A DNA stretch of 33,474 bases, from the NCBI GenBank assembly GCA_021814065.1, contig JAKAIZ010000008.1, forward strand, positions 1 to 33,474, given 5' to 3'. The translations under genes and the position numbers were made by a program. The notes under the pieces were generated by a model. That model had not been told where the DNA came from. It made no database searches and worked only from the letters and a program-made list of their open reading frames with translations. This document shows positions 1 to 33,474 of the stretch, in pieces (position 1 is the stretch's first letter; each line of letters starts with the position of its first letter). The DNA is from Nitrospirota bacterium (lineage in GTDB: Bacteria > Nitrospirota > Thermodesulfovibrionia > Thermodesulfovibrionales > UBA6898).

Positions 1-1689
1 TCCGCACCACTGGGTATGCCAGAATGTGGCGTTATTGCCGTCAAAGGAATTCACCGCCGCCCCGTCCTCACAGGTCCTCTCCTGACTGTCCACCGACTTC
101 AGACTCCAGTTCGTATGTGGAATTACAGTCAGGTCCGCCACGGACAGAATAAAACTCTGAGCAGCGTTACCTGCCAAGTTGCCGGCCTGGACTATCACAT
201 CGAAAGAACCCGCCGACGCGGGCGTCCACTGGATAAGACCTGTCGCCGCGTTGATCGTCATGCCTGCAGGGTATACCGTCAGACTATATGCCGGTGCAGG
301 GTTGCCTGTGGCCGTGACCGTATAGGAATAAGCCTGTCCCACTATTGCCGTAGTTACTGGCGTGGACGTAATCGCCGGAGCCTGGTTCACAACAATCGTA
401 AAGCTCTGTGTTGCTGGCGTCCCTATGCCATTATCTGCCTGGACTGTCACATCGAAAGAACCCGCCGACGCAGGCGTCCACTGGATAAGACCTGTCGCCG
501 CGTTGATCGTCATGCCTGACGGTGAAGCGGTAAGGCTGAAAGTAGGCGCAGGGGTACCCGTCGCGTCAACGTCGTACTGGTAAGGGATCCCGGTTAATGC
601 TGCCATAACAGGTGTCGTTGTAATCGCCGCGGTCTGATTCACCTGTATCGTAAAGCTCTGTGTTGCTGGCGTCCCTATGCCATTATCTGCCTGGACAGTC
701 ACATTAAAGGAACCGCCGGATGAAGGCGTCCATTCGATAAGACCCGTTGTTGCATTGATCGACATGCCCGTTGGAAACGTTGTAAGGCTATAGGTCGGAG
801 CCGGGTTGCCCGTTGCTGTAACAGCATAGGAGTAAGCCTGTCCTGCCATTGCGGTCGTCACCGCAGTTGAAGTGATATAGGGAACTGCGGAGTCACAGTA
901 GCCGATGCCCGACAGGCCATTGGCATAGTGCTGCCAAATCTCCTCCGCGGACAGCGGGACGCTGTAAAGCGCCACTTCGTCTATCGCGCCTGAAAAGTGA
1001 TAATGCCCTGAATCGAAGGCCAGCCACCCCATGTTTAATCCTGCTACAGCCGAGTCAAATCCTTCTGTATAAAGAATACTCGCCGAGTTTTCTTTCATCC
1101 CGTCCACATAAATGCGGTTTTCGCCGGCAATCCCATCCCTTACCGTAACAATATGATGCCAGTTGCCGTCAGTCAGGGCCGTTGTCCCGGATATACTGAT
1201 GCCCGCGCCATCTTTACCATAGAGATAAAATGTCGCCTGTCCCCCTTCCTGGCATCCCACCCACCACCGGAGTTTCGTTGAGCTGTCAGTCCTTCCGACT
1301 ATAACCTGGCCCCCGGAACAAGTGCTTGCGCTCTCCACATTCATCCAGAACTCAATAGAGAAGCTGTCGGTGCTGCCCCAATCAAATGACACGTCGGCTG
1401 GCACCTCTATGCCGTCGTCTGCTCCATCAAAGAGAAGGGCATTGTTGATCCTGCCGGGGATAAACCCGGGACAGGAATCGCCGGCACAGCCGGCGTTCTT
1501 ACTCCCTACAAAGTCGCTGAATACTGTGCCTCCGGTCTCGTCGAACATCCAATAATTCGTTATATTCTCAGGACAAACTGGAGCCGCCTGTGTGCCAAGC
1601 GCGCTACCAAAAAAGATCATTACCGTCAGCATACATAACAGGCAATATAGTAGGGCTGGATATTTCGATCCTGCCCTTTCCCCTTTCAT
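1..1689 (-). CDS. Secreted multidomain protein (partial; C-terminus beyond window): signal peptide, LamG/concanavalin-like domain, three Ig-like (He_PIG) repeats, start of an F5/8 type C (discoidin) domain
   Basis: Open minus-strand frame from ATG (1687-1689) to the window edge with no stop. N-term MKGERAGSKYPALLYCLLCMLTVMIFFGSALGTQA reads as a signal peptide. LamG-like 'FDGADDGIEVP...SFSIEFWMN...HHIVTVRDG..RIYVDGM', repeated 'PTYSLTTFPTGMSINATTGLIEWTPSSGGSFNVTVQADNG', then 'WSLKSVDSQERTCEDGAAVNSFDGNNATFWHTQW'. Absent from the ORF track because it runs off the edge. Confidence 0.85.
   Translation of the reverse strand, partial: MKGERAGSKYPALLYCLLCMLTVMIFFGSALGTQAAPVCPENITNYWMFDETGGTVFSDFVGSKNAGCAGDSCPGFIPGRINNALLFDGADDGIEVPADVSFDWGSTDSFSIEFWMNVESASTCSGGQVIVGRTDSSTKLRWWVGCQEGGQATFYLYGKDGAGISISGTTALTDGNWHHIVTVRDGIAGENRIYVDGMKENSASILYTEGFDSAVAGLNMGWLAFDSGHYHFSGAIDEVALYSVPLSAEEIWQHYANGLSGIGYCDSAVPYITSTAVTTAMAGQAYSYAVTATGNPAPTYSLTTFPTGMSINATTGLIEWTPSSGGSFNVTVQADNGIGTPATQSFTIQVNQTAAITTTPVMAALTGIPYQYDVDATGTPAPTFSLTASPSGMTINAATGLIQWTPASAGSFDVTVQADNGIGTPATQSFTIVVNQAPAITSTPVTTAIVGQAYSYTVTATGNPAPAYSLTVYPAGMTINAATGLIQWTPASAGSFDVIVQAGNLAGNAAQSFILSVADLTVIPHTNWSLKSVDSQERTCEDGAAVNSFDGNNATFWHTQWCG
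121..870. repeat. Intragenic tandem repeats (period 252 bp, 84 codons) encoding Ig-like domains
   Basis: atcgtaaagctctgtgttgctggcgtccctatgccattatctgcctggac at 395-444 recurs at 647-696. cacatcgaaagaacccgccgacgc(g/a)ggcgtccactggataagacctgtcgccgcgttgatcgtcatgcctg at about 196 recurs at about 448. Both offsets are 252 bp. Confidence 0.9.
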
Positions 1690-1854
1690 TTATACTCCTT
1701 GACCCATTTCCATAGTGCGTATTTTTGCATTGTTTCGCTCACAGACGGAACGTAATCCCCAATGTATCAACGGAATATTTCCAGGTAGTAAGATCAATGC
1801 CCGATTGGTCGGCCTGCACTTTTTCCAACGCAGTGTAACGTTGTATGATAGAAA

Positions 1855-2805
1855 TCAGTACTGCAATCCGAAAACCAGACTTTCCCGGTAGCCGTCTACG
1901 CATGCCACCCAGTGGTTTGCTGATATATAGTGCACGTCGATGTTGTGCATCCCTTTTGCGTTCCAGCCCGAGCCGGTCGCCTTTATGACTGGATTGTCCG
2001 CAGCTGCTTTTTCTTCATAATGAGTAGTCGTGAGCCTGGTAACTTCAAATGCCCGTACCCCGTTGCCGTAGCACAGATCGCCATCCTGCGCAAATCTGAT
2101 AACCCTGTTCTGAAACACGATAACCCTGCCTCCGGGCCTGGACTTTCCCAGGTCTCCCATCACCAGGGGACTCTGGGGATGTAGTATCCACGGGCCCAAC
2201 AGTGTGTCGGCAAAATAAAGATGAAGAATGCTATCCGTTACCGCAGTAAATATCCACCATTTGCCATAAGCGTGAACCACAGAAGAATCTATAAACGGAT
2301 ATCCCTTCAACAGCGTGCTGCAGAAATCCCACTTAGTTGGAAAATCAATCGCTTTATATAATCTTATCGAATTTGTCTTATTCGTCTCAGGAATCATGTA
2401 GATCTCATTTTCCCACGTGAAAACATATGGGTAAGACAAGTGGAAGGGCTCTTTCAACACGATCTGTCGGTATGTCCAATTCAAGCCGTTAGCGCTCTCC
2501 GCAAGCCCTATTTCGCCTTTTTGCGTCCCGGCGTTCATCACTTCGAAGAACATGTACCATTGTTCGTTTGTCCGGATCATAAAGGGATCCGCGACAAAAT
2601 CGGCGCGTACATCAGACACATCCCCCGCGGTCAAAACCGGATTTTTTGCCCCATCGGGTGGCGAAAGGCTAAAGGGGGAATTACCGGTATAAATCCCGAT
2701 GGACCATCTGAAATTTTTCTTCCCCACAAAGGGGAGTCTCTTTCTTCTGACGAAAACCCCCAATATGAATCCCGTTATCAGATATGACAAAGCACCGCCA
2801 ATCAT
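1855..2805 (-). CDS. Beta-propeller protein resembling the N-terminal domain of glucosamine inositolphosphorylceramide transferase (GINT1_N-like), with an N-terminal hydrophobic segment
   Basis: 316 aa. 'FVADPFMIRTNEQWYMFFEVMNAGTQKGEIGLAESANGLNWTYRQIVLKEPFHLSYPYVFTWENEIYMIPETNKTNSIRLYKA' matches my recollection of this family; 'MIGGALSYLITGFILGVFV' is membrane-like. Confidence 0.65.
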   Translation of the reverse strand: MIGGALSYLITGFILGVFVRRKRLPFVGKKNFRWSIGIYTGNSPFSLSPPDGAKNPVLTAGDVSDVRADFVADPFMIRTNEQWYMFFEVMNAGTQKGEIGLAESANGLNWTYRQIVLKEPFHLSYPYVFTWENEIYMIPETNKTNSIRLYKAIDFPTKWDFCSTLLKGYPFIDSSVVHAYGKWWIFTAVTDSILHLYFADTLLGPWILHPQSPLVMGDLGKSRPGGRVIVFQNRVIRFAQDGDLCYGNGVRAFEVTRLTTTHYEEKAAADNPVIKATGSGWNAKGMHNIDVHYISANHWVACVDGYRESLVFGLQY

Positions 2806-2827
2806 TGGATACCCTTAATCAATAATC

Positions 2828-3538
2828 TCACCAGTCATTATGATCTCTCACGTACCAATTACGCCTTTGTACACGCCCGAACTTCAGCAACTGAGGGACT
2901 GTCACAAAGCGGAAATGACCGCGAACCTCCGACAGAAACATATCGAGCCCCTCAATCATGGAAAGTCGGTCTTCAGCTCCTCTCACAGAGGGGTTCCACA
3001 GAGAGTCATGAAGGAGAGTAATACTTCCGGGTTTCACACGTTTCGCGAGTTCCTGTGCCATCCAGTCTGCCTCATGTCTTTCCCAGTCCAGTGCGTGCAC
3101 ACTGTACATGATGACTTTATATCTGAGCAACAGTGTATCAATGCGTGACATCACCGTTTGATGTGCATAGGGAGGCCGAAACAATCTGCAGCCATATGGT
3201 GCGATTGCTTTCTCGCATGCACGAATCTGTCGGCGCCTCTCCCTGCTTGTAATTGATGAGAAAGAAGGATGATCCCACGAATGAATACCTATCGCGTTGC
3301 CGGCCTCCGCAGCCTTTCTGACCAAATCGGGATACCGCTCTGCAGCCTTGCCGATCATGAAAAACGTGGCATGAGCTTCATGTTTTTTCAGCAGATCAAG
3401 GACGCGCGGCGTAAATTCCGGATTCGGCCCGTCGTCGAATGTGAGAGCGGCTACCGCTTCTGAAGTTTCAACATGCGTGATGGTTCCCATAACATATGCG
3501 GCAAGAGCGGCGCTGGTTGCCCAAAGTTTATTTTTCAT
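2828..3538 (-). CDS. Polysaccharide deacetylase (NodB homology domain, CE4)
   Basis: 'ALTFDDGPNPEFTPRVLDLLKKHEAHATFFMIG', 'GIHSWDHPSF', 'RPPYAHQT', 'LLHDS'. Start set to internal Met (MKNKLW) because the longer ORF (to 3652) overlaps the upstream GT gene. Confidence 0.9.
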   Translation of the reverse strand: MKNKLWATSAALAAYVMGTITHVETSEAVAALTFDDGPNPEFTPRVLDLLKKHEAHATFFMIGKAAERYPDLVRKAAEAGNAIGIHSWDHPSFSSITSRERRRQIRACEKAIAPYGCRLFRPPYAHQTVMSRIDTLLLRYKVIMYSVHALDWERHEADWMAQELAKRVKPGSITLLHDSLWNPSVRGAEDRLSMIEGLDMFLSEVRGHFRFVTVPQLLKFGRVQRRNWYVRDHNDW

Positions 3539-3585
3539 GACAATCCTGCTGGTCCCCTGGGAGACCCTTTCTCGCAATCGATTTC

Positions 3586-4449
3586 TTACAGCGCTATAAC
3601 CCCGTATTTGATACTGCCCTTCAAACGTCCCATGCGATATCCGATTTGCCACGCAAAGTCAGCCACATCTCCCTTATTGCGGATACGGAAGAAATGTTTG
3701 GGGAGATAAAGCCACGACAATATGCCTGCGGTCAACGAGGCCTTGGGCATTCCCAAGGGTCGATACTTGCTGCAGATCTTAGCATTATATTCACCGCAGC
3801 CGCGGGCCTGTCTGAAAATTCCCCTGAGATCAGTCCTAAAGCGCACATGGATAACCGCATCGGGGACGAAATGCAGTGCAACCCCTTTTAACTGGATCCT
3901 CCAGCAATAATCGGTGTCCTGAAGCCTGATCATTGTTTCGTCAAACCCCCCTACTTCTTCGTGCAACCGGCGTTTGACACCTATCGTGCTCCCCCCGGCA
4001 TGAGGAAGATAGCGCGGATAGGTGTACTGCTGGATGCCGTCCGATTGAGGGTTTCTGTGAGTCTTTCTTACCCAGAGCGAATTGAGTTTTTCAATATCCA
4101 TACGGCAGGCAACGAATTCATGCTGTGACAGCGCCCTGCCCATGGCGGCCACCCACCCGGGAGCCACCTCATCGTCTGCATCGCAGAAGACAAGCGATTC
4201 GCCGCGTGCCGCCCTTGCGGCGGTATTCAGGGCAAATGACTTGCCGCGTCTCGCCGCTGCGTCCACGATACGGAGGTTCGGAAGACATTCCGAGTATTGT
4301 TTGACAATCCGAACTGTTTCATCGGTGCAGCCGTTGTCGGCCACAATGACCTCCCATGTCTCTCCCCACTGCTGCGCCGCGAGGGCTTCCAACTGCTCGG
4401 CAATGGTGTCCGCCACATTCAAGCAGGCTATTATCACGCTGAGCTTCAT
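3586..4449 (-). CDS. Glycosyltransferase family 2
   Basis: 'MKLSVIIACLNVADTIAEQLEALAAQQWGETWEVIVADNGCTDETVRIV', 'FCDADDEVAPGW', 'QDTDYCWRIQLKG'. ORF is open to 4488; start chosen at MKLSV. Confidence 0.9.
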   Translation of the reverse strand: MKLSVIIACLNVADTIAEQLEALAAQQWGETWEVIVADNGCTDETVRIVKQYSECLPNLRIVDAAARRGKSFALNTAARAARGESLVFCDADDEVAPGWVAAMGRALSQHEFVACRMDIEKLNSLWVRKTHRNPQSDGIQQYTYPRYLPHAGGSTIGVKRRLHEEVGGFDETMIRLQDTDYCWRIQLKGVALHFVPDAVIHVRFRTDLRGIFRQARGCGEYNAKICSKYRPLGMPKASLTAGILSWLYLPKHFFRIRNKGDVADFAWQIGYRMGRLKGSIKYGVIAL

Positions 4450-4463
4450 AGGGGCGCGGCAAC

Positions 4464-5708
4464 TCACTGTTTCAGCAGCAGGTGGCACAGGTCGATGTGC
4501 CTTTGCACCTGTAAATCCAGAGAGTATTCACCAATGGCGATCTCGCGACAGCGCCTGCCCATATCGAGGCAGAGCGATTCATCTTCGAGCAATTGAACGA
4601 TGAGATCGCTTAATTCTTCCGCATTCTCCGGTTCTGCCAGATAGCCCGTTATTCCCGGGCGAATGGCGTCGGGGACGCCACCAATCCTGAAAGATACTAT
4701 CGGCGTGCCGCAGGCCAAACTCTCAAGCACCGCGTATGGAAACACATCTGCGCGGGTGGGATGCACAAAGAGGTCGGCCGCAGAATAGTAGGTTGCTTTC
4801 AGGTAATCGCTCGCGACGTACCCTAGGTGAATGGTCCGGATATCCGGAGAATCGACCGTGACGTCACCTTTATGTCCTAGCAGAAGCATTACGATTTCGC
4901 CTTTTAAAGATGCGGGCAGCCGCCTGATTGCCGTCATCAGCAGATCTCCCCCTTTTAATCGGTTGGCCAGATTAGCCGCCAAAAACATTATCACTTTCTT
5001 GCCCTTCGGGATGCCGAGCGTCGCACGACACTTTTCAGTGTCCATAGGGCGATAGATTTCCGTGTCAACGCCATGGGGGATGTGATGGATCGGAAAGCGG
5101 TTGAGCATGCTCTGTTTGACCTGCTCCATCATCCAGGTGCTCGGGACGATAACCGTGAGGTGAGAGTGACTGTATGCCCAATCTTTGAGTTTCCATTCCA
5201 GATGCGTGTTATCTCGTCTGATGGGTGGATATAAGTCAGGGTGAGGACAGTTACCACAACCGATCTTCCACCGCCCGCATTCCAGGCTGTGGTAGCAGTG
5301 TCCGGTAAAGCTCCACATATCCTTAACAGGGAAAAGGGTGGGTCGCCCCTTCGTCAATAACGGATAGGCCAGAAAGGAACAAAAACCGTAGGAAGGTGCA
5401 TTGAGAATAAGGATGTCATTATCCAGCACAGCTTTATGTTTTGCAAGCCTGAAGGATGTTACGTCAAGAAGCCTGTTAAGTCCCACCCCTTCTGAAAACC
5501 GCTGAAGCATAAGGTCCATTCTTCTTTGTATCCTTGAGGGCTGTAATTGCTTTATGTCCGGAGATTCGATCTTCTTAATCACGCATAACACTCTTGCGTC
5601 TATCCCGACTTTCTTCATGCCGAAATGAAGGCGCTGTACTGCAATAGAACCGCCGTCCCCGGTGAGTTCTTCGCATGTCTGAAGGACTTTTATTCTCTTA
5701 CTGCTCAT
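4464..5708 (-). CDS. Glycosyltransferase family 4 (GT-B)
   Basis: 'GDGGSIAVQRLHFGMKKVGIDARVL', 'HIPHGVDTEIYRP', 'DLFVHPTRADVFPYAVLESLACGTPIVSFRIGGVPDAI'. Confidence 0.92.
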   Translation of the reverse strand: MSSKRIKVLQTCEELTGDGGSIAVQRLHFGMKKVGIDARVLCVIKKIESPDIKQLQPSRIQRRMDLMLQRFSEGVGLNRLLDVTSFRLAKHKAVLDNDILILNAPSYGFCSFLAYPLLTKGRPTLFPVKDMWSFTGHCYHSLECGRWKIGCGNCPHPDLYPPIRRDNTHLEWKLKDWAYSHSHLTVIVPSTWMMEQVKQSMLNRFPIHHIPHGVDTEIYRPMDTEKCRATLGIPKGKKVIMFLAANLANRLKGGDLLMTAIRRLPASLKGEIVMLLLGHKGDVTVDSPDIRTIHLGYVASDYLKATYYSAADLFVHPTRADVFPYAVLESLACGTPIVSFRIGGVPDAIRPGITGYLAEPENAEELSDLIVQLLEDESLCLDMGRRCREIAIGEYSLDLQVQRHIDLCHLLLKQ

Positions 5709-5715
5709 ATTCTTT

Positions 5716-6870
5716 TTATGACGTCGAAAAGGCTTTCGACTGTAATAAATAATCAGCGAGCTGATATCTTCTCTTCATTCTCTGACGCCATCCTTCTCCT
5801 TGCATTTCTGCCGGCATTTCGCAGCCGTAGGTAATAGCAACAAGCAGCCGCCTTATAATAAAAGGCAGTACCGCCGCCGCATCTCCCGGCGTTAACTGAA
5901 ACTGAGAGGCGTATCCATCTAAAGTCCATTCCCTTAGTCTCTCCCAACGATCAAGCGTTATTACGTCATCTATACACAGACTTACTAGCATTCCCGCGAG
6001 TTCTTCAGCAACCGTCCCCCAGGAATGATCGCCGAAATCAAACAGATAGATGTCTCCGCTGGGGAGAAAAGGTGCATGTTGCAGGCCGAGATCACCATGG
6101 ATAAGAGACTCGGTGAGGTGGGATAAAGGAGCATGTCCGCTCAGGTATGCTTTCATCTGACGATCCAAAATGAGCATATGTGAAAGTTCTTCCCGGGTAA
6201 ATGATGCTGCGGCGGGAGAAACGACGAGCAGATCATATCCGACAAGCTCTTTATTGATCATCAAATAACCACAGGGAGAATTCCCTTTGAAGGGTTGATA
6301 CAGCCGCGCCGCTGCCATAGCAATTTTTTTCACTGAACTGATAACGCCCCTATGAGACTGAGCTCTGTTATTGATCAGAGCATTTTCATGCCCGGGGTAA
6401 CATCTGAGGCATTGATGCATTTGCCCGACTGTACGCGCAATTGACATCAGTTCCTCTTTCTGTATTGAGGCAGGTCTGGTAAACCGCAGATCTTCCAGTT
6501 GCATTACCATAACCGGATATATCTGCGCATCTGCACGCAATTCTTCAGCAAGCTGAGCTCTTTTACTCTGTACGACTCTCGGAGCTCGAATTCCATGTTG
6601 ATTGAGATACGCATAGAGTACCGGCTCCCGGGTAACCCTTTCGAATCGCCCATCATGTGGGGCATAAATTTTTACTACCCAATCTCCCCTGTCAGTCTTG
6701 AAATGCCATGCTGCACTTTCCTGTCCTCCATTGATCAGCCGGGGAACATCAACCGAGGAAAAGCCGTAGAGCTTTTCGACTTCACGACGGACGACTTCCG
6801 CCGAAAGCTGCTTCGGCAAGTATGGCCTTACGGGTTCCATACCCCTACTCATTTCAGAAATATTGTCCAT
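5716..6870 (-). CDS. Phosphotransferase/kinase of the APH (aminoglycoside phosphotransferase-like) fold
   Basis: 'LINGGQESAAWHFKTDRGDWVVKIY', 'ESLIHGDLGLQHAPFLPSGDIYLFDFGDHSWG' (HGD...DFGD). Start moved to MDNISEM at 6870 to limit overlap with the upstream gene. Confidence 0.75.
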   Translation of the reverse strand: MDNISEMSRGMEPVRPYLPKQLSAEVVRREVEKLYGFSSVDVPRLINGGQESAAWHFKTDRGDWVVKIYAPHDGRFERVTREPVLYAYLNQHGIRAPRVVQSKRAQLAEELRADAQIYPVMVMQLEDLRFTRPASIQKEELMSIARTVGQMHQCLRCYPGHENALINNRAQSHRGVISSVKKIAMAAARLYQPFKGNSPCGYLMINKELVGYDLLVVSPAAASFTREELSHMLILDRQMKAYLSGHAPLSHLTESLIHGDLGLQHAPFLPSGDIYLFDFGDHSWGTVAEELAGMLVSLCIDDVITLDRWERLREWTLDGYASQFQLTPGDAAAVLPFIIRRLLVAITYGCEMPAEMQGEGWRQRMKRRYQLADYLLQSKAFSTS

Positions 6871-6913
6871 ATGCAAGATCAGGAAGGGATCTCTCCCTAG
6901 GCCCTTAATTCGA

Positions 6914-8200
6914 TCAGATACTGCGTGTACATGCAAAAAGGGTACGACCGTAGTTGTTCTGGTAGGGCTCCACACTGTCACAGTCCTTCCCAAGGCGATA
7001 GACTTTCGTGAAGCTGGAGTTGTCCAGAATCCACTGCTCAATGCGGTCCGCGTCCCAGCCGGCGAGGCTCTCCCGAAACCACTCCTCGTGGCACTGTCCC
7101 ATATCTAGAAACAATACCGTGCCCGTCATGCGATCGATCAGTCTGAGCATTTCCTCACCCGAAACGCTGGCCCGACCGAGAAGAAAATGATGCAGAAGGC
7201 TAAAGCACGAAGTAACATCATAGCGCTGTGGATGGTCTTTCAAAAACCGTACTGCCTCCGACCTCGTGATCTGGTCCGGTCTCAAGCCATATACCAACTT
7301 GCCGAGCTCGACAGCCGCCCAGTCCATCTCTACACCTCTGGCGCGGAATCCTAATTCTCCAAATGCCTTTACAAACCAACCATAGTTGCAGGCGATATCC
7401 AGATAGCCGTCACACCCGGGCGGCATTAAGTTTTGATCGTGAAGAAATCGTCTGATCAGCTCAAAACGATCGCTGCAGCGCCGGATAAGTTGCCATTTCT
7501 CAACCTCAGGGCTCTCAACTGGCTGGTAAAGTCTCGGCCTGCCATCGCAGGTAAACGCATGATCAAGCAATAGCTGTTGCAGCGGGGTGGTAGCAGCATC
7601 GGACGTCAAGTACGAAGCGTACGTTTTTTCACCACGCACTAATGCCACCGCGGCGTTATGTGCATCCTCTACCACTTCGTAATAGTCGGAGTATTGCACC
7701 CGGCGCAAGCGCAGAGGTGAGCCCAAGGGCAAAAAGTGCGGCCCCGGAGTTGCAGTATCTCCTTGACGTTGGCGGTGTTCGAACTGGCGTATGAAATACT
7801 TGGCAATTTGTTCCAGTTCATCCTCCCTGGTGCATGAGTAATAGCTCCCGGCCGCGTTAATGCACTCGACGGCATTAGCAAAATAAGCCGTCTTGCGGAA
7901 TACCTCTGGACGAAAAATGTCGTCGCCCATTCGTAGGTACTGTTCGAGAAACTGGACATATGGGGAACGAGAAAAGAGAGTCGACGGACGGAGTAAGTTT
8001 CCGGTGTGGCGCGCGTACTGTGCGGCTGAAAGTCCGTTTTCACCCCCGCATAGCAGCCGATCCAGCGGGATCGCTATCATTTTTTGTGAATGTCTGAAGC
8101 CGAGTACGTAAAGCAGGTTTCTGACCACCTGATAAAGATGCATTCTTTTTAGCAGGCGTCTCATACCATTTTCTATTAACTCCGAAGTCTTACGAGTCAT
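6914..8200 (-). CDS. Class I SAM-dependent methyltransferase
   Basis: 'CDGYLDIACNYGWFVKAFGELGFRARGVEMDWAAVELGK', 'YDVTSCFSLLHHFLLG'. Start at MTRKTSEL downstream of a purine-rich RBS; ORF is open to 8239. Confidence 0.8.
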   Translation of the reverse strand: MTRKTSELIENGMRRLLKRMHLYQVVRNLLYVLGFRHSQKMIAIPLDRLLCGGENGLSAAQYARHTGNLLRPSTLFSRSPYVQFLEQYLRMGDDIFRPEVFRKTAYFANAVECINAAGSYYSCTREDELEQIAKYFIRQFEHRQRQGDTATPGPHFLPLGSPLRLRRVQYSDYYEVVEDAHNAAVALVRGEKTYASYLTSDAATTPLQQLLLDHAFTCDGRPRLYQPVESPEVEKWQLIRRCSDRFELIRRFLHDQNLMPPGCDGYLDIACNYGWFVKAFGELGFRARGVEMDWAAVELGKLVYGLRPDQITRSEAVRFLKDHPQRYDVTSCFSLLHHFLLGRASVSGEEMLRLIDRMTGTVLFLDMGQCHEEWFRESLAGWDADRIEQWILDNSSFTKVYRLGKDCDSVEPYQNNYGRTLFACTRSI

Positions 8201-8220
8201 ATCCCCTTCCCCCTTACCTC

Positions 8221-9501
8221 TTATTCCGTCGGTCGCCATGCGTAATCGACCAGGACACCGGGCAGGTGAGGGGCAGGAAGGATCCCGGATCCGTAATAGT
8301 CACCGGCCTCGACATCGCAGGCGCCCGCGTTGCTGAGCCAGTCAATGGAAATGTTGTTCTTTTCAGCGAAAAGATTGTAAACATAGCGTCCAGCCTTTAG
8401 GGGCCATTTAGAAATTAGGCAGTCCGTGTATCCTTCACCAGGCGGGATGTCGAGACTTGTCCCAACAACCCTGCTCTTGCACCCAAACAAGTGGGTGTTT
8501 GTCATAGTCGAAAAGGTAATACCGATTCCCACATCCTCTAACTTATTCTTAGCCCTGTTGATATAGCCGATTCTGATAATCGCGGGTTGCCCCGAAACAA
8601 AAACATTCACGGGAGTCATGTCTCTTGGGTTCAGAAATTGGACACTAGTAAAGCGAAACTGCTCTCCGCCAGAGCGGTCTTCTCGCAAATAAATCGGCTG
8701 CTCGTACAACTTCTGCACGGATGCACAATAGTACTTAACCGCCTGCTCAGTTGATCCTTGGAAGGTGATCTTCCCATCTTTTAGGAAGATAGCTCTGCTA
8801 CAAAGCGACTGGATGGCCGACATATTGTGACTCACGAAAAGCACCGTTCGTCCTTCCACTGCAACATCCCGCATCTTTCCAAGGCACTTTTGCTGAAACG
8901 CCATATCGCCCACTGCCAGTACCTCATCCACAAGCAGTATCTCGGGTTCCAGATGCGCTGCAACTGCAAAGGCGAGCCTCAGGTACATGCCGCTCGAGTA
9001 GTGTTTGACCGGAGTGTCAACAAATTTTTCCACTTCTGCAAAGGAGACTATTGCCTCAAATTTCCTCTCTATCTCGATCCGTTTCATGCCGAGTATCGCC
9101 CCATTGAGATAGACATTCTCCCGGCCCGTCAACTCGGGATGGAAACCTGTCCCGACCTCCAGGAGAGAGCCGACCCGTCCATGTATTTCCGCGTACCCGC
9201 TGGTCGGTTCGGTTATGCGCGACAATATCTTCAGGAGCGTGCTCTTTCCCGCTCCGTTCCGCCCGATAAAACCTACCACTTCTCCCTTTTCCACCTGGAA
9301 CGATACATCCTTGAGTGCCCATATCGAATCATCCAGTTCCGCCGCCCCTGAAGCCTGCCCACGCAAAATCTTGCTCGCTCGGCGAAGCGGCGACACAAAG
9401 GCTTCTGACAGCGTGTCGCGGAGGGTCCTGTAACTGTCCTGTATCCTTCCCACGTGATACAGCTTGTCTATTCTTTCAGCGCTCAGCGCGATATTACTCA
9501 T
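8221..9501 (-). CDS. wzt: Polysaccharide/O-antigen ABC transporter ATP-binding protein with C-terminal Wzt carbohydrate-binding domain
   Basis: Walker A 'GFIGRNGAGKSTLLKIL', signature 'YSSGMYLRLAFAVA', Walker B 'EILLVDEVLAVGD'. C-terminal about 170 aa extension after 'KYYCASVQ' is typical of Wzt CBM domains. Confidence 0.9.
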   Translation of the reverse strand: MSNIALSAERIDKLYHVGRIQDSYRTLRDTLSEAFVSPLRRASKILRGQASGAAELDDSIWALKDVSFQVEKGEVVGFIGRNGAGKSTLLKILSRITEPTSGYAEIHGRVGSLLEVGTGFHPELTGRENVYLNGAILGMKRIEIERKFEAIVSFAEVEKFVDTPVKHYSSGMYLRLAFAVAAHLEPEILLVDEVLAVGDMAFQQKCLGKMRDVAVEGRTVLFVSHNMSAIQSLCSRAIFLKDGKITFQGSTEQAVKYYCASVQKLYEQPIYLREDRSGGEQFRFTSVQFLNPRDMTPVNVFVSGQPAIIRIGYINRAKNKLEDVGIGITFSTMTNTHLFGCKSRVVGTSLDIPPGEGYTDCLISKWPLKAGRYVYNLFAEKNNISIDWLSNAGACDVEAGDYYGSGILPAPHLPGVLVDYAWRPTE

Positions 9502-9689
9502 GATGTCCCCCTAAAACCGGAAATGAGTGAAGGGGGGTTTCGATCGAAACCGCCTTCATGACATAGATATGAGGCCACTCGCATGCCTGTTGAAAAAGAA
9601 ACTGCGCTGAATCACAATAGATTTCCGCAGTTCCTCCCGATGAGCAGCACGTATTTGATGTCCCCGGGAAGGTCATACACGCACTCTTC

Positions 9690-10574
9690 CTAGACAACAT
9701 CTGCAAAGGTCTTTTCCATACGGCGGAAATACAGGGCGCCGCTCAGCAGTATAAGCATTGATACCGCCGAGGAGGCCAAAATCGTCAGCCCGGGAGCGGT
9801 GTTTGTCCCAAGCAGTGCCCAGCGAAATCCCTCGACGACTCCCACCATGGGGTTTATTCCGTAAAGGGTGCGCCACGGCTCGGAGAGGAGGCTGCTCGGA
9901 TATGCAATGGGGGTTGCAAACATCCAGAACTGCGCAAGGAAAGGGATGAGGTACTGCACGTCGCGGAACTGGACATTCATTGCGGAGAGCCAGAGAGCAA
10001 CCCCCAGCGCGATGACAAATGACAGTCCCAGCAGAAAAGGCAGCCAGATTACGTTGCCCGTGGGTGTGAGGTGGTAATATTTCATCATGCCGAGCAGAAC
10101 TGCGAACGAAAGTGCAAAATCTACGACTCCCGCCAGCACTGACGCAAGTGGGATGGAAAGCCGGGGAAAGTAGACCTTCTTAATAAGATTGGAACTGCTT
10201 ACCAGGCTGTTCGATGCCTTGGTCATCCCATTCGAAAAAAAGGTCCAGGGGACAAGGGCCGCGTAACTGAAAATGGGATATGGCATACCGTCCGACGGAA
10301 TCCCGGCCAGTCTGCCGAAAAAAATGCTGAAGACCACCATGGTGAAAAAAGGCTGGATAATGGCCCAGGCAGCCCCGAGCACAGTCTGCTTGTAACGCAC
10401 TTTGATATCGCGCCAGACAAGAAAGTATATCAGTTCGCGATATGCCCATAATTCGCGGAGTTTTAGGGAAACCCACCCCCGTGACGGTTCGATGCGAACG
10501 GTCGGCTCGTTCAGGAGGCTTAATGGGTCGGACGCAAGTTCCTTATGTGCCATGGATTGTGTTCTCCTTTTCAA
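9690..10574 (-). CDS. wzm: Polysaccharide ABC transporter permease
   Basis: 'LRELWAYRELIYFLVWRDIKVRYKQTVLGAAWAIIQPFFTMVVFSIFFGRLAGIPSDGMPYPIFSYAALVPWTFFSN' is characteristic of Wzm/ABC-2 type. Overlaps the upstream SDR stop. Confidence 0.93.
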   Translation of the reverse strand: MKRRTQSMAHKELASDPLSLLNEPTVRIEPSRGWVSLKLRELWAYRELIYFLVWRDIKVRYKQTVLGAAWAIIQPFFTMVVFSIFFGRLAGIPSDGMPYPIFSYAALVPWTFFSNGMTKASNSLVSSSNLIKKVYFPRLSIPLASVLAGVVDFALSFAVLLGMMKYYHLTPTGNVIWLPFLLGLSFVIALGVALWLSAMNVQFRDVQYLIPFLAQFWMFATPIAYPSSLLSEPWRTLYGINPMVGVVEGFRWALLGTNTAPGLTILASSAVSMLILLSGALYFRRMEKTFADVV

Positions 10575-11296
10575 TATTTCGCCAAGGGTCTTATCTGCAT
10601 GTCAGTGACCTCAGCACTCCTCGGAAGAGACAGCGCGTTGACGATTACTGCTGCGACATCCTCGGGCTGCATAAGTAGTTCGGGAACGTAAGTTTTTCCT
10701 TCCATCTCATGAACCAGGGCCTGCATTGGTGTGGCCGTCCTGCCGGGATAGATGCTCAGGACGCGTATGCCTTCGGCATTGACTTCCTCCCTCAGGCTGT
10801 CGGCCACGGCCTTAAGCGCATGTTTGGTTGCTGCATACTGGCCTACTCCTCCCCTCGCTCTGAGCCCTGCGCTTGAATTGACAAATACTATTTGTCCCTT
10901 TCGCGATCTGATCATGGGCAACAGTGCCTGGGTAAGCAGATACGGGGCCCTCACATTCGTTCTGTATTGCAGGTCGAACTGCTCGACGGACGACTCCGCG
11001 ATCTTGCCCATCGAGTACGTTCCAGCGCTATGAACCAGAATGTCGATATTACCGAAATCCTTCCGCAGGGCGGCTGCCAATGCCTGGATATCAGCGTCGA
11101 CTGTGAGGTCGGTCCGGTACGTTTTCACGGACACGGCGTTTCGTCCGATGTCCTTTGCGGCCGCCTCGAGGGATCCCGGATTGCGTCCTATCAGACAAAC
11201 GGAGGCGCCTTCCATTGCGAGAGATAGGGAAATGGCCCTGCCGATGCCGGCGCTCGCCCCCGTTATTACAGCAACGTTTCCCTTAAGCTTCGGCAC
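10571..11296 (-). CDS. SDR family oxidoreductase
   Basis: 'VAVITGASAGIGRAISLSLAMEGASVCLIGRN', 'VHSAGTYS', 'FVNSSAG', 'YAATKHALKAV'. Confidence 0.92.
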   Translation of the reverse strand: MPKLKGNVAVITGASAGIGRAISLSLAMEGASVCLIGRNPGSLEAAAKDIGRNAVSVKTYRTDLTVDADIQALAAALRKDFGNIDILVHSAGTYSMGKIAESSVEQFDLQYRTNVRAPYLLTQALLPMIRSRKGQIVFVNSSAGLRARGGVGQYAATKHALKAVADSLREEVNAEGIRVLSIYPGRTATPMQALVHEMEGKTYVPELLMQPEDVAAVIVNALSLPRSAEVTDMQIRPLAKY

Positions 11297-11302
11297 AGGC
11301 CC

Positions 11303-12691
11303 CTATTCCCCGCACTCCCTCAGTAATCCGTGTTGCTTCAGCAGGTCCGCCGCTTCCTTGATCGCACTAAACCTGATGCCGGATCTGTCGGATATATCTA
11401 GCAATGTATTGCTGCCGTCCGAGAGATTGAGGACCCAGAGCATCGCAATTTCTCTCGACTTTCCCTCTTTTTGACCGCCTGTAGCCTGGTAGAGTCCCCT
11501 CCTGCCCAGCTGCGGCTCACACTTGGGATTCTGATTCAGATACCGGCTATTGTTTTCGAGGACGCTAAGGACCTCCAAGTATTTCGCCAATGACCCTTCG
11601 AGGTATTCGGGCCGCACAAGATCCAGATTGTCGGCGGAGGTATGGTATTCCGGATAACGGCCATGTGGAGTTCTCATAAGGCAGCCGACAGGGAGATTGA
11701 ACCCGGGAGAGCAATATTGCCGTTCGTCATATCCGAACGGCATGAAATCAGTCACTTCGTAAGCCTCTCCCGAATTTTTCAAAACATTGATGACTGCCCT
11801 GTCGATTTCCGCACTGCCGCGACGGCTTTTTTTATAGGTAAATCTCCCGAAATCTCCGAGACATGCGGCAACAAGACCGTGCTCGAATTTTGAAACCTCT
11901 CGCTCGTTCAGGGAGAGCCAGGTTATCGAACCTATCGTTCCGGGGACAAAGAGAAACCGATAAGAATATTTCAGACTCATCCGGCTTAGGGCTTTCGCAA
12001 GAAAAACCGCAATGGCCACTCCTGACAGATTGTCATTGCACAGGGAAGGATGACAGATATGGGCGGATATTAATATTTCCTTGTCCGTCTCTCCCTGGAC
12101 ACGATACTCCCCATAAGTCAGGGAGCCCGGCTCAAGCGTAGAATCGATGAGGACTTCGTACTCATCCTCCCTGAGTTGCAGGTACTGCGCGTGGCTCATG
12201 CAGAAACCCCAGTTTTCTGAGTAATAGGAAGTCCTGTAGGGGATCCAGTCAGGGCGTTCCGGGAGCGTAAAGAGATGTTCTTTCAACTCCGATAGTGAAA
12301 CCTTTTTTCTGACTGGGATGCTGTAGTTAAGGACATGCAGATTGTTTTTCCTGAAATCAATTATCTTTTCACCCTCTGAATTCTTCACAAAGGCGTCCCG
12401 GATATTCCACTCCTTCGGCACAAACCAGTCGAACACCTTGGTCCCGGTCGGGACCTCATGGACCTCAAGCGGGATATGTTCCTTCATAATGCGTAATGTC
12501 TCGCGGACCCCATTGCCGGTTATGCTCCGGCATATGGGATACAACTCGGTCATCAATCCGTACATCTCGTTGCCGGTGCCTGTTTCTTCGCCCTTCATAA
12601 AATCCCTTGACGCAGGTCCCGTGGTCATCGCGTTGGGTAATTTATCGAGGGAATTTTTGTTGTCAGGCATACTATTGCGAGTTCTTTCCAT
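11303..12691 (-). CDS. DUF4910/DUF2172 aminopeptidase-like protein with C-terminal winged helix
   Basis: 'MTELYPICRSITGNGVRETLRIMKEHIPLEVHEVPTGTKVFDWFVPKEWNIRDAFV', 'ILISAHICHPSLCNDNLSGVAIAVFLAKAL', 'GRYPEYHTSADNLDLV'. Start overlaps the rfbC stop (TAATG). Confidence 0.82.
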   Translation of the reverse strand: MERTRNSMPDNKNSLDKLPNAMTTGPASRDFMKGEETGTGNEMYGLMTELYPICRSITGNGVRETLRIMKEHIPLEVHEVPTGTKVFDWFVPKEWNIRDAFVKNSEGEKIIDFRKNNLHVLNYSIPVRKKVSLSELKEHLFTLPERPDWIPYRTSYYSENWGFCMSHAQYLQLREDEYEVLIDSTLEPGSLTYGEYRVQGETDKEILISAHICHPSLCNDNLSGVAIAVFLAKALSRMSLKYSYRFLFVPGTIGSITWLSLNEREVSKFEHGLVAACLGDFGRFTYKKSRRGSAEIDRAVINVLKNSGEAYEVTDFMPFGYDERQYCSPGFNLPVGCLMRTPHGRYPEYHTSADNLDLVRPEYLEGSLAKYLEVLSVLENNSRYLNQNPKCEPQLGRRGLYQATGGQKEGKSREIAMLWVLNLSDGSNTLLDISDRSGIRFSAIKEAADLLKQHGLLRECGE

Positions 12692-13221
12692 TAAAGTACA
12701 AAATCGCGATATCCACTGTCTTTCTCTGAAATTATCCGCACCTCTGCAGGCCAGTGGACGGCAAATGCGGGATCATTCCACCTGACTCCTTTCGCGTATC
12801 CGGGCTCATAGAACTCGGACATCTGGTAGAAGACTTCAGTGTTATCGGTGAGCGTCAGAAATCCATGGGCAAAGCCTGCCGGAATATAGAACATTCTTCC
12901 GTTTTCAGGAGTCAGTTCCGCCGATATCCATCGTCTGAAGCTATCCGATCCTGCCCTGAGATCTATGATCACGTCATAAATGGCGCCCCTTGTGCACCTG
13001 ACCAGTTTAGCCTCTTCATAAGGGGCAGCCTGAAAATGCATCCCCCGGAGAACGCCCTTCTTAGCGTTGAACGATGTGTTGCACTGGACGAACGCCGTAT
13101 TGAGTCCGTGCGCATTGAACTCCCGGCTGCAATATGTCCGGGCAAAAAAACCGCGTTCGTCCTCAACCCGTTCCTGTTCGATAAGGTACGCGCCCTTCAG
13201 TCCCGTCTCTTTGAATATCAC
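12691..13221 (-). CDS. rfbC: dTDP-4-dehydrorhamnose 3,5-epimerase family protein
   Basis: 'DERGFFARTYCSREF', 'QCNTSFNAKKGVLRGMHFQAAPYEEAKLVRCTRGAIYDVIIDLR', 'FYIPAGFAHGFLTLTDNTEVFYQMSEFYEPGYAKGVRWNDPAFAVHWP'. Proposed GTG start at 13221 overlaps the upstream stop (GTGA). Confidence 0.88.
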   Translation of the reverse strand: MIFKETGLKGAYLIEQERVEDERGFFARTYCSREFNAHGLNTAFVQCNTSFNAKKGVLRGMHFQAAPYEEAKLVRCTRGAIYDVIIDLRAGSDSFRRWISAELTPENGRMFYIPAGFAHGFLTLTDNTEVFYQMSEFYEPGYAKGVRWNDPAFAVHWPAEVRIISEKDSGYRDFVL

Positions 13222-14456
13222 GGGTACACCTTTACTTCCGGGACAAATACCACGAACCGGCCGCCCCACGAGCGGACGTATGACATCTGCTCCATAATCT
13301 CTTCCCTTAGGTTCCAGGGGAGAATAACCAGGTAGTCGGGCCTTGTCTCCCTGACCCTGTCGGGACCGTAAATCGGGATATGGACACCCGGCAAATAATG
13401 TCCCTGTTTATGAGGACTCCTGTCGACGGTATAATCGATGAAATCGGAGCGTATGCCGCAATAATTGAGAAGGGTGTTGCCCTTGGCCGGCGCGCCGTAG
13501 CCCGCCACCGATTTTCCGCTTCGCTTTGCCTCGATGAGGAACGTCAGGATCTTTCTCTTGGTCTCCTTCACGCGTTCGGAGAACGAAAAGTAGTGTTCCA
13601 TTCTACTGAAACCGGCGGCCTCCTCTCGCCCCCTCAGGTCAATCACGCGCCGCCCGACCGGCTTGGAAGCGTCCTCGGCATGCCGCACAAATATCCGCAA
13701 GGACCCACCGTGCGTCGGAAGCTCTTCCACATCAAAAAGGGTAAGGCCATGACCGGAAAACATTTTCTCCACGGTCAGAAGCGAGAAATAGGAAAAATGC
13801 TCGTGGTAGATGGTATCGAACTGGGTCTCATCCATAAGGCGCATCAGATGAGGGAACTCCATGGTAATGATTCCGCCGGGCTTCAGAACGATCTTCATCC
13901 CTTTTATGAAATCATTCACGTCCGGCACATGCGCCAACACATTGTTCCCTATCAGAAGGTCGGCATAGGTGCCCGCGGCGGACAATTCCTCTGCGGTTTT
14001 GCTTCCGAAGAATTTGACCAGCGTGGGGATACCCGCGTCCCGGGCTGCCTTTGCGACATTCCCTGCGGGTTCGATCCCCAAGATCGGAATGCCACTTTCC
14101 TTGAAATACCGGAGGAGATAGCCGTCATTGCTGGCAATCTCTATGATGCTGCTACGCGAGTCGAAGCCGAACCGATCAATCATCATGCGGGTGTATTCCT
14201 GCGCGTGCCTCAGCCACGATTCGGAGTAAGACGAAAAATATGCATAGTCGCTGAATATTGCCTCCGCTGACTGCCATACGGGAAGCTGGACTAAAAGACA
14301 GGTATCGCATACATAGACATGCAGCGGATAGAACGGTTCCATTTTCTCCAGCTGGTCGGCGGTGAGATACGAATTTGCCAGAGGAGACGCACCGAGGTCT
14401 GCAAAGGTATGGTGAAGAGGGGTGCCGCAGAAACGGCAGGTGCTTCCGGTCTTCAT
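13218..14456 (-). CDS. NDP-sugar C-methyltransferase (TylC3/NovU-like, N-terminal zinc-binding domain)
   Basis: 'CRFCGTPLHHTFADLGASPLANSYL', 'YVCDTCLLVQLP', 'IIEIASNDGYLLRYFKESGIPILGIEPAGNVAKAA', 'VAGYGAPAKGNTLLNYCGIRSDFIDYTVDRSPHKQGHYLPGVHIPI'. Confidence 0.9.
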   Translation of the reverse strand: MKTGSTCRFCGTPLHHTFADLGASPLANSYLTADQLEKMEPFYPLHVYVCDTCLLVQLPVWQSAEAIFSDYAYFSSYSESWLRHAQEYTRMMIDRFGFDSRSSIIEIASNDGYLLRYFKESGIPILGIEPAGNVAKAARDAGIPTLVKFFGSKTAEELSAAGTYADLLIGNNVLAHVPDVNDFIKGMKIVLKPGGIITMEFPHLMRLMDETQFDTIYHEHFSYFSLLTVEKMFSGHGLTLFDVEELPTHGGSLRIFVRHAEDASKPVGRRVIDLRGREEAAGFSRMEHYFSFSERVKETKRKILTFLIEAKRSGKSVAGYGAPAKGNTLLNYCGIRSDFIDYTVDRSPHKQGHYLPGVHIPIYGPDRVRETRPDYLVILPWNLREEIMEQMSYVRSWGGRFVVFVPEVKVYP

Positions 14457-15523
14457 CTTGTTTGCACCCGCGGTAATTCTTCCGTCCACCCGAGTATTTC
14501 ATTCAATATATTGCGACTCCTCAATGAGGTGAGGACCTTCAACCTCATAAATCTCGATTCACGGAAATTTTCATTGCTGAATTCCATAGTCTCCAGGCCC
14601 TGTTTCAGTTCCTTCACGGTGTCAGCCAGGCCGACCTCAGGCTGGTGTTCCGGGGCCAGTTTCTTAAAGAGGTCGAAGCACACCTTATAAGATCGTTTAT
14701 CAGGCTGCGCATCTTTGTTGATCGAGATGTCTACGCCAGGAATAACCTGTGCAACGGCTTCCGCAAGGTCTTTCACCTGGTAATTCCACCTATCACTGCC
14801 GACGTTCACCGCGAGGAAGTCTCCTCCGCAGGCCCTGTCCCTTAGTATGGCCCATTCAATCGCCCGTGCCATGTCTTTCACGTTTATCAGCGGCCTCCAG
14901 GGGGTCCCGTCGCTCAGGATCGTGATCTTTCCCGAGGCTACGGCCCCCGCCACAAAATCATTCAATACCAGGTCAAGCCTTAGTCTGTCGCTCATACCGC
15001 AGGCGGTAGAAAATCTCAGACTCGTCACCTTGAACTCATCATCGGCGAGTTTCTCAAGATCTTTTTCGGTAAGTACCTTTGACTTTGCATATGCGGTCAG
15101 CGGGTTAAGGGGCGAGGTTTCGCGCCTGGCGCCGTCCTCGGCATACCCGTACATGCTGCAGCTCGAGGCATATACAAACGATAGCACTCCGGCATCCTTC
15201 GCTTTTTGGGCAAGGACGACACTCGCGCGGTAATTGATATCATAGGTGACCTGTTCAAAGGTATTGCCCATCGGATCGTTTGATATTGCGGCAAGGTGCA
15301 CTATGGAATCCACGCCCCGGAGGAGGTCGGGGTCAACGTTTCTGATGTCGGCGAAATATTGCATATCCACCCTGCATTCAGGGAAGATGCCATTGCCGGT
15401 CAAGCAGTTTGCAAAATACCCGATATCAAGACCGATCAACGTCGCGTAGGGAAGGGACTTGCGCAAGTGCTTTACGACGCAGGGTCCTATATAGCCCATG
15501 TTGCCCGTGATCAATATCTTCAT
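14453..15523 (-). CDS. NAD-dependent epimerase/dehydratase (extended SDR)
   Basis: 'MKILITGNMGYIGPCVVKHL', 'VYASSCSMYG', 'YAKSK'. Confidence 0.88.
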   Translation of the reverse strand: MKILITGNMGYIGPCVVKHLRKSLPYATLIGLDIGYFANCLTGNGIFPECRVDMQYFADIRNVDPDLLRGVDSIVHLAAISNDPMGNTFEQVTYDINYRASVVLAQKAKDAGVLSFVYASSCSMYGYAEDGARRETSPLNPLTAYAKSKVLTEKDLEKLADDEFKVTSLRFSTACGMSDRLRLDLVLNDFVAGAVASGKITILSDGTPWRPLINVKDMARAIEWAILRDRACGGDFLAVNVGSDRWNYQVKDLAEAVAQVIPGVDISINKDAQPDKRSYKVCFDLFKKLAPEHQPEVGLADTVKELKQGLETMEFSNENFRESRFMRLKVLTSLRSRNILNEILGWTEELPRVQTR

Positions 15524-15572
15524 GTAATTCTCCTTCACACGAGTTAATAAAAATGCAGCGTGGATGCAGCCT

Positions 15573-16679
15573 TTACTGTGACGTAACGCCGTTCAGCATC
15601 CTCTTTACACGCCTCGCAATCGCCGGCGCTGCTGTAAGTCCTGGTGATTCTATCCCGATAAGGTTGACAAAGCCGGGCAAATCTTCACTGATGATGAAGT
15701 CCCGGAACCCTTCCCCCGGACCCTGAAGCTTCGGTCTTATGCCCGACATGTCCGGGACAATGTCTTCCCTTTTGATGAAAGGAAGAAACCTGACTGCGGC
15801 TTCATAAAATCGCTCGCCTTTTGCTGCCTGAACACGATAGTCTTCTGTCCTGTCGATGTATGTGGTATCGGGCCCCAGCTTCATGCGGCCATTTAAATCG
15901 AGCGTCAGATGGACACCCAGCCCGACATGGTCCTTCTCGGGGACCGGGTAGATCAGGCGATTGACCGTTCCCTTTTTTACGTTGCTGATGCTGAAGTAAT
16001 CGCCCTTGCAGTAATGAAGCGTGTATTCGCTCCCGATCATCCCGGCAACAGCATCTGAATGCAATCCCGCAGCATTCACCACCTTCTCAGTGGTAAATTC
16101 AAAATACTCATCGGCGTTGTTTCGCGTGGTGATCCTGTACCCTCCAGAGTCTTTCTCTATTGCGGACACCTGAGTTGAGTAGGCTATTTCAGTCCCCCTC
16201 ATTCTGGCAGAGTGAAGGTAATAATCCATGAGCGAATGGACATCGAGAATGCCCGTATCAGCGGAGTGGAGAGCGCCGGCCGCCTTTATGTTGGGTTCTA
16301 TCCCTTTGATCTCTGCCGCATCCAGGAGGGAAACGGATTCAACGCCATTCCTTATCGCATTCTGCATCAGCCGGCCGACCTCATCCATTTCGCGTTCGGT
16401 CGTTGCGATAATGAGTTTGCCGAGCTTCCGGTAGGGGATCTTGTTCTTCGCGCACGTTTCATAGAGCAACTCCCTGCCCTCGACGCACAACGTTGCCTTT
16501 AATGAGCCGGCAGGATAGTAGATGCCGGCATGGACCACTTCGCTGTTTCGCGAGCTGATTCCCATTCCGTGAGACCCGTCTTTCTCGAGGATATAGACGT
16601 CCTTTTTGCCGTCGGCGATCTCCGAGGCGACAGCCAGGCCGATTATTCCCGCCCCTATTATCGTGACATCAGCGTCCAT
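15573..16679 (-). CDS. FAD-dependent oxidoreductase (DAO family, L-2-hydroxyglutarate oxidase LhgO-like)
   Basis: 'DADVTIIGAGIIGLAVASEIADGKKDVYILEKDGSHGMGISSRNSEVVHAGIYYPAGSLKATLCVEGRELLYE', 'VVNAAGLHSDAVA', 'GIESPGLTAAPAIA'. Confidence 0.88.
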   Translation of the reverse strand: MDADVTIIGAGIIGLAVASEIADGKKDVYILEKDGSHGMGISSRNSEVVHAGIYYPAGSLKATLCVEGRELLYETCAKNKIPYRKLGKLIIATTEREMDEVGRLMQNAIRNGVESVSLLDAAEIKGIEPNIKAAGALHSADTGILDVHSLMDYYLHSARMRGTEIAYSTQVSAIEKDSGGYRITTRNNADEYFEFTTEKVVNAAGLHSDAVAGMIGSEYTLHYCKGDYFSISNVKKGTVNRLIYPVPEKDHVGLGVHLTLDLNGRMKLGPDTTYIDRTEDYRVQAAKGERFYEAAVRFLPFIKREDIVPDMSGIRPKLQGPGEGFRDFIISEDLPGFVNLIGIESPGLTAAPAIARRVKRMLNGVTSQ

Positions 16680-16690
16680 TCAAGATACTC

Positions 16691-17467
16691 TCATTCCCAT
16701 ATTTTCCACGGAGCTTTCCCGGAATTCCAGAGCTCTTCCAGATACATTTTATCTCGCAGGGTGTCCATTGACTGCCAGAATCCGCTGTGTTTATATGCCG
16801 AAAGCTTTCCATCGTGCGCAAGGTTCTTCAGAGGCTCCTGTTCCCAGGTGGTTGCATCGCCGCCTATATAATCTATTACACCCGGCTCCAGCACAAAAAA
16901 ACCTCCATTGATCCATGCCCCATCGCCCTGGGGTTTCTCCCGAAAGCTCATTATTATGTTCTGATCATGCTTGAGACTGATTGCCCCGAAACGTCCGGGC
17001 GGCTGGACTGCCGTTAATGTGGCAAGAGTTCTTTGTGCACCGTGAAAATCGATCAACTGTTTGACATTGATATCACTTACTCCGTCTCCATAAGTCAGGC
17101 AGAATGTTTCATCGCCGATATAATCTCTTACCCGTCTGAGTCGGCCCCCGGTCATGGTTTTTTCTCCGGTATCAACCAGTGTCACCTTCCAGGACTCAGT
17201 GCCGTTTTGGTGGACTTTCATTTTGTTGTTCTTTAAATCAAAGGTCACGTCCGACATCTGCAGAAAGTAGTTTGAGAAATAGTCCTTTATCATATATCCC
17301 TTGTATCCGCAGCAGATAACAAATTCATGGATTTGGTGAGCGGAAAATATCTTCATGATATGCCAGAGGATCGGCTTCCCGCCTATTTCAACCATGGGCT
17401 TGGGACGAACCGTTGTTTCTTCTGACAAACGTGTGCCGTATCCGCCCGCAAGAATGACCGCTTTCAT
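16691..17467 (-). CDS. rfbF: Glucose-1-phosphate cytidylyltransferase
   Basis: '[64 protein letters not shown]', '[11 protein letters not shown]'. Confidence 0.92.
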
Positions 17468-17532
17468 GAGGATATCCTTTCTTTCAGCCTGTAGCCAGTG
17501 GGAATCGTTATGAGGAGTGTTGCAATGCTCCG

Positions 17533-17564
17533 CCTGCTCGGTTACATTTCACGTAACCGGCAGG
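17533..17564 (-). promoter_or_regulatory. Leader hairpin upstream of rfbF
   Basis: cctgctcggttac-atttcac-gtaaccggcagg: 12-bp stem with one bulged base and a 7-nt loop, between the sigma-54-like site and rfbF. No U-tract follows. Confidence 0.45.
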
Positions 17565-17617
17565 CCTATACCAGATCGTCTTTAACGCTTTCGACTGCGA
17601 GGACTCATATACGGCGT

Positions 17618-17633
17618 TACAAATAATGTGCCA
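17618..17633 (-). promoter_or_regulatory. Candidate sigma-54 (-24/-12) promoter for the rfbF operon
   Basis: Minus strand TGGCACATTATTTGTA against the consensus TGGCACG-N4-TTGC(A/T). Strong -24 element and correct spacing; the -12 GC is GT. Confidence 0.45.
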
Positions 17634-17693
17634 GAAGTTATCGGAATAAAAAACAATTACTTGTATCATAAGCGTTGTTTTTCACCGCAAAAA

Positions 17694-17745
17694 CTGTATC
17701 CTATCGCTACATAAAGGAATAAACTTGTGGTGCGAAGGGATACAG
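17694..17745 (-). terminator. Possible long-loop intrinsic terminator after the Cys-rich ORF
   Basis: Minus strand CTGTATCC ...36 nt... GGATACAG followed immediately by TTTTT. Short 8-bp stem and large loop. Confidence 0.25.
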
Positions 17746-17766
17746 AATCCGAGTTCTTCGGCTGGT

Positions 17767-17955
17767 CTAAAAGAGATCTGAATTCAGAAAAGTCCAGACA
17801 TGCAAATTGAGGTAGAAGGGACATTTCTTGTGGTCCGGTCTTTTGCAGTACTCCCGGAGTTCATAAATGCTGGGGATATATGGATTTGCCTCCGCGTTGC
17901 AGCGCGCACTTGACCCGTCCAAAAAGGGGCAGCACATTTTTTTTGCTTCTTTCAT
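17767..17955 (-). CDS. Small Cys-rich protein (CC-x-F...C...YC-x6-H-x2-CPFY motif), unknown function
   Basis: 'MKEAKKMCCPFLDGSSARCNAEANPYIPSIYELREYCKRPDHKKCPFYLNLHVWTFLNSDLF'. Regular Cys/His pattern suggests metal binding. ORF is open to 18042. Confidence 0.55.
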   Translation of the reverse strand: MKEAKKMCCPFLDGSSARCNAEANPYIPSIYELREYCKRPDHKKCPFYLNLHVWTFLNSDLF

Positions 17956-18042
17956 CGGATCCCCCGGCGATTGATTTTGATTACATGCCGAAAGGTCTCT
18001 CCTCCCGGCACGCCTTAGCGTATTTTCCCCGTTATGCGCCAT

Positions 18043-19626
18043 TTACCGTCCCGGCGAGTTTCCCGATGTTTTTCGGCTTCGCAATGACCCCTTTAAAGCG
18101 GATTTAGAATTCGACACGTTTTTTTTGTCATTCATGACCACGCCTCTGCAGCCGTCACGCCGCAACTTCTCCGCCGCTCTTCCCCTCAACCCACGATGCC
18201 TGGACGAAGCGGGCAGATAGATGATGAAGACCGACCCCGCTCCCTCCCGTGATTCAACATGAATTGCCCCTTTATGGTTTTTGATGATGGAATGGCTTAC
18301 CGCAAGACCGAGTCCCTCCCCCCTTCGCGCTCCCATCTCTTTGGTCGTAAAGTAGGGGTCGAACACCTTGCGAAGATTCTCTTCGGGGATGCCGACGCCT
18401 TTGTCCTTTATGGAGATTCTGATGTACTTGCCGGCCGCAAGAGAAGGGTCCAGATCAGTGTCTGCCTTTATGTTTTCGGCACGAATGTAGAGAATCCCCC
18501 CCTCGCACATCGCCTCTTGGCCGTTTCGGACGATATTGTTGATTACCTGTCTTATCTGCCCCTCATCGGCCTCTACCAGCCAAAGGTCCCCGGCTATCTT
18601 GAATTCGCACGTCACATTCGAACCGCTCAGGCTAAGAATGGCGGCATCCTTAATCACCCCCGCAATAGATACTGTCTCCTTAACGGGCGCACCGCCACTG
18701 GAAAAGGTGATCAATCTTTTTGTTACGTCACTTGCCCATCGCGATGCGTTTTCTGCCTGCTCCAGGAGACTGATAATTTGACCGTCTGACGTTGCCAATT
18801 CTTTGGCGAGGGAGATATTGCCCAAAATAACCTGGAGCAGGTTGTTAAAATCATGGGCGATCCCTCCGGCAAGGACACCGACTGATTCAAGCTTTTTTCT
18901 CGTGAGGCACTCCTCTTCAGATTTCTTCCGTTCGGAGATGTCCCGGCTTATTCCGCGGTAACCGCCATACCTCCCCTTTACTTCAAAAATGGGAACAGCC
19001 GAGCATTCAAAGGTCAAAACGTGCCCATTTTTATGGCGCACGATGTGCTCCTGAGAGTAAAACGGGATTTTCTTTGTGACAACAGTTCGAAGAATATTAT
19101 GTGTTCTGGCTGCCTCTTCAGGCGGCATCAGATCAAAAACCGTCTTCCCGATACAGTCATCCTGCCCGAAACCCAGCAATTTTTCTACTTGGGGACTGAC
19201 ATAAGAGAAGACGAGACGTTTGTCGGTTTCCCAGATCAAGTCATTTGTCGTCTCCACAAGATTGCGGAAGCGCAACTCGCTTTGCCGAAGGGCGTCCTCT
19301 GTCTGCCTGCGCCTGCCGATCTCCACCTGCAGCTCGGCCGTGCGCTCCTTCACGAGTTCATTGAGCTGTTCGCGATATTGACTTAGTTCCCCGCCACACC
19401 AGTGATCATCCAATTTCAGGCCGGCCTTTGCACGCTCTTTGATGGCCCTCCTGTCGGGACCATTGTAATAGCCTCCTTTACCCCTCAGTGTGCCGGCCCC
19501 CACCTTCACCCAGCCCTCGGAAAACCGGTAAAACAGTTTTATCCTGTTTGATGAGAGTAACCGTTCCAGCAACATGTCCGGAACACTGTCTTCCGTATTA
19601 TCGTTATAGATGACCGGTATACGCAT
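18043..19626 (-). CDS. PAS-domain sensor histidine kinase without obvious transmembrane segment
   Basis: PAS 'RFRNLVETTNDLIWETDKRLVFSYVSPQVEKLLGF', H-box 'ESVGVLAGGIAHDFNNLLQVILG', N-box 'QVINNIVRNGQEAM', G-boxes 'DKGVGIPEENLRKVFDPYFTTK' and 'GEGLGLAVSHSIIKNHKG'. Start ambiguous (19680 or MRIPVIY at about 19626). Confidence 0.9.
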   Translation of the reverse strand: MRIPVIYNDNTEDSVPDMLLERLLSSNRIKLFYRFSEGWVKVGAGTLRGKGGYYNGPDRRAIKERAKAGLKLDDHWCGGELSQYREQLNELVKERTAELQVEIGRRRQTEDALRQSELRFRNLVETTNDLIWETDKRLVFSYVSPQVEKLLGFGQDDCIGKTVFDLMPPEEAARTHNILRTVVTKKIPFYSQEHIVRHKNGHVLTFECSAVPIFEVKGRYGGYRGISRDISERKKSEEECLTRKKLESVGVLAGGIAHDFNNLLQVILGNISLAKELATSDGQIISLLEQAENASRWASDVTKRLITFSSGGAPVKETVSIAGVIKDAAILSLSGSNVTCEFKIAGDLWLVEADEGQIRQVINNIVRNGQEAMCEGGILYIRAENIKADTDLDPSLAAGKYIRISIKDKGVGIPEENLRKVFDPYFTTKEMGARRGEGLGLAVSHSIIKNHKGAIHVESREGAGSVFIIYLPASSRHRGLRGRAAEKLRRDGCRGVVMNDKKNVSNSKSALKGSLRSRKTSGNSPGR

Positions 19627-19743
19627 GCTAAGCTCAACGATGGGGGGTGAATGCCATTCTCCCTCGGGTACTGCTCCCACGGGTTCCGGCAGGTTTCTTT
19701 ATGACGCGACTGCTTCAGGATTTCAGCGATCTTGCGGCTAAGT

Positions 19744-21111
19744 CTAATACGTGTCCGGCTGATCAGCATCAGCCTCACGCAGACGCTTATAGAAGGCCTT
19801 TCGCGATATGCCGAGAATTTTTGCCGTCTTGGATTTATTTCCCTTGCATTTGTGCAGCGTTTCCCGGATCGCCTGCATTTCCAGTTCCTTCAGTGTTTTG
19901 GGGGAATGGTTGTTTGCGGCCTGTCTTCTTGGGGGAAGCATGTCCCCCGGCAACTCGCGGACGCCGATCTGGCTTCCCCTCGCAAGCACAACCGCCCGTT
20001 CGATAACGTTCCTGAGCTGCCGTATATTCCCGGGCCAGTAATACTGCTGCAGCGTTCTCATTACCTCATTTGAGAGCGTGACCATCTTCCTTTGTTCTGC
20101 GCAAAATTCGTTGAGGAATGACGTTGCAAGCAGAGGGATATCGTCCTTTCGCTCCCGGAGGGGAGGGACTTTGATCTCAACCACGTTTATCCTGTAGTAG
20201 AGGTCCTCCCTGAAGCGGCCCTTCTTCACTTCTTCGGCCAGATCCCGATTGGTGGCCGATATCAGCCTGAATTCCACCCTGATCTTCTTGTTGCTGCCGA
20301 TCCTCTCGATCTCCCTCTCCTGCAGGACCCTCAGGAGCTTAGCCTGCAGCGAAACCTCCAGTTCGCTGATCTCATCGAGAAATATTACGCCGTTTGCCGC
20401 CTCCTCGAACTTGCCCGTCCTCCTTGAAACAGCCCCTGTGAACGCCCCCTTCTCGCACCCGAAGAGCTCCACCTCTATAAGTTCCTTCGGTATCGCGGCG
20501 CAGTTGACCGCAACGAAGGGCATGCTGCTTCTCAGGCTGCGGTAGTGCAGTGCCCTCGCGATCAGTTCCTTGCCGGTCCCGGTCTCGCCCGCTACGAGCA
20601 CGTTGCTCACTGAATCCTTTACCGCTTCCATGGTCTCGAACGTTTTTCGAAGCGCTGGAGTGTTCCCTATAATACGATATCTCCCGTTCTCCTCCCCGAG
20701 TCTGTTCTTCAAAAGGTCGATCTCCCTTTTCAGCCTGCGCTGCTCAACTGCCCTTGCGACTATGCCCTTGAGCTTCCCGTAATCCGGGGGTTTGAGGAAA
20801 TAATAGAAGGCACCGCGCGTCATGGCCGCAACCGCAGATTCTATGGTGCCGTACGCAGTGAGAAACACAACAGGGATGTCAGGCTTGATTTCACATACAT
20901 ATTCAAAAAGACGCATCCCATCCCTGCCCGGCATTTTAAAGTCGGTGATCACCGCGTCAATGTCGTCATCGTTGATTACTTTACTCGCGTATTCAACGTT
21001 CGTCGAGGTGAGCACCTCATACCCTTCTTCTGAAAGGATCGCCGACAGGACACGGATGGCGTTCACCTCGTCATCCACGATGAGGATTCGTCCTTTGCTA
21101 TATCCAGTCAT
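19744..21111 (-). CDS. NtrC-family sigma-54-dependent response regulator (REC-AAA-Fis HTH)
   Basis: REC 'RILIVDDEVNAIRVL...AVITDFKMPGRDG'; Walker A 'GETGTGKE'; sigma-54 contact loop 'GAFTGA'; Fis-type HTH 'GNKSKTAKILGISRKAFYKRL'. Confidence 0.95.
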   Translation of the reverse strand: MTGYSKGRILIVDDEVNAIRVLSAILSEEGYEVLTSTNVEYASKVINDDDIDAVITDFKMPGRDGMRLFEYVCEIKPDIPVVFLTAYGTIESAVAAMTRGAFYYFLKPPDYGKLKGIVARAVEQRRLKREIDLLKNRLGEENGRYRIIGNTPALRKTFETMEAVKDSVSNVLVAGETGTGKELIARALHYRSLRSSMPFVAVNCAAIPKELIEVELFGCEKGAFTGAVSRRTGKFEEAANGVIFLDEISELEVSLQAKLLRVLQEREIERIGSNKKIRVEFRLISATNRDLAEEVKKGRFREDLYYRINVVEIKVPPLRERKDDIPLLATSFLNEFCAEQRKMVTLSNEVMRTLQQYYWPGNIRQLRNVIERAVVLARGSQIGVRELPGDMLPPRRQAANNHSPKTLKELEMQAIRETLHKCKGNKSKTAKILGISRKAFYKRLREADADQPDTY

Positions 21112-21180
21112 TACCGTCCGCTCTCATGCCTTTCATTGTGTGTGCGTCTCTCTTTTCCATGTGTCCGAACTCATCACCCT

Positions 21181-23316
21181 CTAATGCAGTACAAAGCCGA
21201 TAGCCCCTTCGTCGCTGACCGCGGCAGAAACACCCGTCTTGAAATTGGGCACAATCGTCTGTATTTTGCCGACCACTTCTTCAGTCGAATAGTTCCTGAT
21301 GATCTCCTCCAAGTCGGCGAGATGACCGGACAGCGCCGCTGATGAGGGAACAATGGGCACCGCCATCATAAGTTTTTTGTGGTCCGTCGGCATTATCTTT
21401 TCTGACTCATCAAAAAGGTCCTCATAGAGTTTTTCACCCGGGCGGAGTCCCGTAAAGTTAATTTTGATCTCCTTATGCGGAACAAATCCGGAAAGTCTGA
21501 TAAAGTTTTCTGCTAGGTCGATAATTTTTATGGGACTACCCATATCGAGGACAAATATCTCGCCGCCGCTGCCTGAGGCGGCCGCGGTTAGCACGAGCTG
21601 CACGGCCTCCGGTATGAGCATAAAGAATCTCTTGATATCAGGATGCGTTACGGTAATTGGCCCTCCCTTTTTCAGCTGATCCTTAAATATGGGAACTACG
21701 CTTCCGTTGCTCCCGAGCACATTTCCGAAGCGCACCGCAGTGAATTTGGTGCTACAGAAAGAGTTCATATTCACCGTCAGGAACTCTGCGATGCGTTTGG
21801 TCGCCCCCATGATACTCGTCGGATTGACAGCCTTGTCCGTAGAAATCAGCACGAAGCTTTCCGCACAGTGTCGCGATGCGGCTTCGATGAGGTTTTTCGT
21901 GCCGAAGACGTTATTTTTGATAGCTTCAACCGGATTATGTTCCATCAGAGGGACATGTTTATAGGCCGCCGCATGAAACACGATTTGCGGCTTGTGGCGC
22001 GAGAATGTATGTTCCAGCTGCGAGACGTCCTGTATGTCTCCTATTACCGTGGCAAGGGTTATATTATGCCACATCGCCCGCAATTCATTGTCCACTTCAA
22101 AGGTGCTGTTTTCGTACCGGTCGAACAGCACCAGCTTTGCCGGGTTATATTTGATGATCTGCCTGCAGAGTTCCGATCCGATGGACCCTCCGGCTCCCGT
22201 CACCATGACGGATTTGCCGCCGATCAGGCTTCGTACCGAGGTGATGTCCGTTTCTACGGGGTCTCTCTGGAGCAGATCCGCCAGTGAAATCGGCTTCATA
22301 TGCGAAACCCCATACTGCCGGTTGAGGAACGTGATGAGTTTCTCTTCCGTAATATGACCGAGCTTTACGAGCTTCGCACCGAGCCTGCCGCCTTCCTTTT
22401 TCTGTAAGGTCAGGGCCTCCTGAATTTGTTCTTCAGTGACAAGATTGGCCTCGACTAGCTGCTGGCCGAGCTTTGCGGCTATCGACACATTTCCGTCGAG
22501 GAGATCATTGATTGCCGGCAGTTTCTTGATCGTTATGTTGAACGGCTTGCATGCCTCGTATACAGTCTGAATTATTTTCTGCGCATCGGTAGATATGGCA
22601 ATCAGAATTTCATCTGGTTTGTATTTCTTTATGATTTCCGGAAGCGTACCACTGGCTCCGAGGATGGGCACTCCGTGTATGGTAAGTCCCTTTTTCTGTA
22701 CGTCGTCATCTATGAATCCCATGGGCTCGTATGCACTTTCATGGTTGTTCTTCATTTCTCTTACCACCATCTCGCCGGCGTCCCCTGCGCCAACAATGAG
22801 GATCTTCTTGCGGAGAGTTTCCGAGAGCATGTACTCCCTGAACACCCTAAGCAGAAGTCTGGTCCCTCCCGATATGAGAATAAACAATGACCAGTCGAGT
22901 ATATAGATGGAATGGGGATAGCCCGAATCGCCCACTCCATACTTCACCAGCAGCAGAAACACGGCACTCCCGAGAGTTGCCGAATTTATGATTTTGATCA
23001 TATCGCTTATACTGGCGTAGCGCCATAGGCCCTTATGCAGTCCGAGCTGAAAATAGAAGATAAGGCGGATTACAAGGAGCAGCGGCAGGTAAAGACGAAA
23101 CATATTGAAGTACTCCCTGGGCAGCGCCGCGTCGAATCGCAGCACAAAAGCCAAATAGTTCGCAAGGGTCACCTGCGCCAGAAAGACTCCCGTGACAAAG
23201 GTCCGGCGATATTTAATTATGCATGTCTTGAGCATTTGATAGATTTCGCTGTTGGTGCCGTTCATCATCGTAGCGACTCCACTGTGTTCGTGGGGCAGAT
23301 CAACGAGTTTCCGCAA
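21181..23316 (-). CDS. Membrane NDP-sugar 4,6-dehydratase (WbpM/PglF/CapD family) with internal MshEN/T2SSE_N-like insertion
   Basis: N-terminal TM helices; Rossmann 'KILIVGAGDAGEMVVREM'; SDR 'GKSVMVTGAGGSIGSELCRQIIKYNPAKLVLFDRYENSTFEVDNEL'; 'LISTDKAVNPTSIMGATKR'; 'LRPGEKLYEDL'. Insert 'AAKLGQQLVEANLVTEEQIQEALTLQKKEGGRLGAKLVKLGHITEEKLITFLNRQYGV'. Confidence 0.93.
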   Translation of the reverse strand: MRKLVDLPHEHSGVATMMNGTNSEIYQMLKTCIIKYRRTFVTGVFLAQVTLANYLAFVLRFDAALPREYFNMFRLYLPLLLVIRLIFYFQLGLHKGLWRYASISDMIKIINSATLGSAVFLLLVKYGVGDSGYPHSIYILDWSLFILISGGTRLLLRVFREYMLSETLRKKILIVGAGDAGEMVVREMKNNHESAYEPMGFIDDDVQKKGLTIHGVPILGASGTLPEIIKKYKPDEILIAISTDAQKIIQTVYEACKPFNITIKKLPAINDLLDGNVSIAAKLGQQLVEANLVTEEQIQEALTLQKKEGGRLGAKLVKLGHITEEKLITFLNRQYGVSHMKPISLADLLQRDPVETDITSVRSLIGGKSVMVTGAGGSIGSELCRQIIKYNPAKLVLFDRYENSTFEVDNELRAMWHNITLATVIGDIQDVSQLEHTFSRHKPQIVFHAAAYKHVPLMEHNPVEAIKNNVFGTKNLIEAASRHCAESFVLISTDKAVNPTSIMGATKRIAEFLTVNMNSFCSTKFTAVRFGNVLGSNGSVVPIFKDQLKKGGPITVTHPDIKRFFMLIPEAVQLVLTAAASGSGGEIFVLDMGSPIKIIDLAENFIRLSGFVPHKEIKINFTGLRPGEKLYEDLFDESEKIMPTDHKKLMMAVPIVPSSAALSGHLADLEEIIRNYSTEEVVGKIQTIVPNFKTGVSAAVSDEGAIGFVLH

Positions 23317-23893
23317 TCTTAAAAATGGTCTGCCAGATTAGTCTGAAATCGGTGAGCACGTCGTGATGTTCAACGTAACCCATCGAAAGGGCGATCTTCC
23401 GTGGCAAAATACTTCCTGCGTATTGCTCCCGCCAGTCGGCGGACGAGGCCAGAAGGCTCTCTTCTTGAGAGTATCGCAGCGAAGCTGGATCGGTTAGCCC
23501 GGGCCGGACTTTGAGAAGTTTAGCGTATTCCGGTTTGAAAAGCTCGACGTATTCCCTGACCTCGGGTCTCGGCCCTACCAGGCTCATGTCTCCCTTGAGC
23601 ACATTCAGAAGTTGCGGCAGCTCGTCTATCTTGTATCTCCTGAGCGTACGTCCAATGCGGGTGATGCGGGCATCGCCTCCAACGGTTATCAAAGCACCTT
23701 TTTTCTCCGCCCCCGCCGTCATGGTCCTGAACTTATAAATCATAAAAGGCTTGAAGTTCCGTCCGATCCTCTCCTGCCTGAAAAATACCGGGCCTTTGCT
23801 GTCATTTTTTATCAGCAAGGCCGCGATGGCAAAGACAGGCGCTAAAATGAGAAGTCCCGTAAGCGAAAGAACAATGTCGACAAGGCGCTTCAT
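23300..23893 (-). CDS. Initiating sugar-phosphate transferase (small PglC-type polyprenyl-phosphate glycosyl-1-P transferase)
   Basis: 'MKRLVDIVLSLTGLLILAPVFAIAALLIKNDSKGPVFFRQERIGRNFKPFMIYKFRTM', 'DELPQLLNVLKGDMSLVGPRPEV', 'VRPGLTDPASLRY'; only 197 aa. Confidence 0.92.
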   Translation of the reverse strand: MKRLVDIVLSLTGLLILAPVFAIAALLIKNDSKGPVFFRQERIGRNFKPFMIYKFRTMTAGAEKKGALITVGGDARITRIGRTLRRYKIDELPQLLNVLKGDMSLVGPRPEVREYVELFKPEYAKLLKVRPGLTDPASLRYSQEESLLASSADWREQYAGSILPRKIALSMGYVEHHDVLTDFRLIWQTIFKIAETR

Positions 23894-23902
23894 TACGTCC
23901 GC

Positions 23903-25066
23903 TCACCTTCTGAACTTTCGAATTACCTGCGCTACGGACTCTACCACCTGGTTGGCTTCCTCATCGGTCATCCCCGGATAGATCGGCAAAGAAATGATCT
24001 GATCGTAAATCTGTTCGGATACCGCAAACCCTGCGGCGCTGTACTGAAAGGCGCGCCGGTAATAGGGATGCCGGTATAACGGAATGAAGTGGACGGAGGC
24101 CATCGTGCCCATACTCTTGAGTTCTTCGATAAACCGGTTTCTGTCGATCGTAAGTGCATCGCACACCAGTTTCACCACGTAGAGATGCCAAGCGCTCTCC
24201 CTGTCGGCTTTCACGACCGGTGTCTGCACCGCATCGAGGGACCTGAAAGAGTCTGTGTAAAGGTCGGCGATCTGTTTGCGTCTTTCCCACATCCAGTCCA
24301 GTTTCCTGAGTTGCGCGATTCCAAGCGATGCCTGGATGTCCGTCATGTTGTATTTGTAGCCCGCTTCGAGAACTTCGTAGTACCACGAGCCTTCACCGGT
24401 ATATCGTTTCCAGGCATCCTTGGATATGCCATGCAGCCTCAATATCCTCATCCTTTCGGCCCACGCGTCGTGCGCAGTCGTGACCATCCCACCCTCACCC
24501 GTAGTCAGGGACTTGGTGGCGTAAAAACTAAAGCACGTGAGGTCCCCTATGGTCCCGATTTTCCTGCCTTTATAAGTTGCAGGAATCGCATGGGCTGCAT
24601 CTTCGACGACCGCAAGATTCCGTCTCCTGGCCAGATCGCAGATCTCGTCCATGTCGCAGGGCTGCCCCGCGTAGTGCACCGGGATTATCGCCTTCGTTCT
24701 TTTTGTGATCTTTCCTTCCACCGCAGCCGCATCGATATTGAAGGTCTCCCCGTCGACGTCGACCAGAACCGGAATTGCCCGAAGATACGTGACAACCTCC
24801 GCCGTCGCCGTGAATGTCACTGCCGGGAGAATGACTTCGTCTCCCTCCTTAATTCCCGCAGCTATCAGGGCAAGGTGCAGTCCTGCAGTGCAGGAATTCA
24901 TCGACACGGCGTCTTCTGCACCGATGTAGTCCCTGAATTTTTCCTCGAACCTTACTGTCTTTGGTCCCATGGTGAGCCACCCGGACCGCAGCGAGTCGAG
25001 GACTTCGGCTATTTCATCTTCCGTGATGTATGGCTTGTGGAATGGTACTTCCATGAACGTTCTCAC
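23903..25066 (-). CDS. DegT/DnrJ/EryC1/StrS aminotransferase (PglE-like NDP-sugar 4-aminotransferase)
   Basis: 'MEVPFHKPYITEDEIAEVLDSLRSGWLTMGPKTVRFEEKFRDYIG', 'VVEDAAHAI', 'DLTCFSFYATKSLTTGEGGMV'. Confidence 0.92.
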   Translation of the reverse strand: MRTFMEVPFHKPYITEDEIAEVLDSLRSGWLTMGPKTVRFEEKFRDYIGAEDAVSMNSCTAGLHLALIAAGIKEGDEVILPAVTFTATAEVVTYLRAIPVLVDVDGETFNIDAAAVEGKITKRTKAIIPVHYAGQPCDMDEICDLARRRNLAVVEDAAHAIPATYKGRKIGTIGDLTCFSFYATKSLTTGEGGMVTTAHDAWAERMRILRLHGISKDAWKRYTGEGSWYYEVLEAGYKYNMTDIQASLGIAQLRKLDWMWERRKQIADLYTDSFRSLDAVQTPVVKADRESAWHLYVVKLVCDALTIDRNRFIEELKSMGTMASVHFIPLYRHPYYRRAFQYSAAGFAVSEQIYDQIISLPIYPGMTDEEANQVVESVAQVIRKFRR

Positions 25067-25138
25067 TCGTAACCCCCGGACTGCTTTCGTTGCGGGAACA
25101 TTTGCTCTGCAACCGACGGCGCCTGATTCAAACAGCGA

Positions 25139-26311
25139 TCAGCCTACGAAAAATCTTCTTATGCACTCCACCACTAACGCGCTGTCTTCCTCTCTCTGCA
25201 GGGGTCCGATGGGGAGCGACAAGACCTCTTTCGCCGCCTTTTCCGAAATGCTCAGGTTACCGAATTGTTTCATCCTGCCTTCGAAGACCTTCATTTTATG
25301 CAATGGTGTCGGATAATAGACCATCGCCGAGACTCCCTGTTTTTTCAGGTATCCCTGAAGCGCATCTCTTTCCTTTGTGCGGACAGTATACTGATGAAAA
25401 ACATGCCGGGTGGGGGGAGCAGGCGACAAAAACGGATCGTCAGCAGCGACCGGGAGAATAAGACCGCTGATGTCTGAAAGCTTCTGCGTATAAAACGCGG
25501 CGATCTCCTGCCTTCGGGCATTGAATTCGTCAATATACCTGAACTTGGCAAGGAGAATTGCAGCCTGAAGCGTGTCCATCCTCCCGTTATACCCGACGTG
25601 ATCAACGTTATATTTGTCCCTGCCGCCGTGCTTGATCAACATGCGCACGAGTTCTGCGGTCTCGTTACTGTTGGTGGCAACCATTCCCGCATCACCAAAA
25701 CTGCCCAGATTTTTGGAAGGGAAAAAACTGAATGCTCCCGTGTTGCCGAGTGAGCCGAGTTTCCTGGCCTTCCATGTCGCGCCAAATGCCTGGGCCACGT
25801 CTTCCACAACAAATGCACCGTGTTCTTCTGCAATTCCTGTTACTTCATCCATATCGGCAGCCCGTCCATATAAGTGGACCGGAATAATTCCGGCCACCCG
25901 CCCCGACCCGTGAGGCGAATGCAGGTAGTCTCTGATCCTGTTCACGTCTATGTTGTACGTGACTGGGTCGATATCGACAAAGACAGGCGTCGCACCGGAT
26001 CTGATAATCGCATCACCGGTCGCCGTAAACGTAAATGGCGTGGTAATTATTTCATCATCCTTGTTGAAGTATTCCTCTCCCTTCAGCTGAATGGCATAGG
26101 CCCGCAGTGAAAGCACCAGCGCCTCTGTTCCCGACGATACTGCAATGCAGTCGCTGACGTTAAGGTACCCGGCAAGGGCTCCCTCAAATGCCGCGATCTC
26201 GGGCCCGAAGATCCATTTCTGATGACCGAGACATTTCTGCAGCGCGCCGTCTATATCCGGTTTCATATATTCATATTCCGCTTTTAAGTCGAGCATCGTG
26301 ATCTCTTTCAT
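25139..26311 (-). CDS. wbpE: DegT/DnrJ/EryC1/StrS aminotransferase (WbpE-like)
   Basis: 'MLDLKAEYEYMKPDIDGALQKCLGHQKWIFGPEIAAFE', 'VVEDVAQAFGATWKARKLGSLGNTGAFSFFPSKNLGSFGDAGMV'. Adjacent to the WbpB-WbpD fusion. Confidence 0.88.
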   Translation of the reverse strand: MKEITMLDLKAEYEYMKPDIDGALQKCLGHQKWIFGPEIAAFEGALAGYLNVSDCIAVSSGTEALVLSLRAYAIQLKGEEYFNKDDEIITTPFTFTATGDAIIRSGATPVFVDIDPVTYNIDVNRIRDYLHSPHGSGRVAGIIPVHLYGRAADMDEVTGIAEEHGAFVVEDVAQAFGATWKARKLGSLGNTGAFSFFPSKNLGSFGDAGMVATNSNETAELVRMLIKHGGRDKYNVDHVGYNGRMDTLQAAILLAKFRYIDEFNARRQEIAAFYTQKLSDISGLILPVAADDPFLSPAPPTRHVFHQYTVRTKERDALQGYLKKQGVSAMVYYPTPLHKMKVFEGRMKQFGNLSISEKAAKEVLSLPIGPLQREEDSALVVECIRRFFVG

Positions 26312-27966
26312 CAGACTTCTTCCTTCTTAGCTATGAGTGAATTGACGTCACCCATTTGATATTCATTGCCGCAGTAAGCGCAGACTGCGGAGTCATTCTG
26401 AAACCTCAGCGTCGTTCCACATCTGCACGCCCAGCCGATCCTCTTCGCGGGAACGCCTGCGACAACAGCGTAATCAGGGACATTCTGCTTGACGACGGCC
26501 CCCGCTCCCACAACGGCGTATCGCCCCACCGTTATGCCGCATACGATGGTAGCGTTTGCCCCTATTGTTGCACCCTTTCTTACAAGTGTGCTCCTGAACT
26601 CCTTCTTCCTTTCGATAAATGCCCTCGGATTATAAACATTCGTGAACACACAGGAAGGCCCGCAAAAAACTCCGTCTTCGAGGGTGACTCCCTTGTAGAC
26701 CGACACATTGTTTTGAATCTTGCAACCGTCTCCGACGGTGACGTCCGGACCGATTACAACATTCTGCCCGATGACACATTTTCTCCCCACTGCCGAACCC
26801 TTCAGAATATGGGAAAAATGCCAGACTTTTACGTCCTCGCCGATTGAGACGTCCTCGTCAACATGGGCGCTTTCATGGAGCACGGCAGAAGGCGATATGC
26901 GGGGACCGGGGTGTGCCGCTTCGGTGCCCGTAGATGTCGGGGCCGAAGGCCTCCTGCCGTTGCCGATAGCCTTATCCGCCTCTTCAAGGACCCTGAGGAC
27001 ACGTAATCCCTCTTCCCCGTTTGTCTTCGGTTCTTTCTTGGAGACTACACATTCTATGAAATGTTCAAGCTCCCGTCGCAGCGGCTCTCCGGCGCCGAAA
27101 GGGATGACCTGACATTCCGCCTTCATCGCAACGGGAACTTTTCCGTCCCTCCATTCGATCTTATGAGGATAAAGGAACAGTTTTTCCTTGCTCACATCGT
27201 CAAAGACGACCATCCCCTTTGAGCCCACCACTATCAGCTTTTGTTCCTTATAAGGGTGGAGCCAGCTTACAAAGATATGGCCCTTTACTCCGTTTCTGAA
27301 TTCGAGCGTCGTGAGGGTGGTATCGTAGACGGAGCTGTTCAGATAATCCCCGCCGAAGGCTGAAACCTTTACCGGTTCTTCCTCGAAGAGCATGAGCATG
27401 ACGGATATGTCGTGAGGGGCAAAGCTCCAGAGGATGTTTTCTTCGGTCCTGAGCTTCCCGATATTGAGGCGGTTGGAATAGATATACTGGATCTTCCCCA
27501 GTGCTCCCGACGATATGAGCTCTTTCAGCTTCAAGACTGCGGGATGATACTGCAGAATATGCCCGACCATCAGAATTCTCCCCTCACTTTTGGCCAGTGC
27601 GACAAGCTGCTCGCCTTCCCTGTAGGTCAGCGCGAGGGGTTTCTCGACAAAGACGTCTTTGCCTTCGAGCAGTGCCCGTTTTACCATTTCGTAATGAGTC
27701 ACTGCAGGAGTCGCTATCGCCACGGCCCTCACATCGGGAGCTTTCAGCATTTCCTCGAAGGACGTTGTGTAATTCAGCACAGGATAAGCGTCCGACCCGG
27801 TGCGCGCGGGAGAGGTCCCGCAAAGGGCCTGGGAGTTTTTCCGGTATTCGGAAACGACCTCAGGGCGGCTGTCGCAGGCCGTATGCAGCGCACCGATTTC
27901 CAGCAGGTTGCGAAAAAGATTTTTCCCCCAGAAACCAAGACCGGCAAGACCGACGAAAGTATTCAA
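26311..27966 (-). CDS. Fused Gfo/Idh/MocA oxidoreductase (WbpB-like) and left-handed beta-helix N-acetyltransferase (WbpD-like) with C-terminal zinc ribbon
   Basis: N-term 'FVGLAGLGFWGKNLFRNLLEIGALHTACD...FVEKPLALTYREGEQLVALA'. C-term hexapeptide repeats 'ISPSAVLHESAHVDEDVSIGEDVKVWHFSHILKGSAVGRKCVIGQNVVIGPDVTVG...VGAGAVVKQNVPDYAVVAGVPAKRIGW', then 'CRCGTTLRFQNDSAVCAYCG'. Confidence 0.93.
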   Translation of the reverse strand: MNTFVGLAGLGFWGKNLFRNLLEIGALHTACDSRPEVVSEYRKNSQALCGTSPARTGSDAYPVLNYTTSFEEMLKAPDVRAVAIATPAVTHYEMVKRALLEGKDVFVEKPLALTYREGEQLVALAKSEGRILMVGHILQYHPAVLKLKELISSGALGKIQYIYSNRLNIGKLRTEENILWSFAPHDISVMLMLFEEEPVKVSAFGGDYLNSSVYDTTLTTLEFRNGVKGHIFVSWLHPYKEQKLIVVGSKGMVVFDDVSKEKLFLYPHKIEWRDGKVPVAMKAECQVIPFGAGEPLRRELEHFIECVVSKKEPKTNGEEGLRVLRVLEEADKAIGNGRRPSAPTSTGTEAAHPGPRISPSAVLHESAHVDEDVSIGEDVKVWHFSHILKGSAVGRKCVIGQNVVIGPDVTVGDGCKIQNNVSVYKGVTLEDGVFCGPSCVFTNVYNPRAFIERKKEFRSTLVRKGATIGANATIVCGITVGRYAVVGAGAVVKQNVPDYAVVAGVPAKRIGWACRCGTTLRFQNDSAVCAYCGNEYQMGDVNSLIAKKEEV

Positions 27967-28045
27967 GTTATTTGTCCGCTCCTTTTCATGTTTTGACCTG
28001 TTGAGACAGCCGGCAATACTGTAGCTATAACCGTCCGGAATGCTA

Positions 28046-29308
28046 TCATAATTCGGACCATTTCCTCATGACCGCATTGCCTGCATCGCCCTCAAAAAAG
28101 GACTCCGCCGCTCTCTCTTTCATTCTTTTGGGGATAAGCAGGAGTAAACCCCTGATAAAAACGTCCAGCAGATGGAACAGATAGAACAGATAAACCTTTT
28201 TTGAGTCGCGGGAAAGGGAATACTTTTCTCTCAGATGCCCCCTCGACGGGAAAAAACTCTTAAAGGCAGTCATGACTTTGCCGCTGAAAGTTGTAGTACT
28301 TTTTAACATGCTCAGTACGTCAGGCTCCCGCATGAAAGAGGCCAGAAATCCTTGCAGGAGATTTGGGAAGAGGGCGCGACTGAAAAGATTCTTCACGAGT
28401 TCCCTGTCGGAATCCTTGTTCTTCATGATATTGTGTATCGGCAGAGGCATTTCCGTTCCGAGAAGGCCTCTGACGAGTTGTAATGTACAAAGCAGGTATC
28501 GCGCTATTTCGGGGTCGTCTGCAGTCGAGCCAATCCGTTCCCAGTCGATGTCATCCTGATAATAGCTCATGGTTTCATGAATATCACAAGCGTTCTTGAG
28601 CGCAAAAGAATTGAACTTGTGGTTAAAAGAAGCATGCAGGCAGAGATGCATCAGCAAATCCTCAGGCGACAGAAGCAAAACTGGAACGTCGGCAATTTTC
28701 GTCTGCTCAGCCCTTCCCCATAACTCGTCCATGTCCACTTTAAACGGACTATTCGGCGGGGTAATACTCCAGTGGATCTCGATCGGTGGAGCTCCCCTCT
28801 TCGTAAAAGGGACCAGATGATGTTGCGTCAAACATTGCTCTTCTATCCGCGCCCGGGATTCGGGTCCATACCCCATCTCCAGCAGTGCATCCTGGGCCCT
28901 TGGAAGGTCCTGTCTTCTGACAAGCAGGTCCATATCTCTCATCTGCCTTAGCGCGACGTCACCATATACCATTTCCGCCAGATGCAAACCCTTGAGGGCT
29001 ATAACTTCAATGCCCTGCCCCGTCAATACGTTGCAAACTTCTGAAAAATCGCTATAGAGACGCATATTTCTTGCTGCATTATAGAAATAAATTTCCTGTA
29101 ATCTCTGAATAAATGTGGGGGGGACATCGGCAATCCTATCGAATTTCTTCAGTCGATAATAAAGCAAGGGAGCAATATCGTGCCTAATCGCCAGTTGAAT
29201 GACATGATCCCAGTCGGACATGGAAATCCGGTGGAGTCTCGATTCAGTCCAGTCCGTCTTATTGCTAAGACAATAAAGCAACAGGCCAAAGCATCCCTTT
29301 GCATTCAT
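28046..29308 (-). CDS. Nucleotidyltransferase family protein (NTP_transf_5-like)
   Basis: 'IEVIALKGLHLAEMVYGDVALRQMRDMDLLVRRQDLPRAQDALLEMGY', 'IEIHWSITPPNSPFKVDMDELWGRA', 'LLSPEDLLMHLCLHASFNHKF'. ATG at 29308 has AAGGA upstream; the longer form uses a non-ATG start at 29341. Confidence 0.82.
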   Translation of the reverse strand: MNAKGCFGLLLYCLSNKTDWTESRLHRISMSDWDHVIQLAIRHDIAPLLYYRLKKFDRIADVPPTFIQRLQEIYFYNAARNMRLYSDFSEVCNVLTGQGIEVIALKGLHLAEMVYGDVALRQMRDMDLLVRRQDLPRAQDALLEMGYGPESRARIEEQCLTQHHLVPFTKRGAPPIEIHWSITPPNSPFKVDMDELWGRAEQTKIADVPVLLLSPEDLLMHLCLHASFNHKFNSFALKNACDIHETMSYYQDDIDWERIGSTADDPEIARYLLCTLQLVRGLLGTEMPLPIHNIMKNKDSDRELVKNLFSRALFPNLLQGFLASFMREPDVLSMLKSTTTFSGKVMTAFKSFFPSRGHLREKYSLSRDSKKVYLFYLFHLLDVFIRGLLLLIPKRMKERAAESFFEGDAGNAVMRKWSEL

Positions 29309-29331
29309 GTTGACGTCCTTGCCCCTCTTGC

Positions 29332-29550
29332 TCACCAGCACGACGGATTAAAGACCTTCTCTACGAAGGAATTACACCTGCCATCCGGATTTTTCTCTTC
29401 TCCGGTGCTTCCGCTGCTTCCATATTTCTCCGCCCACGCCTTGCGCGAGCTCATTTTGAAAGCTACAGCAAGGGGAAGTACGTATCCGGTCGTTCTGATG
29501 GTCTTTTTTAGAAACTCACGCCTTGACGTTTGTTTGCCTTCTTCAGACAT
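29332..29550 (-). CDS. 72-aa Tat-signal mini-protein with C-terminal Cys pair; candidate modified or exported peptide
   Basis: MSEEGKQTSRREFLKKTIRTTGYVLPLAVAFKMSSRKAWAEKYGSSGSTGEEKNPDGRCNSFVEKVFNPSCW. Tat motif SRREFLK, hydrophobic stretch, AWA|E cleavage-like site; GAGGTG RBS; fits exactly between flanking genes of the same operon. Confidence 0.72.
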   Translation of the reverse strand: MSEEGKQTSRREFLKKTIRTTGYVLPLAVAFKMSSRKAWAEKYGSSGSTGEEKNPDGRCNSFVEKVFNPSCW

Positions 29551-29566
29551 AGCGCACCTCGACTTT

Positions 29567-30487
29567 CTAATTTTGATATACTAATTCAGCCCCAGCACCA
29601 GCTCTCTGATCCCGGCAGAGTGCAAGCGGTGGCTGTTGCCTTATCAGCTGTGACATCGCAAGAGAAGCCTCATGCATGTCGCCGGTGTTGAACCTGAAAC
29701 AACGGCAATTCTTAACCAGCTGCAGCAAAGTTTCCAACCCCCGTTCTCCGTGGTCCAGAAGGTTAATTGTCTGTCCGATCAGCAGGGTCATCGCCTCGGT
29801 TTCTCCAACGGGAATAAGATCATTGCGGTTTCCGGACTTGTAACAAGGGAATACCAGCCAGGCGGGAACAGAGGAACGGGCGACCCACCCGTTTCGGATG
29901 AGCGCAGGGTCAAACCGCATCTTTCCACGACCTTCCATGCAGACCGCTTCATTCAATTTAACTGCAAGATCGGGGAACAAACCCAGTGCTCGGGAATCTA
30001 CATGGAAACTGCGAGGGAGCGGCACGGCCCTGTTCTCCCCCGGCTCAATGAGAATGACCTCATCGGAAAGGCACTTCCATCCCTGAAGCAGCATACCCAG
30101 GGCAAGAGAAGACTTCCCGGACCCGGAAGGACCGACAAGAAGAATGGCTTGCCCGTCAACGTCTACCCCTGATGCATGCAGTTGAATGAGATGCCTTGTG
30201 TTCTGAAGAATCCTCGCCATTATGGCCCATTCGAGGTTGTCCCATAATTGGACAGTGTCATCCGTTTCAAAGATGAGGGTGTCAGCTTCATATATCCGAT
30301 ATGCGCGAACGCCTCTGCCATGGTTCCAAAAGCACTGGACAGTCCACCCTGCTGAACATATTCCGGACTTCGCGGCCATGGCCGGATACAGGAGGCCAAG
30401 CCCTGATTTCAGCTCTTCACAGTCAGTCGCCAGAGAAAAGCGGAAATTGTGAATCTCGTATGATTGGCTGAACGTAGCCCTTTTCAT
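29567..30487 (-). CDS. HprK-related kinase (P-loop)
   Basis: 'HLIQLHASGVDVDGQAILLVGPSGSGKSSLALGMLLQGWKCLSDEVILI' resembles HPr kinase/phosphorylase with Walker A. Start MKRATF at 30487; the longer ORF extends to 30706 through the PqqD gene. Confidence 0.8.
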   Translation of the reverse strand: MKRATFSQSYEIHNFRFSLATDCEELKSGLGLLYPAMAAKSGICSAGWTVQCFWNHGRGVRAYRIYEADTLIFETDDTVQLWDNLEWAIMARILQNTRHLIQLHASGVDVDGQAILLVGPSGSGKSSLALGMLLQGWKCLSDEVILIEPGENRAVPLPRSFHVDSRALGLFPDLAVKLNEAVCMEGRGKMRFDPALIRNGWVARSSVPAWLVFPCYKSGNRNDLIPVGETEAMTLLIGQTINLLDHGERGLETLLQLVKNCRCFRFNTGDMHEASLAMSQLIRQQPPLALCRDQRAGAGAELVYQN

Positions 30488-30489
30488 GC

Positions 30490-30786
30490 TCAGCTCGGGT
30501 TTGGGGCCAACAGGTCGCACTCCTGAAAAAATGCAACGGCTCTGTAAAGATCTTTCATGACGGCGTCCTCGCTTGCCTTGCTGATCGAGGAAACTTCTGC
30601 TGCAATTTCTTCCAACGAGAGGTTCCCCTCCAAATACGACCAGAAAAGAGATGCAGTAATATTCAGCGTGTATGCCATCTCGCGCTTCCCGTCGTAAAGG
30701 ACGCAACCGTCATCCAGATCGCGCTGCCGGATATCCGGCCGTCTGGATAATCGTAATTGGGCCGACAACAAACCAGGGTCCCTCAA
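30490..30786 (-). CDS. PqqD-like peptide chaperone/RRE-type protein
   Basis: 98 aa. 'RPDIRQRDLDDGCVLYDGKREMAYTLNITASLFWSYLEGNLSLEEIAAEVSSISKASEDAVMKDLYRAVAFFQECDLL' follows the PqqD fold pattern. ATG overlaps the WbpA stop (coupled). Confidence 0.82.
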   Translation of the reverse strand: MRDPGLLSAQLRLSRRPDIRQRDLDDGCVLYDGKREMAYTLNITASLFWSYLEGNLSLEEIAAEVSSISKASEDAVMKDLYRAVAFFQECDLLAPNPS

Positions 30787-32087
30787 GCCTTAACCACCTT
30801 ATGCCCGTTCCCGTTAAGGTTCCGCACAAGGTTCCTCGTGTCTACAACTAACTTCGAATTCTCCACGATAAAATCGGGGTCATAGAGCGAATGATCCGTC
30901 GCGATTACCACACAGGTATACGCGCCCAAATTCTCCGGCGTGAGCGCGACCGATCCCTTGTCAAGCTTGTACTTTCGCAATCTCGGGGGCATGGGGATAT
31001 AAGGATCATTATAATCTACCTCGGCACCAAGTTCTTTAAAGAGCTCCATCAATTTTAGCGATGGGGATTCGCGCACGTCATCGACATCTTTTTTATAGGC
31101 AAGGCCGAGGATGAGAATCTTTGCGCCGTTGATGCTCTTCCCCTGTATACTGAGCGCCTCTATAGTCTTCTGGACGACGAAATACGGCATGCGCGTGTTT
31201 ATCTCACCCGCTAGCTCGATGAAACGTGTCGAGAAATCGTACTCTCTCGCCTTCCAGGTGAGATAAAAAGGATCGATAGGTATGCAATGGCCGCCGAGGC
31301 CGGGCCCCGGGTAAAAAGCATGAAAGCCGAAGGGCTTCGTCTTGGCCGCCTCAATCACCTCCCATATGTCAATACCCATCTTGTCGAGCAGGACCTTGAG
31401 TTCGTTCACGAGGGCAATATTGACCGCCCGGTAAATGTTCTCAAGCAGCTTTGTCGCCTCGGCGGTTTTCGTCGATGAGACGGGTATAACGCGCTCCACG
31501 ATCTGGCTGTAGAGTGCAGTGGCAACCTTCAGGCATTCAGGGGTATATCCGCTGACGACCTTCGGAATATCCCGCATGGCGAACTGATTGTTGTTGGGGT
31601 CTTCACGTTCCGGCGAATAGGCGAGATGGAAATCGGTGCCCGCTCTGAGACCGGACTCCTCAAGGATCGCCTTCATGTCTTCGTCGGTGGTGCCGGGATA
31701 CGTGGAAGACTCAAGAACGACCAACTGCCCTTTGCGAAGATGTCCGGCAATAGTCTTTGTAGTATTCAGCACATAGGAGAGGTCGGGCTCGCGATATTTA
31801 TTGAGCGGCGTCGGTACACATATGATCATGCAATCCATGCCGGCCAGCTCGGCAAAATTCGACGATGCACGAAATGAGGGGAAACAATTCTTGATCCGCG
31901 AAGAATCAATATGTTTGATGTAACTTTTTCCCTCGTTCAGAAGGGCCACCTTTTCCTCGTCGATATCAAAGCCGGTTGCGCGAAACCCCGCCTGGCAGAA
32001 TTCTATCGCGAGGGGCAATCCGACATACCCTAGCCCGATAATTCCCACCCTGCTTTCTTTTAGTGCAATTTGTTCAACAAAGTCCAT
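30783..32087 (-). CDS. wbpA: UDP-N-acetyl-D-glucosamine 6-dehydrogenase (WbpA/WecC-like nucleotide sugar dehydrogenase)
   Basis: 'RVGIIGLGYVGLPLAIEFCQAGFRATGFDID', 'CVPTPLNKYREPDLSYV', 'ESSTYPGTTDE', 'YSPEREDPNN', 'PGPGLGGHCIPIDPFYL', 'LGLAYKKDVDDVRESPS'. Start MDFVEQ at 32087 with GGAGG upstream. Confidence 0.93.
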   Translation of the reverse strand: MDFVEQIALKESRVGIIGLGYVGLPLAIEFCQAGFRATGFDIDEEKVALLNEGKSYIKHIDSSRIKNCFPSFRASSNFAELAGMDCMIICVPTPLNKYREPDLSYVLNTTKTIAGHLRKGQLVVLESSTYPGTTDEDMKAILEESGLRAGTDFHLAYSPEREDPNNNQFAMRDIPKVVSGYTPECLKVATALYSQIVERVIPVSSTKTAEATKLLENIYRAVNIALVNELKVLLDKMGIDIWEVIEAAKTKPFGFHAFYPGPGLGGHCIPIDPFYLTWKAREYDFSTRFIELAGEINTRMPYFVVQKTIEALSIQGKSINGAKILILGLAYKKDVDDVRESPSLKLMELFKELGAEVDYNDPYIPMPPRLRKYKLDKGSVALTPENLGAYTCVVIATDHSLYDPDFIVENSKLVVDTRNLVRNLNGNGHKVVKA

Positions 32088-32246
32088 GGTCTTGCCTCCA
32101 CACTGCTCCGCCTTCTCAGTTACAGGAATAACCGAGATACACATGTACGACACTGCTGCCGCCCATACCGGGCCGATCAATTCTCAGCTACACTAAAGAT
32201 ATAAAGGAATTTGCTGCTTTATTCGAAATTTCATGCTTCGTCATCG

Positions 32247-32744
32247 TCAGGCTTCCTCGAGGTCATCGGCATACATTTTCACGCCGATGCTCCTGCCCAG
32301 GAGCTCTATGTTCACCAGAAATGTGCATTGGTTCTCTTTTCTCTCCAGGATGCCTTCCGCCCCCTGGAGAGGGCCCCTTTTGACCCGTACCCTCGTCCCC
32401 TCCTTCAGATGGGGATAAATATCCAGGGGCTCCCCGCTCCCGACCAACAGCTTGAGGGAAACGATTTCTTCCGTCGCAACCGGCGTGGGGTAGCCCGGTT
32501 GGGCGGAGAGGAGGCTTATCGCTCCTCTTGTCTTGAGGACGTTCAGGAAATCTTCCGGAGACGGATGCACATGGATGAAGAGATAGCCCGGAAAAATCGG
32601 AAAATCCACCCACTTTCGTCTGTCCTTCCACTGTCTCATTTTTCTCGCAGTGGGGAGGAACGCCTCTATGCTCTTTTTTGACAACTCGTCATGGGCGACA
32701 AATTCATGATTTGATTTTACATATAGTGCATACCAGTTCATCAT
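32247..32744 (-). CDS. NusG-family transcription antiterminator (RfaH/UpxY/LoaP-like specialised paralog)
   Basis: 'NWYALYVKSNHEFVAHDELSKKSIEAFLPTARKMRQWKDRRKWVDFPIFPGYLFIHV' (NGN) and 'LKEGTRVRVKRGPLQGAEGILERK' (KOW). First gene after the regulatory region. Confidence 0.93.
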   Translation of the reverse strand: MMNWYALYVKSNHEFVAHDELSKKSIEAFLPTARKMRQWKDRRKWVDFPIFPGYLFIHVHPSPEDFLNVLKTRGAISLLSAQPGYPTPVATEEIVSLKLLVGSGEPLDIYPHLKEGTRVRVKRGPLQGAEGILERKENQCTFLVNIELLGRSIGVKMYADDLEEA

Positions 32745-32770
32745 CGCATCGCCTTTCTCCCTGCTGAATC

Positions 32771-32786
32771 AGCAATAACCGTACCA
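32771..32786 (-). promoter_or_regulatory. Sigma-54 (-24/-12) promoter candidate for the nusG-like operon
   Basis: Minus strand TGGTACGGTTATTGCT against TGGCACG-N4-TTGC(A/T): one mismatch, canonical spacing, 27 bp upstream of the ATG. Confidence 0.7.
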
Positions 32787-32944
32787 TATTTCATTTTTGA
32801 GAAAAGAGTATGGAAGCTGCGCAACGGTTGATAGGAGATCGGCGCGACAAAATAAGGCGCTTGCTGCGGTGCTAGAAGCGACTGGGAGACCCTCCGGAGG
32901 CGATAATGAGGGATGTAGGCGGAAAAAACAAAATATTAGCTCTT

Positions 32945-32979
32945 ACCGGCAGCCCCGGCTTTCAGCCGGTGGCCTCGGT
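32945..32979 (-). terminator. Strong GC-rich stem-loop followed by a T-rich tract; probable terminator or attenuator downstream of the response regulator
   Basis: Minus strand ACCG AGGCCA CCGGCT GAA AGCCGG GGCTGC CGGT, then AAGAGCTAATATTTTGTTTTTT. Inner 6-bp stem perfect, outer stem imperfect. Confidence 0.45.
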
Positions 32980-33027
32980 ATCATTATTATGAGTCCGCGA
33001 ATCTGTCACCTATCGACACATGTTCCC

Positions 33028-33041
33028 GAAACATATGTTTC
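33028..33041. repeat. 14-bp perfect palindrome GAAACATATGTTTC in the intergenic region
   Basis: Read directly; just 3' of the response-regulator stop. Confidence 0.8.
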
Positions 33042-33056
33042 TCTTGGATACAGCGC

Positions 33057-33474
33057 TCAGGCATTTCCGATATCTGCAGTACCGCCGGAAGGCCCCACCC
33101 CCGGCTCGTCATTGAGCCGTTTATATAATGCCTTTCGGGATATCTTGAGCATCTTTGCGGTCTTTGATTTATTGCCCTTACAGGCCTGAAGCGCATTCCT
33201 GATGGCATGCAGCTCAACCTCCTTCAATGTCTTGCCGTCGTCGGAGACCGGTTTCGTGGTCTCCCCGAACAGACAGAAGTCGCCCGGAAGATCGGCCAAT
33301 GTAAGACTTCCGTTTTTGCTGAGCACCACCGCACGCTCAATAATATTTTTGAGCTGCCGCACATTTCCTGGCCAATGATATGCCTGGAAAGCATGGATCA
33401 CCTCATGCAATAGCTCTATTTCTTTCTTTTCCTTTTTACAGCATTCCTCAAGGAACGCTTCAGCCAGCAGGGGG
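33057..33474 (-). CDS. Sigma-54-dependent response regulator, C-terminal part (5' portion beyond window)
   Basis: Open frame to the window edge: 'PLLAEAFLEECCKKEKKEIELLHEVIHAFQAYHWPGNVRQLKNIIERAVVLSKNGSLTLADLPGDF...LKEVELHAIRNALQACKGNKSKTAKMLKISRKALYKRL'. AAA C-lid plus Fis HTH. Confidence 0.93.
   Translation of the reverse strand, partial: PLLAEAFLEECCKKEKKEIELLHEVIHAFQAYHWPGNVRQLKNIIERAVVLSKNGSLTLADLPGDFCLFGETTKPVSDDGKTLKEVELHAIRNALQACKGNKSKTAKMLKISRKALYKRLNDEPGVGPSGGTADIGNA

Follow-up and report, generated by a model that had tools for sequence, protein, structure and literature searches.

The stretch of DNA analysed here (the window; 33,474 nucleotides) carries, on its reverse strand, a cassette of four genes. 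In order of transcription these encode a PqqD-like discrete RRE of 98 aa (30490..30786), an HprK-like kinase of 306 aa (29567..30487), a 72-aa peptide with a Tat signal (29332..29550) and an NTP_transf_5 nucleotidyltransferase of 420 aa (28046..29308; the start codon is uncertain and may lie at 29341). The peptide gene begins with ATG, preceded on the same strand by a Shine-Dalgarno-like GAGGTG (29555..29560) read directly from the sequence, and its product ends in CW. It lies in a tight operon, since the stop codon of the kinase gene is 16 bases upstream. None of the four encodes a dedicated peptidase for the leader, a cyclase or an exporter, nor a radical SAM protein or oxidase. The cassette is embedded in an exopolysaccharide operon, upstream of which lies a gene for an UpxY/RfaH-type antiterminator (32247-32744, reverse strand; UpxY model above cut-off). 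The same operon encodes a fusion protein with a Cys-rich C-terminus, which joins a Gfo/Idh-type dehydrogenase to a hexapeptide acyltransferase (26311-27966, reverse strand).

The 72-aa protein has no match in Pfam or PHROGs and only a weak partial match in NCBIfam, where no family covers it; an antisense ORF overlaps its frame. Homologs with 37–71% identity are nevertheless found in the same genus, family and order. The family comprises seven members from six genomes: the window, two further members of its genus (L003 in G223 and L221 in G434), two from its family (L007/L012 in G288 and L008/L013 in G186) and two in a single genome of its order (G227). None was found on the plasmids and IMG/VR contigs searched. 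Comparison with the 71%-identical homolog in the congener L003 gives dN = 0.17 and dS = 0.82 (dN/dS ~0.21), which indicates that the frame is under purifying selection. Besides M1, eleven residues are invariant in all seven members (R10, R11, F13, L14, T21, G22, Y23, P26, S35, A38 and W39), and the six full-length members also share C59, F67, C71 and W72 in a tail of the pattern C...[KR][IV]F..CW; in the seventh, an orphan copy, the tail has decayed. We conclude from this conservation that the ORF is a real, unannotated gene of a precursor-like family. Other candidate homologs were set aside: L004 is a 237-aa cell-wall-type protein whose likeness is confined to the N-terminus, L009/L014 match within a larger gene, and L002 is a 260-aa ferredoxin-type Tat protein.

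The N-terminal half of the peptide follows the Tat-substrate motif S/T-R-R-x-F-L-K. The twin-arginine segment SRREFLKK (residues 9-16; 29503..29526, reverse strand), with RR-x-F-L invariant in the family, is followed by a moderately hydrophobic region, TIRTTGYVLPLAVAF, and then by an AxA-type site, AWA (residues 38-40; 29431..29439, reverse strand). A38 and W39 are present in all seven members and A40 in six. The basic residues K33, R36 and K37 that follow the hydrophobic region are compatible with the Sec avoidance of Tat signals. Signal peptidase I is predicted to cut between AWA and E41, releasing a 32-aa core peptide (29335..29430, reverse strand) of sequence EKYGSSGSTGEEKNPDGRCNSFVEKVFNPSCW, which contains Cys59 (29374-29376), Cys71 (29338-29340) and Trp72 (29335-29337). 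A first-pass annotation of this DNA had proposed the motif, the length, the cleavage site, the two cysteines and the 32-aa product, and all of these agree with the ORF sequence. The refuting condition that it set, homologs lacking the RR motif and the cysteines, does not hold, with RR in 7/7 members and both Cys plus the terminal Trp in 6/7. In relatives the small Tat-signal precursor does lie beside HprK and PqqD genes, where the annotation had proposed to look for homologs.

This organisation suggests that the peptide is exported by the Tat pathway. The genome of the window, which is 94% complete, yields nine TAT-signal profile matches and a single sub-threshold match to TatC (20 bits), and TatC is present in all three cassette-bearing relatives tested (G223, G186 and G288). 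Within the core, no Ser or Thr is invariant among family members, which leaves phosphorylation without an evident fixed site. A disulfide between Cys59 and Cys71 is possible. Because the cassette contains no crosslinking enzyme, the two cysteines and terminal tryptophan suggest a disulfide loop rather than the crosslinking that had been considered in the first-pass annotation, for which we found no support. Nor did we find anything in favour of its other suggestion, export by piggy-backing on a partner.

The first-pass reading of the peptide is upheld in part, and the main feature, which it had missed, lies inside the Tat signal itself. The hydrophobic region contains GYVLPLA (YVLPLA, residues 23-28; 29467..29484, reverse strand), which matches the motif [Y/W]xxPx[L/V/I/F/A] by which the leader of LPP peptides binds its RRE; in that interaction an Asp holds the Tyr (Popov et al. 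2026, PMC13381572). All seven homologs retain Y23 and P26, and the residue two positions on is A, V or, in one, M; as they form one lineage, these are not seven independent trials. Among 57 other distinct Tat signals of the phylum, a sample biased by its selection with the TAT profile, none has [YW]xxPx[LVIFAM] within 28 residues after RR. In the four aligned RREs with YxxP-bearing partner peptides, an Asp aligns with the conserved Asp in the last helix of TfuB1. This position is a gap in the RRE of a diverged cassette, L067, whose Tat peptide lacks YxxP. The RRE may therefore bind the precursor through the YxxP motif, although to our knowledge binding to an extended YxxP strand that is also the hydrophobic region of a signal peptide has been demonstrated nowhere.

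The RRE scores above the Pfam PqqD cut-off, and its predicted structure (pLDDT 89.6) models as a lasso B1-type fold: TbiB1 and TfuB1, two lasso B1 proteins whose solved structures include bound leaders, rank ahead of PqqD as structural matches, and a profile search agrees (TfuB1, 2.5e-6). The kinase retains a GPSGSGKS-type P-loop, the preceding His104 and Asp142 of an LSDE motif in four aligned homologs. Its structural model is weak (pLDDT 60), and the matches of that model to HPr kinase and PEP carboxykinase are supporting only. The nucleotidyltransferase matches PF14907 with E = 4e-66, and its DxD motif is kept in six homologs. The order PqqD-type RRE, HprK-like kinase, Tat peptide and NTP_transf_5 recurs in five genomes (the window, L003, L221, L012 and L013). 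Close relatives of the kinase (E<1e-150) occur in 4 of 396 genomes of the phylum, and all four also carry the peptide.

Four known systems resemble this cassette most closely. LPP RiPPs are defined by a discrete RRE, an HprK-like kinase that polyphosphorylates a Ser, an NTP transferase, a SipW-like peptidase and an MsbA-like exporter, and their loci, like those of paeninodin, often lie within capsule loci (Popov et al. 2026, PMC13381572). The window shares the first three components, a YxxPx[hydrophobic] motif in the precursor and a variable core. It differs in that a SipW-like (SpI) peptidase, LppS, was not found among the cassette genes or inspected window ORFs, and that none of the five cassettes has an MsbA-like exporter, LppD; ABC-type matches in the Tat loci were considered for this role and fit nearby importers instead. 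Moreover, its leader is a Tat signal rather than YxxPxVLxHQxIxFETxxS, its core has the conserved two-Cys CW pattern, and LPP peptides are described as restricted to Bacillota. Lasso peptides of the paeninodin/pseudomycoidin type likewise combine a B1-type RRE, an HprK-like kinase and a nucleotidyltransferase. Beside the cassettes, however, there is no Asn-synthetase-like C protein (lasso cyclase), and the window peptide lacks a lasso-type core with a conserved Thr at -2 of the leader. An Asn-synthetase-like match in L053 is annotated as glutamine--fructose-6-phosphate transaminase and was rejected as a cyclase.

The third system, HPr-rel-A (TIGR04352, HprK-related kinase A; TIGR04353, PqqD_rel_X), shows the same succession of PqqD-like, HprK-like and NTP transferase genes. 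TIGR04352 is the best family for the window kinase, and two plasmid examples have an adjacent Tat protein. The kinases nevertheless fall below the TIGR04352 cut-off of 200 bits (window 118, L012 111, L013 122), and TIGR04353 (cut-off 35 bits) gives no match for the window protein and 24.8 and 22.7 bits for L012 and L013. The Tat protein of the window is also far smaller and lies between the kinase and NTP transferase genes instead of upstream. SynChlorMet (Scm) clusters share the pairing of HprK-like and PqqD-like proteins beside a small peptide, but the window cassette has no radical SAM protein and scores 27.6 of 125 bits for ScmC and 20.5 of 100 bits for ScmD. Since the defining features of LPP, lasso and HPr-rel-A systems were each tested and found incomplete, we do not file the cassette under any of them; most likely it works like an LPP cassette in which Tat replaces the exporter. 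A second, SynChlorMet-like cassette is present elsewhere in the window's genome (L145, G000:C107, 5419-7823) and in two others (L146 in G322 and L148 in G288). Its products are a radical SAM protein, an HprK-like kinase and a Cys-rich peptide of 56 aa in which WSKPECVKVKLVPEEA supplies a WxxP motif; its scores stay below the SynChlorMet cut-offs.

The other HprK loci of the phylum provide a second comparison. These 72 loci resemble clusters of the lasso/LPP type: at least 51 have a B2-type peptidase (Transglut_core3), at least 27 an ABC-type match and at least 29 an ordinary small YxxP precursor of the type MKKESYVQPALVKHELLRDIT, all lower bounds because most loci are cut ~4 kb from HprK. Peptidase and ABC assignments were made with Pfam and local profiles. 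In contrast, none of the seven Tat loci scanned has the B2 peptidase (0/7). Within this single phylum the same set of RRE, kinase and NTP transferase is thus accompanied either by a soluble YxxP leader and B2 or by a Tat signal without B2. In L059, L072, L074, L079, L080 and ~24 more loci, one to four small precursors with Y[VSA][QE]PxxxKHELLRD[IV]T lie beside PqqD, HprK and NTP_transf_5. Many of these loci include a B2 peptidase and an ABC exporter, L074 also has a RimK-type ATP-grasp protein, and no lasso cyclase was seen within ~4 kb.

Tat proteins also accompany more distant enzyme sets. In two diverged cassettes, L067 and L078, the gene between HprK and the NTP transferase encodes a different Tat peptide, of 68 and 115 aa respectively; a frameshifted, longer version of the L067 peptide was checked and is not supported. 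In L078, a 409-aa protein (4007-5236, reverse strand) joins a PqqD domain to an HprK-like kinase, and the adjoining 115-aa Tat peptide has two cysteines. The plasmid HPr-rel-A cassettes L053 (Sphingomonas) and L054 (Vibrio), two independent annotated examples through which alone other phyla were sampled, encode Tat-signal-like proteins (161 and 270 aa, respectively) immediately ahead of the PqqD-like gene. In a tree of HprK proteins with long branches, seven of the eight Tat-associated kinases group together with one Scm-type kinase. The L078 kinase falls elsewhere on a long branch, and monophyly of the Tat-associated kinases is not shown.

The sequences thus reveal the parts, their fixed order and a conserved precursor with RR, YxxP, AWA and a two-Cys CW core; from these we infer how the parts may work together. 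The 72-aa protein is probably the precursor of a modification cassette of the lasso/LPP lineage, with its Tat signal and RRE-binding leader merged. In the cytoplasm, the RRE would bind the YxxP motif of the Tat signal and present the core to the HprK-like kinase, which would phosphorylate a hydroxyl of the core one or more times. The NTP transferase would then add a nucleotidyl or sugar group, as in pseudomycoidin, where the nucleotidyltransferase PsmN puts a hexose on a phosphorylated Ser (PMC9266682). Release from the RRE would free the signal for the Tat translocon, so that modification would precede export, and cleavage by signal peptidase I after AWA would yield a 32-aa modified peptide, perhaps closed by a disulfide. 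In this way Tat and a housekeeping peptidase would do the work for which related pathways have an ABC exporter and a leader peptidase. The prior modification suggested in the first-pass annotation acquires a concrete footing in the neighbouring genes, whose RRE, kinase and NTP transferase are those of lasso/LPP peptide pathways, while modification and export themselves stay proposals. In favour of this scheme, the same enzyme set acts on YxxP peptides in LPP and paeninodin biosynthesis, the close HprK type is accompanied by the peptide in all four of its genomes, and both the diverged and the plasmid cassettes have adjacent Tat proteins. Against it stand the variable core hydroxyls, the sub-threshold kinase and TatC scores, and the genome G227, which holds two family members and no detected RRE or HprK. 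Of these two orphans (L011, 9836-10057; L015, 1474-1677), one has the CW tail and the other the leader only.

The G227 orphans also speak for a different reading, in which the peptide is an ordinary exported two-Cys product, such as an envelope factor or signal, that is not modified at all. The enzymes would then have another substrate, and demands of the Tat pathway or the membrane alone would preserve TGYxxP. A small exported peptide with two Cys requires no enzyme to form a disulfide, and the absence of an invariant acceptor hydroxyl fits such a product. This reading is unlikely, because the cassettes showed no second small ORF of precursor type with YxxP, the close kinase type and the peptide co-occur in 4/4 genomes, YxxP is missing from all 57 other Tat signals, and Tat proteins accompany the enzymes in four additional cassettes.

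Those four cassettes bear differently on a second alternative. The Tat proteins of L053, L054, L067 and L078 lack Y/WxxP and the arrangement is kept, as would be expected if the cassette modifies the peptide but the motif is coincidental, the RRE recognising another element and the Tat signal and leader being functionally separate. On account of those four proteins, the merged Tat/YxxP motif is shown for the window's family alone. We nevertheless consider this alternative improbable: Y23 and P26 are invariant, the RRE is lasso B1-like, and the Asp that aligns with the published Tyr-binding Asp occurs in all four aligned RREs whose partners have YxxP but is gapped in L067.

The genomic setting raises a third possibility, that the peptide and enzymes are accessory to exopolysaccharide; the modified peptide would, for example, be linked to the polymer of the surrounding operon or regulate it. 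In the window, L003 and L221 an UpxY/RfaH-type antiterminator does precede an exopolysaccharide operon that contains the cassette, and the capsule setting of LPP and paeninodin loci agrees with such a role. The cassettes of L012 and L013, however, are found among unrelated genes outside any polysaccharide locus, which indicates that the four genes are a unit of their own, and in L221 the neighbouring dehydrogenase gene is reduced to fragments and the cassette is intact; an accessory role is therefore very improbable. That the 72-aa ORF is spurious, as its short length, the antisense overlap and the lack of a family match might suggest, is hardly credible and already refuted by the conservation of seven members with their invariant residues and dN/dS ~0.21.

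If the merged-leader reading of the 72-aa precursor is correct, the four-gene set appears able to grab, chemically tag and export a 32-residue peptide by a stretch within the peptide's own Tat signal. The type of modification cassette is already known; what is new is the union of Tat signal and RRE leader. A literature search found no precedent for it and, on Tat-leader RiPPs and HPr-rel-A, returned the LPP paper only. The RRE-guided kinase pathways used for comparison rely on soluble leaders, dedicated peptidases and ABC exporters, whereas in the window's family RRE capture and Tat targeting would both fall to a single segment. Since the modifying enzymes need ATP or NTPs, they must act before export, and modification at that stage would explain the presence of a 32-residue peptide on a pathway for finished proteins. 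A broader class is conceivable, at somewhat short of even chances, in which Tat signals are RRE-recognised leaders and peptides and proteins bound for Tat export are phosphorylated, and nucleotidylated or glycosylated, by HPr-rel-A-like cassettes while still in the cytoplasm, RRE release being the check that passes only finished substrate to the Tat translocon. For the HprK-related kinase A cassettes, which were named by NCBI and for which our literature search found no published target, the present family suggests that the substrates are, as a class, Tat-exported proteins.
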